Below are positions 1 to 64,000 of a stretch of 64,000 nucleotides of DNA, piece by piece. The notes under the pieces are model-generated. The model saw only the letters and a program-made list of their open reading frames with translations. It was not told the origin of the DNA and did not search any database. Every line of letters begins with the position of its first letter. Position 1 is the stretch's first letter. The translations under genes were made by a program, and so were the position numbers. Origin of the DNA: Pectobacterium sp. A5351 (GTDB taxonomy: Bacteria; Pseudomonadota; Gammaproteobacteria; Enterobacterales; Enterobacteriaceae); assembly GCF_028335745.1 (NCBI RefSeq), contig NZ_CP116477.1, positions 2,232,001-2,296,000 of the forward strand, given 5' to 3'.

Positions 1-2
1 TT

Positions 3-689
3 ATTGGCGTAGAAGCGCTGGCTCGCTGGAAGAATGAGAGTGGTGACAACATCTCGCCAGAGATTTTTATCAGTATCGCTGAAAACATGGGCTATTCAGC
101 CGAACTCACCCGCATCATTACGCGTCAGGCGCTGCATGACATGCAGCCGTATCTCACTCAGGACACCCCCTTTCTGCTTAGCATTAATTTGTCCGTCTCC
201 GACATTATTTCGCCCGATTATCATCGTTTCCTACAGCAAATGTGTGACGAATTGGCAATCGATAAAACGCGCATCATGCTGGAACTCACCGAGCGATCGA
301 GTACCTCGCATAAGACGTTGGCAGACGGCCTTGAGGCCTTACGGCGCTCGGGCTATAAGGTCGCGCTCGATGATTTCGGTACAGGCTATTCCAATCTCGA
401 CTATCTGAGCCACTTACCGTTCGATATGGTCAAAATCGACAAGATTTTTGTCGGTGCTATTGGCACAGACACAGTTAATGCCGCCATGGCAGGTCTGTTA
501 TTTACCCTCATCAAAACACTAGACGTCCCGGTGATTATCGAAGGGGTAGAGACTCGCGAACAAGCCGCCTACATCCTGCAACAATGCCCTTCGGCAATTA
601 TTCAAGGATGGTATTTCAGTAAGGCAGTGCCGCTGCACGATCTACCGGATATCCACAACTATCCGTGCCCGCCGATAGAAGCGGTGTAG
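3..689 (+). CDS. EAL-domain cyclic-di-GMP phosphodiesterase, C-terminal part
   Basis: The reading frame is open from the first bases of the window, so the gene begins upstream. About 228 residues are visible and they make up nearly a whole EAL domain. The signature motifs follow in order: GVEALARW at the very start, LSINLS, LELTER, DDFGTGYS, KIDKIFV, EGVET and QGWYFSKA. These are the metal and substrate-binding positions of active EAL enzymes, which hydrolyse c-di-GMP to pGpG, so the domain looks catalytically competent. The N-terminal sensor or membrane part cannot be seen. The gene is convergent with hrpS, with a hairpin between them. An EAL gene beside the Hrp cluster is, from memory, also known in Dickeya (ecpC), but identity with it is inference. 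Confidence 0.9.
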   Translation: MGVEALARWKNESGDNISPEIFISIAENMGYSAELTRIITRQALHDMQPYLTQDTPFLLSINLSVSDIISPDYHRFLQQMCDELAIDKTRIMLELTERSSTSHKTLADGLEALRRSGYKVALDDFGTGYSNLDYLSHLPFDMVKIDKIFVGAIGTDTVNAAMAGLLFTLIKTLDVPVIIEGVETREQAAYILQQCPSAIIQGWYFSKAVPLHDLPDIHNYPCPPIEAV

Positions 690-726
690 CGAGAGACGGT
701 ATAAATAGAAAAGGTGCAACCTGAAC

Positions 727-754
727 GCAGACCTGCTGTCAAAAGCAGGTCTGC
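727..754. terminator. Hairpin between convergent EAL gene and hrpS
   Basis: GCAGACCTGCT (727-737) pairs perfectly with AGCAGGTCTGC (744-754) across a 6-nt loop. It lies between two convergent genes and could end transcription from either side, although neither strand shows a strong T-run after it. Confidence 0.6.
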
Positions 755-802
755 CAGCACTGACCACTGTCTCCCAGCCGGTACATGACCGGTATTCGGC
801 CC

Positions 803-1855
803 TCATGCCTGACAGACTTCCCCGCCCCCTGCGCACATTTCTTGCGCCGTCACGTTCAGCACTTTCAGGCGATGATAAAGCGTCCGTTTGGGGATCCCAA
901 GCTCTACAATCACATCATCAATGCAGTGATCGTGGCGGCGCAGTGCATCCTGAATCAGAAATTTTTCGATCCGTTTTAGCCGATCTTTGAGTTGCAAAGG
1001 ATGAGAATGCAACAGCGGCTGAACTTCAGCCAAAGGCGACAGGCCCAGCGCCCAGCGATCCGCTGCCGCTTTCAGCTCGCGGATGTTGCCCGGCCAACTG
1101 TAGGTCAGCAGTTGTTCATAAATTTCCGCCGTCATCGGCGACAGTTTCATTTTCAGGCGTACTGCTGCTTCCTGACTAAAACGCTGAAACAGCGGCAGAA
1201 TAAGATCGCTGCGAGAGCGCAACGTCGGTAGCTGAATTTTTACCGTATCAAGACGGAAATAGAGATCGCGGCGAAACAGCCCTTTTTCCACCAGTTGCAG
1301 CAGCGGCGTTTGCGTCGCCACAATCACACGCATATCTACAGGCGTGAATTGGGTACTCCCTAACCGCTTTACACCGCGACTTTCCAGCACGCGCAGCATC
1401 TTGGCTTGCAGCGTCATGGGCATACTGTCGATCTCATCCAGAAACAGAATCCCTTTATCAGCACTTTCCAGATATCCGGCGCGGGAGCGATTAGCGCCGG
1501 TATAAGCGCCAGAAACCACACCGAATAATTCACTTTCAGCCAGATTTTCCGGCACAGCGGCGCAGTTCACCGCCACCAGAGGGCCGCTGCATCGGGAAAG
1601 CCGATGAATGCGATTCGCCAGCGTGTCTTTCCCCGTACCGGTTTCACCTTCAAGCACGATATCGACATTAAGCGGAGCAATGACATTGATGATTGGCGAC
1701 AGCGATGAGTGAATATCATCAACTGTAGACGAGGACGCTCCCGGCGACGGCGGGGAATCGTCTGGTGATGACGCCTTATCGGGTGATGAATGCTCTTGTG
1801 AAGAATGCACCAGAGAAGAATAGTGCTGTCTGTCCTGACGGTAATAATTATTCAT
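803..1855 (-). CDS. hrpS: HrpS, sigma-54 enhancer-binding activator of hrpL
   Basis: A 350-residue AAA+ sigma-54 activator without a receiver domain, as is usual for HrpS. A Ser/Pro-rich N-terminal stretch (about residues 12-46) precedes the ATPase core. Walker A is GETGTGKD (70-77). The sigma-54 contact loop reads GAYTGA (116-121), a conservative GAFTGA variant. Walker B is ILFLDEID (136-143), and a Fis-type helix-turn-helix (KRTLYHRLKVL) closes the protein. In Hrp group I systems HrpS activates the sigma-54 promoter of hrpL, and such a promoter is visible at 5202-5218. The gene has its own roughly 370-bp upstream region with a dyad that may bind HrpY. In Erwinia-type clusters hrpA would be expected near its 3' end; here a convergent EAL gene lies there. 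Confidence 0.95.
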   Translation of the reverse strand: MNNYYRQDRQHYSSLVHSSQEHSSPDKASSPDDSPPSPGASSSTVDDIHSSLSPIINVIAPLNVDIVLEGETGTGKDTLANRIHRLSRCSGPLVAVNCAAVPENLAESELFGVVSGAYTGANRSRAGYLESADKGILFLDEIDSMPMTLQAKMLRVLESRGVKRLGSTQFTPVDMRVIVATQTPLLQLVEKGLFRRDLYFRLDTVKIQLPTLRSRSDLILPLFQRFSQEAAVRLKMKLSPMTAEIYEQLLTYSWPGNIRELKAAADRWALGLSPLAEVQPLLHSHPLQLKDRLKRIEKFLIQDALRRHDHCIDDVIVELGIPKRTLYHRLKVLNVTAQEMCAGGGEVCQA

Positions 1856-2047
1856 TGACTACTCCTGAAGCCCAATGGGCTAACTGATTGCCTTCCATAA
1901 CAGGGAATGCCCCACCACATATCTCCGTGCCGTTTCTCCGCATAACGCACACCGACGTATCCCAAGTGGAACGGTGACAAGCATTACCGCCATTGAATAA
2001 TGAAACCATCAGGCATCGCTGAACATCAGGTAGGAATTCCAGAGGGA

Positions 2048-2069
2048 TTTGTAGGGAAATACCTACAAA
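2048..2069. promoter_or_regulatory. Perfect dyad upstream of hrpS, candidate HrpY (NarL-family) operator
   Basis: TTTGTAGG (2048-2055), six bases, then CCTACAAA (2062-2069) form a perfect inverted repeat about 193 bp upstream of the hrpS start. The core TGTAGG-N6-CCTACA has the architecture of GacA/UvrY-type boxes (TGTAAG-N6-CTTACA), which are bound by regulators of the same NarL/FixJ family as HrpY. HrpY is known to activate hrpS in related plant pathogens. Assignment to HrpY is inference; GacA is the alternative. Confidence 0.55.
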
Positions 2070-2162
2070 AAAACAACAATATCAAGTAAAAACAGCCAAT
2101 TAATTGCTCACACAACACGCAGGAAAATGAAAATATATCGTCAGGAAAGTGTAAGCATCAGC

Positions 2163-2194
2163 AAAGGGGTTCACAGACTGTTGAACCCCTTTTA
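2163..2194 (-). terminator. Terminator hairpin downstream of hrpXY
   Basis: AAAGGGGTTCA (2163-2173) and TGAACCCCTTT (2182-2192) form an 11-bp stem with an 8-nt loop, 33 bp beyond the hrpY stop. It is a good candidate for the end of the leftward hrpX-hrpY transcript. Confidence 0.65.
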
Positions 2195-2226
2195 TCTATT
2201 AGTTTCCGTACAGCCGACTCCCATTA

Positions 2227-2868
2227 CTAGGGAATGAGTTTCTTGCTAACGACATACTTAACAATCTCCACATTGGTACTGAACTGCATTTTTTCCATCA
2301 GACGCGCCTTGTGGGTACTAACCGTTTTGTTGCTGATGACTAACTCATTGGCAATAGCGTTAATACCCATCCCTTGCGCAAACATAATCATGATTTGGTG
2401 CTCCCTGGCCGTCAAAACATCGTGCTCGGCTCTGCCGCCCTCCGTGTAGCTGGAAAACACCAACTGCTCGGCAATCGTGTGGTCGATATAGCGAGCGCCC
2501 TGCGCCACGCGTCGGATCGCCGACAGCAGCGCTTCTGGGTCTTTATCTTTGGTGATGTAACCTCTGGCACCGCTCTTCAGCGCATGTTGCGCAATTTGCG
2601 CCTCGCTATACATGCTCAGCACCAGAATCGGCAGACGCGGATACTGTGCTACCACGCGCGAAATCAACGCTTCACCGCTGATACCAGGCATCGACATATC
2701 GAGCAACAGTAAATCGGGCATCACGCTGCGCAACTGCGCCAACACCTGCGCCCCGTTTCCCGCTTCGGCAACGACGCTCAGCGAATCATCCAGCGCAAAG
2801 ATCTGCTTGAGTCCCTCACGCATGATGACGTGATCGTCTGCGATCATTAAACGTATTGATTTGCTCAT
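2227..2868 (-). CDS. hrpY: HrpY, NarL/FixJ-type response regulator
   Basis: A 213-residue two-domain response regulator. The receiver domain has the acidic pair DD at 11-12, the phosphoacceptor Asp57 in LLLLDMSMPG and the Thr/Lys end (ITKDK). A LuxR/NarL-type helix-turn-helix follows (LTAREHQIMIMFAQGMGINAI). It lies 33 bp after hrpX, so the two form one operon as in other Erwinia-type Hrp clusters. Known role: phosphorylated by HrpX, HrpY activates hrpS. The dyad at 2048-2069 in the hrpS upstream region suits a dimeric NarL-family protein. Confidence 0.95.
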   Translation of the reverse strand: MSKSIRLMIADDHVIMREGLKQIFALDDSLSVVAEAGNGAQVLAQLRSVMPDLLLLDMSMPGISGEALISRVVAQYPRLPILVLSMYSEAQIAQHALKSGARGYITKDKDPEALLSAIRRVAQGARYIDHTIAEQLVFSSYTEGGRAEHDVLTAREHQIMIMFAQGMGINAIANELVISNKTVSTHKARLMEKMQFSTNVEIVKYVVSKKLIP

Positions 2869-2901
2869 CGCTCATTTCTTCCTTTTGTTCCTGTCTCGCC
2901 G

Positions 2902-4371
2902 TTAGCGGATATAGCTATTTTTAGGAAACGTTAACTGCACCAGCGTGCCTTTCCCGGGCGTACTTTCAATGATGACCTCGCCTCCCAACATGCGCCCCCG
3001 TTCCTTCATGCTCATGAGCCCGAAAGCATTTTTATTTTTTGTTTGAGCATCAAATCCTTTCCCGTTGTCTTTGATGCACAACACCACGCAATCCGGCTGG
3101 TTATCCAACGTGATGAGCACCTGCGTGGCCGCGGCGTAGCGCGCCACGTTAGTCAATGACTCCTGCGTGACGCGGAAGGCCGCCGTGGTGCCTTCATCAT
3201 TGAGCGCCAACGGTTCCCCCAGCGTGCGCAACAAACAGGTTGCGCTGTAGTGCCGGTTAAATTCGTCGCACAGCCATTCCAGCGCGGGCGTGAGCCCCAT
3301 ATTCAATACATTCGGTCGCAGCCGGGTCGATACGTTACGCACCACCTGAATCGTCTGGTCGGCTAACTGCATCAGCTTTTGCAAATGTGTCTGCATATCA
3401 GGGTTATCTTTGGCAAAACACATGCGCATTAGCGACAAACTCATGCGGATCGTGGTCAGGTGTTGCCCCAGCTCATCGTGAATCTCCTGAGCGATATGCT
3501 TACGTTCCTCTTCACGTGAAATCTCACGCTGGCGCGCCAGCAAGCGCAGTTGCATATGAGAATCGACCAGCTTTTTCTCTGCATAACGAATGGCGGTAAT
3601 ATCCCGTCCTACGGTCAGAATCGACACCAGTGCGCCATGCTGGTCAAATTCCGGCACGCAGCGAATGTGGTGAATACTCTGATGACGCTGGTCGCCCCGC
3701 CCCCGCGACTCCATGACTTCGCCTTCCGCGCTGTTACGGGTATCCACCACCTGCTGCACCAGTTGTTCCATGCGAATAGCACACCCTACACCGGGCATCA
3801 GCTCCGTAATCATGCGACCACGAAGTTGCTCTACGGTGAAATCCAAATGTTTCAAACTGGCGGGATTGGCGTACAGGCAATTCAGATTGGGATCGAAGCG
3901 GATTATCAAATCCGGCGTGTTCTCAACCAGCGCGCGAAACTCCTGCTCTCGCGCATAGGCCAACTGTTCAATATGTTTACGTTCCCTGATATCTCTGACG
4001 ACACACATGCTGTAACTACGTCCTCTGTGTTGGAAATGTGTGAGATTGACCTCGACGGGTATGGTCATGCCGTAGCGGGTGAGGTGTAACGTTTCAAACG
4101 TGGTGCCAACGCCCACTTCATACGCCTGCAACCAGTCGGAGGAATTATGTTCGGCAACCCAGAACGGGTCGATATCGACAATGCTCAGATGCATGAATTC
4201 CGTAATGCTGTAGCCCAGCGTCTGGCTGGCAGCCTCATTGACATAACAAAAACGCTGATCTTCATTGACGATATAAATCGCGTCCTTGATACGGCTGAAC
4301 GCAAAGTCAACCAGTTCCAGTTCGGGAGCCTTGGTTTTTTCATCGGAACGAAAAGGTTGGGTGAACATCAT
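2902..4371 (-). CDS. hrpX: HrpX, cytoplasmic PAS-PAS sensor histidine kinase
   Basis: I place the start at the ATG at 4369-4371, six bases after AAGGAG, which gives 489 residues. The frame runs open further upstream, to 4518, without a ribosome site. There is no membrane segment, so this is a soluble sensor. Two PAS domains follow each other (about residues 20-130 and 145-265; the motifs YIVNEDQRFCYVNEAA and LIIRFDPNLNCLYANPA mark their starts). A HisKA_3 dimerisation region comes next with the phosphorylatable His298 in AQEIHDELGQH, then a HATPase with N-box (TNVARYA) and G-boxes (DNGKGFD, GLMSMKERG). Partner is HrpY immediately downstream. The physiological signal is unknown. Confidence 0.93.
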   Translation of the reverse strand: MMFTQPFRSDEKTKAPELELVDFAFSRIKDAIYIVNEDQRFCYVNEAASQTLGYSITEFMHLSIVDIDPFWVAEHNSSDWLQAYEVGVGTTFETLHLTRYGMTIPVEVNLTHFQHRGRSYSMCVVRDIRERKHIEQLAYAREQEFRALVENTPDLIIRFDPNLNCLYANPASLKHLDFTVEQLRGRMITELMPGVGCAIRMEQLVQQVVDTRNSAEGEVMESRGRGDQRHQSIHHIRCVPEFDQHGALVSILTVGRDITAIRYAEKKLVDSHMQLRLLARQREISREEERKHIAQEIHDELGQHLTTIRMSLSLMRMCFAKDNPDMQTHLQKLMQLADQTIQVVRNVSTRLRPNVLNMGLTPALEWLCDEFNRHYSATCLLRTLGEPLALNDEGTTAAFRVTQESLTNVARYAAATQVLITLDNQPDCVVLCIKDNGKGFDAQTKNKNAFGLMSMKERGRMLGGEVIIESTPGKGTLVQLTFPKNSYIR

Positions 4372-4513
4372 TACCATCTCCTTATTTTGAATTAAGACAC
4401 TTGTGCGGCCACCCGCCGAGCAGGTAGCGCGATACGGCGTCTCAACATTCCAGAAGATGGACAGGAAACCCTGTAACGGCATAATGCGACCTGATATCAC
4501 GGCGTGCGACCCA

Positions 4514-4569
4514 TTCACTGAGCGGTAACCGTCACCTTGAACAAGGCGGTTACCACATCAGTCAGTGAA
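4514..4569. terminator. Long nested inverted repeat between hrpL and hrpX
   Basis: Three nested arms pair: TTCACTGA (4514-4521) with TCAGTGAA (4562-4569), GGTAACCG (4524-4531) with CGGTTACC (4547-4554), and CCTTG (4535-4539) with CAAGG (4542-4546). The result is a roughly 56-nt interrupted hairpin just after the hrpL stop on the minus strand. It could terminate hrpL transcription, although no T-run follows, or act as a regulatory structure in the hrpX leader. Confidence 0.55.
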
Positions 4570-4612
4570 AAACGGTGGGTGCAGACATGTCCTTTCGTCC
4601 CGTGAAATGCCG

Positions 4613-5158
4613 TCAGGATTCAACGGCCTGACGGATCACACCCCGGGCACGCGACAGCCGTGACCGCACCGTACCGATGGGGATCTCCAACTGGAGCGCG
4701 AGATCCTGATAGCTGGCATCGGTATCCAGTAACTGCATCAGCATCTGGCGGGTCTCTTCAGGTAGTGAAACAATGGCATCCATTGCGCGTTTCAATGCCC
4801 GCTGATTTTCGGTGATAGCGCCGGGATCGAGTTCTATCGCGATATGTTCCAGCATCTCATCACCCATTTCCTGCGCGCGCTGTCGTGCCTGCTTGAAATA
4901 GTTGCGCACCAAATTGAGGGCAATACCGAATACCCATGTCTCTGGCCGCGACGCTCCCGCAAATTTATCCTGGTGTTTAAGCACTTCCAGATAGGTCATT
5001 TGCTGCAAATCCTCAACGTCGTCATGGTTGCTGACACGTTTGCGGATAAAGTTATGCAATTTCTTTCCGTGTTGACGAAACACTTGTTCCCAATCGACAG
5101 CGAGCGCCGGGTAAAGCGAAGGGGTCTGTTCGATGTGTTTCAGGGTAGACATTTCCAT
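4613..5158 (-). CDS. hrpL: HrpL, ECF sigma factor of the Hrp regulon
   Basis: A 181-residue ECF sigma factor with region 2 (FIRKRVSNHDDVEDLQQMTYLEVLKH, DKFAGASRPETWVFGIALNLVRNYFK) and region 4 (LPEETRQMLMQLL, YQDLALQLEIPIGTVRSRLSRARG). The start at 5156-5158 is preceded by GGAGAG at a 7-base spacing; a second in-frame ATG two codons later is possible. A consensus sigma-54 promoter lies upstream at 5202-5218, as expected for activation by HrpS. HrpL then directs RNA polymerase to hrp boxes, one of which is at 5394-5421 before the divergent hrpJ operon. Confidence 0.96.
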   Translation of the reverse strand: MEMSTLKHIEQTPSLYPALAVDWEQVFRQHGKKLHNFIRKRVSNHDDVEDLQQMTYLEVLKHQDKFAGASRPETWVFGIALNLVRNYFKQARQRAQEMGDEMLEHIAIELDPGAITENQRALKRAMDAIVSLPEETRQMLMQLLDTDASYQDLALQLEIPIGTVRSRLSRARGVIRQAVES

Positions 5159-5201
5159 TTGCTGACTCTCCGTTGTTGTGCCCTATTGGCAAAAACGGAA
5201 G

Positions 5202-5218
5202 AGCAAGCCTTGTGCCAG
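5202..5218 (-). promoter_or_regulatory. Sigma-54 (-24/-12) promoter of hrpL
   Basis: On the minus strand the sequence reads CTGGCACAAGGCTTGCT, matching TGGCAC-N5-TTGCW exactly. The -12 GC lies about 45 bases before the hrpL ATG, so transcription would start near 5191. An AT-rich stretch just upstream (about 5224-5275) could host IHF, which was not verified. Confidence 0.88.
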
Positions 5219-5393
5219 CCCGGAATTATTTTTATCTCTATGATTTTTTAATATTTTATTTTTAAACCTGCCTTTTATCGTGCCATTTTTTGCCAACGTC
5301 CACAGCACGAAATTGCAAGTTATTGCAATCAGTAAAACGACATTTAATCCAATCCGCCATCAAATTCAGCCTGCTCCGATGACTTCATACTGG

Positions 5394-5421
5394 GGAACCC
5401 ATTCTTTTCTATTTCCACATA
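5394..5421 (+). promoter_or_regulatory. hrp box (HrpL promoter) of the hrpJ operon
   Basis: GGAACC (5394-5399), 15 bases, then CCACATA (5415-5421) fits the HrpL consensus GGAACC-N15/16-CCACNNA exactly. It lies 65 bp before the preferred hrpJ ATG. It also shows that the frame upstream of this site is not part of hrpJ. Confidence 0.92.
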
Positions 5422-5486
5422 GCAATACATTCATAGCGCTGCACGTCCATACCACGACACGTAACCGATTTATTCAGGATGACATC

Positions 5487-6677
5487 ATGATCAAAATGCC
5501 GACCGTCCTTCCCTCTAGCAACACCCTGCCACGCCCTGTCGTCGTGGATGACGATTCTATGCCACAGGCAACAGTACAGCAGACCAGTTCGCACCACGCG
5601 TCTCCAGAGGCACCACTATCTAGCTCAATGGAAGAAGTGGCGATGACGTTTGGCGAGCAGGCCGAACGACGCAGCAAATCGCTGAACCGGCGTCAAATCG
5701 CTCAGCAACCGGAGGCGCGCGCTAACGCCAATGTCGAACGAATTGAGAAACTGACGGAACTGTTCCGAATGCTGGAAAATCCGTCGCAAAGTACGCTCGA
5801 CCAGCAACTGAGCCGCATGCGCGATCTGCTGATGCAGAAAGGCTCGCCGTCTCTTGAAGCGGTGCTGGAAGCCGCAGGCAACGATCCGGCGCGCGGCGAT
5901 ATCCTGCTGCGCCACATTCAGCAACAATCCGCCCAGCAGCCAGAACTAGCCGCCGCGGCAGAGCATGCGCTAGAGCAGTTGCATCAGGAAAAAGGGCCAG
6001 AAGTCCGTGCCGGTTTGAATACGGCAACGGCCATTGCGCTGTTCAGCACCCAGCCGGAACAAAAACAGGCGATGCGCGAGCTGTACTACCAGAAGATTGT
6101 GCATCAGCAGTCGGCCAGCGCACTGCTGGATTCCTTGCTGGAACGCTTTGACGCCGCGACGTTTTCCATTGGTCTGCGCACGTTGCAGCGGGCGCTGGCG
6201 GCGGATATCGCCTCGCTGACGCCCTCGATCTCGAAAGCCGTTCTCAGCAAAATGCTGAGCAACCTCAACGATTCCCGCCATCTAAGTCATACGCTGTCAT
6301 CCAGCCAGACGCTGCTCACGCGGCTGGCGGGTAAAGTACCCGCCTTTACGCTCGGCGCCGTGGAACTGACCCGTCGTCTGATTGGCCTGAGCGCCAACGG
6401 TGCCTATGCCCGCGATCTGCATAATCTCGGTCGGGAAGTCGCGGGGACGCAGATTCAGCACCAGGCGATGTTTTTCAGCGCCCTACTGCCGCTCGTCAGT
6501 GACCTGCCGCATCCGCTGTGGCGAGACAGTAAAAATCGGCAAACGGCGATCCAACTGATACGTGGCATGATTGGCGATATCGCCCAATACGAAAAACAAC
6601 AGGCTAAAAGCACACAGCGCAATACCTCAGCGTCGCACAAACAAGCCACACACGACTCGGATAAGGAGTCGTCATGA
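5487..6677 (+). CDS. hrpJ: HrpJ, type III secretion gatekeeper (YopN/SepL-like)
   Basis: The frame is open from 5280, but the hrp box at 5394-5421 rules that start out. The ATG at 5487 has AGGA seven bases before it and gives 396 residues. HrpJ belongs to the YopN/InvE/SepL gatekeeper family, which controls the order of substrate export at the inner face of the apparatus. The protein is soluble and helical, rich in Gln and Ala, with a polar Ser/Thr-rich first 60 residues typical of secreted or cytosolic gatekeepers. It is the first gene of the hrpJ-hrcU operon, and its stop overlaps the hrcV start (ATGA). Confidence 0.93.
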   Translation: MIKMPTVLPSSNTLPRPVVVDDDSMPQATVQQTSSHHASPEAPLSSSMEEVAMTFGEQAERRSKSLNRRQIAQQPEARANANVERIEKLTELFRMLENPSQSTLDQQLSRMRDLLMQKGSPSLEAVLEAAGNDPARGDILLRHIQQQSAQQPELAAAAEHALEQLHQEKGPEVRAGLNTATAIALFSTQPEQKQAMRELYYQKIVHQQSASALLDSLLERFDAATFSIGLRTLQRALAADIASLTPSISKAVLSKMLSNLNDSRHLSHTLSSSQTLLTRLAGKVPAFTLGAVELTRRLIGLSANGAYARDLHNLGREVAGTQIQHQAMFFSALLPLVSDLPHPLWRDSKNRQTAIQLIRGMIGDIAQYEKQQAKSTQRNTSASHKQATHDSDKESS

Positions 6678-8776
6678 ATCTGCTGATTACCTGGCTGAAC
6701 CGTATTGCACTGAGTGCAATGCAGCGATCGGAGGTCGTTGGCGCGGTGATCGTGATGTCTATCGTCTTCATGATGATCATCCCGCTGCCTACCAGCCTGA
6801 TCGATGTGCTTATCGCACTCAACATCTGCGCGTCCTCCTTGCTGATCGTACTCGCGATGTATCTGCCTAAGCCGCTGGCCTTCTCGACGTTTCCGGCGGT
6901 GCTGCTGTTAACCACCATGTTCCGGCTGGCGATCTCGATTTCCACCACGCGTCAAATCCTGCTCCAGCAGGACGGCGGTCATATCGTTGAAGCCTTCGGG
7001 AACTATGTGGTGGGCGGGAATCTGGCGGTTGGTCTGGTTATCTTCCTGATTCTGACAGTGGTGAATTTTCTGGTGATCACTAAAGGCTCCGAACGTGTGG
7101 CAGAAGTGGCGGCACGCTTCACGCTGGATGCGATGCCCGGTAAACAGATGTCCATCGACAGCGATCTGCGTGCCGGGCTGATCGAAGCCCATCAGGCACG
7201 GCAGCGGCGCGAGAATCTGGCCAAAGAGAGTCAACTGTTCGGGGCGATGGACGGCGCGATGAAGTTCGTCAAAGGCGATGCGATTGCGTCGCTGGTGATC
7301 GTGTTCATCAACATGATCGGTGGTTTCGCCATCGGTGTGTTACAGCACAACATGGCGGCTTCCGATGCCATGCATGTCTACTCAGTATTGACCATCGGCG
7401 ACGGGCTGATCGCTCAGATCCCAGCGCTGCTGATATCGCTGACCGCCGGGATGATCATCACCCGCGTCTCGGCTGATGGTCAAAAAGTGGATGCCAATAT
7501 TGGTCGTGAAATTGCGGAACAGCTCACCAGCCAGCCCAAAGCGTGGATCATCGCCTCCATCGGCATGTTTGGTTTTGCGCTGCTGCCGGGAATGCCGACG
7601 CTGGTGTTTGTCGCCATCAGTCTGGCATCACTCGGCAGCGGTCTGTTTCAACTCTGGCGCATCAAACAGCAGGGTCAGTTGGATGCCAGCCAGTCGGAAG
7701 CGGACAACATGCCTGCCGAACAGAACGGCTATCAGGATCTGCGGCGTTTCAACCCCACGCGCGCCTATTTACTGCTGTTTCATCCGGTCTGGCAGGGGCA
7801 GCCGACTGCGACGGTGCTGGTACAAAATATCCGTCGCTTGCGAAACAGGCTGGTTTATCGTTTTGGTTTTACCCTGCCGTCATTTGATATCGAATTCAGC
7901 GATCGGCTGGCAGAGGATGAGTTTCAGTTTTGCGTGTATGAAATTCCCTACGTGAAAGCCACGTTGGTTACCGACCAGTTGGCCGTTGCCAGCGGTGCCG
8001 TCCAACAGGCCGATGCCGCCCTTGCCACACCGGGGCACATATTGCGGGATGAAAGTCAATGGCTTTGGTTGCCGCTGGCGCATGCCGCGCAGCAGTCCGA
8101 CGACGTGCCGCGCTGGACGGCGGATGAGCTGATTTTGGCACGTATGGAACAAGCCATTCATCGTACCGGTTCACAGTTCATCGGCTTGCAGGAAACCAAA
8201 TCCATTCTGGCCTGGCTGGAAAGCGAACAGCCGGAATTAGCGCAGGAGCTACAGCGCATCATGCCGCTCTCGCGCTTTGCCAGCGTGCTGCAACGGCTGG
8301 CTTCCGAACGCGTGCCTCTGCGGTCCGTGCGCCCTATCGCCGAGGCGCTGATTGAAATCGGCCAGCATGAACGCGACACGCTGGCGCTGACCGATTACGT
8401 GCGTCTGGCGCTCAAATCACAAATCTGCCACCAGTACAGCGATGAAAACAGTCTCGCCGTCTGGCTGTTGACGCCAGAAAGCGAAGAGTTGCTGCGCGAC
8501 GCGCTGCGCCAGACGCAGAACGAAACCTTCTTCGCCCTGACGCAAGACTACGCCTCAACGCTGCTCGGCCAGCTACGGCAGGCCTTTCCTCCGTTCTCAC
8601 AGCATCGCCGTCTGGTGCTGGTCGCACAGGATTTACGCAGCCCGCTGCGAACGCTGTTACAGGACGAATTTCACCACGTCCCCGTGCTGTCCTTCACCGA
8701 GCTGGAATCCACCCTGTCGATCAACGTCATCGGACGCTTTGATCTTTACGACTCCCCTGACCCCTTTAGCGCATAG
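6674..8776 (+). CDS. hrcV: HrcV, inner-membrane export gate protein (FlhA/LcrD family)
   Basis: A 700-residue protein, normal for the family. The N-terminal half holds about eight membrane segments, beginning with VVGAVIVMSIVFMMIIPLP, and the family signature around TRQILLQQDGGHIVEAFGNYVVGGNLAVG. The conserved FHIPEP-type loop appears as RFTLDAMPGKQMSIDSDLRAGLI. The C-terminal 350 residues form the cytosolic domain that makes a nonameric ring and docks chaperone-substrate complexes. The start lies six bases after AAGGAG and overlaps the hrpJ stop. The gene is intact. Confidence 0.96.
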   Translation: MNLLITWLNRIALSAMQRSEVVGAVIVMSIVFMMIIPLPTSLIDVLIALNICASSLLIVLAMYLPKPLAFSTFPAVLLLTTMFRLAISISTTRQILLQQDGGHIVEAFGNYVVGGNLAVGLVIFLILTVVNFLVITKGSERVAEVAARFTLDAMPGKQMSIDSDLRAGLIEAHQARQRRENLAKESQLFGAMDGAMKFVKGDAIASLVIVFINMIGGFAIGVLQHNMAASDAMHVYSVLTIGDGLIAQIPALLISLTAGMIITRVSADGQKVDANIGREIAEQLTSQPKAWIIASIGMFGFALLPGMPTLVFVAISLASLGSGLFQLWRIKQQGQLDASQSEADNMPAEQNGYQDLRRFNPTRAYLLLFHPVWQGQPTATVLVQNIRRLRNRLVYRFGFTLPSFDIEFSDRLAEDEFQFCVYEIPYVKATLVTDQLAVASGAVQQADAALATPGHILRDESQWLWLPLAHAAQQSDDVPRWTADELILARMEQAIHRTGSQFIGLQETKSILAWLESEQPELAQELQRIMPLSRFASVLQRLASERVPLRSVRPIAEALIEIGQHERDTLALTDYVRLALKSQICHQYSDENSLAVWLLTPESEELLRDALRQTQNETFFALTQDYASTLLGQLRQAFPPFSQHRRLVLVAQDLRSPLRTLLQDEFHHVPVLSFTELESTLSINVIGRFDLYDSPDPFSA

Positions 8777-8785
8777 GAATACACC

Positions 8786-9715
8786 ATGTTTGAGTTACGC
8801 GTGTTGACTGGTTTACATCGCGGAGCAGCACTGCCGCTCTGTGGCAACGCCTGGCGCATCGGTGCAGCCGATGATGCCGATCTCGTACTCTACGATCCCG
8901 GCATCGCGCCTTATCACAGCCAGTTGGAGAAGACCGCTGACGGCTGGGCGCTCAGCGCACAAGAGGGTGCCTTGTGTAATGCGGAAGGCCATACCGTCGA
9001 ACAGATTGAAACGCTACAGCCCGGTACGCCGTTTGCGCTGGGGCAGATTTGGCTCTGCCTTGTCGCGGCCGAAACCCCGTGGCCTGATGAAAACGAGCCA
9101 GCGCCAATACTGGAGGAGGAGGTTCACCCAGCAGAAGTGACCAACGATGCGTCGTCGGTTCCTCTCACCCCACCGATACCCACTTCCGCGCCACGCCTGC
9201 CGCTGTGGGCTAAAGCCAGCTACCTGCTGCTTGGCACGTTGCTGTTAGTGATGGTCGGCAGTTGGCAGTTGCAAGAGAGCGTCGCAATGCCTGCGGCTCC
9301 GCCGCCGCAGGATACCCGTAAACCCCTCAGCACCCTGCCGCAGTTGGAAAGCACGCTGCGCATCATGTTGCAGGAACGGGAATTGAGCGCGACGGTGAAA
9401 GTGGCGGCGTATCAGGATCGCCTCACACTCACCGGGCAATTAACGCCGGACGAGCAAAAAAAACTGGAACGGATGCTCGTCCAACTCCACCAACGTTACA
9501 GAACCGCGTTGTCCGTGGATAACCGAACGCAACTGAAAACGGAACAACTACCGTTTCAGATCGTTCAGGTAACCAGCGGATCCCGTGCCAACGTCGTCAC
9601 GGCGGACGGTCAGCGCTTTTTCATCGGTGATGAGATCGACAACCTGCGTCTGGTGAGGATTGATGAGCACCAGATTGAATTCAGCGGCAGACAACAAATA
9701 ACGGTGAACTGGTAA
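8786..9715 (+). CDS. hrpQ: HrpQ, inner-membrane ring protein (YscD/PrgH class)
   Basis: A 309-residue bitopic membrane protein. The N-terminal about 100 residues resemble a degenerate FHA domain (FELRVLTGLHRGAALPL, WRIGAADDADLVLYDPGIAPYHSQLE). A Pro-rich linker follows, then one membrane segment (ASYLLLGTLLLVMVGSW, about residues 143-160) and a periplasmic part. This is the layout of the YscD/HrpQ ring component, which surrounds the export gate. It starts nine bases after hrcV, and its stop overlaps the hrcN start. Confidence 0.9.
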   Translation: MFELRVLTGLHRGAALPLCGNAWRIGAADDADLVLYDPGIAPYHSQLEKTADGWALSAQEGALCNAEGHTVEQIETLQPGTPFALGQIWLCLVAAETPWPDENEPAPILEEEVHPAEVTNDASSVPLTPPIPTSAPRLPLWAKASYLLLGTLLLVMVGSWQLQESVAMPAAPPPQDTRKPLSTLPQLESTLRIMLQERELSATVKVAAYQDRLTLTGQLTPDEQKKLERMLVQLHQRYRTALSVDNRTQLKTEQLPFQIVQVTSGSRANVVTADGQRFFIGDEIDNLRLVRIDEHQIEFSGRQQITVNW

Positions 9716-11082
9716 TGCAGACACAAGCTTCTTCTTTTCCGCTACTCGACCAGTGGGTCGCCCGTAAGCGCCAACATCTGGCACGCTATGCGCCCGTGGA
9801 GAAAAAAGGCCGCATCATGGCCGTTAGCGGCATTTTGCTGGAGTGCAGCCTGCCACAGGCACGCATTGGCGACCTGTGTTGGGTTGCCCGTCAGGACAAC
9901 AGCCAGATGATGGCCGAAGTGGTAGGGTTTAGCCCAGACAATACCTTTCTCTCCGCGCTAGGGGCGCTGGACGGTATCGCACAGGGGGCCACCGTAACGC
10001 CGCTGTATCAGCCGCATTGTATTCAGGTGTCGGAACGGTTGCTGGGCAGCGTGCTGGACGGGTTTGGTCGGGCGCTAGAGGACGGCGGTGAGAGTGCATT
10101 TGTCGAACCCGGTCATGCCACTGGCCGCACACAGCCGGTACTGGGCGACGCCCCACCGCCGACCTCCCGACCTCGCATCAGCCAGCCGCTCCCCACCGGA
10201 TTACGCGCCGTCGATGGCCTGCTGACCATCGGTCAGGGGCAACGCGTCGGCATTTTCGCCGGTGCGGGCTGCGGTAAAACCACGCTGCTGGCCGAGCTGG
10301 CGCGTAATACGCCATGCGACGCCATCGTTTTTGGGTTGATTGGCGAACGTGGTCGCGAACTGCGCGAATTTCTCGATCACGAACTGGACGACGAACTGCG
10401 CAGCCGCACCGTGCTGGTGTGCTCCACCTCCGATCGCAGCAGCATGGAACGCGCCCGCGCAGCGTTCACCGCCACCGCCATCGCCGAGGCTTACCGAGCC
10501 GAAGGCCGTCAGGTGCTGCTGATTATTGATTCCCTGACACGTTTTGCCCGCGCTCAGCGCGAAATCGGTCTGGCGCTTGGCGAACCGCAGGGGCGTGGCG
10601 GGCTGCCGCCGTCAGTCTATACGTTACTGCCGCGTCTGGTTGAACGCGCCGGACAAACAGAAGACGGCGCCATTACCGCGCTCTATTCCGTTCTGATCGA
10701 GCAGGATTCCATGAACGACCCCGTCGCCGACGAGGTACGTTCGCTGATTGACGGGCACATCGTGCTCGCCCGGCGGCTGGCGGAACAGGGACACTATCCG
10801 GCTATCGACGTGCTGGCCAGCCTGAGCCGCACCATGAGCAACGTCGTGGATACCGATCATACCCGCCACGCCGGCGGCGTGCGACGTCTGATGGCAGCCT
10901 ACAAGCAGGTCGAGATGCTGATTCGCCTCGGCGAATACCAACCCGGTCATGACGTGCTAACAGATTCCGCCGTCAACGCCCATGCAGAAATCACGCAATT
11001 TCTACGTCAGTCGATGCGTGAGCCGATGCCTTATGGCGTGATTCAACAACAGCTCGCCGGAGTCAGCCGCTATGCCCCATAA
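9715..11082 (+). CDS. hrcN: HrcN, type III secretion ATPase
   Basis: A 455-residue hexameric ATPase of the FliI/YscN family, which unfolds substrates and strips chaperones at the cytosolic face. Walker A is GAGCGKTT (183-190) and Walker B is VLLIIDSLTRFA. The family signature PPSVYTLLPRLVERAG follows, and the arginine-finger region (DEVRSLIDGHIVLARRLA) is intact. The start overlaps the hrpQ stop by a few bases, and the 3' end overlaps hrpO by 11 bp, so translation is probably coupled. Confidence 0.97.
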   Translation: MQTQASSFPLLDQWVARKRQHLARYAPVEKKGRIMAVSGILLECSLPQARIGDLCWVARQDNSQMMAEVVGFSPDNTFLSALGALDGIAQGATVTPLYQPHCIQVSERLLGSVLDGFGRALEDGGESAFVEPGHATGRTQPVLGDAPPPTSRPRISQPLPTGLRAVDGLLTIGQGQRVGIFAGAGCGKTTLLAELARNTPCDAIVFGLIGERGRELREFLDHELDDELRSRTVLVCSTSDRSSMERARAAFTATAIAEAYRAEGRQVLLIIDSLTRFARAQREIGLALGEPQGRGGLPPSVYTLLPRLVERAGQTEDGAITALYSVLIEQDSMNDPVADEVRSLIDGHIVLARRLAEQGHYPAIDVLASLSRTMSNVVDTDHTRHAGGVRRLMAAYKQVEMLIRLGEYQPGHDVLTDSAVNAHAEITQFLRQSMREPMPYGVIQQQLAGVSRYAP

Positions 11083-11509
11083 CACCGAACGCGATACCGA
11101 GTTACAGGCCGTGTTGAACCTGCTGATGCCGATACGCCGTCAGCGCTTAAGCCGTAGCGAACGTCAACAACGGCAAGAAGAACAGCAGTTGATCCGAATT
11201 GCGCAACAGCAGCGTCATCATCAGCAACAGGTCGATACGCTGCAACAGGCCAGCCAAACGCAGCGCGACCAGTTTGCCCGAGAAACCCAGGGGCAATCCC
11301 ATACGCTGGAAAATCTGAAAAAGCACCTTGCCACCGAACAGCGCTTACTCGGTGAGATCGCAACAGAAATGCAGCAGGTGCAGGCCACACAGCAGCAGCA
11401 CCGCGACCAGCAGCGTCAGGTTGATAGCGCCCGCGATGTCACCCGCCAATGCCAGAAAGCGGTGGAAAAATTGGAATATCTGCTTACGTTACCTCAGGAG
11501 CACGTATGA
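11072..11509 (+). CDS. hrpO: HrpO, stalk protein of the ATPase (FliJ/YscO-like)
   Basis: A 145-residue protein that is almost entirely predicted coiled coil, with very high Gln/Arg/Glu content (for example LSRSERQQRQEEQQLIRIAQQQ). That is the look of the FliJ/YscO stalk proteins inserted in the ATPase hexamer. Primary sequence is poorly conserved in this family, so the call leans on position between hrcN and hrpP. It overlaps both neighbours. Confidence 0.85.
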   Translation: MPHNTERDTELQAVLNLLMPIRRQRLSRSERQQRQEEQQLIRIAQQQRHHQQQVDTLQQASQTQRDQFARETQGQSHTLENLKKHLATEQRLLGEIATEMQQVQATQQQHRDQQRQVDSARDVTRQCQKAVEKLEYLLTLPQEHV

Positions 11510-12039
11510 ATAACCGACAGATTGCGTCATCCGAATCTAAGGCGACGCAGAACGCGCAGGCCGTGCAGCACGGCAAATCCTCACGCGCAGAGGACTCACA
11601 ACCCGATCCACAACACATGGATTTCTGGGAGGCCTTCACGTTTTCTGACGGCTTCGAAGAGGCGTTTTATCAGGATGCACCTGTCGCTTTAGCGCCGAGC
11701 GGGCCCATCAATGCCCCGTCGCCGTTGCAGAGCGAGGTGCCAGACAACCCACAATATGTGACGCCGTCACAGTGGCAGCCACTGCAATATGAGCTGATTG
11801 AGGCGATGGACAACCTCTGTGCCCCACCGTTTTCCTTCAGTCTGCAATTGCCGCAGTTGGGCAACATCGATGCGCGTTTAGCCACGCTGGTGCCGCGTGG
11901 CTGGGATATTTCTCTGCGCTTCGGCAGAGAAAGCTACCACCAGTTAAAAGATCGGCGTGAAGCCTGCCGCCGTTCAATCGCCACCGCGCTGGACTGCCCG
12001 ATAAACCTGCGTTTTGACGCCAGAGACTATGAACGATGA
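11506..12039 (+). CDS. hrpP: HrpP, substrate-specificity switch / needle-length protein
   Basis: I place the start at the ATG at 11506, which overlaps the hrpO stop as ATGA and follows AGGAG. The product is 177 residues. The N-terminal about 100 residues are polar and low in complexity (Gln, Ser, Pro). The C-terminal part is compact and contains LVPRGWDISLRFGRESYHQLKDRREACRRSIA, resembling the C-terminal switch domain of YscP/FliK/HrpP proteins. The assignment also uses the gene's fixed place between hrpO and hrcQ. Confidence 0.82.
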   Translation: MNNRQIASSESKATQNAQAVQHGKSSRAEDSQPDPQHMDFWEAFTFSDGFEEAFYQDAPVALAPSGPINAPSPLQSEVPDNPQYVTPSQWQPLQYELIEAMDNLCAPPFSFSLQLPQLGNIDARLATLVPRGWDISLRFGRESYHQLKDRREACRRSIATALDCPINLRFDARDYER

Positions 12040-13262
12040 AATCGAATCGACAGCACATCAGACCGCTAACGCTGCCAACCCTGCGCGTACAGCACGCCCG
12101 TATCCGATCGGCACTGGCCGCCGGGGTAGCGCTGCCATTTACCCGCGACGGGCACGTTGGTCGTCTGCAATTTACATTGGCGAATGAATACGAGCTGAAA
12201 GAAGTATCGTGCTCGACGCAGACACACGACTGGCGTAGCGATGCCGGTTCTTTCTCACTGACCGAACCGTTTCCTGTGCTCAGCCTGCTGTCGGACTGCC
12301 CGCTTTTGCCGCTTACAGAAGAAGACGATGACGCGTCACAGGCATGGTACTGGACGCTCTACAACCAGTCACTCAACCCCGTGCTGCGGGCGCTCTTCGG
12401 GGAGATTTATCCGCAGGACATGACTCAGAAAGTATCTCCCCAGAGAAAACATGCCCCGAAAGCATCGGATTCAGCACAACAGCACGATGATGATTCCGCG
12501 CTCTGCGCCTGGCTCAGCGTGAGCTGGAACGACATGACCGTGCGCACTCGGATGCGGGCCACTGACGCCGTCTGGCTGACGCTATTTTCTCGGGCGGATT
12601 GGCAACGCCAACGCCGTGCACTCCCTACGGGAATGGCTATTGCTATTCCTCTCACGCTGGCTGACGTCGTGCTGCCGCTACATGCACTACAGCGACTCCA
12701 GACTGGCGATCTGATTCTGCCGAACCGACCTTGGTTTTTCCCTTCTGGCGAGGGAACGTTGTCATTCGGCACGCTACACCTGCACGGCAGGCTACAGCTC
12801 ACAGAGCACGCCCCCTACACTTTTATTGTTACCGACATGGAGACAGTCTCAATGCCCTCGTCCGCCACCGACACAATGCTAACCGATCCACATTCAGATG
12901 CCTCAGCGTTTGAATTCATGCCAGAAAGTGACGCTGTCACCGAAGATTTACCGCCGCTGCCCGTCACCTTACACTTTCGCTGCGGTAGCCTGACGATGAC
13001 GCTAACAGAATTGCAACACCTTGCCAGCGGCAGCGTGTTGACGCTGCGCGATGTGGTGCCAGGGCAAGCCTGGCTGTATCACGGAGACATCGCCTTGGCG
13101 AACGGCGATTTGGTTGATGTGGAAGGAAAGCTAGGGTTACAAATTACTGAGCGTTTTTCCGTACCCACACATTTTTCCGAATCAACACGTTTTTCCGAAC
13201 CAACACAACGTTTGCCGATGGCGGATGAAGAATACGCCGCCGAACCGGAGCTGGCACCATGA
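12036..13262 (+). CDS. hrcQ: HrcQ, cytoplasmic sorting-platform / C-ring protein
   Basis: A single 408-residue HrcQ, not split into hrcQa/hrcQb as in Pseudomonas. The C-terminal SpoA (FliN-like) domain is visible at [30 protein letters not shown]...[17 protein letters not shown]; an N-terminal domain rich in Trp and Leu lies before it. The protein forms the cytoplasmic ring that recruits substrates to HrcN. After the SpoA domain is an unusual tail with three tandem 6-residue repeats (see 13152-13205). Both ends overlap the neighbouring genes by four bases. Confidence 0.92.
13152..13205 (+). repeat. Three tandem 18-bp repeats in the 3' end of hrcQ
   Basis: Units at 13152-13169, 13170-13187 and 13188-13205 share TTTTTCCG followed by a variable base, then CCAACA or TCAACA. 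They encode [12 protein letters not shown] and RFSEPT, a hydrophilic extension after the SpoA domain. The number is likely to vary between strains by slippage, which is inference. Confidence 0.85.
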
Positions 13263-13912
13263 CCTCCGGCGCGTTCGACCCATTGATGTTTGCGCTCTTT
13301 CTGGGCGCACTCTCCCTGATCCCGCTAATGATGATTGTCTGCACCTGCTTTCTGAAGATTGCGATTGTGCTGCTGATTACCCGAAATGCCATCGGGGTAC
13401 AGCAGGTGCCGCCCAATATGGCGCTGTATGGGATCGCACTCGCAGCAACGCTGTTTGTCATGGCGCCGGTGTTTCAGGACATCAGCAAACGCGTGCAGGA
13501 AAAGCCGCTGGATATGACCGACATCACCTCGCTTCAGGCCAGCGTGACCTACGGCCTGGAGCCACTGCAAACCTTTATGTCACGCAACGTTGACCCGGAT
13601 ATCCTCACTCATCTGCATGAAAACAGCCTGCAAATGTGGCCTGCGTCGCTATCCGAAAAGGTGAATACGCAAAATCTGCTGCTGGTAATTCCGGCGTTCG
13701 TGCTGTCGGAGCTACAGGCCGGGTTCAAAATCGGCTTCCTGATCTATATCCCGTTTATCGTCATCGACCTCATCGTCTCGAACGTGCTGCTGGCGCTGGG
13801 GATGCAGATGGTCGCGCCGATGACACTCTCGCTGCCGTTAAAGCTGTTGCTGTTCGTGCTGGTTAACGGCTGGACGCGACTGCTGGACGGCTTGTTCTAC
13901 AGCTACCTGTGA
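13259..13912 (+). CDS. hrcR: HrcR, export gate membrane protein (FliP/SctR)
   Basis: A 217-residue FliP-family protein with four hydrophobic segments: the first in about residues 10-40 ([31 protein letters not shown]), and [33 protein letters not shown] near the middle. The FliP signature [21 protein letters not shown] is well conserved. Five copies form the core of the export gate with HrcS and HrcT. The start overlaps the hrcQ stop. Confidence 0.96.
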
Positions 13913-13919
13913 GGCCGCG

Positions 13920-14180
13920 ATGGAAATAATCACGCTTTTCCGTCAGGCCATGGTGATGGTTGTGCTGCTCTCCGCGCCGCCGCTGCTGGTTGCGGTGATT
14001 GTAGGCGTGCTGATTTCACTGCTACAGGCGGTGATGCAATTGCAGGACCAGACGCTACCTTTTGCCGTCAAACTAATTTCCGTCGGGCTGACGCTGGCGC
14101 TCTGCGGACGCTGGATTGGCGTAGAGCTGATGCAGTTGGCCATTACCGCATTCAATATGATTGCGCAGACCGGAGTATAA
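13920..14180 (+). CDS. hrcS: HrcS, export gate membrane protein (FliQ/SctS)
   Basis: An 86-residue FliQ-family protein with two membrane helices (MVMVVLLSAPPLLVAVIVGVLISLLQAV and LISVGLTLALCGRWIG) and the conserved QLQDQTLPFAVK loop between them. It starts seven bases after hrcR and is part of the R5-S4-T1 export gate. Confidence 0.95.
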   Translation: MEIITLFRQAMVMVVLLSAPPLLVAVIVGVLISLLQAVMQLQDQTLPFAVKLISVGLTLALCGRWIGVELMQLAITAFNMIAQTGV

Positions 14181-14186
14181 ATCCGC

Positions 14187-14987
14187 ATGATCGCCACCAT
14201 TCAGCACATTTACGATTTTATCATCGCCATTACGCTCGGCCTTGCCCGGCTGTATCCCTGTTTTATTCTGGTGCCGGTTTTTTCACTCAATGTGCTGAAA
14301 GGCATGATGCGCAACGCCGTGGTGATTTCCCTGACGCTACTGCCAGCACCTATCGTGCAGCAGCAACTTTTGCTGACGCCACTGTCCTGGCCGATGCTGC
14401 CTGGCCTGTTGCTGAAAGAGTTGATCGTCGGGTTGCTTATCGCGCTGATTCTGGCGATGCCATTCTGGCTGTTTGAATCCGTCGGCGCGTTGTTCGATAA
14501 TCAGCGCGGCGCGCTGATGGGCGGCCAACTCAACCCCGCACTAGGGTCCGACGCCACACCGCTGGGTCATCTACTCAAACAGACCCTGATTCTGCTACTG
14601 ATTATCGGTATCGGTCTGAAAGGACTAACGCAGTTGATTTGGGACAGCTACCAGCTCTGGCCGGTGCTATCCTGGCTGCCCGCGCCGGGGGAAAAAGGGT
14701 TTGAAGTCTACCTCGGCCTGCTGGCTGATACCTTTACCCATCTGGTGGTGTACGCCGGGCCGCTGGTCGCGCTGCTGCTGCTGTTGGAGTTCAGTATTGC
14801 GCTACTCAGCCTGTATAGCCCACAGCTTCAGGTCTTCGTCCTCTCCATTCCCGCCAAGTGTCTGGTCGGGATGGCATTTTTCATCATCTACCTGCCCGTA
14901 CTCCAGTACTTAGGTGACGACAAACTTCAGGGGCTGCCGGATCTTAAGCACCTGCTCCCGCTACTTTTTACGGCATCGAACAGCTAA
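14187..14987 (+). CDS. hrcT: HrcT, export gate membrane protein (FliR/SctT)
   Basis: A 266-residue FliR-family protein with six hydrophobic segments and the family region LKELIVGLLIALILAMPFWLFESVGALFDNQRGALMGGQLNP, which is characteristic of type III systems. It starts six bases after hrcS. One copy closes the R-S-T gate. The gene is intact. Confidence 0.95.
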   Translation: MIATIQHIYDFIIAITLGLARLYPCFILVPVFSLNVLKGMMRNAVVISLTLLPAPIVQQQLLLTPLSWPMLPGLLLKELIVGLLIALILAMPFWLFESVGALFDNQRGALMGGQLNPALGSDATPLGHLLKQTLILLLIIGIGLKGLTQLIWDSYQLWPVLSWLPAPGEKGFEVYLGLLADTFTHLVVYAGPLVALLLLLEFSIALLSLYSPQLQVFVLSIPAKCLVGMAFFIIYLPVLQYLGDDKLQGLPDLKHLLPLLFTASNS

Positions 14988-15000
14988 TCAGGCGGAACCG

Positions 15001-16080
15001 ATGAGCGAAAAAACGGAAAAGCCCACAGAGAAAAAGCTGGAAGATGCGCGCCGTAAGGGGGAAGTGGGGCAAAGCCAGGACGTGCCCAAATTGCTGATCT
15101 GCGTCGGCCTGCTAGAGTGTGTGCTGGCGCTGGCAGACAGCACGATGGGCAAGCTCCAAACGCTGGTACAACTGCCGCTGCAACGGCTGGATGTGCCGTT
15201 TGCGCAGGTGGTGAAAGAAATCTTTCACGACGCTGCCGTGCTGGCAGGCACACTCTGCCTGCTGGCGGCGGCGATTGCCGTGCTGCTGCGTGTGGTGGGC
15301 GGTTGGCTTCAGTATGGCCCGCTGTTTGCACCTGAAGCACTGAAGCTCGATCTCAACCGACTGAACCCGATTAACCAGTTCAAGCAGATGTTTTCGATGC
15401 GCAAGCTGGTGGAAATGCTGACTAACATTCTGAAAGCGGTGGTGATTGGCACGGTCTTTTATAAAGTGGTGGTACCGGAGCTGGAAGCGCTGGTCGAATT
15501 GGCCTATGGCGATTTACATGGCTTCTGGCAAGGGGGGAAAGCCCTACTGACTCGCATTGCCCGTACCACGCTGACGGCACTGCTGGTGCTGTCCGTGCTG
15601 GATTTCGGTCTGCAAAAGTATTTCTTTCTCAAGCAACAGCGCATGAGCCATGAGGATTTACGCAACGAGCACAAGGATTCCGAAGGCGATCCGCATATGA
15701 AAGGCCACCGCAAATCGCTGGCGCATGAATTGATGAACGAACCCGCCGCGCCGCGCCCCAAAGCAAAAGTCGAAGACGCCGATATGCTGTTGGTTAACCC
15801 AACGCACTATGCGGTGGGGCTTTACTATCGTCCCGGCAAAACGCCGCTACCACGCATTTTGTTTAAGGGGGAAGATAGCGCGGCGCAGGAACTCATCGCG
15901 CAGGCAAAAAAAGCCGACATCCCGGTGATTCGCTTCATCTGGCTGACCCGCACGCTCTATCGCACTACGCCGGAGGGCCATTACATTCCGCGCGAGACGC
16001 TTCAGGCCGTGGCGCAGGTGTACCGCGTCCTACGCCAGCTCGAAGATGAGCAAAAACGCGACATTATTGAGATGGAGTGA
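15001..16080 (+). CDS. hrcU: HrcU, autocleaving export switch protein (FlhB/YscU)
   Basis: The frame is open from 14914, inside hrcT, but MSEKTEKPTEKKLEDARRKG is the family's typical N-terminus, so the ATG at 15001 is the start, giving 359 residues. Four membrane segments cover roughly residues 30-210. The cytoplasmic domain carries the autocleavage motif NPTH at residues 266-269, which is needed for the switch in substrate class with HrpP. It is the last gene of the hrpJ operon, and a hairpin repeat follows the stop within 60 bp. Confidence 0.96.
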   Translation: MSEKTEKPTEKKLEDARRKGEVGQSQDVPKLLICVGLLECVLALADSTMGKLQTLVQLPLQRLDVPFAQVVKEIFHDAAVLAGTLCLLAAAIAVLLRVVGGWLQYGPLFAPEALKLDLNRLNPINQFKQMFSMRKLVEMLTNILKAVVIGTVFYKVVVPELEALVELAYGDLHGFWQGGKALLTRIARTTLTALLVLSVLDFGLQKYFFLKQQRMSHEDLRNEHKDSEGDPHMKGHRKSLAHELMNEPAAPRPKAKVEDADMLLVNPTHYAVGLYYRPGKTPLPRILFKGEDSAAQELIAQAKKADIPVIRFIWLTRTLYRTTPEGHYIPRETLQAVAQVYRVLRQLEDEQKRDIIEME

Positions 16081-16115
16081 GGGTGAAAACAAAGACGTAA
16101 AATCGCTCGCGGAAA

Positions 16116-16187
16116 GATCGATATACCCGGAGCGACCACGGGGCGAGGCATCCCTACGGGAACCTCATCCCCGTGTTTCTCCTAATC
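16116..16187 (+). repeat. Hairpin repeat family A, copy 1 (terminator-like)
   Basis: A roughly 70-bp element with nested pairing: CACGGGG (16137-16143) with CCCCGTG (16169-16175), GAGG (16145-16148) with CCTC (16163-16166), and an inner TCCC/GGGA. A short T-rich run follows. Copies 2 and 3 lie at 19933 and 23080 and keep the stems by compensatory changes. It sits between hrcU and the convergent LysR gene and may terminate both. Confidence 0.85.
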
Positions 16188-16207
16188 AGTGACAGCAATC
16201 AACCGTA

Positions 16208-17140
16208 TCAAACCGCATCGGTAGCGATCTGACTCAGGTAATACGCTTCCCCCTGACGCAGCTCCGCCATCATGAAATCCAGAAACGCCTGCTGCTGGGG
16301 CGCGTGCGCTTTGCCTGCCAGCGTTTGAATCTGAAGCGAACGTTGGTCAAGCTGCCTGATGTTCAGGAGCTTCAGACGCATCGGTTCCTGCAAACACTTG
16401 TACATCACGGAATAGAAGCTACAGGCGGTGACCGCCCCCGGCGTGCTCATCGCATAGTAATAAAGCGTGGTGAAGTTATTGCAGCACAGCGTCGACTCCA
16501 GAAAAGTACCGTTCATGCGGCACGAAAGGTCAAACAGTTGGCGCAGCGTGGTAGACGATTCCGGCAGTGCCAGCGGGAAAGGATGCAGATCCGTCAGTTG
16601 AATCGACTGCTGCGCCAGCGGATGATCGTCAGACATCAGCAGCATCAACGGTGCAGGCAGCGCCAGTTCCACATTCACACCTTGCTCAGGTGCCAACGCA
16701 AACTGGAGTGCGATATCCACTTCACCATTGCGGATCATCTGGGACACCTGCATCGCCGAATCCACTTTCAGCGCAAAAGTGGTATCCGGGTCATGCTGAC
16801 GAAAACGAGCAAACAGCGTCGGCAACAGATCAAACGCCATCCCTTCCGTGCAGCCGATACGCAGCAGCGCCCGGCGGCTGGCTTTCAGCCCCTGAATCTC
16901 CGCCACCGCCGCATCCATGTCCATCATGCTCTTACGCACATGGTTTTCCAGAATACAGCCAGCATCGTTTAACACCATGCCACGCGCGTGACGCTCGAAC
17001 AGCGGTACGCCGATGCGTTCCTCCAGCCGCTGGATTTGACGACTGATTGCAGAAACGGCCACAAACAGGTGCTGACTGGCGGCGCTAAGCGAACCGGTGG
17101 TGGCAACCACCAGAAAATAACGAATCTCGGTGCTGTGCAC
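16208..17140 (-). CDS. LysR-type transcriptional regulator
   Basis: A 310-residue LysR regulator. The N-terminal winged helix-turn-helix is clear (EIRYFLVVATTGSLSAASQHLFVAVSAISRQIQRLEERIG), and an effector-binding periplasmic-protein-like domain follows. It is divergent from the M20 peptidase gene at 17283 across a 142-bp region, the usual layout of a LysR regulator and its target. The regulated genes may include the peptidase and the nearby MetNIQ-like transporter and racemase. The inducer is unknown; an acylated amino acid is a guess from context. Confidence 0.9.
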   Translation of the reverse strand: MHSTEIRYFLVVATTGSLSAASQHLFVAVSAISRQIQRLEERIGVPLFERHARGMVLNDAGCILENHVRKSMMDMDAAVAEIQGLKASRRALLRIGCTEGMAFDLLPTLFARFRQHDPDTTFALKVDSAMQVSQMIRNGEVDIALQFALAPEQGVNVELALPAPLMLLMSDDHPLAQQSIQLTDLHPFPLALPESSTTLRQLFDLSCRMNGTFLESTLCCNNFTTLYYYAMSTPGAVTACSFYSVMYKCLQEPMRLKLLNIRQLDQRSLQIQTLAGKAHAPQQQAFLDFMMAELRQGEAYYLSQIATDAV

Positions 17141-17184
17141 GGCGGCGTTCCTTTCAGACAGAGCGGGGAATGTGAAGGTTTATA

Positions 17185-17203
17185 TTAAAAGCAAAGCTTA
17201 ATT
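17185..17203. promoter_or_regulatory. Possible LysR dyad between regulator and peptidase genes
   Basis: ATTAA (17185-17189), nine bases, TTAAT (17199-17203) is a perfect dyad in the short divergent intergenic region. LysR regulators bind interrupted dyads, but this one is AT-only and does not fit T-N11-A exactly. Confidence 0.3.
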
Positions 17204-17282
17204 GCAATTTTTATTATTGTTTCAAAGCTCATTTTTTCTTTAAATATCGGTAACTTCGGCACATTATCCAGCAAGGAAAGGC

Positions 17283-18701
17283 ATGACCAGCGCAGACCTT
17301 ATTCGTATCGCCTGTGAACGTTTCGATCGCGGAGAATTTAAACAGACGTTGGCCCGGCGTATTGCCCATGCCAGCGAGAGCCAGAAAGCCGGTAACCAGC
17401 GTGCACTGAACCGCTATCTGGCTGATGAGATCCAACCCGCGTTGCAGGCCATGGGATTCAGCGTCACGTTCATCACCTCGTCAGACGACCGCCATCCTCC
17501 TTTTCTGCTGGCCGAACGTATTGAAGACCCCAGCCTGCCGACCGTGCTGTCTTACGGCCACGGTGATGTGGTTTTCGGTGATGAAGAAAACTGGCGCGAT
17601 GGGCTCACGCCGTGGGAACTGGTGGAGGAAGGCGACCACTGGTACGGGCGCGGCAGCGCGGATAACAAAGGCCAGCACAGTATTAACCTGATGGCGCTGG
17701 AACAGGTATTTCAGGCGCGTGGGCAGCGTCTGGGCTTCAACTGCAAACTGCTGTTCGAGATGGGCGAAGAAATTGGTTCACCGGGGCTTGCCGAGCTGTG
17801 CCAACAGCACAAGCAGACGCTGGCAGCCGATATCTTTATCGCCTCCGACGGGCCACGCCTTAGCGCAGAACGCCCGACGCTGTTCCTCGGTTCTCGCGGC
17901 TGCATCAATTTCCGCTTACGCATCAAGGCACGCGAGCAGGCCTACCATTCTGGCAACTGGGGTGGGCTGTTGAGCAATCCGGGGACACAGTTGGCGAACG
18001 CTGTCGCCAGTCTGGTCGACGGACAAGGACAGATGAAGATCGATGCCCTGCTGCCACCGCCGTTAACCCCCGCGCTGCGAGAAATTCTGAGCACCATCAC
18101 GCCTGCTGGTGGTGAGGACGACCCGGCGATTGACGCAAACTGGGGCGCAGAGGGACTCACGCCTGCCGAGCGGTTATTCGGCTGGAACACGCTGGAAGTG
18201 TTGTCATTCATTACTGGCAATCCGCACAAGCCGGTGAACGCGATTCCCGCCGACGCCACGGCGATTTGCCAGTTACGCTTTGTCGTCGGTACCGACTGGC
18301 TGCATCTGGCGCAACATGTGCGCCAGCACCTCGATCAGCACGGCTTCACGCAGGTAGACGTTGAGGTGCTTAACACCTCTCCGGCGACGCGCTTTAACCC
18401 GGAAGATCCGCTGGTGAACTGGACGCTGGCACTGATGCAGCACATCAGCGGCAAACAGCCTGCGTTATTACCGAATCTGGGCGGATCGCTGCCTAATGAT
18501 GTTTTCGCCGACATCCTCGGCTTGCCGACGCTGTGGATCCCGCACTCCTACCCAGCATGCGGCCAGCACGCGGTTAACGAACACCTGCTGAAATCCGTCG
18601 CCCGCGAAGGATTAGCGATCATGACTGGCCTGTTCTGGGAACTGGGGGAGCAAGGGCATGCGTTACTCGAAGAGCACAGAAGGTATGCATATCAGAAGTG
18701 A
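17283..18701 (+). CDS. M20-family metallopeptidase / amidohydrolase
   Basis: A 472-residue M20 enzyme (ArgE/DapE/CPG2 superfamily). Metal-binding motifs are visible: SYGHGDVVFGD, GRGSADNKGQ with the bridging Asp, and FEMGEEIGSPG with the catalytic Glu pair. There is no signal peptide, so it acts in the cytosol. The start is preceded by AAGGAAAGG. Enzymes of this class remove acyl groups from amino acids or cleave dipeptides. Its neighbours include an enolase-superfamily enzyme resembling N-acylamino-acid racemase and a methionine-type ABC transporter. That makes an N-acyl amino acid or dipeptide the likely substrate, by inference. Confidence 0.87.
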   Translation: MTSADLIRIACERFDRGEFKQTLARRIAHASESQKAGNQRALNRYLADEIQPALQAMGFSVTFITSSDDRHPPFLLAERIEDPSLPTVLSYGHGDVVFGDEENWRDGLTPWELVEEGDHWYGRGSADNKGQHSINLMALEQVFQARGQRLGFNCKLLFEMGEEIGSPGLAELCQQHKQTLAADIFIASDGPRLSAERPTLFLGSRGCINFRLRIKAREQAYHSGNWGGLLSNPGTQLANAVASLVDGQGQMKIDALLPPPLTPALREILSTITPAGGEDDPAIDANWGAEGLTPAERLFGWNTLEVLSFITGNPHKPVNAIPADATAICQLRFVVGTDWLHLAQHVRQHLDQHGFTQVDVEVLNTSPATRFNPEDPLVNWTLALMQHISGKQPALLPNLGGSLPNDVFADILGLPTLWIPHSYPACGQHAVNEHLLKSVAREGLAIMTGLFWELGEQGHALLEEHRRYAYQK

Positions 18702-19029
18702 TGTTTAGTGCTTATCTTCTCTGTCTTTCACTGGCATTAAAAATTAGGCTGAGGTGGAGATGACCGCCGAGTGAGCGGCATGGACGCCGCGAAAGCCAGT
18801 GCCGCGTCTGGAACGCGTCACTGGAGGCTCGGAATACGGTCATGGACAGCGAAGGAACCGCGTAAGCGGCATAATTTCAGCCATTAGCCTGGGTTCATAG
18901 GGCAAGCGGCATTTGAGCTGCCCTATGTCGGGCGGGATACAGTGTTATAAACGAGCACTCATACCAATACGCACGAAACGTTCCCTTTACTTACATAGAT
19001 TAAGGGCTTAATTACACACAAAACCGTAA
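18702..19029. other. Intergenic region with repeat B copy 1
   Basis: About 330 bp between convergent genes. Most of it is the dispersed repeat at 18742-18903. AGGGCA and TGCCCT around 18900-18926 could form a small hairpin. No gene is seen. Confidence 0.6.
18742..18903 (+). repeat. Dispersed repeat family B, copy 1
   Basis: A roughly 160-bp intergenic element. Its core (18768-18824, starting CGAGTGAGCGGCATGGACG) is almost identical to the reverse complement of 28151-28210. Homology continues through GCGGCATAATTT to the GGGC at the end. It is noncoding and rich in GC, with internal complementary segments. Confidence 0.85.
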
Positions 19030-19839
19030 TTACTTTTTCATCCACTCCGGTTTCTGGAACGCGTGGAACATGGAGTTTTTGTCTTCAAAGAACGCAGCGA
19101 ATTCCGGCGATTGAACGGCGGCTTTCAGATCTTGAGCAAACGGTTTATCAGCATCTTCCGCCCGCACGACGATCATGTTTTTCAGGTCTTCCGGCAGCAC
19201 ATCCAGTTGAATCGCGTCAGACAGATTCAGACCAGCAGCCATCGCGAAGTTGGCATTAATCAGCGACCCCGTTACGCCACCCAGTGCACGCGGCAACTGT
19301 GCAGCTTCCAGCGGCTTAAAGACCAGCCCTTTCGGATTTTCCGTGATATCACGCAGCGAGGCTTTAGTTGGCGTAATCTCTGGGTTGATTTTGATCAGGC
19401 CATATTTTTGCAGAAAATCCAGCGAACGTGCCAGATTGGACGGATCGTTTGGCAGCGTGACGATATCGCCCGCTTTAAGCTCATTCAGCGAGCGGACTTT
19501 GTTGGAATAAAAGCCCATGCTGGCTGTCGGTACGGTAATCACTTCAGCCAGTTTCAGCCCTTTATCCGCGCTGAAACGGTCAAGATAGCGGCGGTTTTGA
19601 AACAGGTTGGCGTCGATACTGTTGTTCGACAAGGCCAGGTTCGGCTGGATGTAGTCGCTGAATTCGCGCACTTTCACGTCGTAGCCTTTTTTCACCATTT
19701 CCGGCTTGATCGCTTTCGTGACCATATCGCCATACGGCCCCGGCGAGACGCCGATGGTGATTTCTTTGCCTGCATCTGCTGCGTAAGCCTGAGAGATGCC
19801 CAGCGCCAGCATGAGTGGAATGAGTTTTTTCAATCGCAT
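19030..19839 (-). CDS. MetQ/NlpA-family ABC substrate-binding protein
   Basis: A 269-residue NlpA-family binding protein (ITIGVSPGPYGDMVTKAIKPEMVKKGYDVKVREFSDYIQPNLAL). The signal peptide ends AYA-A (type I), with no lipobox Cys, so the protein is soluble in the periplasm rather than a lipoprotein like E. coli MetQ. It belongs with the ATPase and permease at 21297-22983, separated from them by the racemase-like gene. The ligand is probably an amino acid or N-acylated amino acid, methionine-like by family. The NlpA family covers several ligands, so specificity is open. Confidence 0.88.
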   Translation of the reverse strand: MRLKKLIPLMLALGISQAYAADAGKEITIGVSPGPYGDMVTKAIKPEMVKKGYDVKVREFSDYIQPNLALSNNSIDANLFQNRRYLDRFSADKGLKLAEVITVPTASMGFYSNKVRSLNELKAGDIVTLPNDPSNLARSLDFLQKYGLIKINPEITPTKASLRDITENPKGLVFKPLEAAQLPRALGGVTGSLINANFAMAAGLNLSDAIQLDVLPEDLKNMIVVRAEDADKPFAQDLKAAVQSPEFAAFFEDKNSMFHAFQKPEWMKK

Positions 19840-19932
19840 CGTCGCGTTCCTGTCTGTCTGATAGAGTCAATGTTCGCCGTTTTGCTAACGGCATTCTTGT
19901 TGTCGTTATATAGAGCGCCAGCACAGGGTTAA

Positions 19933-20004
19933 GATCGAGATACCGGGAGCGACCACGGTGCGAGGTATCCCTACGGGAACCTCATCACCGTGTTTCTCCC
20001 TAAA
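19933..20004 (+). repeat. Hairpin repeat family A, copy 2
   Basis: The same element as at 16116. The outer stem is CACGGTG (19954-19960) with CACCGTG (19986-19992). Compared with copy 1, a G-C pair is replaced by T-A on both arms. The inner GAGG/CCTC is kept. It lies in the 303-bp gap between the racemase-like gene and the binding-protein gene. Confidence 0.85.
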
Positions 20005-20115
20005 TCCATACTCTTATGCCCTGCATGGCATCGCTCATTATTTTTTCTATTTTTATAACGTTATTCCCTGGTGTTGAATAACGTTTTACTGCTCACATGT
20101 TTTACTAAAAAAGGT

Positions 20116-20142
20116 TACTAAAAAGGCTGATTCAAGAATCAG
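20116..20142 (-). terminator. Rho-independent terminator of the racemase-like gene
   Basis: CTGATTC (20127-20133) and GAATCAG (20136-20142) form a perfect 7-bp stem immediately after the stop codon. On the minus strand it is followed by CCTTTTTAG. Confidence 0.8.
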
Positions 20143-21255
20143 TTAAAACAAAAAGGTTTCCTGCCCGTAGCAATATTTGTCGTACAGCTCAGGGGTAATC
20201 TCGAAGCCGATTCCCGGTTTATTTGGCACCGCAACGCAGCTATCTTTGTCCAATTCAACAAACGGCAGCATGAAGTCTTCATGCCAGTAGCGAGAAGACG
20301 GCGGAATATCGTGCGCGTAGATAAAGTTCGGCAGCGTTGACACCGCAATGTTGTGTGCTTTACCGACCGCCGTATCCAGCATACCGCCACACCACACCGG
20401 AATATTGTGTGCCTGACAGTAGTCATGAATCAGTTTGGTTTCGGTAATGCCGCCGACACGCGCGACTTTAATATTGATGATTTTGGCACTGCCCAGTTCG
20501 ATCGCTTTACGCGCGTCTTCAACCGACGCAATGCTTTCGTCCAGACAGATGGGCGTATTCACCGCCGCCTGAAGTTTGCGGTGGTCGATAATATCGTCGT
20601 GCGCCAGCGGCTGTTCAATCATCAGCAGATTGAATTTATCAATGCGCTTAAAGAACTCGATATCATCCAGGGTGTAGGCGGAATTGGCGTCCACCATCAG
20701 CGTAATATCACCAAACGCCTGACGCAACGCCAGAATATAATCGTAATCTTTTCCCGGCTTGATCTTTATTTTGATGCGCTTGTAGCCTTCATTCAGGAAA
20801 TTATCGACCACGCTGACTAATTTATCGGCGGTATCCTGAATGCCAATACTCACACCGGCTTCAACGTTATTCCGCACACCGCCCAATAATTGATACAGCG
20901 GTACGCCTTTTATCTTCGCGTAAGCATCCCAAATACCGCCTTCGATTGCCGCTTTAGCGCAGTTATTACGCTTTACCGGCGCGAAAATATCGCGTACCTG
21001 CGAAGGATGTTCAATATCCCCGGCCTGCTTAATCATCGGGATCAGGAAGTCACGCATAATATGCCAGGCAGTGACGTTGGTTTCTTCGTTATAAAACGGC
21101 AGAGAAATAGCCGAGCAATCGCCGTAGCCAATCTGTCCGCCAGCATGAACTTCCGCGATGGAAAAGTGTTTCTCCGTCTGCGTCGCAAAACTGGTAGTAA
21201 ATGGCGTTTTCAGCGCCATTTTCATTTTTCTTAATACAATTTTGTCTATTTTCAT
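20143..21255 (-). CDS. Enolase-superfamily enzyme, N-acylamino-acid racemase / OSB synthase-like
   Basis: A 370-residue muconate-lactonizing subgroup enzyme. The catalytic set is complete: the KxK pair (K162, K164 in IKIKIKPG), metal ligands Asp189 (VDAN), Glu214 (IEQPL) and Asp239 (CLDES), and the opposite base Lys263 (NIKVARVGG). The capping domain (residues 1-130) resembles the NSAR/OSBS type. Family members racemise N-succinyl or N-acetyl amino acids or make o-succinylbenzoate. The context of transporter and M20 deacylase favours racemisation of an N-acylated amino acid. A dipeptide epimerase is an alternative. Confidence 0.82.
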   Translation of the reverse strand: MKIDKIVLRKMKMALKTPFTTSFATQTEKHFSIAEVHAGGQIGYGDCSAISLPFYNEETNVTAWHIMRDFLIPMIKQAGDIEHPSQVRDIFAPVKRNNCAKAAIEGGIWDAYAKIKGVPLYQLLGGVRNNVEAGVSIGIQDTADKLVSVVDNFLNEGYKRIKIKIKPGKDYDYILALRQAFGDITLMVDANSAYTLDDIEFFKRIDKFNLLMIEQPLAHDDIIDHRKLQAAVNTPICLDESIASVEDARKAIELGSAKIINIKVARVGGITETKLIHDYCQAHNIPVWCGGMLDTAVGKAHNIAVSTLPNFIYAHDIPPSSRYWHEDFMLPFVELDKDSCVAVPNKPGIGFEITPELYDKYCYGQETFLF

Positions 21256-21296
21256 GACATCTCTCTGCTGCCCTGAATACCCTATTCTGTCGTGGT

Positions 21297-21956
21297 TTAG
21301 CGACGTTCGCGCTTATTTGCCCGCCGCGATAGCCTATCACCCAGCGTTTGCACGACCTGCACCAGCACAACCAGCGCAATCACGGTCACCACCATCACTT
21401 CGGTTTCATAACGGTAATAACCGAAGCGGATCGCCAGATCGCCCACACCGCCGCCGCCGACAATCCCCGCCATGGCCGAGTAACCAATCAGGCTGACCAG
21501 CGTGATCGTCAGGCCACGTAATAATCCTGCCAGCGCTTCCGGTAACAGCACGGTTCCGATAATGCGCGTCGGGCTGGCACCAAACGCTTCTGCCGCCTCC
21601 ACAATGCCGGGATCGACTTCGCGCAGCGCGGAATCCACCAGTCGAGCATAAAAGGCAATCGCCGCGACAGACATCGGCACCGCCGCAGCCACTGGCCCTA
21701 TTGTGTTCCCCAGCAGGAACTGTGTTAATGGCAGCAACAGCACCAGCAGGATCACAAACGGGATCGAGCGGATAATGTTTACCAGAATGGTTGATACCAA
21801 ATAGATAAAACGGTTTTGCCAGAATAAATGACGATCGGTCACATAAATCGCGATACCTAACGGCAGGCCGAATATCACCGCACACAGCGTTGAAATACAC
21901 ACCATCGTGAAGGTTTCACCGAAGGCAAAAACTAATTCACCAAATAACTCAGCCAT
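21297..21956 (-). CDS. MetI-like ABC transporter permease
   Basis: I place the start at the ATG at 21954-21956, which overlaps the ATPase gene by eight bases and gives 219 residues, the family norm. It has five membrane segments and the EAA loop EAAEAFGASPTRIIGTVLLPEALAGLL. With the upstream NIL-domain ATPase it forms a methionine-type importer. The gene is followed after 41 bp by the racemase-like gene, so the two are probably cotranscribed. Confidence 0.9.
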   Translation of the reverse strand: MAELFGELVFAFGETFTMVCISTLCAVIFGLPLGIAIYVTDRHLFWQNRFIYLVSTILVNIIRSIPFVILLVLLLPLTQFLLGNTIGPVAAAVPMSVAAIAFYARLVDSALREVDPGIVEAAEAFGASPTRIIGTVLLPEALAGLLRGLTITLVSLIGYSAMAGIVGGGGVGDLAIRFGYYRYETEVMVVTVIALVVLVQVVQTLGDRLSRRANKRERR

Positions 21957-22983
21957 TGATGACCTCCACCCCAAAGGTATTCTGTCGAATATAAGCAATA
22001 GCGGCCGCGAGGTTATCCGCCGCCGGATCGTCACGGTATGAAAGCTGGGCGATAATATGCCCCAGTGCGCGATCGTTAATGTATTCAATATTGCCGTGCA
22101 GAATATTTACCGATACCTGAAACTGCTGCGCAACGTCGGATAATATGGGCTGCTCTACCGAATCATCGGCAAAGAGTATTTTCAGCAAAACACCTTTATT
22201 ATTCTGCTTAAAACGTTCCGGTAATTCGATCGGGCTGGTATGGCTAACCAGCTGTTTGGTGTAGGCGTGTTGCGGTGAGGAGAAGATGGTAAAGACGTCG
22301 CCCTCTTCCACAATATTTCCGCCCGTCATCACCGCCATGCGCTGACAAATACTTTTAATCACGCTCATTTCGTGGGAAATAAGCACGATCGTGATACCTA
22401 ATCGGACATTGATGCTTTTCAATAGCGCCAAAATAGACGCCGACGTTTCCAGGTCCAGCGCCGAAGTCGGTTCATCACACAGCAGCACCTCGGGGTGGTT
22501 GGCAATCGCACGGGCGATGCCCACTCGCTGCTTCTGTCCGCCACTCAGTTGCGCCGGATAAGCGCTCCCTTTGTCCTGCAAGCCGACCAGCGCCAGAATC
22601 TCCGGCACGCGCGAGGCGATTTCTTCTTTACTCTTACCTGCGGCACGCAGGCTGAATGCCACGTTGTCATACACATTGCGCGTATGCATCAGATTAAAAT
22701 GCTGGAATATCATCCCGATACGCTGCCGATGCTGGCGCAGTTCGCGGCCGGACGCATCGCTAATCAGCGTATCGCCCAGAAACACGCGTCCTTCAGTCGG
22801 GCGCTGCAATAAATTGATCGTCCGCAGCAACGTACTTTTCCCCGCGCCACTGGTGCCGACAATCCCAAAAACTTCACCCTGTTGAATGGTCAGGTTGACG
22901 TTGTTTACCGCTCTGGACTGTGCTGCTTTGCCGGTGGGAAAATCAACGCTCACGTTTTCTAACCGAATCATTACCTGACTCAC
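21949..22983 (-). CDS. MetN-like ABC transporter ATPase with NIL domain
   Basis: A 344-residue ATPase: Walker A GTSGAGKST, signature LSGGQKQR, Walker B VLLCDEPTSALD. The C-terminal about 85 residues form a NIL/ACT-like domain (VLLKILFADDSVEQPILSDVAQQF), which in MetN senses the transported amino acid and inhibits uptake. That supports an amino-acid-type substrate. It is the first gene of the leftward transporter-racemase operon. I saw no MetJ box upstream. Confidence 0.92.
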   Translation of the reverse strand: MSQVMIRLENVSVDFPTGKAAQSRAVNNVNLTIQQGEVFGIVGTSGAGKSTLLRTINLLQRPTEGRVFLGDTLISDASGRELRQHRQRIGMIFQHFNLMHTRNVYDNVAFSLRAAGKSKEEIASRVPEILALVGLQDKGSAYPAQLSGGQKQRVGIARAIANHPEVLLCDEPTSALDLETSASILALLKSINVRLGITIVLISHEMSVIKSICQRMAVMTGGNIVEEGDVFTIFSSPQHAYTKQLVSHTSPIELPERFKQNNKGVLLKILFADDSVEQPILSDVAQQFQVSVNILHGNIEYINDRALGHIIAQLSYRDDPAADNLAAAIAYIRQNTFGVEVING

Positions 22984-23079
22984 TCCTGCTGACTGACTAT
23001 TTTAAGAAACGTATCGTCGGCATACGCAAACGGATGCCTGTTTGATGTAAGGGCAAAATCTACTCCCCATCGTTTAAGT

Positions 23080-23138
23080 ATCGAGATACACAGGCGAGGC
23101 CTCACTGCGGGAACCTCCCCCTGTGTTTACCCTAATCA
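23080..23138 (+). repeat. Hairpin repeat family A, copy 3
   Basis: It shares TATCGAGATAC, the GAGG/CCTC inner stem and GCGGGAACCTC with copies 1 and 2. The outer stem is quite different but still pairs: ACACAGG (23088-23094) with CCTGTGT (23120-23126). It lies upstream of the transporter operon. Confidence 0.8.
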
Positions 23139-23672
23139 CGGGCTTAAATGATGCATAGTAGGGCAAGGCCTTCCCTTATTGTTTTCGTATAACTTTTGAG
23201 GATAAACGCCTTTTTTGTTGAGGGGTAACCGGGCTATTTGTGGCTGCCATTTTTGTTAAAATTAGATTAATTACTTATAAATCAATTAAATATTGAAAAA
23301 TATTCGTCCATTTAAAGTAGAGAGAAATGAGCTTTGCGTCAATGATAAAAAAAGCAAATCACCCTTCTGTTTTTTAGAAACTTTTTTATGCCTTTTTCTT
23401 CTATATAGGTTACCGTCGTCTCGTTTATCCACGTGAGGCTCATGACATCACCTGATATAAAAAATTATGATAATTCTTTGATAAGTATCTCAAAATATAT
23501 CCTGAAACATTACCATCACAATCAACACCTAGCCTGAACGTGACCAACAAACATTTATCCTCTAAATAATTCGAAATGTTAGCGTTTTGCACAACGCAAC
23601 GCGTTGGCCCGCAGTCAACGTGCATACAATTTGGAGTATGACGAGTCTATCCTCCCGATTAAGGATGCCACT
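23139..23672. other. AT-rich intergenic region
   Basis: About 530 bp between the divergent ABC ATPase and phosphatase genes. Only the repeat at its left edge and AT-rich promoter-like DNA are seen. A 61-codon minus-strand frame at 23440-23625 has no ribosome site or recognisable content. Confidence 0.5.
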
Positions 23673-24679
23673 ATGTGTCATCGCGCTATTCTTCTATCCA
23701 TAAGCAAACTGCTGCCCGTTGTCAGCTTTTTCTGGTTACCGCTCTTTGGATTTGCTACGGTATTGTGACGCGTATTAATCATGAAGCGACCACAGGGCAG
23801 TGCGAGCAGGCACTGGTAGATGCAGAAGGCATCAACTATCTCTATTTTCTGGCAGATGCGTTGGGCCCAAAACTCGGTAATGCATTTATCAGCGCCTATA
23901 ATCGCGGCGAGCTGCGCAAGGCAGCAGCCTTAATCAAAGCCTCTGAAATCAGTACTATCAAAGCCAAACTTCACTTCGACTATCCTCGCCCTTTCTTGCA
24001 GCAAAATAACACTATTCATCTGGTGCCAGATACTGCTGTGATTAGCGATAAAAAACCCTATACCGCTTCCGGCGGTGCGTTTCCTAGCGGGCATGCCAGC
24101 AGCGGCTACACCGATGCGCTGCTGTTAGCAGAAATGCTCCCTGAACGCTTCGTCCCGCTGATTGATCGCGGTGCGCGCTATGGCTATTCACGCATCGTGC
24201 TGGGCGTGCATTATCCGTTGGATGTAATCGGCTCACGGATGATTGCCGAGCGCAATGTGGCGCACTACCTCAACGATCCGCAGTATCGCCGGCTATTTGA
24301 ACAGGCTAAAACGGAGTTACGCAGTGCGTTAGAGAAAACCTGTGGCACAACGTTGAGCAACTGCGCGAAGAGTGCACCACAGGATGACCCCTACGCCGCA
24401 CCGGAAATGAAGACATTTTATCACTACACGATGACGTACGGCCTACCCGCGCAACCTGGTACAGCGTCTCCGATTAGCGTTCCAGCAGGTGCGGAAGTCC
24501 TGCTCGAAGCCGTGCTCCCTCATCTTTCCGCGGCCCAACGCAGAAATCTGATGGTAAAAACCGCACTGCCGGACGGTTACCCACTTTCCGGCACGCCTGA
24601 CGATAAAGGTATGCAGAATTTCTGGCAGCGCCTCAACCTGCACGACGCCGCGCTATTGGCCCCCACGCGCGGGCTATGA
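23673..24679 (+). pseudogene. PAP2-family acid phosphatase with a frameshift in the signal peptide
   Basis: The phosphatase body is complete, with the three PAP2 motifs: KLHFDYPRP (K-x6-RP), PSGH, and SRIVLGVHYPLD (SR-x5-H-x3-D). Such enzymes are periplasmic phosphomonoesterases. The N-terminus is broken. The ATG at 23673, eight bases after AAGGA, reads a convincing signal peptide (31 codons, including ISKLLPVVSFFWLPLFGFAT) and then stops at 23766-23768. The phosphatase frame is open only from a GTG at 23675, in another phase, and its first 35 codons look like read-through of the signal in the wrong frame. The shift lies near 23751-23768. Either a one-base indel has inactivated export, or there is a sequence error. 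Confidence 0.78.
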
Positions 24680-25978
24680 CTTCTGCACGTGGGTATGGGG
24701 GACTGTCAGCACATCTCTCAGCGTGGTTAAAAACACATCGGCGTGTTCTTCCTGAAACACCAGCGGCGGACGAATTTTCAGCACATTTGCCGCTGGCCCC
24801 GTCGCGCTGATCAGCACACCGCGCTGGCGCATGGCATTTACCACCTGCCATGCGGGTTCCTTTGCTGGCGCTTTGCTTTCACGGTCGCTAACCAGCTCAA
24901 CACCGATAAACAGGCCGTAAGCCCGAATATCGCCGAGTAGCGGGAAATCCTGTGCCAGTAGCTGCAACCCCTGTCGCAGATAGTCACCAACCCGCTGAGC
25001 ATTCTGCTGCAACTGCTCTTCGCGAATCACCCGTAGCACCGCGTGCGCCGCCTGACAGGACACCGGATTGCCGCCGAAGGTATTGAAATAGCGAACCTCT
25101 CGCCCAAATGCCTCAAATAATACGGAACGTCCAACCAGCCCGGCGATAGGATGCCCATTGCCCATCGGTTTCCCTAAACTCACCAAATCCGGGATGACGC
25201 CGTGACGCGCAAAACCCCACATTGACTCCCCGGTGCGGCCAAAACCCGGCTGCACTTCATCCGCGATAAACAATCCGCCCGCCTGACGAATCAGCGCCGC
25301 CGCCTGTGCCATTTCGCCTTCCGGCGCACAGAACACGCCGTCGCTGGAAAAAATGGTATCCACCAGCAGCGCGGCAGGACGAATACCTTCCTGCTGCATC
25401 TGTGCCAGCGCGTCACGAATACTGGTAAGAAACGCGCCGGGCTGACGATAGGAATCTGGTGCGTCAATCAGCTTCACATGACTACCGCGCGCCACGCCAT
25501 CGCCCAGCGACGGCGACAGCTCCGCCAGCGCACTGGTCACGCCGTGGTACGCCCAGCGCGTCACCAGGACGCCCGTCCCCCCCGTAGTGTGGCGGGCAAT
25601 GCGCAACGCCAGATCGTTGGCCTCACTGCCGGTACAGGTCAACATCACGGTGTTCAACTCAGCGGGGAACTCGCTCAGCAAATCCTCTGCAAAATCGACA
25701 ATTGCAGCATGCAGATAGCGTGTGTGGGTGTTGAGCTTAGCGCTTTGTTGCGCTATCGCCTCCACCACCGCCGGATGGCAATGCCCCACCGACGCCACAT
25801 TGTTGTAGACATCCAGATAACGCCTGCCCTGATGATCAAACAGCCACACGCCCTCACCGCGCGCAACATGCAACGGTTCCTCATAAAACAGGCGGTAACC
25901 GCTGCCCAATACCCGCTGACGGCGCGTCAGCAACGCTTCTGTTGTTGTCATTTCAGACGTGATTTCGCTCTGATTCAT
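24674..25978 (-). CDS. Class III PLP enzyme, probable phospholyase-type aminotransferase homologue
   Basis: The ATG at 25976-25978 overlaps the stop of the upstream kinase gene (ATGA), giving 434 residues; the longer frame has no support. The fold-type I class III signature is clear: LFIADEVQPGFGRTGESMWGFARHGVIPDLVSLGKPMGNGHP, with the Schiff-base lysine in GKPMGNGHP. That form is typical of the ethanolamine-phosphate and phosphohydroxylysine phospholyase branch (AGXT2L1/2). Together with the adjacent APH-fold kinase, it suggests a two-step amino-alcohol degradation: phosphorylation, then elimination of phosphate and ammonia to give an aldehyde. A plain aminotransferase is the alternative. 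Confidence 0.82.
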   Translation of the reverse strand: MNQSEITSEMTTTEALLTRRQRVLGSGYRLFYEEPLHVARGEGVWLFDHQGRRYLDVYNNVASVGHCHPAVVEAIAQQSAKLNTHTRYLHAAIVDFAEDLLSEFPAELNTVMLTCTGSEANDLALRIARHTTGGTGVLVTRWAYHGVTSALAELSPSLGDGVARGSHVKLIDAPDSYRQPGAFLTSIRDALAQMQQEGIRPAALLVDTIFSSDGVFCAPEGEMAQAAALIRQAGGLFIADEVQPGFGRTGESMWGFARHGVIPDLVSLGKPMGNGHPIAGLVGRSVLFEAFGREVRYFNTFGGNPVSCQAAHAVLRVIREEQLQQNAQRVGDYLRQGLQLLAQDFPLLGDIRAYGLFIGVELVSDRESKAPAKEPAWQVVNAMRQRGVLISATGPAANVLKIRPPLVFQEEHADVFLTTLRDVLTVPHTHVQKS

Positions 25979-27099
25979 CGCACATCCTCCGGGCAAACCT
26001 GCTGTAGGCGAGTCACAAACTGCGCATGGGAATAAGTTGCGATGCGCTGCAAGCTGTGCCAACAGCGCGGTACATTACGCAGCAGATACTCCCGATTGTC
26101 GGGGTAGCGTGATGCCCGCCATTGTGCAATCGTCAAGGTCAGCGCCATGCGGGTCGCAATTAAATCCGGCAACAATGCGATCTCCTCCGGCGCGAGCGGC
26201 CTGTTCTGGTGATACGCAACGATAAACGGCACAACATGTTCCAGCAGATCCGCTCCGTCACTGATTTGATACGCCAGCGCCGTCGCCACTTCGCAGATTA
26301 ACGGAGCCAATACGGCGTCGCCAAAATCGATAATGCCCGTCACCCGCGCCGGTGACGCCCCTTCTACCAGTACGTTATGCGGATTCAGATCGTTATGAAT
26401 AACCTGGCGGCGTAACATCGCTAATGCGGGGGCGACACGGCTGTCATAGCGGTCAAAAATACGCAGAAGATGCTGGTGCTGTTGCCGCTCAGAAATGAAA
26501 TCAAGATAAGGACGCACCTGCTCTGCGCGGCTGATATCCCACAGCAGTGAACGGTTCGCCGCCGGATGCGTAAAGCCGTGCAGCGCATTGTCCAACTGCG
26601 CCAGCGTGCCGCCCAACTGCGGCATCAACGCCGTTGAAGGCGCGGTCAGATGCTGCGGCGTGCCTGCCAGATAGCTCACCAGCCGCACGCGCAGCAGTGC
26701 GCCGTCGATCTCAACGCAGGTTTCCGCACGACCTGCTGTTGTTGGCTGGATTCGCGGTACGGGCAGTTCAGGGGCCTGCTGCGCAAGGTGCAGCAGCAGC
26801 GCGGTCTGAAAATCGCTGACGTCGGCAGGTTCCGCCGCATTGATCACCTTCAGCATATAGCGCTCATCTGGCGTGACCGTCAGGCAGAAATTCATGTCAC
26901 GCTCGCCCTGTAACAGCGTCATCTGCCCGGACAACCCATATTCTTGCTGCGCAATCGCCAGCGCCTGCGGGCAGGAAACCTGCGGTACGGCCTGCGTCAT
27001 CAGTTCATCGTCGTGCGATACCGGCTCAGCAAACACGGGCTGATTAGACGCCGAAGGCGGGTATGAGGGGAAAAGTACGCTGAGTCGTCCGTCAGACAT
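25975..27099 (-). CDS. APH-fold small-molecule kinase (hydroxylysine-kinase-like)
   Basis: I place the start at the ATG at 27097-27099, overlapping the SDR stop, which gives 374 residues. The catalytic loop VIHNDLNPHNVLVEG (HxDxxxxN) and the metal-binding IIDFGDAVLAPLICEVATALAY are intact. The protein belongs to the aminoglycoside/choline/hydroxylysine kinase superfamily. Because it is translationally coupled to a phospholyase-like PLP enzyme, I infer that it phosphorylates the hydroxyl of an amino alcohol rather than an antibiotic. Confidence 0.8.
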   Translation of the reverse strand: MSDGRLSVLFPSYPPSASNQPVFAEPVSHDDELMTQAVPQVSCPQALAIAQQEYGLSGQMTLLQGERDMNFCLTVTPDERYMLKVINAAEPADVSDFQTALLLHLAQQAPELPVPRIQPTTAGRAETCVEIDGALLRVRLVSYLAGTPQHLTAPSTALMPQLGGTLAQLDNALHGFTHPAANRSLLWDISRAEQVRPYLDFISERQQHQHLLRIFDRYDSRVAPALAMLRRQVIHNDLNPHNVLVEGASPARVTGIIDFGDAVLAPLICEVATALAYQISDGADLLEHVVPFIVAYHQNRPLAPEEIALLPDLIATRMALTLTIAQWRASRYPDNREYLLRNVPRCWHSLQRIATYSHAQFVTRLQQVCPEDVR

Positions 27100-27826
27100 G
27101 TTGTCCTCCGTTGATATGGATTTCCGCACCGTTGACATAAGAGGCACCGGACGTGCAGAGGAAATAGATCAGGCTGGCGACCTCTTCGGGTTTGCCTAAG
27201 CGCTGCATCGGCACCTGCCGTTCAATGATATCGCCCGTCCCAGGGGACAGAATCGAGGTTTCGATTTCTCCCGGCGCAATCGCATTCACACGAACGCCGT
27301 GCGGACCAAAATCAAATGCCATTTCTCGCGTCAATGCGGACAGCGCCGCTTTTGACGTGGCATAAGCGACACCAGCAAAAGGATGCACCCGCGATCCGGC
27401 AATCGAGGTCACATTAATTACGCAGCCCTGCGATGCCTTGAGTTCATCGAACAAGCCGTTTGCCAACAGCGCACAGGAAAACAGGTTGACGTTGAAGACC
27501 CGCAGCCAGGTCGCATAATCCGTGTCGCGCACGCCCAAACGCTGCCCGTCTGCGCCTTTTGGCGAAATCCCCGCGTTATCGACCAACGCATCCAGCCGCC
27601 CGCCCAGTTTTTCCTTAATCAGCGGCAGCGTCTGTTGCAGGCTGTCGACATCTTCCAAATCGAGATGAATGTGATTAAGCAGTTTTTCCGCCCACGGGCA
27701 CTCTTCCGCCCAGTTCTGACGCGACGCGGTAAAGATCCGCCACCCCGCCGCGTGGAAATGCTTAACGGTGGCATGCCCGATTCCCCGGCTGGCACCGGTC
27801 AGCAAGAGTGTTTTTTGCACTGTCAT
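27092..27826 (-). CDS. Short-chain dehydrogenase/reductase
   Basis: A 244-residue classical SDR: TGASRGIGHA (cofactor-binding glycine motif), NNAG as VDNAGISPKG, Ser in NVTSIAGS, and YATSK catalytic Tyr-Lys. It is the first gene of a three-gene, overlapping operon with the kinase and PLP enzyme. It may handle the alcohol or aldehyde form of the same substrate, which is inference. Confidence 0.87.
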   Translation of the reverse strand: MTVQKTLLLTGASRGIGHATVKHFHAAGWRIFTASRQNWAEECPWAEKLLNHIHLDLEDVDSLQQTLPLIKEKLGGRLDALVDNAGISPKGADGQRLGVRDTDYATWLRVFNVNLFSCALLANGLFDELKASQGCVINVTSIAGSRVHPFAGVAYATSKAALSALTREMAFDFGPHGVRVNAIAPGEIETSILSPGTGDIIERQVPMQRLGKPEEVASLIYFLCTSGASYVNGAEIHINGGQHV

Positions 27827-28336
27827 ACCGAATCTCCTGAGCCTTTGTAGACGATAATGTTGTACACGATCATCAAAATGGTGTTTGATGCATCATAAAT
27901 TAGGTTTTAAAAAAAGCTGAAAAATATTCAGCAAAAAAGCAATTTTTCCCCTTGGCGAAATGCGCCCTTAAACACATTTTTATGCCGAATCAGAGAGCGT
28001 TTCGTGCGCTACAGCACTGCCATTTCATGCAACTTCGTAGCACGCGCCCGACGCAGGGCGGCTCACTCGCCGTCGCCCTGCGAACCCTGGCTTCCCGGCT
28101 AAATTATGCCGCTTCGCGGTGCCATCGGTGTTCATGAGCACTATTCGAGCCGCCAGTGACGCGTTCCCGACGCGGCACTGGCTTTCGCGGCGTCCATGCC
28201 GCTCACTCGATGCTCATGCCCACCGCTGCATAATTTCTTACGCCGGATAACAACTGCCCCACTTGTGCCTTACATTAATGGCGATAAGAAACAGCATGCA
28301 GATATCAACGCGCATGAAACATAACTCTGACACGGA
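27827..28336. other. Intergenic region with repeat B copy 2
   Basis: About 510 bp between two leftward operons. The left part (27840-27960) is AT-rich and probably carries the promoter of the SDR operon. The remainder is mostly the repeat at 28075-28233. No gene is seen. Confidence 0.6.
28075..28233 (-). repeat. Dispersed repeat family B, copy 2
   Basis: The reverse complement matches the element at 18742-18903 along about 150 bp, including the CGAGTGAGCGGCATGGACG core, GTCACTGG, GCGGCATAATTT and the terminal GGGC. The two copies are in opposite orientation and about 9.3 kb apart. Confidence 0.85.
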
Positions 28337-29155
28337 TTAACTCCCACTCCGTAGACGCTCAGAACGGCGGCGTAAAATCTCCATCACGATCAACAGGACG
28401 AGCGCGGCGCCCACCATCATGCTCGCGGCGGCGGCTATCGTCGGGTCGAGGTTTTCGCGGATGCCGGCAAACATCTGTAGCGGCAGCGTGCGCTGGCGCG
28501 GGCTGGCGAGGAACAGCGTGACGATCACCTCATCAAACGAGGTCGCAAAGGCAAAGAGCGCCCCCGAGAACACGCCGGGCGCAATCAGCGGAAACGTCAC
28601 CTTGCGAAAAGCCAGCAGCGGCGAAGCGCCCAAACTGGCGGCGGCACGCGTCAGGTTGTGATCGTAGTTCTTCAACACCGCCGTGACCGTAATCACCACG
28701 AACGGCACGCCCAGCATGGCATGTGCCAATACCAGCCCCAAGTAGCTGTTCAACAGCGATAGCTTAGCAAAAAAGAAAAACATCCCTACCGCGACAATCA
28801 CCACCGGCGCAATCATCGGTGAAATCAGCACCGCCATCACCAGTGACTTACCGCGAAATTCACCGCGCACCAGCCCGACTGAGGCCAGCACGCCAAGCAC
28901 CGTCGCCAGCAGCGTGGCAAGCGGCGCAATCAGCAGGCTGTTGCCCAACGCGCCCAGCCACTCGCTGGAGTTAAAAAATTCACGATACCAGCGCAGGGAA
29001 AATCCCGTCAGCGGATAGCTCAGAAACGAACCGGCATTGAATGAGAGCGGAACAATCACCAGTACGGGCACGATTAAAAACAACAGCATCGCCGCCCCGT
29101 AGAAATTAAAGAACGTGTTCCACAGACGGATCACCACGTCACCTTGCTGTCTCAT
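28337..29155 (-). CDS. ABC permease, PotC-like
   Basis: A 272-residue permease with six hydrophobic segments and an EAA-type loop (RAAASLGASPLLAFRKVTFPLIAPG). It follows GGGGAGA at the start. It is the second permease of a polyamine/opine-type importer with the PotB-like gene upstream and the binding protein at 30495. Since gabT and gabD lie next door, GABA or a GABA precursor such as putrescine is the probable substrate. Confidence 0.9.
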   Translation of the reverse strand: MRQQGDVVIRLWNTFFNFYGAAMLLFLIVPVLVIVPLSFNAGSFLSYPLTGFSLRWYREFFNSSEWLGALGNSLLIAPLATLLATVLGVLASVGLVRGEFRGKSLVMAVLISPMIAPVVIVAVGMFFFFAKLSLLNSYLGLVLAHAMLGVPFVVITVTAVLKNYDHNLTRAAASLGASPLLAFRKVTFPLIAPGVFSGALFAFATSFDEVIVTLFLASPRQRTLPLQMFAGIRENLDPTIAAAASMMVGAALVLLIVMEILRRRSERLRSGS

Positions 29156-29183
29156 TTATTATCTCCCCAATATTAAGGTGTGC

Positions 29184-30452
29184 CTAGTGCGCCGCGGCTT
29201 CCGCATTGGTGCGCGTGACACGGATGTACACGACGTACAGCAGCGTCACGATGATCAGCAACTGCGTCCCCAGCGCGGCCGCCATTCCCCAGTTCATGGT
29301 GGTATTGGTGAAGAACGCGACAAAATAACTCAGCATCTGGTCACTCGGCCCGCCCAGCAGCGCTGGCGTAATGTAGTAGCCAATCGCCATCATGAAGACC
29401 AGCAGCGCCCCTGCCGTGACACCCGCGTACGTTTGCGGCACATAAACCCGCCAGAAGGCAATAAACGGATGCGCCCCCAGTGAGACAGCCGCCCGCACGT
29501 AATTCGGGGAAATGCCTTTCATCACCGCGTACAGCGGCAGAATAAAGAACGGCAGCAGGATGTGGGTCATCGAGATGTAGACGCCGATACGGTTGAACAC
29601 CAGCACCAGCGGTTCATCGATAACACCGATGTTCATCAGCGAACGGTTAATCAAGCCGCCCGACTGCAACAGCACAATCCAGCTCGCGGTGCGCACGATC
29701 AGCGATGTCCAGAACGGCAGCAACACCAGAATCAGCAACAGGTTTGCCCGATTAGACGGCTGCTTCGCCAGCCAATAGGCCAGCGGATACCCCAATCCCA
29801 CACATAATAGCGTCACCACACCCGCCATCAGCAACGTGCGCAGCAGCACGTCGACATACAGCGCCTGATCGGCAGGCTGCGGGACAATCTGCTGCGTTGT
29901 GGCATCAACTTTATGGTCAAACACCGCCAACAGGTAATAGCTGGTAAAAGGCCGCGCTGCGCGATCGAACGTTTGCCAGGTCGCCAATTCCCCCCACATC
30001 GGCTGCTCGCGTATCAGTTGAGCGCGTATGTCGCTGCTGCCCTCAGCGGGCAGCTTACGCAATGTTCGGGTAATCAGCGTACGGTATTCCGCCCCTTCAT
30101 ACCCCAACCGTTTGGTAATCGTGCTCAGCTTACCGCTGCTGCGGGCATCGCGCAGATCGCCAACCAGTGCCCGAAAGACCGCTTCATCCGGCACATCGTT
30201 GCCCGACCATTGCCGCATAGCAGCAATGGTCTGTGGCATAGTGCCGCGCAATTCCGGGTTGGAGACGCTTTTCCCCAAAATCGAGGTGATCGGGAAGAGA
30301 AAACTCACCACGATAAACAGAAACAGCGGCGCAATCAGCAGCAGCGAACGCTTCTTATAAGCTTTCTGCGCTAGCCACAGTTGCTGCTTCAAGGTCGAAT
30401 TTTCCTCGTTTCCGCCAGACGGTACAGCGGCGACGACATCACTCTGGGACAT
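29184..30452 (-). CDS. ABC permease, PotB-like, with long periplasmic insertion
   Basis: I prefer the ATG at 30450-30452, nine bases after GGAG (422 residues), over the ATG seven codons upstream. After a 30-residue N-terminal tail comes the first membrane segment (LLLIAPLFLFIVVSFLFPI). A roughly 150-residue non-membrane stretch follows (DEAVFRALVGDLRDARS...), then the five remaining segments with the EAA loop RAAVSLGAHPFIAFWRVYVPQ. The insertion makes it longer than PotB (about 285) and is seen in a subgroup of putrescine/opine permeases. Confidence 0.88.
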   Translation of the reverse strand: MSQSDVVAAVPSGGNEENSTLKQQLWLAQKAYKKRSLLLIAPLFLFIVVSFLFPITSILGKSVSNPELRGTMPQTIAAMRQWSGNDVPDEAVFRALVGDLRDARSSGKLSTITKRLGYEGAEYRTLITRTLRKLPAEGSSDIRAQLIREQPMWGELATWQTFDRAARPFTSYYLLAVFDHKVDATTQQIVPQPADQALYVDVLLRTLLMAGVVTLLCVGLGYPLAYWLAKQPSNRANLLLILVLLPFWTSLIVRTASWIVLLQSGGLINRSLMNIGVIDEPLVLVFNRIGVYISMTHILLPFFILPLYAVMKGISPNYVRAAVSLGAHPFIAFWRVYVPQTYAGVTAGALLVFMMAIGYYITPALLGGPSDQMLSYFVAFFTNTTMNWGMAAALGTQLLIIVTLLYVVYIRVTRTNAEAAAH

Positions 30453-30494
30453 AGGCTCTTTCTCCATCATCACGTACGGTCAATCACTGCGGCT

Positions 30495-31574
30495 TTACTG
30501 CGCGGCCCAGGCGTTAAAACGCTGCTCCAGCTCTTCACCGTGATCGATCCAAAACTCAGTATCTACCTGCAATGCCTGTGCCAGATTATCCGGCGCGGTC
30601 GGCAGATTGGCAGCGACGGCTGGCGTTAGCAGACTGGTGGTTTTGACGTGTGTCGGGCCATAGGGAATGTTCTCGGCGAATACTTTTTGGTTTTCCGGCT
30701 GATTGGCAAACGCAATGAACTGCTCTGCCAGCGCCTTGTGCCTGGAACCTTTGACGATTGCCCAGCTATCCAGATCGTAAATGCTGTCGGCCCAGACAAT
30801 CTTGAAATCATGCCCTTCTTTCTGCGCCGCCGCGACGCGGCCGTTATAGGCAGACGTCATCACCACATCCCCCGACACCAGCCATTGCAGCGGCTGTGCA
30901 CCGGATTCCCACCACTGGATATTCGATTTGATCTGATCCAGTTTATTAAAGGCGCGATCGACCCCTTGCGGCGTCGCCAACACCGTGTAGAGATCGTCGC
31001 GCTTCACGCCATCGGCCAGCAGCGCGATTTCCAGCGTAAATTTGGCGCTTTTACGCAGCGCGCGCTTGCCGGGATACGCTTTCACATTCCAGAAATCGGC
31101 CCAGCTTTTCGGTGCCTGCTTCAGCTTCTGCGCGTTATAGGTCAAAACGGTTGACCACAGAAAAATCCCCGCGCCGCACTCGGTGACCGCCCCTTTAACA
31201 AACTGGGATTGATCGCCCAGTTTTGACCAGTCCAGCGGCTCAAACAGTCCTTCGTTACAGCCACGCATCAGCTCAGGGCCTTCGACTTCCACCACATCCC
31301 AGCCTACCTGCCCGGTTTCCACCATCGCCCGGATACGCGCCATTTCACCGTTATACTCACCGGCTTCCACCGTACCTTTGCCCGCCGCGGCGAACGGTTT
31401 GTAAAATGCCTTATCCTGAGCATCCTTGTTCAAACCACCGAATGAGATCACCGTGACGGATTCCGCCTGCGCCTGACAGGCCATCGTCACCAGAAAAGCC
31501 GTGGCCGCCATTTTCTTCAGTGCCGGACGATTGAAGAGGCCTTTCGCTTTGGATGTGTTGTTAATTTTGGACAT
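30495..31574 (-). CDS. PotD-like periplasmic binding protein
   Basis: A 359-residue extracytoplasmic solute-binding protein (family 1, spermidine/putrescine type). A signal peptide (LKKMAATAFLVTMACQAQA-ES) precedes VTVISFGGLNKDAQDKAF. AGGAGC lies before the start. It is the first gene of the SBP-permease-permease operon. The cognate ATPase is not in this operon; the best candidate is at 36638 on the plus strand. Confidence 0.9.
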   Translation of the reverse strand: MSKINNTSKAKGLFNRPALKKMAATAFLVTMACQAQAESVTVISFGGLNKDAQDKAFYKPFAAAGKGTVEAGEYNGEMARIRAMVETGQVGWDVVEVEGPELMRGCNEGLFEPLDWSKLGDQSQFVKGAVTECGAGIFLWSTVLTYNAQKLKQAPKSWADFWNVKAYPGKRALRKSAKFTLEIALLADGVKRDDLYTVLATPQGVDRAFNKLDQIKSNIQWWESGAQPLQWLVSGDVVMTSAYNGRVAAAQKEGHDFKIVWADSIYDLDSWAIVKGSRHKALAEQFIAFANQPENQKVFAENIPYGPTHVKTTSLLTPAVAANLPTAPDNLAQALQVDTEFWIDHGEELEQRFNAWAAQ

Positions 31575-32052
<478 letters not shown>

Positions 32053-33519
32053 TTATCTGGAAAGATCGACGCAGAGGTATTTCATTTCCAGATAGTCTTC
32101 GATACCAAAACGCGAACCTTCACGTCCCAGACCGGACTGCTTCACTCCGCCAAACGGTGCGACTTCATTCGAGATCAGACCGGTATTAATGCCGACCATG
32201 CCGTAGTCCAGCGCTTCCGGTACCGTCCACTGGCGCACCGCATCACGCGTGTAAACATAGGCCGCTAGCCCGAATTCAGTATCATTCGCCATCGCAATCG
32301 CTTCTGCTTCATCGCTGAAACGGAACAGCGGCGCGACGGGCCCGAACGTCTCTTCACGGGCGAAACGCATCTCGCGCGTGACCCCACCGACGATGGTTGG
32401 CGTGAAGAACGTGCCGCCCAGCTCATGACGTTTCCCACCTAACAGCAGCGTTGCCCCGTGCGATAGCGCATCGGCAATGTGTTGTTCAACCTTACTGACC
32501 GCATCAGCATCAATCAGCGGCCCTTGCGTCACACCCGGCTGCGTACCGTCACCGACATTCAGCTTGCGCACTTCCTCAACCAGCCGTTCGACCAGCGTGG
32601 GATAAATACCGTCCTGCACGTAGATACGGTTGGCACAAACGCAGGTCTGCCCACTGTTGCGGAACTTGGAGGCCAGAATGCCCTTTACCGCCTGCTCCAC
32701 ATCGGCATCATCGAATACGATAAACGGCGCGTTGCCGCCCAGCTCCAGCGACAGCTTTTTCACCGTTGGCGCGCACTGTGCCATCAGAATGCGGCCCACT
32801 TCCGTGGAACCAGTAAAGCTCAGTTTGCGTACCACCGGACTATCGCACAACACCTTACCAACCGACTGCGCATCGCCAACGATGACCTGCAACACGCCGC
32901 GCGGAATACCCGCCTGCTGCGCCAATTCCGCCAGCGCCAGCGCGGTAAACGGCGTCTGCTCGGCGGGTTTGACGATCATGGTGCAACCTGCCGCCAGCGC
33001 AGGACCGACTTTACGCGTAATCATCGCCGCCGGGAAATTCCACGGCGTAATCGCCGCACACACGCCGATAGGCTGTTTAATGACCAGCAGGCGCTGTTGA
33101 CCCTGTGGCGATTGCAGCACGCTGCCTTCAATACGCTTGGCCTCTTCCGCGAACCAGTCGATAAAGCTGGTCGCGTAGGCAATTTCGCCCCGCGCTTCCG
33201 CCAGCGGCTTTCCCTGTTCCGCCGTCAGCAACGCAGCCAGATCATCCTGATTGTCCATAATCAGGCGCGCCCACGCCTGCAACAGCGCGGCACGTTCTTT
33301 TCCTGTCTTCTTACGCCATTCAACCAGTGCCTGTTCAGCCGCGGCAATCGCCTGCTCAGTTTGTGACACCGTCACCAGCGGCACCGACCCCAGCACTCCG
33401 CCCGTCGCCGGATTGGTGACGTTCAGACGTTCACCGTTTTGGCTGTCTTGCCACTCGCCGTTAATCAGGCAGTGTTGACGGAATAAGGCTTGTTGTTTCA
33501 GTAACGTTTTCAGTTGCAT
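32053..33519 (-). CDS. gabD: NAD(P)-dependent succinate-semialdehyde dehydrogenase
   Basis: A 488-residue aldehyde dehydrogenase of the GabD type. Seen: ITPWNFPAAMITRKVGPALAAGC (cofactor site), FTGSTEVG, the general base in LELGGNAPFIVFDDAD, and the nucleophile Cys in NSGQTCVCANR. It oxidises succinate semialdehyde to succinate. It lies ten bases after gabT, so the pair converts GABA to succinate. Confidence 0.93.
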   Translation of the reverse strand: MQLKTLLKQQALFRQHCLINGEWQDSQNGERLNVTNPATGGVLGSVPLVTVSQTEQAIAAAEQALVEWRKKTGKERAALLQAWARLIMDNQDDLAALLTAEQGKPLAEARGEIAYATSFIDWFAEEAKRIEGSVLQSPQGQQRLLVIKQPIGVCAAITPWNFPAAMITRKVGPALAAGCTMIVKPAEQTPFTALALAELAQQAGIPRGVLQVIVGDAQSVGKVLCDSPVVRKLSFTGSTEVGRILMAQCAPTVKKLSLELGGNAPFIVFDDADVEQAVKGILASKFRNSGQTCVCANRIYVQDGIYPTLVERLVEEVRKLNVGDGTQPGVTQGPLIDADAVSKVEQHIADALSHGATLLLGGKRHELGGTFFTPTIVGGVTREMRFAREETFGPVAPLFRFSDEAEAIAMANDTEFGLAAYVYTRDAVRQWTVPEALDYGMVGINTGLISNEVAPFGGVKQSGLGREGSRFGIEDYLEMKYLCVDLSR

Positions 33520-33529
33520 AGCTTCTCTT

Positions 33530-34795
33530 CTATCGTGTTAATACGCGCGTCAGGATGCTCAAGGCCTTGCTGAACTGATCGTCAGGCACCGTTAACGGGT
33601 ACAGGAAACGAATCACGTTGCCATGCACGCCGCAGGTCAGCAGCAGCAGACCCGCTTCCAACGCGCGTTTCTGAAATTGACGGGTAATTTCTGCCGATGG
33701 TTTACCCGTATTCGGATCGTTAAATTCTGCCGCCACCATCGATCCCTGTGCACGAATCGCCACCAGCGCAGGACACTGCGCTTTGATATTTTCCAGCGTT
33801 TCCACCAGCGCGGCCCCCAGACGCTGTGCCCGCTGGCACAATTTCTCTTCTTCAATCACATCCAATACCGCCAGCGCGGAGGCCACCGATAGCGGGTTCC
33901 CCGCATAGGTGCCGCCCAGCCCGCCCGGTGATGGCGCGTCCATGACGTCAGCACGACCGACAACGCCTGAGATAGGAAAGCCGCCGCCCAGGCTCTTCGC
34001 CATCGTAATCAGATCCGCTTTCTCCGCGTAATACTCCATGGCAAAGAGCTTACCGGTACGGGCAAAACCCGTTTGTACTTCATCGGCAATCAGCAGAATG
34101 CCATGCTCATCACACAGCTTACGCAGCCCGCTAATGAAGGACGGCGGCGCAACATTAAAGCCGCCTTCGCCCTGTACCGGCTCCAGCAGAATGGCGGCCA
34201 CCTGATCGGCAGCGATATCGGTGTGCATCAGGCGTTCAACGCTTTCCAGTGCCTGTTCAACGGTGATGCCGTGTTGCTCACTCGGATAAAGCGCATGAAA
34301 AATGGAACCAGGGAACGGCCCGAACCCTGTGGAATACGGTGCCACTTTGCCCGTTAGCGTCATGGTCAGCAGCGTACGGCCATGAAACGCGGCGTTAAAG
34401 GCAATCACGCCGGGGCGTTTGGTGTACGCGCGGGCGATTTTCACTGCGTTTTCTACCGCTTCAGCGCCGGTGGTAAAGAACGTGGTTTTTGCCGCGCCCT
34501 CAATCGGCGCCAGCGCGTTGATGCGTTCGGCCAGTGTAACGTAGCTGCCGTAAGGCACAATCTGGTAGGCCGTATGGGTAAAGCGCTCCAACTGCTCGCG
34601 CACCGCGGCAACAATTTTCGGGTGGCGGTGGCCGGTGTTCAGCACTGCAATCCCAGCAGCAAAGTCGATAAATTCCCGACCTTCAATATCCCACAGGGTG
34701 CTGTTTTCCGCACGCTCGGCATAGAAATCACACATGACGCCCACGCCACGCGGCGTGGCGGCCAGACGGCGTTGATTCAGTTCGCTATTCTTCAT
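33530..34795 (-). CDS. gabT: 4-aminobutyrate aminotransferase
   Basis: The ATG at 34793-34795 has GGAG six bases upstream and gives 421 residues, matching the E. coli enzyme length. The in-frame ATG at 34819 has no ribosome site. Class III signature: LLIADEVQTGFARTGKLFAMEYYAEKADLITMAKSLGGGFPISGV, with the PLP lysine in MAKSLGGG. GabT transfers the amino group of GABA to 2-oxoglutarate. It is divergent from a MocR regulator, probably its activator. Confidence 0.93.
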   Translation of the reverse strand: MKNSELNQRRLAATPRGVGVMCDFYAERAENSTLWDIEGREFIDFAAGIAVLNTGHRHPKIVAAVREQLERFTHTAYQIVPYGSYVTLAERINALAPIEGAAKTTFFTTGAEAVENAVKIARAYTKRPGVIAFNAAFHGRTLLTMTLTGKVAPYSTGFGPFPGSIFHALYPSEQHGITVEQALESVERLMHTDIAADQVAAILLEPVQGEGGFNVAPPSFISGLRKLCDEHGILLIADEVQTGFARTGKLFAMEYYAEKADLITMAKSLGGGFPISGVVGRADVMDAPSPGGLGGTYAGNPLSVASALAVLDVIEEEKLCQRAQRLGAALVETLENIKAQCPALVAIRAQGSMVAAEFNDPNTGKPSAEITRQFQKRALEAGLLLLTCGVHGNVIRFLYPLTVPDDQFSKALSILTRVLTR

Positions 34796-34949
34796 GGTCT
34801 GCTCCGGTATCCCAAACACATCTGTTAGTCGTTGAACGATGATGAGCCGAACGGTAACGGTTAGTGTAGTTGCAAGATGATGATGTCATTTAGACGCGAG
34901 ATGGTTCTATAATCCAGTGCCAGTTTTGAATATTTGAAGGATCCACTTT
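34796..34949. promoter_or_regulatory. Divergent gabT / MocR-regulator promoter region
   Basis: The 154-bp region holds TATAAT at 34908-34913, a good rightward -10 for the regulator gene, with a weak -35 about 17 bp before it. GabR-type proteins bind direct repeats here, but I could not pick out a convincing pair. Confidence 0.4.
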
Positions 34950-36443
34950 TTGCGCTCACTTCTGACCGACTTGTTGCTTCAGCGTTTAGCGAACCAGCAA
35001 GACGGCGCGCTGAACAAGCGTTTATACGACTGCATTCGGCTCGCGATTCTCGATGGGGCGATTGCCGCTGGCGAGCGCCTGCCGTCGTCGCGCGATCTGG
35101 CACAGCAGTTGTCGCTGTCGCGCAATACCGTGCTGACGGCTTATGAACAGCTACTGGCTGAAGGCTATATTGACGCGCGCAAAGGCAGCGGAACCTTCGT
35201 CACGGAACAGTTGCCCGATGGCAATATGCAACCCGTGGACAGTGCCAAGGCGGGCGACGTGCGTGAGCCTAAACATGAGCTTTCGCGTCGCGGTATGCAT
35301 CTGCTGGGTTATGCCGGTGCCTCCGCCCGGCAATGGGGGGCGTTTATGCCGGGTATTCCGGATATCGCCAGCTTTCCTCACGACCTATGGCGACGCATTC
35401 AAACGCGCCTGACGCGCCGCGTGCGTCCCGAACAACTGTCCTATTCACCGATTGGCGGTTGCCCCGAGCTGCAACTCGCCTTGGTGGATTACCTGCGCGT
35501 CGCCCGCTCCGTTGAGTGCACGCCGGAACAGATTCTGATTACTGAAGGCACCCATCAGGCGATGGATCTGCTGGCTAAAATGCTGTGCAACCCCGGTGAT
35601 TTAGCGTGGATTGAAGATCCCTGCTATTGGGGAATTCGCAATGTTCTGACGATTAACGGCCTGCGCGTCGCCCCTGTCGATGTCGATGAACAAGGGCTGG
35701 CACCGCCGGAAACGCTTTCGCTCGATGCCATCCCGCGCCTGATTTGCGTGACACCGTCACATCAGTATCCACTGGGCGCGGTGATGAGTCTGGCACGACG
35801 TCAACGGTTGCTGGCACTGGCACAGGAGCACGGTTGCTGGGTAGTGGAAGATGACTACGACAGCGAGTTCCGCTTCTCCGGCAGTCCAATCCCCGCGCTG
35901 CAAGGGCTACAAGCGCAGTCGCCAGTGATCTACATCGGTACATTCAGCAAAACGCTCTACCCCGGCCTGCGCGTCAGCTACATGGTGCTGCCGCCACTGC
36001 TGGCGAAATCGCTGAAGACGGCGCATTCTGAGCTCTATCGCGGCGGACACTGGCTCACGCAGGCGACGCTCGCGCAGTTTATCCGCGAAGGCCACTACGC
36101 CGCGCACATCCGCCGTATGCGCCTGCTGTATGCCAGACGCCGTGCACTCTTGACGTCATTAATTGAGCAGCATCTGGGGGCGGATTACGTCGGGGATAGC
36201 AGCAACGCAGGGCTACATATGCTGCTCAGTCTGCCTTCCCACATCGACGATGTCGTGCTGAGCGCCGCGATCTTGCGCCGTGGCGTGATGGTTAAACCGC
36301 TTTCCAGTTACTATCTGCAACCCACTCAGCAGCGTGGTTTACTGCTGGGTTACGCCAGCGTGGAAGAAGAGCAAATGACACAGGCGTTCGCGGTGATTGT
36401 GGCCTGTATTCAAGCGCTGAATACGTCTCATCCGACTGCCTGA
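34950..36443 (+). CDS. MocR/GabR-type regulator (GntR HTH fused to aminotransferase fold)
   Basis: A 497-residue protein with a TTG start nine bases after GAAGGA. The N-terminal GntR winged helix (IRLAILDGAIAAGERLPSSRDLAQQLSLSRNTVLTAYEQLLAEGYIDARKGSGTFV) is joined to an aminotransferase class I-like domain. That domain has the PLP-binding Lys in GTFSKTLYPGLRVSYMV and the Asp/Tyr region EDDYDSEFR. GabR proteins bind GABA as an external aldimine and activate gabTD. Divergence from gabT supports that role; PdxR is the other well-known member. Confidence 0.9.
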   Translation: MRSLLTDLLLQRLANQQDGALNKRLYDCIRLAILDGAIAAGERLPSSRDLAQQLSLSRNTVLTAYEQLLAEGYIDARKGSGTFVTEQLPDGNMQPVDSAKAGDVREPKHELSRRGMHLLGYAGASARQWGAFMPGIPDIASFPHDLWRRIQTRLTRRVRPEQLSYSPIGGCPELQLALVDYLRVARSVECTPEQILITEGTHQAMDLLAKMLCNPGDLAWIEDPCYWGIRNVLTINGLRVAPVDVDEQGLAPPETLSLDAIPRLICVTPSHQYPLGAVMSLARRQRLLALAQEHGCWVVEDDYDSEFRFSGSPIPALQGLQAQSPVIYIGTFSKTLYPGLRVSYMVLPPLLAKSLKTAHSELYRGGHWLTQATLAQFIREGHYAAHIRRMRLLYARRRALLTSLIEQHLGADYVGDSSNAGLHMLLSLPSHIDDVVLSAAILRRGVMVKPLSSYYLQPTQQRGLLLGYASVEEEQMTQAFAVIVACIQALNTSHPTA

Positions 36444-36637
36444 CCGCATCTCATTTTCACACCAACTCATTCGCACCGTCACGGTGCCACCCGATACCAG
36501 CACGCCCCACGACGGGGCATCCATTGTGATGAATTAACGCATTTTAGCTTGCCACAGCTCGGTATTTTCTGCTTGCGAAGCATTCGGCATGGTTTATGCA
36601 TTCTTATGAATAACAGTGACTGCCGGAGAGTGAAAAA

Positions 36638-37732
36638 ATGAGAAATTATGTCAGCTTCAGGAATGTTCAGAAGACCTATGACGGCGACCGCCTGATCGTC
36701 AAAAACCTGAATCTGGATATTCGTGAAGGTGAATTCCTGACCCTGCTTGGGCCATCCGGCTCGGGAAAAACCACCAGTTTGATGATGCTCGCCGGGTTTG
36801 AAACCCCGACGCAGGGGGAAATCCTGTTACGCGATGCACCGTTGCACCATCTCCCGCCACATCAGCGTGACATCGGCATGGTGTTTCAGAACTACGCCCT
36901 GTTTCCGCACATGACCGTCGCAGAGAACCTGGCGTTTCCGTTGTCCATCCGTCGCCTGAACCGTGCCGATATCAAAGAGAAAGTGGATCGGGTACTGGAT
37001 CGCGTGAAGCTCACCAGTCTGGCCGACCGCTACCCTGCACAAATGTCTGGCGGCCAGCAGCAGCGTGTCGCGTTGGCTCGGGCGCTAGTCTTTGAACCCA
37101 AATTGGTACTGATGGACGAACCGCTGGGCGCGCTGGATAAACAGCTGCGCGAACATATGCAGTTGGAAATTAAAGAGCTACATCAGTCGCTGGAGTTAAC
37201 CGTAGTGTACGTGACTCACGACCAAAGCGAAGCGATGACCATGTCCAACCGCGTCGCGGTGTTTAACGATGGCGTGATTCAGCAAATGGACAGCCCCAGC
37301 GACATCTACGAAAAACCGGAAAACGCGTTTGTGGCGCAGTTTATCGGCGAAAACAATACGCTGCTCGCCACACGCGCCGAGGCCGAAGGCGCATTCTATC
37401 GGGCAACGCTGGACGACGGCACCTCGCTGCGCGCGCTGAAAGTCCGCCCCAGTTCACCGGGTCGAAAAATCACCCTCTGCATCCGTCCGGAACGTATTCA
37501 CGTCAACGCGGCTCACGTCGATGACGGCATGCAGCACGTCAAAGCCCGCATTCAGCAGTTCATCTATCTGGGCGATCACGTCAGGATGATGACAGAAGTG
37601 GCGGGTCAGCCGCAGTTTATGGTGAAACTTCCCGCCAGCGAAATTCAGCCGCACTGGAAAGCCGGTACCGAAGTCAATCTGTCATGGCAGCCAGAACACC
37701 TGCGCGCGCTGGATAGCATCGTGATGCATTAA
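36638..37732 (+). CDS. PotA-like ABC transporter ATPase
   Basis: A 364-residue importer ATPase: Walker A GPSGSGKTT, signature MSGGQQQR, Walker B LVLMDEPLGALD, H-loop VTHDQSEAMT. A C-terminal TOBE domain (about residues 275-360) follows. GGAGAG lies before the start. It is most likely the missing ATPase of the binding-protein/permease operon at 28337-31574, now separated from it by gabDT and the regulator and read in the opposite direction. Confidence 0.9.
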   Translation: MRNYVSFRNVQKTYDGDRLIVKNLNLDIREGEFLTLLGPSGSGKTTSLMMLAGFETPTQGEILLRDAPLHHLPPHQRDIGMVFQNYALFPHMTVAENLAFPLSIRRLNRADIKEKVDRVLDRVKLTSLADRYPAQMSGGQQQRVALARALVFEPKLVLMDEPLGALDKQLREHMQLEIKELHQSLELTVVYVTHDQSEAMTMSNRVAVFNDGVIQQMDSPSDIYEKPENAFVAQFIGENNTLLATRAEAEGAFYRATLDDGTSLRALKVRPSSPGRKITLCIRPERIHVNAAHVDDGMQHVKARIQQFIYLGDHVRMMTEVAGQPQFMVKLPASEIQPHWKAGTEVNLSWQPEHLRALDSIVMH

Positions 37733-37748
37733 CGCATAAAAATGACGC

Positions 37749-37770
37749 AGTGCGCTCACTTCCGCGCACT
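37749..37770 (+). terminator. Hairpin after the ABC ATPase gene
   Basis: AGTGCGC (37749-37755) pairs with GCGCACT (37764-37770) across eight bases, just after the stop at 37732. No clear T-run follows. Confidence 0.4.
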
Positions 37771-37882
37771 ACGCCATTTGCCGCTCTACATTTTCGTTTT
37801 CCACGCAAACTATGTACCTTTAGCCTCCACTATCACTTCCCCTGCCCCCGGCTTAATAAAAGAGCGCATCAGCACAGACTGA

Positions 37883-37897
37883 TATACCCGTCATACT
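37883..37897 (+). repeat. Left 15 bp of an ERIC, cut by an IS3-family end
   Basis: TATACCCGTCATACT is the first 15 bases of an ERIC like copy 2. The IS left end GATCCTACCC follows directly. The missing 115 bp of an ERIC are found at 56099-56213, after the right end of a related IS. Confidence 0.8.
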
Positions 37898-38130
37898 GAT
37901 CCTACCCACGTAATGTGGACACTGCCCTAAGCGAGGTTCTGGTTTTCATATTCTTCCGGGCTGAGACCGCCGCATGCACTGTGGCGACGCCAGCGATTGT
38001 CATCGCACTCGATATAATTAAACACCACCGTTCGCATTATTTCACGGCTGCCAAAGGACTCTCCGTGGATACATTCCACTTTCAGTGAGTGGAAAAAGCT
38101 TTCCGCACAGGCATTGTCATAACAGTAGAT
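37898..38130 (-). mobile_element. Left-end remnant of an IS3-family element
   Basis: About 233 bp similar to the left end of the IS at 55155, with scattered differences. It encodes the last part of the transposase ([24 protein letters not shown]...[11 protein letters not shown]), including the final Glu of the DDE triad. The stop is at 37927. Similarity ends near 38130, where unrelated AT-rich DNA starts, so the rest of the element is lost. Confidence 0.88.
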
Positions 38131-38314
38131 TGAAGGAAAAACAACAACACAATGAATGATATAAAGAAAAATAGAAAATAGCGCATTGAACAGCATCGTT
38201 TTCATTAAGATAAATATCGATAGAAAACAGTGAGCTACTTTGTATTTTACTGAATACCTTCCCCCAGAAATTACCTGCAATTTCACCTCTTAACAAATTT
38301 AACGGACTAATAAC

Positions 38315-38527
38315 ATGTCATCTGTAGCCTTCATTCTGTGCCTAATTATGGCCGCCGTTATGGTGCTGGTACATCCGGTGTTCTCAGTGCCGTTTATCAT
38401 TGGCGCGTGCCTGATAACCGGTAAGTGCCGAATGCATCTGGATAGCAATACCAGCATCATTCTCGGCATCGTTGGTTTTCTCTTTTTTCTGACTTTCATC
38501 ATATGCATTCGCAACTGGTTGAAATAG
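38315..38527 (+). CDS. Small membrane protein of unknown function
   Basis: A 70-residue protein, almost all hydrophobic, with two or three predicted membrane segments (VAFILCLIMAAVMVLVHPV, VPFIIGACLI, IILGIVGFLFFLTFIICI) and a basic end (RNWLK). No ribosome site is obvious. It lies in DNA that otherwise holds prophage and IS remnants, and may be a phage accessory gene. I do not recognise the family. Confidence 0.5.
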   Translation: MSSVAFILCLIMAAVMVLVHPVFSVPFIIGACLITGKCRMHLDSNTSIILGIVGFLFFLTFIICIRNWLK

Positions 38528-38587
38528 AATGTTAATCAGCGTTGAACAACGCATAGGATCAATAAATAATTAGCATGGAAATAGTTT

Positions 38588-38830
38588 ATGCGGAAATATC
38601 TCTGCTTGTTTGTATTACCTTTACTAACCACAGCCTGCACTACCCCACAAAATCCCGCCACATGCTGGGGAAAGATAGAAATTGGTCGACACATCTACGA
38701 TCAGCCAATTTATAAGCAAAGGGACGGTTTCTATATGAAGGAATATTTAGTCGGTGACGCCTTTAAATATACATGGGTTGAGAAGAATAAATTCAAAGAC
38801 CTATCCGACTGCAAAGATAAGTTTAAGTAA
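38588..38830 (+). CDS. Cor-like phage-exclusion lipoprotein
   Basis: An 80-residue lipoprotein: signal LCLFVLPLLTTAC with the lipobox Cys at residue 17. The short mature domain (CWGKIEIGRHIYDQPIYKQR...VGDAFKYTWVEKNKF...DC) has the layout I remember for Cor proteins of lambdoid phages (IGG-type strand, VGxxFxWxWVxxNxF, closing Cys). Cor blocks FhuA-dependent superinfection from the outer membrane. Cysteines at the beginning and end of the mature part could pair. The neighbouring integrase fragment supports a prophage origin. Confidence 0.6.
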   Translation: MRKYLCLFVLPLLTTACTTPQNPATCWGKIEIGRHIYDQPIYKQRDGFYMKEYLVGDAFKYTWVEKNKFKDLSDCKDKFK

Positions 38831-38882
38831 GAAAAGATAATAAGGATCAGCCAGGGCTATAGCCCTGGCTGAAATAGAACGC

Positions 38883-39119
38883 TTATTTTTCGAAATATGG
38901 ATTAACCCGCTTCACCGTCTGCTGGACCAACATATTCCGCCTCGCCATGAGGCGATCAATACGCTCCCGCTTCTGGTCTGCCGTTAAGATACGATCAATC
39001 CGGGTGAGTTCAATTTGGTCATTCAGTTGCTTCACCTGCTTTTGTGTCGCCGTGAACGCCTTGCGCTGCGATAGTTTCTCGCGGTTAAATTGCAGCGTTG
39101 TCTGTCCGGCCAGTGCAGC
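38883..39119 (-). pseudogene. C-terminal fragment of an unknown coiled-coil, probably phage, protein
   Basis: The frame reads leftward to a TAA at 38883-38885 with a helical, charged product (QFNREKLSQRKAFTATQKQ, ERIDRLMARRNMLVQQTVKR, NPYFEK). There is no start codon: the frame closes at a stop just beyond 39119, where integrase-like sequence begins on the other strand. This is a truncated gene end in the prophage remnant. The family is not recognised. Confidence 0.55.
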
Positions 39120-39120
39120 T

Positions 39121-39556
39121 AGGCGGTATCCGCACTGTCACGTTACTTAAACCAGCTCTGGAAGCGCTTCGGTCACAAATACAAATCACGGGGAGTCAGC
39201 GCCAAAATGAAATTGTCTATCATCACAGGGAATATGGCCTTACCGAAATCCAGCATTTACGCTTCGTTTTTCTCCCTCGACTACGCAACGGTGAGCAAAA
39301 AATTAGTTACTCTTTCTCGTCCATCGGGCAATTGTGGAATGCTGCTGTAAAACGATCTGGCATTCGTCGCCGTAATCCGTACCATACGCGCCATACTTAT
39401 GCTTGCTGGTTACTCTCGGCAGGTGCAAACCCTTCGTTTATTGCGAACCAAATGGGACATGAGAACGCGCAAATGGTGTATGAAATCTACGGAAAATGGA
39501 TTGAAGACATGAATGAAGATCAGGTTGGCATGCTGAATCGGAAACTCGCGCTGTGA
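39121..39556 (+). pseudogene. Tyrosine integrase, C-terminal fragment
   Basis: The last about 145 residues of a phage integrase: GIRTVTLLKPALEALRSQI, then YHTRHTYACWLL (HxxR box), NQMGHEN, and the nucleophile Tyr in MVYEIYGKWI. The core-binding domain and the first catalytic Arg are missing, so it is inactive. It ends 48 bp before ttcA. In E. coli the Rac prophage integrates at ttcA with its integrase next to it, so this is probably the remains of an element using the same site. Confidence 0.88.
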
Positions 39557-39604
39557 ATCGTTTTGCCCCTTTGGTGCCCCTTGAGGGTGTAGGAACAAAA
39601 TAAA

Positions 39605-40540
39605 ATGCAAGAAAATCAACAAATTAAACAGAAACAACAATACAATTTGAACAAGTTGCAAAAGCGGCTGCGGCGTAACGTCGGCGAAGCTATCGCTGAT
39701 TTCAATATGATTGAAGAAGGCGACCGCATTATGGTGTGCCTGTCCGGCGGGAAAGATAGCTTCACCATGCTGGAAATTCTGCGCAATCTGCAACAGAGCG
39801 CACCGGTTAACTTTTCGCTGGTCGCGGTGAATTTGGATCAGAAGCAGCCTGGGTTTCCAGAGCACGTTCTGCCGCAGTATCTTGATAGCATCGGCGTGGA
39901 GTACAAGATCGTCGAAGAAAACACCTACGGGATTGTGAAAGACAAGATTCCAGAAGGGAAAACCACCTGCTCACTGTGCTCACGCCTGCGTCGTGGGATT
40001 TTGTACCGTACCGCAACGGAACTCGGCGCAACGAAAATCGCCCTTGGTCACCACCGTGACGATATTCTGCAAACGCTGTTCCTGAATATGTTCTACGGTG
40101 GAAAACTGAAAGGCATGCCACCGAAGCTGATGAGCGATGACGGCAAACATGTCGTTATCCGCCCGCTTGCCTACTGCCGCGAAAAAGATATCGAACGTTT
40201 TGCTGAAGCTCGCCAATACCCGATTATCCCGTGCAACCTGTGCGGCTCGCAGCCAAATCTTCAACGTCAGGTAATTAAAGATATGCTGCGCGACTGGGAC
40301 AAACGCTATCCTGGCCGTATTGAGACCATGTTCAGCGCCATGCAGAACGTTGTGCCTTCTCATCTTGCCGATCATGCCCTGTTTGATTTCAAAGGCATTC
40401 GTCACGGTAGCGACGTGGTGGATGGTGGCGATCTGGCTTTCGACCGCGAAGAACTGCCGTTGCAGCCTGTTGGCTGGCAGCCGGAAGACGATGACGACGC
40501 TACGTCACTTACCCGCCTCGATGTGCTGGAAATAAAATAA
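39605..40540 (+). CDS. ttcA: tRNA 2-thiocytidine-32 biosynthesis protein TtcA
   Basis: A 311-residue PP-loop ATPase: SGGKDS at residues 47-52, and the [4Fe-4S] ligands in TTCSLC (Cys122, Cys125) with a third Cys in NLCGSQ. It thiolates cytidine 32 of several tRNAs. The gene is full length, although integrase debris reaches to 48 bp before the ATG; the original promoter was therefore probably replaced by the insertion. No good Shine-Dalgarno sequence is visible (GGAACAAAATAAA). Confidence 0.95.
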
Positions 40541-40581
40541 GCGCGACATTCTCGTCAGGAATAGCATTAAGACTCTGAACA

Positions 40582-40624
40582 CGGTGGCAAGAAGCAGCGG
40601 TTGCTGTTTCGCCACCGTTTTTAT
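40582..40624 (+). terminator. Rho-independent terminator of ttcA
   Basis: CGGTGGC (40582-40588) and GCCACCG (40611-40617) flank a second small CAGC/GCTG pairing and are followed by TTTTT. Confidence 0.85.
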
Positions 40625-40651
40625 TTCCGTTTTCTGTCGTGTACAGCGCCG

Positions 40652-40828
40652 CTATCGCTCTTGCGGTGGTTCAGTGACCGGTTCGTGTTCCGACCCGGTT
40701 GGCGGTGGGTCAGGAATGGGCGGTGGTTCGGGAAGCGGCTGAGGTATCGGATCGTTCGGTATAATGGGAATCGGTTCAACCGGAACCGTGTCGGCTTGCA
40801 GATAATCCGCTGCGCCTTGAGTGAGCAT
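40652..40828 (-). CDS. Small proline-rich protein
   Basis: A 58-residue product from the ATG at 40826-40828, preceded by an unusually strong GAGGAGG site. The longer frame upstream runs through the fnrS gene and is not credible. Almost half of residues 15-50 are proline with Glu, Asp and Ile between (VEPIPIIPNDPIPQPLPEPP). No signal peptide or domain is seen. It lies just beyond the fnrS terminator. Function unknown; the strong ribosome site argues that it is translated. Confidence 0.6.
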   Translation of the reverse strand: MLTQGAADYLQADTVPVEPIPIIPNDPIPQPLPEPPPIPDPPPTGSEHEPVTEPPQER

Positions 40829-41013
40829 ATTTTCCTCCTCGGTGTTGGATAATGTAAAAGCAAATCCAGCGACTGAAGCAGTACAGACATGCGTTACAAC
40901 TGGCTGTTCGGCACCAGCCTTTCCCTTTAAGCATAGTAAGCTAATAAATAAAATGCCAAAGGTATGTCGCAACGCCGCTCGGGACGAAACAGGAAAGAGT
41001 AAGATCGAAGGAC

Positions 41014-41133
41014 AAAAAAAAGCCGACAAAACTGTCGGCATGGTGTGAATCAATTGTGCTATGCAGTAATTCAAAAAAGGAAGTAAGACAATATGGAGCG
41101 CAACGCCCATCGCTTGACGTTGCATTCACCTGC
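41014..41133 (-). ncRNA. fnrS: FnrS, anaerobically induced Hfq-binding small RNA
   Basis: On the minus strand the transcript would begin GCAGGTGAATGCAACGTC and continue through CTTACTTCCTTTTTTGAATT, matching the E. coli FnrS as I remember it. It ends in the hairpin GCCGACA-GTTTT-TGTCGGC-like stem (about 41022-41039) followed by eight T (41014-41021). The location next to zntB is the same as in E. coli. Under anaerobiosis FNR induces it, and it represses mRNAs of aerobic metabolism (such as sodB, maeA, gpmA). Confidence 0.93.
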
Positions 41134-41168
41134 GGGAATGATAGTGCCGCACAACAGGGTAAAAAATG

Positions 41169-41182
41169 TTGATATTGCTCAA
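41169..41182 (-). promoter_or_regulatory. FNR site of fnrS
   Basis: TTGAT-ATTG-CTCAA on the plus strand differs by one base from the FNR consensus TTGAT-N4-ATCAA. Its centre is about 42 bases before the fnrS start, the position of class II FNR activation. Confidence 0.85.
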
Positions 41183-41250
41183 TTTACGCGTGGTTTTTTA
41201 GCGGTTCACGACACTTTGTGATTATCGGCGCACCCAGTCGCCGCAAGTCG

Positions 41251-42330
41251 TTATAGCCATTTACTGCGTTTTAACCACCATGCAACGCCGCCAACCAATA
41301 TCACCAACATCAGGCAGAACGTGACAAAACCAAACGGCGCGTCGCCGCCGGGAATGCCCCCTAAATTGACGCCAAATAGTCCGGTTAAGAACGTCGTCGG
41401 CAAAAAAACCATTGCCAACAGCGACATCGTATAGGTACGGCGGTTCATCGCTTCAGTCATCTGCGCGGTGATTTCATCCGAAAGCACCGTGGTGCGCGCA
41501 ATACTGGCATCCAGATCCTCCAGCCCACGCCCTAACCGATCGGCAATTTCCTGCATTCTGCGGCGATCGTCATCCTGCATCCAAGGCAATTTCTCACCGG
41601 AAATACGTGAGAACACATCGCGCTGTGGTGTCATATAGCGGCGTAGTACAATGAGCTGTTTGCGGATCAATGCCAGCTCACCGCGCGGTGGAATCTTCTG
41701 TTCCAGCAAATCCTCTTCCAGATCGATGATTTTTTCATGCAAATCATCAATAAACTCGCTGGTATGATCGGTCAAGGATTCCGCAATGGAGACCAGCCAG
41801 CTTCCGCTGTCCGTCGGGCCATTGCCTTCCTTTAGGTCGGTAAGAATCTCGTCGATAGCCAGAACCTTACGGCGCCGGGTAGATATAATCAGCTTATCGG
41901 TAATGAATACCCGAACCGCCACCAGTTGATCCGGCCGTGCATTGGCATTCAGATTAATGCTGCGCAGCGTAATTAGCGTGCCCTCGCCCAAGCGTGTCAC
42001 TCTGGGGCGGACGCTTTCCCCCGCTAGCGCGTTGCGCACGCTATCCGGCACCAGTATCGTTTTATTCAACCAGCGCACGCTAGCGGGCAGTGTCGAGTCC
42101 AGGTGCAGCCAACAGGGTTGCTCACTGTTAACCACATCCTGCTCGCCAATCGGGGTTATGCCCCCCTTTCCATCCAACTGATACGCATGAACCGCACCGC
42201 TGTGTTGCAACTCTTTTCCTGCAAAGGATTCCACGTTTTGCCTCCAACGGTGTTTGCTATCCATTCTTTTACTATCAATCTTTTTACTATCAACTGTGAG
42301 ATTGTCAGCCGGCATGGCCATCATGACCAT
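41251..42330 (-). CDS. zntB: ZntB, zinc transporter of the CorA family
   Basis: A 359-residue 2-TM-GxN protein. The cytosolic domain is followed by two membrane helices near the end ([27 protein letters not shown] and [21 protein letters not shown]). The signature is GVN rather than GMN, as in ZntB. The N-terminus is about 30 residues longer than in E. coli and includes the repeated [15 protein letters not shown] later start is possible, but I see no better ribosome site. Convergent in position with fnrS's own transcript end; read in the same direction. Confidence 0.9.
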
Positions 42331-42371
42331 GCTGGCTTTATCACCACATCATTCGATGCGTCAATCTGGTA

Positions 42372-43988
42372 TTAATGCTTCTCGATGTAAAGCGTATGGC
42401 TGTAGGCCACGTCTTCAGGGTTCGTAATGGGATAGCCCTTCACCCACGGCTTGATCAAACGTCCGTTGGTATATTGATAGATCGGCGCAATCGGTGCTTC
42501 ATCCATCAATATCTGCTCTGCCCGGTTATAGTCAGCATTCAGCGCCTGCGGGTTAGTCTGATTCCCCGCTTCATCCAGTACGCGATCGTAATTCGCGCTT
42601 TTAAAACGTGCGATGTTACCGCTGTGGTGGGACGTCAGCAGTGAGAGGAATGTCGACGGCTCGTTGTAGTCCCCCACCCAAGAGGCTCGCACGACATCAA
42701 AATTGCCGCTATTGCGGCTGTCGATGTAGGTTTGCCACTCTTGATTGGACAGGCGGACGTCAACACCCAGCGTTTTCTTCCACATGGACGCCACGGCAAT
42801 CGCGATCTTCTGGTGGCTTTCCGAAGTGTTGTACAGCAGCGATAATTTCAGCGGATGGTTTGGACCATAGCCCGCCGCAGCCATCAGCGCTTTTGCCTGC
42901 GCATCCAGTTCATCCTGAGAATACTGCTGCAACAGGCTTTCTGTCGGTTTGAAACCTGCGGTGACGTCAGGTGTGAAGTGCCAGGCTGGTTTTTCCCCCG
43001 TGCCCAATACTTTTTCAGCAATCACTTTACGGTCGATAGCGTAAGACAGCGCTTTTCGCACTCGGGCATCGTTGGTCGGCGCGCGCTGGGTGTTAAACGC
43101 GTAATAATACGTGCCAAGTTGATCCGGCGTATAAACCTGACCGGGCAAATCTTTCAGCAGTTTTTGATACAGATTTTTAGGAAATGACTCGGTGATATCG
43201 ATATCCCCGGACAGATAGCGTTTTGTCGCGTTCGATTCCTGATTGATGGGAACAAAGGTCACCTTTGTCAGGCGCGTGTTAGCGTTATCCCAATAATAGG
43301 GATTCTGTGTGAGCACCAGCTTCTCGTTAACGACGCGCTGATCCAGCTTAAACGCGCCATTGCCAACCAGATTGCCCGGCTTCGTCCAGTCATTCCCGAA
43401 TTTTTCGACCGTGGCCTGATGTACCGGAAACAGGCTGAAATTCGCCGTCAGGCTGACAAAATAAGGGACTGGCTTGCTGAGCTGCACTTTCAGCGTATGG
43501 TCATTGACCGCCGTCACGCCAAGCTGATCGGCAGGCAGCTTGCCCGCCAGAATCTGCTCGGCATTCTGAATTCCTGCAAGCCGGGCAAACCAGGAGAACG
43601 GCGAGCTGTTTTCAGGTGTCACCAGACGGCGCCAGCTGTAGACAAAATCGTTTGCCGTAACGGGGTCACCGTTAGACCAGCGGGCATTATCACGCAAAGT
43701 AAAGACAAACGTGCGGTTATCGGTCGTCTGCCAGCGTAGCGCTACGCCCGGAACGATGTTCCCCTTGGCATCCTGATTGACCAACCCTTCAAACAGGTCA
43801 CGTGCTACCTGTGCTTCCGGCAGCCCCACCGCTTTTATCGGATCGAGAGAAGCCGGTTCATCTTTAATGTGGCGGACGATTTCCTGTTTTTCAGCCAGAA
43901 CCGTTCCTGCCGGAACCTGTGCCGCGACGGCATTGCCCGTCATGGCCGCCATCAGCGCGGCATAGAATGCAGAATATCCATAGTGCAT
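42372..43988 (-). CDS. mppA: MppA, periplasmic murein-peptide-binding protein
   Basis: An OppA-family binding protein of 538 residues from the ATG at 43986-43988. A signal peptide (FYAALMAAMTGNAVAA-QV) precedes GTVLAEKQEIVRHIKDEPASLDPIKAVGLPEAQVARDLFEGL, the family signature. MppA binds L-Ala-gamma-D-Glu-meso-Dap for uptake through Opp. It is divergent from mpaA, whose product then cleaves that tripeptide, so the two act in murein recycling. Confidence 0.9.
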   Translation of the reverse strand: MHYGYSAFYAALMAAMTGNAVAAQVPAGTVLAEKQEIVRHIKDEPASLDPIKAVGLPEAQVARDLFEGLVNQDAKGNIVPGVALRWQTTDNRTFVFTLRDNARWSNGDPVTANDFVYSWRRLVTPENSSPFSWFARLAGIQNAEQILAGKLPADQLGVTAVNDHTLKVQLSKPVPYFVSLTANFSLFPVHQATVEKFGNDWTKPGNLVGNGAFKLDQRVVNEKLVLTQNPYYWDNANTRLTKVTFVPINQESNATKRYLSGDIDITESFPKNLYQKLLKDLPGQVYTPDQLGTYYYAFNTQRAPTNDARVRKALSYAIDRKVIAEKVLGTGEKPAWHFTPDVTAGFKPTESLLQQYSQDELDAQAKALMAAAGYGPNHPLKLSLLYNTSESHQKIAIAVASMWKKTLGVDVRLSNQEWQTYIDSRNSGNFDVVRASWVGDYNEPSTFLSLLTSHHSGNIARFKSANYDRVLDEAGNQTNPQALNADYNRAEQILMDEAPIAPIYQYTNGRLIKPWVKGYPITNPEDVAYSHTLYIEKH

Positions 43989-44153
43989 GATGATTTGACC
44001 TGAAAGCATAATGAAATGATTGAAGAATATAATAGTCAGAAATCAGCGCTATCATCCAGCAATACGCCCGCAATTTGTCAGCTCACATCGCCGTTTGCGT
44101 CTCCAGGTCGATTTTTTTATGATGAAACGCATACGCAACCACAGGGCAATATC

Positions 44154-44873
44154 ATGGAAAACACGATCATTCCTCTTCAGGCGCGCCAGCAACGCGGTAA
44201 TTTGCCGTCGCTGGGGGAACCTTATGGAAAATCGCTGCTGGGCGCACCGCTGCTGTATTTCCCCGCCGAGTTAGCGGCCTCGGAGAGCGGGCTGATTATT
44301 GCCGGAACGCACGGTGATGAAACCGCAGCGGTAGTCGCGCTTTCCTGCGCGCTGCGAACGCTCTTTTCGGGGCAGCGTCGCCATCATGTGGTTCTTGCGG
44401 TGAATCCGGATGGTTGTCAGTTGGGCCTGCGCGCTAACGCTAACGGCGTCGATCTCAATCGTAATTTTCCTGCCAGTAACTGGCAGCCGGGAAAGACAGT
44501 ATACCGCTGGAATAGCGCCGCAGATGAACGCGATGTCGAGTTATCCACGGGTGAAACCGCAGGTTCAGAACCGGAAACGAAAGCCCTTTGCACATTGATT
44601 GAGAAACTTAATCCTCGCTGGGTTGTCTCTTTTCATGAGCCACTCGCCTGCATTGAAGATCCGCATCGTTCCGAACTGGGTCGATGGTTGGCGCAGCAGT
44701 GCGAGCTGCCGTTAGTGTCGAGTGTCGGTTACGACACACCAGGATCGTTCGGAAGTTGGTGCGCCGATCGTTCGCTCCACTGCATTACCGCTGAGCTGCC
44801 GCCGATCTCGGCAGATGCCGCCAGCGAATGCTACCTGAAAGCGATGGTTGCGTTGCTAAGCCAGCAATTTTAA
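44154..44873 (+). CDS. mpaA: MpaA, murein tripeptide amidase
   Basis: A 239-residue M14 carboxypeptidase-like enzyme. The start at 44154 matches the known length; the frame is open further upstream. Zinc ligands are visible in GTHGDET (HxxE) and SFHEP; the catalytic Glu region is CITAELPP. It removes meso-diaminopimelate from murein tripeptide in the cytosol. Confidence 0.9.
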   Translation: MENTIIPLQARQQRGNLPSLGEPYGKSLLGAPLLYFPAELAASESGLIIAGTHGDETAAVVALSCALRTLFSGQRRHHVVLAVNPDGCQLGLRANANGVDLNRNFPASNWQPGKTVYRWNSAADERDVELSTGETAGSEPETKALCTLIEKLNPRWVVSFHEPLACIEDPHRSELGRWLAQQCELPLVSSVGYDTPGSFGSWCADRSLHCITAELPPISADAASECYLKAMVALLSQQF

Positions 44874-44952
44874 TCGTAATTTTTATACCAATGTTGCTAA
44901 TGTTGCCCTAAACTGAGCAGCGTGTTAATCACCTGTAATTAAGGACGCAAAC

Positions 44953-45456
44953 ATGTCACAGAACGTACATTTTCAAGGCAATCCTGTGCCAGTAGCAGGG
45001 TCATTTCCAGCTAAAGGAAGCAAAGCCCCGGCATTTACGCTGGTGGCTAAAGATCTGTCAGATACCCCGCTCAGCAACTATGCTGGCAAGCGCAAAATCC
45101 TGAACATTTTCCCAAGCATCGATACCGGTGTTTGTGCCGCGTCCGTGCGCAAATTCAACCAGTTGGGTTCTGAGCTGGATAACACTGTTGTTCTGTGTAT
45201 CTCTTCCGACCTGCCGTTCGCGCAGTCCCGTTTTTGCGGTGCGGAAGGTCTGAACAACGTCGTTGTGCTATCTACCCTGCGTGGCGGTGAGTTTAAAGAA
45301 CACTATGGTGTTGCTATCGCCGATGGCGCGCTGAAAGGCCTGACCGCTCGCGCGGTTGTCGTACTGGATGAAAACGACAACGTGCTGCATAGCGAACTGG
45401 TGAACGAAATCACCACTGAACCAGATTATGACGCTGCACTGGCTGTTCTGAAATAA
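44953..45456 (+). CDS. tpx: Tpx, lipid hydroperoxide-reducing thiol peroxidase
   Basis: A 167-residue atypical 2-Cys peroxiredoxin. The peroxidatic Cys lies in [14 protein letters not shown] and the resolving Cys in [20 protein letters not shown] precedes the start. A strong terminator follows at 45494. Confidence 0.97.
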
Positions 45457-45493
45457 GCGACGCTGACAGCGACACACATTGTCAGTATTGAAG

Positions 45494-45520
45494 AAACGGC
45501 TGCACAAGCAGCCGTTTTGT
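45494..45520 (+). terminator. Terminator of tpx (twin of 49617-49642)
   Basis: AAACGGCTGC, loop ACAA, GCAGCCGTTTT. The hairpin and the following GTTAT are the same as after the RTX-like gene at 49617, except for the loop (TTGC there). Confidence 0.92.
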
Positions 45521-45826
45521 TATCTTAATATCTATCGATTTCCCATACATATAATTGGGTTACTCTGTTAATCACCTTGTATCTATTTGAACATGAATTT
45601 TTATTAATGATTTATTTCATCATGCTTATGATATGAAGGTATCTGTTTTTTGATACTCACCATCTTATATAGACTTTTTCGCCACGTTCTGGCGTTTTCA
45701 TCACGACAAGTACGATGCCAATAATAACTACTATTTTCTGTATGGAATAATGGACATGGTAAAGAGAAAGTAATTGCACCATAACTAACGCTGATATGTT
45801 AGTGCTATTCACAGGAGTGATGACTG
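45521..45826. other. AT-rich intergenic region before the cassette genes
   Basis: About 300 bp, clearly AT-richer than the tpx side, without a recognisable gene. It presumably carries the promoter of the two secreted-protein genes and the RTX-like gene. Confidence 0.5.
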
Positions 45827-46600
45827 TTGAAAATATTATTATTTTCCCTTCAAATAGCCGCTTTATTTTCAGGCCTCGCTTTTAGCCAGAGCAGTGAAGC
45901 GGCATTCACGTTTGATCCACTGAAATGCCGCGCATCGGACCCAGAAGGCAAAGCCTATGTTGCCCTACGTGATACGGTGTTCCACATCTCTATCGACCAG
46001 CTTAGTATTTTGCACGACCCTGTTTTACGCGATGGTGAAACCCTACCACTCCCGCCCGATCCTAGCGAGCCTCTCGGGTGTAAAGGCAATCCGCTCAGCC
46101 AGCAAAGTTTATTGTTCAGCCGCAATTTCAATGGAAAGCTGGGAGACCGTCCTGACTGGCCCAAAGCCTGGCCGTTACGAAAATTTCAGCTATTCAGCTC
46201 AACGCCGGATCATTGGGGACTTCATCTAGACGAACGCCATGACAAAATGTGTGAAAATCGCTTAAAACAGACAGGGCTGGTTCCCCACATGACAGCCTGT
46301 TTATTTGAGAAGAATCCTGCACGCCCGGATCGATATGACGTAGAAGAAGCAGGAAGCTGGCTTATTGATCCAGAGGTATATTCAGCCCCTTTTAATAAGA
46401 AACTCGCTATTTTTTGTATGTTTGCCATTTCTGGAGGAACCGACTGCGAAGTCGGTTATAAAATTTTCCCTACGGTGAATCTTCACTATGAATTTAGCCC
46501 TAAGGTATTACCGCTGACCGAAGTTATTAACTTTGATAAACATCTGAGAAGTGAACTGGAAAAAGCCGTGGTTAAAGATTACCCCTGGAAGAAGATGTGA
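45827..46600 (+). CDS. Secreted cysteine-containing protein of unknown function, copy 1
   Basis: A TTG start nine bases after AGGAG gives 257 residues with a signal peptide (LFSLQIAALFSGLAFSQSSEA-AF). The mature part has six cysteines (KC, GCKG, KMCE, TACL, IFC, DCEV), all kept in copy 2, so three disulfides in the periplasm or outside are likely. No known domain is recognised. It is the first of three genes in the AT-rich cassette between tpx and tyrR. The product may be a secreted effector or a periplasmic partner of the RTX-like protein; neither is shown by the sequence. Confidence 0.75.
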   Translation: MKILLFSLQIAALFSGLAFSQSSEAAFTFDPLKCRASDPEGKAYVALRDTVFHISIDQLSILHDPVLRDGETLPLPPDPSEPLGCKGNPLSQQSLLFSRNFNGKLGDRPDWPKAWPLRKFQLFSSTPDHWGLHLDERHDKMCENRLKQTGLVPHMTACLFEKNPARPDRYDVEEAGSWLIDPEVYSAPFNKKLAIFCMFAISGGTDCEVGYKIFPTVNLHYEFSPKVLPLTEVINFDKHLRSELEKAVVKDYPWKKM

Positions 46601-46661
46601 ATAAACCGCTCTACCATCAATCACACGGATATATGAACACTATTCACAGGAGTGATGACTG

Positions 46662-47441
46662 TTGAGAACATTATTATTTTCCCTTCAAATAGCCGCTTTA
46701 TTTTCAGGCCTCGCTTTTAGCCAGAGCAGTGAAGCGGCATTCACGTTTGATCCACTGAAATGCCACGCACCGGACCCAGAAGGCAAAGCCTATGTTGCCC
46801 TACGTGATACGGTATTCCATATCGCTATCGACCAGCTCAGCATCCTACACGACCCTGTTTTACGCGATGGTGAAACCCTGCCACTCCCGCCCGATCCTAG
46901 CGAGCCTCTCGGGTGTAAAGGCAACCCGCTCAGTCAGCAAAGTTTATTGTTCAGCCGCAATTTCAACGGAAAGCTGGGAGACCGTCCTGACTGGCCCAAA
47001 GCCTGGCCGTTACGAAAATTTCAGCTATTCAGCTCAACGCCGGATCATTGGGGATTTCGGTTACACATGCTCTACGACAAAATGTGTGAAACGCGGCCAA
47101 AACAGACAGGACTGATTCCTAACATGACGGCCTGTTTATATGAGAAAAACCCTGCACGCCCGGATCGATATGATGTGGAAGAAGCGGGAAGCTGGCTGAT
47201 TGATCCTGAGATATATTCCGCCCCTTTTAATCAGAGACTCGCTATTTTTTGTGGGTTTGCCATCTCTGGAGGAACCGACTGCGAAGTAGGCTATAAAATC
47301 TTCCCTACGGTGAACCTTCGATATGAATTTAAACCCAAAGAATTTCCGCTGACTGAAGTTATTAACTTTGATAAGCATCTAAGAATAGAACTGGAAAAAG
47401 CCGTGGTTAAAGATTACCCCTGGAAGAAGAACACTCCCTAA
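46662..47441 (+). CDS. Secreted cysteine-containing protein of unknown function, copy 2
   Basis: A tandem duplicate of the gene at 45827, 259 residues, with the same TTG start and the same upstream bases (CACAGGAGTGATGACTG). The first 400 or so bases are nearly identical. Differences cluster in the segment after SSTPDHWG (LHLDERHDK against FRLHMLYDK) and in the C-terminal third. All six cysteines are kept. Stronger divergence in one surface stretch would fit a binding-specificity region, which is inference. Confidence 0.75.
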   Translation: MRTLLFSLQIAALFSGLAFSQSSEAAFTFDPLKCHAPDPEGKAYVALRDTVFHIAIDQLSILHDPVLRDGETLPLPPDPSEPLGCKGNPLSQQSLLFSRNFNGKLGDRPDWPKAWPLRKFQLFSSTPDHWGFRLHMLYDKMCETRPKQTGLIPNMTACLYEKNPARPDRYDVEEAGSWLIDPEIYSAPFNQRLAIFCGFAISGGTDCEVGYKIFPTVNLRYEFKPKEFPLTEVINFDKHLRIELEKAVVKDYPWKKNTP

Positions 47442-47471
47442 TTTAATCTTGTATAATATGGAGATGAATAT

Positions 47472-49592
47472 ATGGCGATTACCTATGAATATCATTACGG
47501 AAATGGCGGATTTATTTTATCAAAATCACAACAAGCAGAACTTGAAACATTACTGATTAAACAACTAGCGCTGGCTGGTACAGGAGCAAAATCGCTCGCC
47601 GTCCCACTATATGATAAAATCCTCAGCTATCTTCCTGTACCCGATATAAATGTAGGTGAATACTTCAAGGTATATACCTGGTTACAAGGAGCCCGTGAAG
47701 TTAATAATGATTCGAGCGTCTACTCTGTTTTTATTAGAAATTACACCGAAATACAGTATGAATTACGTTATGGAGAATTAAGCGAACTCGAGTTAAGTAT
47801 ACTTGATAATAAAATTAATGAGGCATCAAACAATATAGGGTTTGAGTTGGTTAGAAATATACTTAATCACAATGGCTTACTTCCCGGATTAGAAGGGCTA
47901 GGTGTATTAGATGGTGGTGAAGCTGCCAGAAAGGTATTTCAAGGTGACATCTATCCAGAAGGTGACTTTACCGGCTGGGCTGGCACAATGCTTTTCCCTT
48001 TTTTGGGTTATGATCGGTTTTATGAGGAGTGGTTATTAACCACAGAAGAAATTAATGCAGAAATCCGTACGGGGAGTGGTATTGTCGATCGTATCATAAA
48101 AGAGCATAGCGGCACTTATGACTTGATTGCCGCATTGCAGGCTAACCAGGAAACCATTGATAGTTATAATTTACTAGAATCTATTTATGCCGTTATTCGC
48201 AGCTTTGAAAATGTCGATAAATCACAGCAAGAAATTATCGAACAAACCAATAATTTTATTAGCACAGCCTACGCGCTGCCAGCCGATCATCCGTTTTTAG
48301 CCGGTAATAAATTACCTTATGATAAAGTCTTATTTCAAACTACAAATTTAGGATTCTCATCAGGTAGTCAAGGCGATGATGATTATAAGGATTTTTGGAT
48401 AGGTGACAGAGCAAACTATCTTAATTACATCGTGCATGCCGGTATAGGAAATGACAATATCCTTGGTGTCCCTACGACTTATTTAGGTCTAATTCCTGGC
48501 AGTGCGCTGGTTGATGGTGGGCCAGGTTACGACACTTTATCCTATCATGCGACTCGTGATGGTGGAGATAACGCAGTCCCCCTTAAACTCAGTATTAGCT
48601 TTGAGAAAATAGATAGCGCTTTATACAACTGGAGATTCTCTATCGATAAATCACCCACTGAAGGATATAGTATTTATAAAGGGCATGATTATGCTTATAG
48701 CGTCGAGAAAGTCGAAGGGACAAATAACTCTGACACTATTATCATAAAAGAACTCCCTATATCTACTGAAAATATCATCGTGGACTTATTAGAGTCTAAG
48801 ACTGGATATGGCGATACGATTGACCTTTCCCATATAAATCATGGCGTAGAGCTTTCATTAGTCGGTAATGAAGTGGTCTTTCCCTTTGAAGGTGAGGGTA
48901 ACGGATCCCTGACAATCAGGAATATGGAGAACATTATTGGCACATCATTTGATGATGTATTATACGGTAATGGTGGCAGTAATATTATTGTTGGTGGAAG
49001 AGGTGATAATATTATTTACGGTAACGGAGGGGCGGATAAATTTGTTATCACTCAAGGCGTAAATACCATAAAAGATGCCGATAGTGATGATAAACTGTAC
49101 ATTAATCTCTCTTCTATAAATCAGTTAACTAACCAAAGAGACCTCGGTATAGAATTAAAAGGTGGATTTATTATTCGTAGTAGCTCCCCCAATCCCGGAG
49201 GAGAAGTAATACTTCAAGACGGTGATACCGCTGTGTTTTATCCTGCGATCCCTAATCCGATGAATTTTTCGCCTGCGCTTGGAGGAAGCAGAAATATGAT
49301 TGATGAAACGCTGGGCGATCAATTCATTGTCCGTTACACCTTGTCAGGGTCGACACTCTTCGTATCGGCTTCTTTTGCTAACCTGGATCCCGCAGAAGCC
49401 ATTATTGAAAATTACGATGCTGGCGATCTGGGTCTGAAATTTAAATCGCTCGTTGTTCCTAACTATTCCAATGCTGCAGCTTCACATGCCAGTAATATGG
49501 ATCAGTTAGTTGACCAATACGTTCAATTACACTCAGAGATGATTACAGATCGTTTCACTCTCCCTACCTCTGCTGATTTATGGTATGCCTGA
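47472..49592 (+). CDS. RTX-like calcium-binding repeat protein
   Basis: A 706-residue protein without a signal peptide. The N-terminal about 310 residues are of unknown fold. Calcium-binding nonapeptide-type repeats then appear in two places: near GDDDYKDFWIGDRANYLNYIVHAGIGNDNI/LVDGGPGYDTL, and as a clear block at about residues 495-525 (YGNGGSNIIVGGRGDNIIYGNGGADKF). The last residues are not an obvious type I secretion signal but are polar with LPTSADLWYA. Its codons and base content are AT-rich compared with tpx and tyrR, suggesting transfer. It starts 31 bp after the second secreted-protein gene, so the three are likely one operon. No type I exporter genes are in the window. Confidence 0.75.
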   Translation: MAITYEYHYGNGGFILSKSQQAELETLLIKQLALAGTGAKSLAVPLYDKILSYLPVPDINVGEYFKVYTWLQGAREVNNDSSVYSVFIRNYTEIQYELRYGELSELELSILDNKINEASNNIGFELVRNILNHNGLLPGLEGLGVLDGGEAARKVFQGDIYPEGDFTGWAGTMLFPFLGYDRFYEEWLLTTEEINAEIRTGSGIVDRIIKEHSGTYDLIAALQANQETIDSYNLLESIYAVIRSFENVDKSQQEIIEQTNNFISTAYALPADHPFLAGNKLPYDKVLFQTTNLGFSSGSQGDDDYKDFWIGDRANYLNYIVHAGIGNDNILGVPTTYLGLIPGSALVDGGPGYDTLSYHATRDGGDNAVPLKLSISFEKIDSALYNWRFSIDKSPTEGYSIYKGHDYAYSVEKVEGTNNSDTIIIKELPISTENIIVDLLESKTGYGDTIDLSHINHGVELSLVGNEVVFPFEGEGNGSLTIRNMENIIGTSFDDVLYGNGGSNIIVGGRGDNIIYGNGGADKFVITQGVNTIKDADSDDKLYINLSSINQLTNQRDLGIELKGGFIIRSSSPNPGGEVILQDGDTAVFYPAIPNPMNFSPALGGSRNMIDETLGDQFIVRYTLSGSTLFVSASFANLDPAEAIIENYDAGDLGLKFKSLVVPNYSNAAASHASNMDQLVDQYVQLHSEMITDRFTLPTSADLWYA

Positions 49593-49616
49593 GACTGATA
49601 TCCTTCTAATCATAAC

Positions 49617-49642
49617 AAAACGGCTGCTTGCGCAGCCGTTTT
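49617..49642. terminator. Bidirectional terminator between RTX-like gene and tyrR
   Basis: AAAACGGCTGC, loop TTGC, GCAGCCGTTTT is A-rich before and T-rich after on both strands, so it can serve both convergent genes. It is a near copy of the tpx terminator at 45494. Confidence 0.9.
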
Positions 49643-49647
49643 GTTAT

Positions 49648-51219
49648 TTACTCCTCGTCGTCCCCCGCCGCTTTGCGTTGGCTGAGTCCATATTCCCGTA
49701 GTTTGTTGGCTATCGCCGTGTGCGATACCCCTAACCGCTTCGCCAATTTACGCGTACTTGGATAAGATTGATAAAGGCGGGTCAACACGGAGCGTTCGAA
49801 ACGCTTGTTGATGTCATCCAGCGAGCCGTCAAGCAGGGTTTCATCCTGTGGCGCATCAATCGAAAACGCCGGGAGATCGATGTCCTGCATATGCAGCTCG
49901 TTGCCTTCCAACTGCGTTAGCGCCCGATAAATGGTATTCCTCAACTGCCGAACGTTGCCCGGCCAGCCGTACTGCGGCAGGAAATGTTCCACATCGGCCG
50001 CCAGTTTAGGCCGTGAAATCCCCTGTTCATCGGCAAAACGCGCCACAAAGAGCTCGGTCAGCGGCATAATGTCCGCCGGACGCTCGCGCAGCGGCGGTAG
50101 CATTAGTGTAAGCACATTCAGGCGATAATAAAGGTCCTCCCGGAACTCACCGCGCTGAACCAGCTCCAACAAATTTTTCTTGGTCGCGCAAATCACCCGC
50201 ACGTCGACATGGACTTCATGATCTTCACCTACCCGGCGAAATGTCCCGTCATTCAGGAAACGCAGCAGTTTAGTCTGCATTTGCGCCGACATTTCACCGA
50301 CTTCATCTAACAGAACCGAACCGCCGTTAGCCTGCTCAAAGAACCCTTTCTTGCCTTCCTGCGCGTTGAGATATGCGCCGGGCGCATGGCCGAACAGTTC
50401 ACTTTCCATCACGTCATCGGGTAACGCCGCGCAGTTCAGCGCCAGGAAAGGATTCTTGCCACGTGGTCCGCGCAGATGGCACGCACGCGCCAGCATATCT
50501 TTGCCGGTCCCCGTGTCGCCGACAATCAGCAGCGGCGCGTCCAGCATTGCCAGCTTGCGCGCCTGCTCAACCACCTGACGCATTTTCGGGCTAACGGCAA
50601 CGATATGATCGAATTCATTCTCATCGTTTACGGTGAGATTCTGTAACTGCCGTCCCATGCGGGCGGCCGATTTGAGCATCACCAGCGCCCCCGCCGTGGC
50701 GGCTTTGCCGGCATCATCTTCCAGACGGACCGGCGTCATTTCCAGCAAGAAATCCTGACCGCGAATCACGACGCGCTCGGCGACGACGGTGCTACTCTTT
50801 TCCAACCAGCTGGCGAAATTAAAACCAGGAATCATACTGCCAATCGTCAAATCGCTGATGGTCTCTGCCGATTGTTCAAACAGCGCCAGCGCGGCGGGGT
50901 TAAACAGCTCCGGCTTCCCTTTCATATCCAACGAGAATACCGGTTCCGGCATGGATTCCAGCAGCGCATTCAGCGCCCGATGCTCGCGCTCAGACGGCAT
51001 AAATGCGACGGTGCGCACATCGCTAACGCTTTCAATGCGGCGGATGTCTGTCATCAGCAGGCGAAAAGCATCAAAATCGAGCGTAGCAAAATTGAGGTAA
51101 ATACGGCCAATGGTGGCAATTTCGATGCCGCGTAAATCAATATTGCGTGACGCAAGCAGATCTAACAGTTCACGGACCATACCAATGCGGTCTTCACAAA
51201 TTACTTCCAGATGCATCAA
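49648..51219 (-). CDS. tyrR: TyrR, aromatic amino acid regulator
   Basis: A 523-residue protein: ACT domain at the start (LEVICEDRIGMVRELLDLLASRNIDLRGIE), a PAS domain (EPVFSLDMKGKPELFNPAALALF), then an AAA+ domain with Walker A VGDTGTGKD and Walker B GSVLLDEVGEM. The sigma-54 loop is altered (GHAPGAYLNA in place of GAFTGA), as expected of TyrR, which works with sigma-70. A C-terminal HTH (STRKLAKRLGVSHTAIANKL) follows. It controls aromatic amino acid synthesis and transport with Tyr, Phe or Trp. Confidence 0.96.
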   Translation of the reverse strand: MMHLEVICEDRIGMVRELLDLLASRNIDLRGIEIATIGRIYLNFATLDFDAFRLLMTDIRRIESVSDVRTVAFMPSEREHRALNALLESMPEPVFSLDMKGKPELFNPAALALFEQSAETISDLTIGSMIPGFNFASWLEKSSTVVAERVVIRGQDFLLEMTPVRLEDDAGKAATAGALVMLKSAARMGRQLQNLTVNDENEFDHIVAVSPKMRQVVEQARKLAMLDAPLLIVGDTGTGKDMLARACHLRGPRGKNPFLALNCAALPDDVMESELFGHAPGAYLNAQEGKKGFFEQANGGSVLLDEVGEMSAQMQTKLLRFLNDGTFRRVGEDHEVHVDVRVICATKKNLLELVQRGEFREDLYYRLNVLTLMLPPLRERPADIMPLTELFVARFADEQGISRPKLAADVEHFLPQYGWPGNVRQLRNTIYRALTQLEGNELHMQDIDLPAFSIDAPQDETLLDGSLDDINKRFERSVLTRLYQSYPSTRKLAKRLGVSHTAIANKLREYGLSQRKAAGDDEE

Positions 51220-51351
51220 CGGCTACCTTCTTCAAGAGACACGATTGGGCTATTGCTGCTGATAATACCCTTTCGTTTGCACCGGATGAAGTAAGGTGGC
51301 AGCAAAAGTTGACACATCTGTACGTTTTTTCCACTCAATAGCGAAACGGGA

Positions 51352-52319
51352 TTATGGCAGCGGCGTCGTTGCCATTGCCACAATGGTGCGGATGCCTTCC
51401 AGATAGTTACCGAGACGTAAATTCTCATCAAAACTATGCTGATTATTATCGGCATTCACCAGAGGAACGATGACGTAAGGCACTTTTAGCACGCTGACCG
51501 CCCCGCTCATTGGCAACGTTCCGCCCATCATACGGTTCTTCTCCGGTGCGCCGCCGCGTTCGCACCGAAAACCGTCATATCGATTTGGATAGAGCCACGA
51601 TTGCCGAAGTTGATGCCAGGCTTATTGCTGGACGGCATCGCGCCGTCATAAATCACCATCCCATCACTTTTCAGCAACGTCAGATGATCGGCCATCACCG
51701 TCGTCAGACCGGGCGACCCTTTTTCCTCTTCGGAATCCAGCAGCACCTTGATGTTGACGGCAGGTTCAACGCCTTTATCTTTCATCGCGTCCACGGCGGC
51801 GAGAAACATTGCGATCGGTCCTTTATCATCGGCCGATGCCCGGGCGAAGAGACGCCATTCCGGGTTGATATCGCCTTTCAGAAGACGCGATTCGGGCAGT
51901 GTTTGCCATTTGCCCGCGGCATCTTTTTCTTTCAATACGGGCTGCCACGGCGGTGTTTGCCATTCAGCGGGATTCACGGGCTGTCCGTCAAAATGCATGT
52001 AGAACAAGATAGTTTTACGATCGGCTCTTGGCGTACCCAGCTCAGCATAAACCAGCGGCTTGTCACCATTCGTTAGCTGCTGCGTGGTGAAGCCCCGCTT
52101 CTGAAAGGCTTTTTCCAGCCAGTCAGCATTGCGCTGGATATCCGCAGGCACGGCGGCATCATTGGGCAGAGTGAGTAATTCGAGATATTCGGGGAAGCTG
52201 TGTTGCGCGTAACGCTCAGCCTCGGCAGAGGCCAGCACCAGCTGTGCGCTGGCAGGTAAACAGAGAATAGTGGCCGACAGCGACAGCGCCGCCAGCGTCA
52301 ATTTTTTACCGGGAATCAT
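51352..52319 (-). pseudogene. Secreted M20 metallopeptidase, internally deleted
   Basis: The first 255 or so residues are intact: signal peptide (LTLAALSLSATILCLPASA), FYMHFDGQPVN, ARASADDKGPIAMF and LLDSEEEKGSPG metal motifs. After FGANAAAHR the frame shifts and soon stops. In another frame downstream the natural C-terminus is found (RMMGGTLPMSGAVSVLK, VPLVNADNNQHSFDENLRLG, to a TAA at 51352-51354). About 150 residues of the dimerisation lid domain are missing between them. This is a deletion plus frameshift, so no active enzyme is expected. Confidence 0.87.
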
Positions 52320-52460
52320 AAAAACATCCTGTTATATAGCGATGAGGAGTTTTTATCCTACACACGATTCTGTCATAGCGGTACTCACAGAACACAGTCT
52401 GTATTTCTTGCCGGACAATGAAAAATATGACGAAGGCGCACGCTGCGCGCCTTTGTTTCC

Positions 52461-53504
52461 CTAACGCCCTTTTTGCAGCGTTTCTTTCACCTGACCAATC
52501 AGCTCGCGGCGGAAATCACCCAGGCGCGGTTTGTCATCCAGCCACGGCAGCGGGCGGCACAGTTCCATCGCCTTAATACCCAGCCGTGCGGTCAGCAACC
52601 CTGCACCAATGCCCTGTGCGGCACGGGTTGATAGTCGTGCCGCAAGATCCTGCGACATCCAGTCCATACCAATTTCCCGCACCAGTTCCGATGCGCCAGC
52701 AAACGCGATATTGACCAGCACCAGCCGGAACAGGCGAATGCGACTGAAATAGCCGAGTTCTATGCCGTACAGCGCAGCAATACGATTAATCAGACGCAGG
52801 TTGCGCCAGGCGATAAAGGCCATATCCACCAGCGCCAGCGGGCTGACGGCGATCATCAAGGTCGATTCCGCCGCCGAACGGCTGATTTCACGCCGTGCCT
52901 GCGTGTCGAGTACGGGCTGAACCAGACGTGCATAAAGCTCCAGCACTTCGCGGTCGTTGTGGGTTTCATGGAGTGAAGCCTGCCAGCGTTGTATCGCCGG
53001 ATGGCCGCTATCCAGCCCTGCCTGACGCGCCAGCTTTTCACAGAATTCGCGCCCCCGCCCCACGCCGTGGCTGTGTAGCAGATCGCGGGCCACATCACGC
53101 TCTTCCGCGCGTTCCCGTAAGCGATAGAGCCGTCGCCACTCGACGGCCAGAGAACCGACGCCCGCCGCGATAATCAGGCTACCCGCGGTAATACCGCCTA
53201 ACGCGATCCAATCTTGCTGCACCCAGGCGTTGTGCAATGACTGCACGCCCTGTGCCAGTGCGCTAACGCCAAACAGCCCTATTCCTGCCATCACCATACG
53301 CCGCCACAGGCTGCGTTTCGGGCGCAGCGCCGCGCTGACGGCCTCTTCCGCGATGCCTTCTTCCGGTACTTCTTCTTCGCGGCTGATAGGGGAAAATGGC
53401 GTACCGCTCTGCTCGTCAAAGGCTAATCCGGCACGCAATTGCGGTTGCGGCTCTTGCGGTAAAGCCTCATCGAATGTGACGCGGGGTTTCAGTGGTTCGC
53501 TCAT
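52461..53504 (-). CDS. ycjF: YcjF, DUF697 inner-membrane protein
   Basis: A 347-residue protein with two membrane segments around residues 70-120 ([41 protein letters not shown]), then the DUF697 domain. It overlaps the ycjX stop by four bases. In E. coli ycjXF belongs to the stress-responsive psp regulon; no psp genes are seen here. Function is not well defined. Confidence 0.92.
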
Positions 53505-54913
53505 CGCAATTTATCCTTTAACAAAAAGTCCATGACCGTATCCAACCGGATATGCGGCAACGGCGTATCTACCGTCATTTCTCGCGGACGAAATTGATCG
53601 AAATGGAAGCCCTGCGTTTGCCAGAATGCCGCCCCCGGTAAACGTGCTGGCACTTCACCGGGATAGACCGTCAGCGGCTGACCATCGCTGAGCCGATGCC
53701 CTTTCAGCGCGGGAATTTTCTGCCCCTGATGATCGACAACCCCGCTTTGCGTTGACTGGATTGACGCAATGCCTTCACAGCGCATATCGATGCCTTCAAA
53801 CGCGGCGTTCTGCCACGCCTCTTGCACCAGTTGCTGAAGCAAAGACACCAGATTGGCGTGCTGATCGGCGGTAATGTGATCCGCTTTACTCGCCGCAAAC
53901 ATCAGCTTGTCGATACAAGGCGAGAACAAACGACGGAACAGCGTACGTTTCCCGTAGTGAAAACTTTGCATCAGTTGGGTCAGCGCCAGCCGCATATCGT
54001 TAAACGCGTGAATACCGCTATTGAGCGGTTGCAGGCAGTCAACCAGAACAATCTGCCGGTCAAAGCGCACGAAGTGATCCTTATAAAACCCTTTGACGAC
54101 CGACTGACAGTAATAATCAAAACGCTTACGCAGCATGCCGATATTGGTTTTCTCATCCGCCTGCGCCAGTCTGGCTTCACCGATCTCATTCACCTGCGGC
54201 CAGGGGAAAAATTGCAGCACCGGCGCACCCGCCAGATCGCCCGGCAGCACAAACCGCCCCGGTTGAATAAAGTGCAGCCCTTCCTGCTTGCAGCGATGAA
54301 GATAGTCGGTGTAAGCCTGCGCGACCTCAGCGAGCTGGTTTTCATCTACTGGTGCCAGCGGATCGAGTTTCTCACACAGCGCCAGCCAGGGCTTCGCCCA
54401 CTCAATGCGTCCCCCTTGCAGCAAACCGCTCATCTGCTGCGACCAGCTCAAATAGGTTTGTTCCAGCAGCGGTAGATCCAGCAGCCATTCGCCGGGGTAA
54501 TCGACAATTTCCAAATAGAGCGTCGAGGTATCTTTAAAGTGGCGCAGCAACGAGTCTCTGGAGCGATAACGCAGCGCAAGACGGATCTCACTCACGCCGC
54601 GCGTCGGCGTCGGCCAGTCCGGCGGGGAGCCATACAGCACCGCCATGCCTTCATCATAGGCAAAGCGCGGCACGCCCAGATCGCGCTGCGGCACGCGTTT
54701 TACCCCCAGCAAACGCTCTTCGCGCACGGGGGAAAACATCGGCAAATGTGCTCCGTTATGGGTGTTCAATAATTGATTAACGAACGCGGTGATAAACGCG
54801 GTTTTGCCACTGCGGCTCAACCCGGTGACGGCAAGACGCAGGTGGCGATCCACACTGCGATTGACCAGTGAGTGAAGTTCGTTTTGTAGTCGACTCATTG
54901 AATGATCCATCAC
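53501..54913 (-). CDS. ycjX: YcjX, DUF463 P-loop GTPase-like protein
   Basis: A 470-residue protein with an N-terminal P-loop [10 protein letters not shown] (residues 33-42), the family signature [17 protein letters not shown] (Walker B-like) and [12 protein letters not shown]. It is translationally coupled to ycjF. It is named a predicted ATPase/GTPase connected with phage-shock-type stress. Upstream lies an ERIC rather than the usual neighbours. Confidence 0.93.
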
Positions 54914-54929
54914 GCCTGTAGTTGAGAAA

Positions 54930-55056
54930 TATACCCGTCATACTTCAAGTTGCATGTGCGTTGGCGACGTTCACTCACCCGAATCACTTACCTGAGTAAG
55001 CTCATCGGGATTCCTTCCCTTGCCGCCTGCCTGAAACTCGAATTATTTAGGGTATA
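54930..55056 (+). repeat. ERIC element, copy 2 (127 bp)
   Basis: A complete ERIC: TATACCC (54930-54936) pairs with GGGTATA (55050-55056), exactly 127 bp. It lies just upstream of ycjX and 98 bp before the IS. Confidence 0.95.
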
Positions 55057-55154
55057 TACTGTTGAGAACAATTATGGAGCTGAAAACTACATATCGCTGA
55101 GAAATATATCGTATCAATATAATGAAATCAGACAAACGCCTCACGCCGACATAA

Positions 55155-56098
55155 GTGATCCTACCCACGTAATGTGGACACAGCCCTAAGCGAGGTTCTG
55201 GTTTTCAAATTGTTCCGGGCTAAGCCCGCCGCAAGCGCTATGGCGACGCCAGCGATTGTCATCGCACTCGATATAATTAAACACCGCCGTTCGCATTATT
55301 TCCCGACTGCCAAAGGACTCTCCATCGATACATTCCATTTTCAGCGAATGAAAAAAACTTTCCACGCAGGCATTATCATAGCAGCATCCTTTGGCACTCA
55401 TGCTCCCGCGCAGGTGATGCCGCCCCAGCAACGCCTGATAATCCCCTGAACAGTACTGGCTACCACGGTCGGTATGCACGATTACCTGTTTTGGCCGTTT
55501 TCTCCTCCACAGGGCCATCTCAAGCGCATCACAGCTCAGCTGTGCCGTCATCCGCGATGACATCGACCAGCCGATAACCGCCCGCGACCATAAGTCGATG
55601 ACTACCGCCAGATACAGCCAGCCTTCATCTGTACGTAAGTAGGTGATATCTCCTGCCCATTTTTGATTCGGGCCGCTGGCGATAACGTCTCGCTTCAGCA
55701 GATTTTCAGACACTGGCAGGCAGTGCTCCCGGTAGCTGACCGGGCTGAACTTCCAGGCAGCTTTTGCCCGCAGCCCCTGACGGCGCAGACTGGCAGCAAT
55801 GGTTTTCACGTTATAGTGTGGCAGTTCATCAGCCAGTCGTGAGGCACCGTACCACTGTTTGGCATGATTGAACGCCTTGCTGACGGCATCATCGCAGACA
55901 AGCCGGAATCGCTGACGCGAGTTGGTCTGATGGCGGCAGCAACATCGATGCGTTCTGCAAGCTTCAGGGCTTCGTTGCGGAATTCAGGCGTATGTTGCTT
56001 ACGTGGTTTTTTACTGGTTGATACGGGTTTCGTCATGAGTCACCTCTGGTAGAGAGTTTACTCACTTAGTCGCGTGTCCACTATTGGCGGATAGGATC
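55155..56098 (-). mobile_element. IS3-family insertion sequence, internally deleted (944 bp)
   Basis: Ends GATCCTA...GTGGACAC and the complementary GTGTCCAC...TAGGATC form imperfect terminal inverted repeats. The element encodes OrfA and OrfB on the minus strand but is about 250 bp shorter than intact relatives because of a deletion across the orfA-orfB junction. The 3 bases at the two sides differ (AGT left, ACT right), so no target duplication is left at this copy. Confidence 0.9.
55186..56036 (-). pseudogene. IS3-family transposase, OrfA/OrfB with deletion
   Basis: OrfA begins at 56036 ([19 protein letters not shown], helix-turn-helix start) but after RIDVAAAI it jumps into OrfB sequence in a wrong frame. 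OrfB sense continues as [21 protein letters not shown] and the DDE catalytic domain from the GTG at 55807-55809. That domain has the motifs [18 protein letters not shown] and [18 protein letters not shown], with D, D and E present. The OrfA leucine zipper and the OrfB N-terminus are lost, so self-transposition is unlikely. Confidence 0.87.
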
Positions 56099-56213
56099 AC
56101 TTCAAGCCGCATGTGCGTTGGCTACGTTCATTCACCCGAATCACTTACCTGAGTAAGCTCATCGGGATTCTCACTCTTGCCGCCTTCCTGCCACTCGAAT
56201 TATTTAGGGTATA
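56099..56213 (+). repeat. Right 115 bp of an ERIC, after the IS right end
   Basis: Starts ACTTCAAG directly at the IS end and runs to GGGTATA at 56207-56213. It lacks the first 12 bases of an ERIC. With the 15 bp at 37883-37897, sharing ACT, it makes exactly 127 bp. Confidence 0.9.
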
Positions 56214-56445
56214 TAATGCTAATGCCGCAAGATATACTCACAAGAAAGCATCTTATGGATATAGCAAAAAAAACCTATACGGCATGATATTTCTCATCGA
56301 CAACAGACATTTTCATTGAACGGAGGGTAATATATTTAGCGCATAAGTTTATCTACCACAGCAGGTAGTTATCACCTCGTATATCTAAGCAAAAAGAAAA
56401 ATATTTAAGTCCCAAGAACAATGTTATAAAAAGGAGTTTTTAACT

Positions 56446-57198
56446 ATGTTTTCAACATATGCCCACCAGACTGTTACAAAAACATTTTATCGCCCCATTG
56501 AAGCAGCGATTAGGTGGAGTAATTTATTATCAGTAGAATCTGAGATACTAGAAGAGTTCAATGGATATCCGATTGTTTTTTTACATCGTACATCTCAAAC
56601 CTGGCCAATCCTTTCATTAAATCAGGAAAGAATTATTGATGGGCTTATTAATGGTGAGTTACGTCACAGCAAACGGGGGATTACGAGTTCCGTAGCTCTG
56701 GATTTGGACGATCCTGATTTAACTATCCGGCATATTGATCTGAAAAATTGGATGATATCATACTACCCCAATGAGAAACCTGATTTTTTATTTTCACCAC
56801 AAGAACAGCTCATCCCCCCTACAATTAATTATAATTTTATTCAGATAATTCTAGCTGAACTTGAAGCAATGAGAATAAAAAACAACAGCCTTGAAAATCA
56901 AAATAAAAATATAACAAACGATTATCAGTCACTACAAGAAAACTATAAATCAGCAATAAAAAACCATGTAAATCCCATTTTAGGTGAAAGGAGTGAAAGC
57001 ACCTATTTAACAATCATCGGGGCTTTAATTAGTTTATACAATCAGCGTTCGCCATCAGGTCAACCCTATACACTATTTCAGTCTCAGGAATCCGTTATTT
57101 CAGCCTTAATTGCCCATTATGGAGATAAACGAGGAGTGTCAAAAAGTACGCTTGAAAGTAAATTTGCTCAAGCCAAGCGCCAACTCAATAATACGTAA
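56446..57198 (+). CDS. Unknown protein with central coiled coil
   Basis: A 250-residue soluble protein with a good ribosome site (AAGGAG, nine bases). Residues about 125-165 form a coiled coil (ILAELEAMRIKNNSLENQNKNITNDYQSLQ). The C-terminal about 70 residues (ERSESTYLTIIGALISLY, SQESVISALIAHYGDKRGVSKSTLESKFAQAKRQL) look like a small helical DNA-binding or multimerising domain often seen at the end of accessory-element proteins. The gene is AT-rich and lies next to IS and ERIC debris. Function unknown. Confidence 0.7.
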   Translation: MFSTYAHQTVTKTFYRPIEAAIRWSNLLSVESEILEEFNGYPIVFLHRTSQTWPILSLNQERIIDGLINGELRHSKRGITSSVALDLDDPDLTIRHIDLKNWMISYYPNEKPDFLFSPQEQLIPPTINYNFIQIILAELEAMRIKNNSLENQNKNITNDYQSLQENYKSAIKNHVNPILGERSESTYLTIIGALISLYNQRSPSGQPYTLFQSQESVISALIAHYGDKRGVSKSTLESKFAQAKRQLNNT

Positions 57199-57311
57199 CC
57201 CCTAACCCCAGCTAGTGCAGAACTTACCCCATTCAGGGTGAATATTGTGGCGTTTTTTTCCATAGTAGATTTCCGCGTCATTCTATTATGTCTGAGGGAT
57301 AATCTACTATT

Positions 57312-59276
57312 ATGCATAAACAGGATCGTTTTTTTGCATTACCACATTTTTCACCATCTCGAATCCAACTCGCTTTATTACACGATAGAATATCGTTCCA
57401 GTTACTCTCTAGACTTAGCAAATATCTCTTTCTCATCACACTGTTGGCGATGGCATCTCTTAACAAGAGCATGGCTCTAACGCCCGCAGAAACGCGACAT
57501 TTGGTGGATAGAACCGGATTCGGCACAACTCAGCAGGATATTGAACGTTTCAAAAACATGACACGGGAACAAGCCGTGGATTATCTGCTAGGTACACTTG
57601 ATACCCCTTTTTACACTCGTCCTCCAGCATTCATATCGGAACCTTATCCTAATTATCGGGAAGAAGGTTGGACTGAGCAGAAAATGATCTTCTTTCGCTT
57701 CAATGAGATTAACCAATTACAGGCATGGTGGTTGCAAGAAATGATTCTTACGCCGACACCATTCGCCGAACGACTCACCTTGTTTTGGCATAACCATTTT
57801 GTCTCCCGGTTTGACAATACGCTCATTACCGCCCCTTTTTTCGATCAACTTACGCTATTTCGGCAAGCTGGAAGCCAGAGTTTTAGATTACTGACGCGGA
57901 AAATTTTGCAAGACCCCATGATGCTAAGTGGGCTAGACAACATCTCCAACACCCGCGATCACCCTAACGAGAATCTAGCCAGAGAATTGATGGAACTTTT
58001 CACGCTGGGAGATGGTAATTACAGTGAGAATGACGTCAAACAGGTTTCTCGTATTCTGGCGGGACATACTGTGAACGCCACACAACAATGGCGTTATCAA
58101 TTCAATGCAAGTGCAGCGGTACCCGGCGAGAAAATCGTATTAGGTAAAAGCATTCAGGGAACTCCCGACGAGGAGCTCGATCAGCTTGTCGATGTTTTAT
58201 TGTCGCAGCCCCAAACCGCCACTCGTTTAGCGAAGAAATTCTACCGAGCCTTTATTTCGCTGGACGACAATCCACAAACGATTGCGACGTTAGCTCAGTT
58301 GCTACGCGATAATGACTACGCTATGAAGCCTTTTCTGCGGGAATTACTACTCAGTCCCGCTTTTTGGCATGAGAAAAATCGCGGGGCACTGGTGAAATCG
58401 CCATTGGACCTGGTTGTTGGTTTTTCCCGCTCTTTTTCACTGGTTCTGCCAGAACAACAGATTCTGCTGGATTACCTTCAAACACTGGGGCAAACCCCGT
58501 TTATGGCTCCTTCCGTAGCCGGATGGGAGGGTGGAATCACATGGCTTGATGGTAAAACCTTGGTCGATCGCTCCAGAATATTACACCGCCTATGGTTGGC
58601 GCGTGAAACCCCTCCACCGCCGACAGATAAAGGGCTACTTATCCGTTTCGCCTCAGAAAGTCGTGGGTTGCCAACTCGCTTTATCGTCACCGTTAACGGC
58701 AAGCCCCTTGCGCGGATTACTGCAACACTGGGAGCGGACACTCGACAAGAACAAGCCTCCAATGAATCCGGTAATCTCAAGCCCATGTGGGAAACCGTTG
58801 CCATTCCCAATGTGCCCGATGTACTGGAAAACGTCACAATCACAATGGATGCCGACGAACCTGGCACTAACCTGTTTGTTAATTGGATTGCCTTTAACGG
58901 CTACCGTTTTTCGCCGAATACGGCTAAATGGGTTCTGCCTGAAGGGTCTCTCTGCCGCCCTGATTCACCGTTGGGAGCGTTTTACTGTAACTTGAGCCTG
59001 TCTTTTGACCTCCGTTCCTCACTCAATACAGAAGATGCGACGTTGGCAGACAGGAACTCACCGCTCAATGCGAACATCGAATATGGTACGGCTCGACTGC
59101 AACCACGGCTTGCTAATTCAGAGACATTATCATTGCCCCTTGCCTCACCGAACTACACCGCTGAGTGGTATCACTCGTTGCTAGCGACCACGCCTTTCAG
59201 GCAAGCCACGAATCAGGATTTCGATGCTGCGGCCTTCAAGGCACTCACTCTCGACCCTGCATTCAACCTGAAATAG
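57312..59276 (+). CDS. DUF1800-family exported protein
   Basis: A 654-residue protein. A basic 35-residue lead precedes a signal-like segment (YLFLITLLAMASLNKSMA), after which the DUF1800 domain begins (LTPAETRHLVDRTGFGTTQQDIERF). Further family motifs are LTLFWHNHFVSRF, NENLARELMELFTLGDGNYSENDVKQVSRILAGH and WEGGITWLDGKTLVDRSRIL. A roughly 120-residue beta-rich insertion (KGLLIRFASESRG...VNWIAFNGYRF), resembling a carbohydrate-binding module, lies before the end. DUF1800 proteins are typically paired with DUF1501 proteins, as here (15-bp gap). Their biochemical role is not established. The third gene of the cluster is a chitin-synthase-like glycosyltransferase. Confidence 0.85.
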   Translation: MHKQDRFFALPHFSPSRIQLALLHDRISFQLLSRLSKYLFLITLLAMASLNKSMALTPAETRHLVDRTGFGTTQQDIERFKNMTREQAVDYLLGTLDTPFYTRPPAFISEPYPNYREEGWTEQKMIFFRFNEINQLQAWWLQEMILTPTPFAERLTLFWHNHFVSRFDNTLITAPFFDQLTLFRQAGSQSFRLLTRKILQDPMMLSGLDNISNTRDHPNENLARELMELFTLGDGNYSENDVKQVSRILAGHTVNATQQWRYQFNASAAVPGEKIVLGKSIQGTPDEELDQLVDVLLSQPQTATRLAKKFYRAFISLDDNPQTIATLAQLLRDNDYAMKPFLRELLLSPAFWHEKNRGALVKSPLDLVVGFSRSFSLVLPEQQILLDYLQTLGQTPFMAPSVAGWEGGITWLDGKTLVDRSRILHRLWLARETPPPPTDKGLLIRFASESRGLPTRFIVTVNGKPLARITATLGADTRQEQASNESGNLKPMWETVAIPNVPDVLENVTITMDADEPGTNLFVNWIAFNGYRFSPNTAKWVLPEGSLCRPDSPLGAFYCNLSLSFDLRSSLNTEDATLADRNSPLNANIEYGTARLQPRLANSETLSLPLASPNYTAEWYHSLLATTPFRQATNQDFDAAAFKALTLDPAFNLK

Positions 59277-59291
59277 ATAAGGATCTCACTG

Positions 59292-60491
59292 ATGACTTTA
59301 CCATTTATACCACTACGGCGTTCGCTTCTCCGTGGCCTTGCCGCCGGTGCATTAACCTCAATGTTACCCCTACGTGGATTAGCGGGGAATACGCTCCCCG
59401 CTAATAAGAACTTAATCATCGTCGAATTATCCGGCGGTAACGATGCATTAAATACCTTAGTTCCCTATCGTGACCCACTGTATCGCCATTATCGACCAAC
59501 ACTGGCGTTAAACACGAACGAATATGCGCCATTGAACGATGACCTTGCATTTAATATTGCCTGGAAAAGGCTTGTGGATATCTTTCAAAAGGGAGAAATC
59601 GCCGTTGTGCAGGATGTGGGCTATCCTTCTCCCAACCTGTCTCATTTCAGTTCGGCTGCGATCTGGGCTAATGGTGCTGATACCCCAACGCTAAAATCCG
59701 GATGGGCGGGCCGTGTTTTGAATACGTACTCGCTTCAGGAGCGGCATCACGATGCCGATGGTATCATTCTCTCTGGCGATCAATCTTTACTCATCCACCC
59801 CGCAACGCAGGCATTGGCACTCCAGGACAGCCGTGCCTTATTGAACGCAGAACTTTCCACACTCACTGCCCTTAAAAATGACAAGGATAACCCTGCTGCT
59901 CGACATATTTTCCAGTTGATGGAAAACACCAGCATGATAAGTCGCCGAATTCAAAGCAAACTACTTGGGCAAAATCGCTTTACCCGATGGTTTACACAGA
60001 ATGGCTATATTGAGCCACAAAATGCACAAGCAGCCACCGCACTCTGGTTAATAGAAAACAACGTCCGTTCACCGCTATACAAGATCAGTTTATCTGGCTT
60101 CGATTTACATACTAATTTACGCGGTGAACATGAACGTCTACTCAGCAAAGTAGAAACCTTATTGCTTGGATTGCGTCGGGGACTCATCGAGATAGGCGCG
60201 TGGCAAGATAGTCTGATCATGGTGCATTCGGAATTCGGTCGTCGCCCACAGGAAAATGCATCAGGCGGGGCCGATCACGGCACGTGCGGACCGGTCCTGC
60301 TGTTAGGTGGTCACGTCGAAGGCGGTATCTGGGGCGGGCGAAGCCCTCTCGATAAATTAGATAACGACGGTAACCCTTATTTTTCAACCGATTTCCGCTC
60401 GATATACACAACCGTGGCTGAACGCTTTTGGAAACTTCCAGCCATTCATGCTGGGGGAGCATCGTTCTCTCCTCTGAATATTCAACTCTAG
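59292..60491 (+). CDS. DUF1501-family exported protein, alkaline-phosphatase fold
   Basis: A 399-residue protein with a Tat-type signal (RRSLLRGLAAGALTSMLPL), so it is probably exported folded. DUF1501 motifs: LIIVELSGGNDALNTLVPY (metal-binding start of the sulfatase/alkaline-phosphatase-like fold), NLSHFSSAAIWANG, HSEFGRRPQENASGGADHGTCGPVLLLGGHV. The family is predicted to be a periplasmic hydrolase or sulfatase-like enzyme without a known substrate. It directly follows the DUF1800 gene and is followed after 32 bp by the glycosyltransferase gene. Confidence 0.87.
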   Translation: MTLPFIPLRRSLLRGLAAGALTSMLPLRGLAGNTLPANKNLIIVELSGGNDALNTLVPYRDPLYRHYRPTLALNTNEYAPLNDDLAFNIAWKRLVDIFQKGEIAVVQDVGYPSPNLSHFSSAAIWANGADTPTLKSGWAGRVLNTYSLQERHHDADGIILSGDQSLLIHPATQALALQDSRALLNAELSTLTALKNDKDNPAARHIFQLMENTSMISRRIQSKLLGQNRFTRWFTQNGYIEPQNAQAATALWLIENNVRSPLYKISLSGFDLHTNLRGEHERLLSKVETLLLGLRRGLIEIGAWQDSLIMVHSEFGRRPQENASGGADHGTCGPVLLLGGHVEGGIWGGRSPLDKLDNDGNPYFSTDFRSIYTTVAERFWKLPAIHAGGASFSPLNIQL

Positions 60492-60523
60492 TCAACCACA
60501 TTATTTCACAGGACGCGATTTTT

Positions 60524-62434
60524 ATGGAAATGATAGGGATACCCGCTCACCGCCCCATGAATACCGATATCACACGCAGGCAAACGCTCTCGGCGATCCG
60601 GCAAGGCTGCCGTGATAATCTCGTTATAGATGGAGATCTTCCCAGTACCCAGGCGGACATTCTGGTTTGCCTCACGCTCTATAACGAACCAGCGTCCATG
60701 CTCGCTGATACGCTAGCTGGCCTGATACGCAACCAGCAACAGTTGGCAGCGACATTTACCCATTGTCCGCCAAAAGTCATGATTTGCATGATGCTTGACG
60801 GCACGGACTCTGCACACCCTTCAACCGTTTCACTTTTAGAAAAACTGGATCTTACCCCACGATCTGCGGCAACGCCCGTTCACGGACAAAACTCGCTGAC
60901 GCTTCAGGTAAGTAACCTCCCCGCCTCGCAAATTCTGCACTGTTGCGATCAACCGTCTACAGGGGAATATCCAGACCAGTCAATCAGCCTGCTGCTCGCC
61001 AACAAACAGCATAATGCCGGAAAACTGGATAGCCACGCGTGGTTTTTTTGGGGCGTTGGTAGCGTCATTAAGACTGAATTTGTACTGCAAATTGATACCG
61101 GTTCTGTTACGGAATCAGCATGTCTGATGCACCTTTTACAACACATGTGGCAGGAGCCGCACTGTGCAGCCGTCGCCACACGCATTATGCTGCCAACGCC
61201 GACCAACTATAACCCGGTACAAAACTGGCAATACGCTGATTTTATATGGGAAAAAGTCAGCGATTGGGCAATGGGTAATGCACTGCACTACTTAGAGGTG
61301 GTTCCCGGACAATGCAGCATGATTCGCTGGCATCAGTTTTGTGAAAATCATGGGCACCCCCAAGCCCCGGTTGACATTTACCTACGCGGATTAGTGCCAA
61401 ACACCCTGTTAGAACATAATATTTTTCTGGCAGAGGATCGGGTTATGGGGCTCGAATTGGTCAGACATCACCACGGCAGCGCCGTGCGCTATGAGCAGGA
61501 TGCCGTGGTACGCACAGATACCGTCCCCACGCTGGCAGAACTCCTGCGCCAACGTCGACGCTGGATTAACAGCACCACCGCGGCGCGTTTACATTCGCTC
61601 TCCCAACTACCTGCCGTACTAAGACAGCCGATGCTTTCTCCTCTGCGACGCGGAAAGATTGCTCTTGCTGTACTGTGGGGTTTTTTACAACTAATCACCC
61701 AATTTATTATGCCGGCGCTTACCGCAATATTGTTGGCCACAGGTGTTACACATCTCGTCAACATGCTTCAACCCACCACGCCTTCTTCTTATATCACAAC
61801 AGTGGGGCTCGGTCTGGCGCTGCTTTTTCTGTCGCTATGGGGTGGCATCCTCTTGATTAACCGCACCTTGCCCCTGAATGTAAAAACGAGTGTATCCTAT
61901 CATTGTGTTGCTATGTCGTTGCTGGGTGGGGTCATGGGCTGCACATTCCTGTTAGCGTTCGTGAGTATGACAGTACAGAACCTGCTCATTATGGGGGCAA
62001 CGCTATTACTGATCTGTATTTCTATTAGCCTGCATTCATTTGGTTATTTAAGGCAGTTTATGCGGTGGGGCTGCTTTTACCTCGTCCTGCTGCCGATTTT
62101 CAATCTCTATCTGGCCACCTATGCCATTGCGAATACCAACGATGTCAGTTGGGGAACTAAAGGATTAACCACACATCAAGTTGGGGAGACAACACGAAAA
62201 CGCTGGTCAAAGAGTCGCGATATGCTGCTAGCCATCTGGATTGTTAGCTCGCTGGCCATCGCCCTGCTATTTTTACTAAAGATTTCTCCAGCACAATGGC
62301 TGCCCATCAGCCACTATATTGCGGCATTTTTCTTTCTCCGTACCATGCTATCGGCTTCAGTCAGTATTGGTAGCAGCATCACCAAACACCGGCGTATTCA
62401 GCGCAAAAAGATCAAGGCATCCATCGCGTACTGA
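60524..62434 (+). CDS. Fungal-type chitin synthase-like family 2 glycosyltransferase
   Basis: I choose the ATG at 60524 (636 residues); the open frame before it lies in the DUF1501 gene. The motif order of fungal chitin synthases is present: TLYNEP (51-56), WFFWGVG (173-179), the IDTG site (190-193, LDVGT in fungi), VPGQCSMIR (260-268), AEDR (303-306), the product-binding QRRRW (343-347) and SWGTKG (542-547). Six or more membrane segments lie between about 390 and 620. These enzymes polymerise UDP-N-acetylglucosamine into beta-1,4 chains and pass them through their own membrane channel. A NodC-type synthase would lack SWGTKG. Sugar specificity and activity are inferred. Confidence 0.85.
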   Translation: MEMIGIPAHRPMNTDITRRQTLSAIRQGCRDNLVIDGDLPSTQADILVCLTLYNEPASMLADTLAGLIRNQQQLAATFTHCPPKVMICMMLDGTDSAHPSTVSLLEKLDLTPRSAATPVHGQNSLTLQVSNLPASQILHCCDQPSTGEYPDQSISLLLANKQHNAGKLDSHAWFFWGVGSVIKTEFVLQIDTGSVTESACLMHLLQHMWQEPHCAAVATRIMLPTPTNYNPVQNWQYADFIWEKVSDWAMGNALHYLEVVPGQCSMIRWHQFCENHGHPQAPVDIYLRGLVPNTLLEHNIFLAEDRVMGLELVRHHHGSAVRYEQDAVVRTDTVPTLAELLRQRRRWINSTTAARLHSLSQLPAVLRQPMLSPLRRGKIALAVLWGFLQLITQFIMPALTAILLATGVTHLVNMLQPTTPSSYITTVGLGLALLFLSLWGGILLINRTLPLNVKTSVSYHCVAMSLLGGVMGCTFLLAFVSMTVQNLLIMGATLLLICISISLHSFGYLRQFMRWGCFYLVLLPIFNLYLATYAIANTNDVSWGTKGLTTHQVGETTRKRWSKSRDMLLAIWIVSSLAIALLFLLKISPAQWLPISHYIAAFFFLRTMLSASVSIGSSITKHRRIQRKKIKASIAY

Positions 62435-62608
62435 ATAAATTCTATTTAGGCAATTAATGGGGGATTAATCACAACTCAAAAATATTTTTTCTTAATGACA
62501 GAATATCGCTGGAATTATTCCCTGATATCTATTTAAACTCAATACCGTTATTAGAGACTATCCTTTCCTATTTTAATTTTCAGGCGCGTTATTCAATAAT
62601 AACGCCTT

Positions 62609-62757
62609 AGGGCCTATTTCAGTAGGTGTTTATTGGCATAGCCCGTTTGGGCTCGGGCAGCGCAGAAAAACCGAAGCGTATACATAGTACGTGAAGATTT
62701 TGAGCGCTGCCCAGGCCCAAAATGGCAAGTAAAATAGTCCTAATGGGATAGGTTCTT
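62609..62757. repeat. Long imperfect palindrome (repeat C)
   Basis: Outer arms CCTATTTCAGTAGG and CCTAATGGGATAGG are roughly complementary. Inner arms GTTTGGGC and GCCCAAAA, and GGGCAGCGC with GCGCTGCCC, pair well. The whole can fold into one long hairpin, the form of a miniature transposable or REP-like element. Confidence 0.65.
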
Positions 62758-62760
62758 ATT

Positions 62761-62786
62761 CTGCAACTTGACGTATGACGGATATA
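62761..62786 (-). repeat. ERIC terminus remnant
   Basis: CTGCAACTTGACGTATGACG and the following GATATA match the end of an ERIC read in reverse (CATGCAACTTGAAGTATGACG, GGTATA). The rest of the element is absent. Confidence 0.6.
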
Positions 62787-62823
62787 TTCTAATGGATAGG
62801 GATTTCAATATAAGGGAATCGGT

Positions 62824-63603
62824 ATGGATACGTCGCACTTCTTTGCCCTGTCTGGGAAAACCGCACTCATCACCGGAGGATCGCGTGGATTAGGGCTGCA
62901 AATTGCTGAAGCACTGGGTGCACAAGGGGCGCATATTATTCTTTCAGCGCGTCACACTGATGAATTACAGACCGCGCAGTCACACCTATCCTCACTGGGT
63001 ATTCGTGCCGACTGGATTGTCGCCGACAATGCGCAAGATCGCGATATTGAACGCCTCGCAGAGGAAGCCATCGCCAAGACAGGCCAGATAGATATTCTCG
63101 TCAACAATGCCGGTACGGCATTTGGCTCCCCGGCGGAAGACCATGCGATGGCTGACTGGGATCGCGTCATGAACCTGAATATCCGCAGCCTGTTTTTATT
63201 AACGCAGAAAATCGGCAAATGCAGCATGATCCCCCGTCGCTATGGAAAAATTATCAATGTGGCGTCACTTGCAGGCTTGCAAGGCAATCTGCCCGGTTGG
63301 CTGGAAGGTATCGCTTACAGCACCAGCAAAGGTGCCGTGGTGAACTTTACCCGGGCATTAGCAGGCGAATGGGGAGAATTTAATATCACCGTTAATGCGC
63401 TCGCCCCTGGTTTTTTCCCCTCCAACATGACGCAGAACTTGTTGAATCGACTTGGTGTTGATGCACTGGCGCAAAAGTCCCCGCTGCGACGTATTGGTGA
63501 TGATCAAGACTTAAAAGGCGCAGCAATCCTCTTTGCCTCCGACGCCAGTAAATATATTACGGGCCAAATCCTTTCCATCGACGGAGGCATGAGCGCCATA
63601 TAA
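62824..63603 (+). CDS. Short-chain dehydrogenase/reductase (gluconate 5-dehydrogenase-like)
   Basis: A 259-residue classical SDR: TGGSRGLGLQIAEALG, NNAGTAFG, Ser in NVASLAGLQG, YSTSKGA catalytic Tyr/Lys, and the end motif ITGQILSIDGGMSAI. This style is common in 2-keto-gluconate or 3-oxoacyl reductases. Separated from the glycosyltransferase by a 390-bp repeat-containing gap, it is probably a different transcription unit. It may go with the oxygenase-like gene that follows. Confidence 0.88.
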   Translation: MDTSHFFALSGKTALITGGSRGLGLQIAEALGAQGAHIILSARHTDELQTAQSHLSSLGIRADWIVADNAQDRDIERLAEEAIAKTGQIDILVNNAGTAFGSPAEDHAMADWDRVMNLNIRSLFLLTQKIGKCSMIPRRYGKIINVASLAGLQGNLPGWLEGIAYSTSKGAVVNFTRALAGEWGEFNITVNALAPGFFPSNMTQNLLNRLGVDALAQKSPLRRIGDDQDLKGAAILFASDASKYITGQILSIDGGMSAI

Positions 63604-63661
63604 ATACCGCTCACATCATTATTAATGGAGCTCATGGAGGAGGCGCGTAAATATAGCCAAT

Positions 63662-63690
63662 AGGCATGCAACTTAAAGTATGGCAGGTAT
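63662..63690 (-). repeat. ERIC terminus remnant
   Basis: GCATGCAACTTAAAGTATGG and CAGGTATC repeat the reversed ERIC end with three changes. This is a second decayed terminus about 0.9 kb from the first. Confidence 0.5.
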
Positions 63691-63732
63691 CTACGGAGTT
63701 TTTCAGTCGAGCTAATTACAGGAGTAATAGCG

Positions 63733-64000
63733 ATGAAAAGTTGCTTTGATGGATGGTCACCACAAGTCATTGATAGTGAAGATAAGGCAGCGGTTATTGC
63801 GCATATCGAAAAATATCGGTTTGCCATCGTTACCCACGAATGGAAATACGATGATTCCGACTTCAAAAAAATGTCGGCGCTTTATTCGCTGGGGGACATT
63901 TATCAGTCTGACTTTAACCGTCAGGAACATAAAGAGGGCGTATCCACATCCGGGGTAAATCAGATTGGCGGGCTTACACGCGGCACGCATGTCGTTTTCA
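63733..64000 (+). CDS. Start of a possible TauD/2-oxoglutarate-dependent oxygenase gene (partial)
   Basis: The ATG at 63733 follows CAGGAG; 89 codons are visible before the window ends. The sequence (VIAHIEKYRFAIVTHEWKYD, FKKMSALYSLGDIYQSDFNR, QIGGLTRGTHVVF) resembles the N-terminal part of Fe(II)/2-oxoglutarate oxygenases of the TauD group. In those enzymes a helix-strand that reads like GFVVVRG and a LGxI segment precede the metal site. The metal ligands are beyond the window, so the call is tentative. Confidence 0.45.
   Translation, partial: MKSCFDGWSPQVIDSEDKAAVIAHIEKYRFAIVTHEWKYDDSDFKKMSALYSLGDIYQSDFNRQEHKEGVSTSGVNQIGGLTRGTHVVF

Follow-up and report, generated by a model that had tools for sequence, protein, structure and literature searches.

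The locus studied here raises the question of what a bacterial glycosyltransferase resembling chitin synthases makes, and what the two genes that precede it contribute. We analyzed a window of 64,000 nucleotides from Pectobacterium sp. A5351 (contig NZ_CP116477.1, positions 2,232,001 to 2,296,000). It holds three open frames on the forward strand: a DUF1800 protein of 654 aa (57312..59276; PF08811, E 1.2e-92), a DUF1501 protein (59292..60491; Pfam E 7.7e-29), and a GT2 glycosyltransferase of the chitin synthase family, hereafter CHS (60524..62434, 636 aa). The start of CHS was taken as the ATG at 60524, while the longest open frame there begins at 60428. By these coordinates, DUF1800 and DUF1501 are separated by 15 bp and DUF1501 and CHS by 32 bp, as the first-pass annotation had listed. 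That annotation knew of no described bacterial system of such composition; however, bacterial CHS genes beside DUF1800 and DUF1501, Pectobacterium included, had already been described by Goncalves et al. 2016 (PMC5122149). The window locus resembles those cassettes in its genus, in the DUF pair beside CHS, in a Tat-exported DUF1501 protein, and in a short CHS N-terminus without PF08407. It differs from them in that its CHS lacks an aminotransferase fusion and the locus lacks an epimerase. It is also a divergent version, as the segment 56430..62277 (no strand assigned) displayed 71-72% nucleotide identity to four Pectobacterium relatives.

Judged by its sequence, CHS is a chitin-synthase-family enzyme with the catalytic motifs and most channel motifs of that family. 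The Pfam scan placed it over the cut-offs of Chitin_synth_1 (PF01644; E 1.5e-24, 87.3 bits, cut-off 25) and Chitin_synth_2 (PF03142; E 5.3e-16, 58.8 bits, cut-off 27). A PDB sequence search returned six matches at E <= 1e-21, every one a solved chitin synthase, with the oomycete Phytophthora sojae Chs1 on top (7wjm_A, E 6.9e-34) and yeast Chs1 behind it (E 1.6e-22). Likewise, the profile of alignment A1 found six PDB sequences at E <= 0.01, chitin synthases throughout. The family membership proposed in the first-pass annotation was thereby confirmed. The profile check that it had named came out in part, with PF01644 over its cut-off and Chitin_synth_1N (PF08407), the mark of eukaryotic division 1, not matched at E <= 0.1. 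Absence of PF08407 is a trait of bacterial CHS according to Goncalves et al. 2016 (PMC5122149). The EDR, QRRRW, and WGTKG motifs occur in that order, and the three motifs previously pointed out were located, all on the forward strand: AEDR at residues 303-306 (61430..61441), QRRRW at 343-347 (61550..61564), and SWGTKG at 542-547 (62147..62164). Residues E304, D305, and R306, as well as W543-G547, are kept in 20/20 rows of alignment A1.

Comparison with P. sojae Chs1 (PsChs1; PDB 7wjm), the best PDB sequence match, points the same way. Of the residues named in its description (PMC9556331), Glu495, Asp496, Val452, Pro454, Arg536, Arg538, and Trp539 all have counterparts in CHS, and the two proteins are alike in catalytic residues and most channel motifs. 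They differ in length, the Chs1 chain having 913 aa and the alignment beginning at chain residue 231. They also differ at the QXFEY position, which belongs to the CON1/CON2 motif set of eukaryotic chitin synthase (PMC12653383). Here, Chs1 has QHFEY and CHS reads QYADF, with D239 replacing Glu432 and F240 replacing Tyr433; alanine at either position greatly impaired PsChs1 (PMC9556331). In alignment A1, Q236 is found in 20/20 rows, D239 in 17, and F240 in 16. Because of this departure from QXFEY, we did not file CHS as a eukaryotic-type chitin synthase, although it may still work like one.

NodC is likewise a bacterial GT2 enzyme, one that makes GlcNAc oligomers. All six NodC loci displayed QQLRW and GEDR and lacked the WGT motif (0/6), whereas CHS has QRRRW, AEDR, and SWGTKG, the last present in 15/15 CHS loci; the motif difference from NodC that was anticipated from the window alone was thus borne out. 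The NodC model TIGR04242 had no match in the strain's own genome at E <= 1e-10 and was not among the CHS profile-scan matches at E <= 0.1. Scores were weak for the PgaC model (E 2.8e-5, 23.3 bits, cut-off 422.3) and for the XrtP-associated glycosyltransferase model (E 5e-6, 25.4 bits, cut-off 520). As the A1 profile led to PDB chitin synthases alone, TIGR04242 gave no match, and the PgaC- and XrtP-type scores fell far under their cut-offs, we rejected NodC or another GT2 synthase as the family of this enzyme. The products of NodC are Nod factors (Goncalves 2016, PMC5122149).

The two upstream proteins provided insights into what may happen to the product. The AlphaFold model of the DUF1800 protein has a mean pLDDT of 89.8, and from its hydrophobic N-terminal helix (residues 25-50) we infer that the protein is exported. 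A beta-sandwich is inserted at residues about 439-571 (58626..59024, forward strand), and structure comparison of the predicted model revealed a CBM60 fold (PF16841; PDB 2xfd). We call this module CBM60-type since PF16841 does not recognize it in the window protein (no match at E <= 0.1), while the homologue P0155 reaches 37.1 bits against a cut-off of 28.2. Matches from VIA mostly cover residues 438-593, and neither VIA nor Foldseek gave a match informative on the helical DUF1800 core. Meanwhile, the DUF1501 protein displays an arginine pair, R9 R10, as a twin-arginine signal, and structure comparison assigns its residues 31-399 to the alkaline phosphatase superfamily fold. It shares this fold with ENPP, choline sulfatase, PafA, and YejM/PbgA at 9-15% identity in VIA rows. 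An Asp/His/Ser/Glu set, candidate metal ligands and nucleophile, is invariant in 60/60 DUF1501 rows. Both the carbohydrate-binding-like insertion and the alkaline-phosphatase/sulfatase fold had been suspected earlier, and the structure comparisons agree.

Among 84,980 species genomes we found 15 CHS loci, 10 of which carry the full trio of CHS, DUF1800, and DUF1501, with gene order kept across Alpha- and Gammaproteobacteria. The DUF pair is missing in the other five, three of which lie on contigs of merely 6-9 kb. The Pfam E-values together with this recurrence exclude a chance origin and settle the neighborhood check that the first-pass annotation had called for; they support the trio as a conserved unit rather than an accident of one strain. 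In a CHS tree of 25 rows, two of them from eukaryotes and none from NodC, which could not be usefully rooted (rows left out include P0003, P0008, P0017, P0026, P0038, P0068, L033, and L034), a branch supported at 100/100 has the 11 labelled DUF-linked CHS together on one side.

The DUF pair has a wider distribution than CHS. DUF1800 was detected at E <= 1e-20 in 89 of 398 sampled Pseudomonadota genomes. At 20 other Pseudomonadota DUF1800 loci, each examined by a six-frame scan of a 14-kb stretch, a DUF1501 gene was always adjacent on the same strand (20/20) and CHS was always missing (0/20), suggesting that the basic job of the pair is not chitin. It would follow naturally if DUF1800-DUF1501 were a general exported module with some other target, merely co-transferred with chs. 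We consider this unlikely, since the CBM60-type insertion occurs in 10/10 CHS-linked DUF1800 loci against 0/20 of the others (though relatives of some of the ten went into the profile), the order of the genes persists between the two classes, and the 17 of 25 genus genomes that lack chs lack DUF1800 as well. The module may not be specific to CHS, as CBM60 is also present in 18/18 metagenome DUF1800 homologues (P0155-P0172), which may have neighbors other than CHS. The idea of a chitin-specific DUF pair is weakened by the CHS-free loci, while the insertion speaks in its favor.

Within Pectobacterium, orf250 (56446..57198, forward strand; a hypothetical protein with no Pfam family over cut-off) is a fourth cassette member: CHS, DUF1800, and orf250 co-occur in the same 8 of 25 genomes. 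It displayed 42.6% identity to an ORF of the P. veronii conjugative plasmid NZ_CP039632 that stands beside AlpA/ParA/ParB. A search of 72,556 plasmid records gave no CHS relative at E <= 1e-5, and a megablast on the question of plasmid carriage gave no match in E. coli genomes. The right edge of the divergent segment lies between about 62200 and 62430, and the segment may be a cassette version that was either swapped in or diverged long ago. The intergenic stretch after CHS (62429..62608, no strand assigned) aligns, with 79-84% identity, to the P. aroidearum region behind the epimerase gene and to the equivalent region of P. zantedeschiae. A C-terminal DegT aminotransferase and a following epimerase are present in 6/7 other genus loci, by length and similarity to L010. 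Both are missing at the window locus and at L013 (on the contig shared with L020, P. zantedeschiae), suggesting that they are dispensable, and the window CHS does not have the CHS-aminotransferase form of Pectobacterium and Brenneria. In the strain's own genome the best epimerase match had 32% identity, and tblastn revealed no aminotransferase remnant in the window. A 27-residue match is the shared CHS tail, as the query began inside CHS, and two further matches were at chance level (E 4.1 and 6.5).

The cassette could have become a decaying, silent relic after losing these genes, and beyond their absence, a transposase-like ORF lies directly upstream and the promoter scan found 6 sites where 11.1 were expected by chance. 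This is very improbable, as all four frames are intact and dN/dS is well under 1, at 0.07-0.16 for CHS, DUF1501, and DUF1800 between the window and two relatives, with dS near saturation. CHS is thus under purifying selection. No RNA family matched at gathering score in 54900-64000.

The accessory genes of the relatives also bear on the sugar. A separate aminotransferase of P. cichorii scores best with the DesI and PseC models, and the relatives' epimerase is GalE-like, all below cut-offs; together with the change of QxFEY to QYADF, this might indicate that the chain made by CHS is mixed or built from a different amino sugar instead of pure GlcNAc. We hold this to be distinctly unlikely, given that the mapped catalytic residues are retained and that CHS stays constrained although both genes are missing here and in P. 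zantedeschiae.

The locus belongs, as a divergent version, to the bacterial chitin-synthase cassettes already described, and on balance we lean towards a reading in which CHS would make a chito-polymer or -oligomer, DUF1800 would bind the chain, and DUF1501 would process it. The first-pass proposal that the three genes produce, export, and then modify or anchor a beta-linked aminosugar polymer is plausible. We postulate that CHS would take cytoplasmic UDP-GlcNAc and add GlcNAc at the non-reducing end, with D305 acting as the counterpart of PsChs1 Asp496. The beta-1,4-GlcNAc chain would then be threaded through the enzyme's own channel in the inner membrane into the periplasm, where the DUF1800 protein would hold it via its CBM60-type module. 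The Tat-exported DUF1501 protein would make or break a phosphate or sulfate ester on the chain or its carrier, so that the resulting chito-polymer or -oligomer could end up capped, anchored, or soluble. The relatives' aminotransferase and epimerase would be an accessory addition that probably serves a different amino sugar. No outer-membrane exporter was found among the six proteins scanned.

In P. cichorii, a chitoporin-like gene comes after the cassette (NF047822, E 3.9e-130, 434.7 bits, below the cut-off of 750), and one Dickeya chs likewise sits with such a gene; ChiP had no match in the strain's own genome at E <= 0.001. Most of the named CHS holders are plant-associated. Both observations would suit an enzyme whose products are short secreted chito-oligosaccharides with a signaling role toward plants or microbes, and not a structural polymer. 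The signal possibility was raised by Goncalves 2016 (PMC5122149), who also state the plant-associated habit for several holders. We give it a minority chance, chain length not being readable from sequence.

A eukaryotic donor for bacterial CHS was inferred by Goncalves 2016 (PMC5122149). As an observation bearing on the transfer from fungi that the first-pass annotation considered possible, the oomycete 7wjm outscores yeast Chs1 against the window CHS. Deep CHS lineages occur in records of Bacteroidales, Leptolyngbya, Hyphomicrobiales, Rhizobiaceae, and Thalassocella. It is conceivable, if doubtful, that CHS is ancient and varied in bacteria instead of having come once, recently, from a eukaryote, and that in one of its branches a general exported DUF1800-DUF1501 module was taken up and equipped with a CBM60-type chain-binding domain, resulting in a machine for chitin synthesis and processing that spreads among plant-associated bacteria.

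With these assignments, CBM60-type and phosphatase-type, two domains of unknown function become partners that can be put to the test, and the generality of the pair offers a handle on DUF1800-DUF1501. Should the product of the cassette be chitin or chito-oligosaccharides, plant-living bacteria would be producing the kind of molecule from which plants infer the presence of fungi or symbionts.

The three genes delimited by the first-pass annotation were borne out by our searches. A DUF1800 gene (57312-59276), a DUF1501 gene (59292-60491) and a chitin-synthase-family glycosyltransferase gene (CHS, 60524-62434) lie on the plus strand with intergenic gaps of 15 and 32 bp, and all matched their models above curated cut-offs, both chitin synthase models included. 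A PDB sequence search with the CHS protein returned seven distinct matches at E <= 10. Six were chitin synthases, the best being Phytophthora sojae Chs1 (PsChs1; 7wjm_A, E 6.9e-34), with yeast Chs1 (1.6e-22) and 7stl (4.2e-22) among the others, and the seventh was at chance level (E 1.8). All six PDB sequences matched at E <= 0.01 by a profile from 20 bacterial CHS were likewise chitin synthases.

The window CHS retains the counterparts of PsChs1 Glu495, Asp496, Val452, Pro454, Arg536, Arg538 and Trp539, key residues taken from the available text of PMC9556331. Across 20 aligned bacterial CHS rows, E304, D305, R344, R346 and W347 were invariant, with P261 in 18 and V259 in 19. According to the available text of PMC12653383, the motifs QXFEY, EDR, QRRRW and WGTKG are conserved in CHS, and many non-fungal holders of the enzyme lack functional annotation. 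In the window CHS, QxFEY is altered to QYADF; the Asp is present in 17/20 bacterial rows. The proposed contrast with NodC held, with SWGTKG in 15/15 CHS loci and a WGT motif in 0/6 NodC loci.

The annotation knew of no described bacterial system of this composition, but the same system appears in Goncalves et al. 2016 (PMC5122149). According to the available text of that paper, a dozen bacteria have CHS, in most cases alongside a gene set that includes a sugar epimerase, DUF1800 and DUF1501, and in Pectobacterium and Brenneria CHS is fused to an aminotransferase; its authors infer a single transfer from a eukaryote. Among the matches listed, judged by titles and abstract openings and covering few subscription journals, none showed experimental work on such a bacterial CHS.

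CHS occurred in 8/25 genomes of the genus sample, own included, and the same eight held DUF1800 and orf250, a hypothetical protein gene (56446-57198, plus strand) that forms the fourth cassette member in Pectobacterium. In the order sample, 2/394 genomes had CHS at E <= 1e-20, own included. Scanning 84,980 species genomes by pattern recovered at least 15 CHS loci, and the suggested neighbourhood survey revealed that the trio is not a single-strain arrangement: DUF1800-DUF1501-CHS was ordered at 10 of the 15 (three Pectobacterium, P. cichorii, R. skierniewicense, three A. vitis, A. taibaishanense and D. oryzae). The five loci without it are distant (26-30% identity), and three lie on contigs of only 6-9 kb, which are weak evidence for absence. 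A tree of 25 rows placed all 11 labelled DUF-linked CHS, along with four unlabelled rows, to one side of a branch supported at 100/100. Deep CHS lineages without the DUF pair were seen in Hyphomicrobiales, Bacteroidales, Leptolyngbya, Rhizobiaceae and Thalassocella records (L030-L034); in the last, a 2572-aa ORF precedes CHS.

A CHS-DegT aminotransferase fusion followed by an epimerase was found in 6/7 other genus loci, the fusion being established by domain scan in one (L010) and by length and similarity in the rest. Both are absent from the window and from P. zantedeschiae (L013, on the same contig as L020), which lacks about 2.2 kb found in P. aroidearum. The window sequence 3' of the CHS stop resembles the relatives' stretch 3' of the epimerase. 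Elsewhere in its own genome, the best epimerase match had 32% identity and there were 13 matches to DegT aminotransferases, genes that all 14 control genomes also have. Since the window CHS groups with four Pectobacterium rows, three of them fused, with the fused Brenneria next (100/99 each), loss of both genes is a simpler reading than never having had them. In P. cichorii the two are separate genes, and the cassette is followed by a chitoporin-like gene scoring under that model's cut-off. Near this cassette, a single ORF (L022:15802-19143) combines a GT2 domain at the N-terminus with a GH81 domain at the C-terminus.

Identity to the relatives' counterparts is much lower for the cassette proteins (orf250 70-72%, DUF1800 73-74%, DUF1501 78-80%, CHS 60-63%) than for the core protein YcjX (96-98% across the 24 other genus genomes, except G021, where ycjX is in pieces) or for the downstream gluconate dehydrogenase (94-97% in the 3/7 fetched loci possessing it). 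Nucleotide identity was 71-72% to all four relatives compared from 56430 to about 62240, against 84-86% for the right flank in the two relatives sharing it and 86-94% for the left-border gene of the relatives' cassette (4/4). The cassette, orf250 included, thus either has a divergent origin or represents an allele that diverged long ago. A conjugative Pseudomonas plasmid carries a gene similar to orf250 next to AlpA, ParA and ParB. The relatives' border gene, which we take to be ABC ATPase-like (36638-37729), lies here about 19 kb from the cassette, and the gene presumed to be ycjX (53501-54913), about 105 kb away in P. aroidearum (G004), adjoins it; the left flank is rearranged. Upstream of orf250 lies a transposase ORF (55186-55809), presumably IS3-like, bracketed by similar repeats (about 54930-55058 and 56099-56215). 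At 263 aa, an M20 peptidase ORF (51528-52319) is shorter than its models, which span about 450 positions, and is perhaps truncated. For the trio, dN/dS between the window and two relatives was 0.07-0.16, with dS near saturation, which points to all three genes having been kept working.

DUF1800 was found at E <= 1e-20 in 89/398 sampled Pseudomonadota genomes. We inspected 20 loci outside Pectobacterium, taken from the highest-scoring with two passed over (G265, G404). DUF1501 adjoined DUF1800 on the same strand in all 20, and none had CHS within the 14-kb stretch. A profile of only the CBM60-type beta-sandwich inserted in the window DUF1800 (residues about 439-571) had no match in these 20 loci even at E <= 10, and matched 10/10 CHS-linked DUF1800 proteins at E <= 1e-45, a result partly by construction, as its 50 rows include close relatives of some of the ten. 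The window cassette is real, conserved and functionally interesting, and of a kind already described. It is known here up to gene content, and its mechanism is predicted from family and fold. Judging from these distributions, the CHS cassette contains a general exported pair, its DUF1800 bearing a sugar-binding-type module, and the base function of that pair is not chitin.
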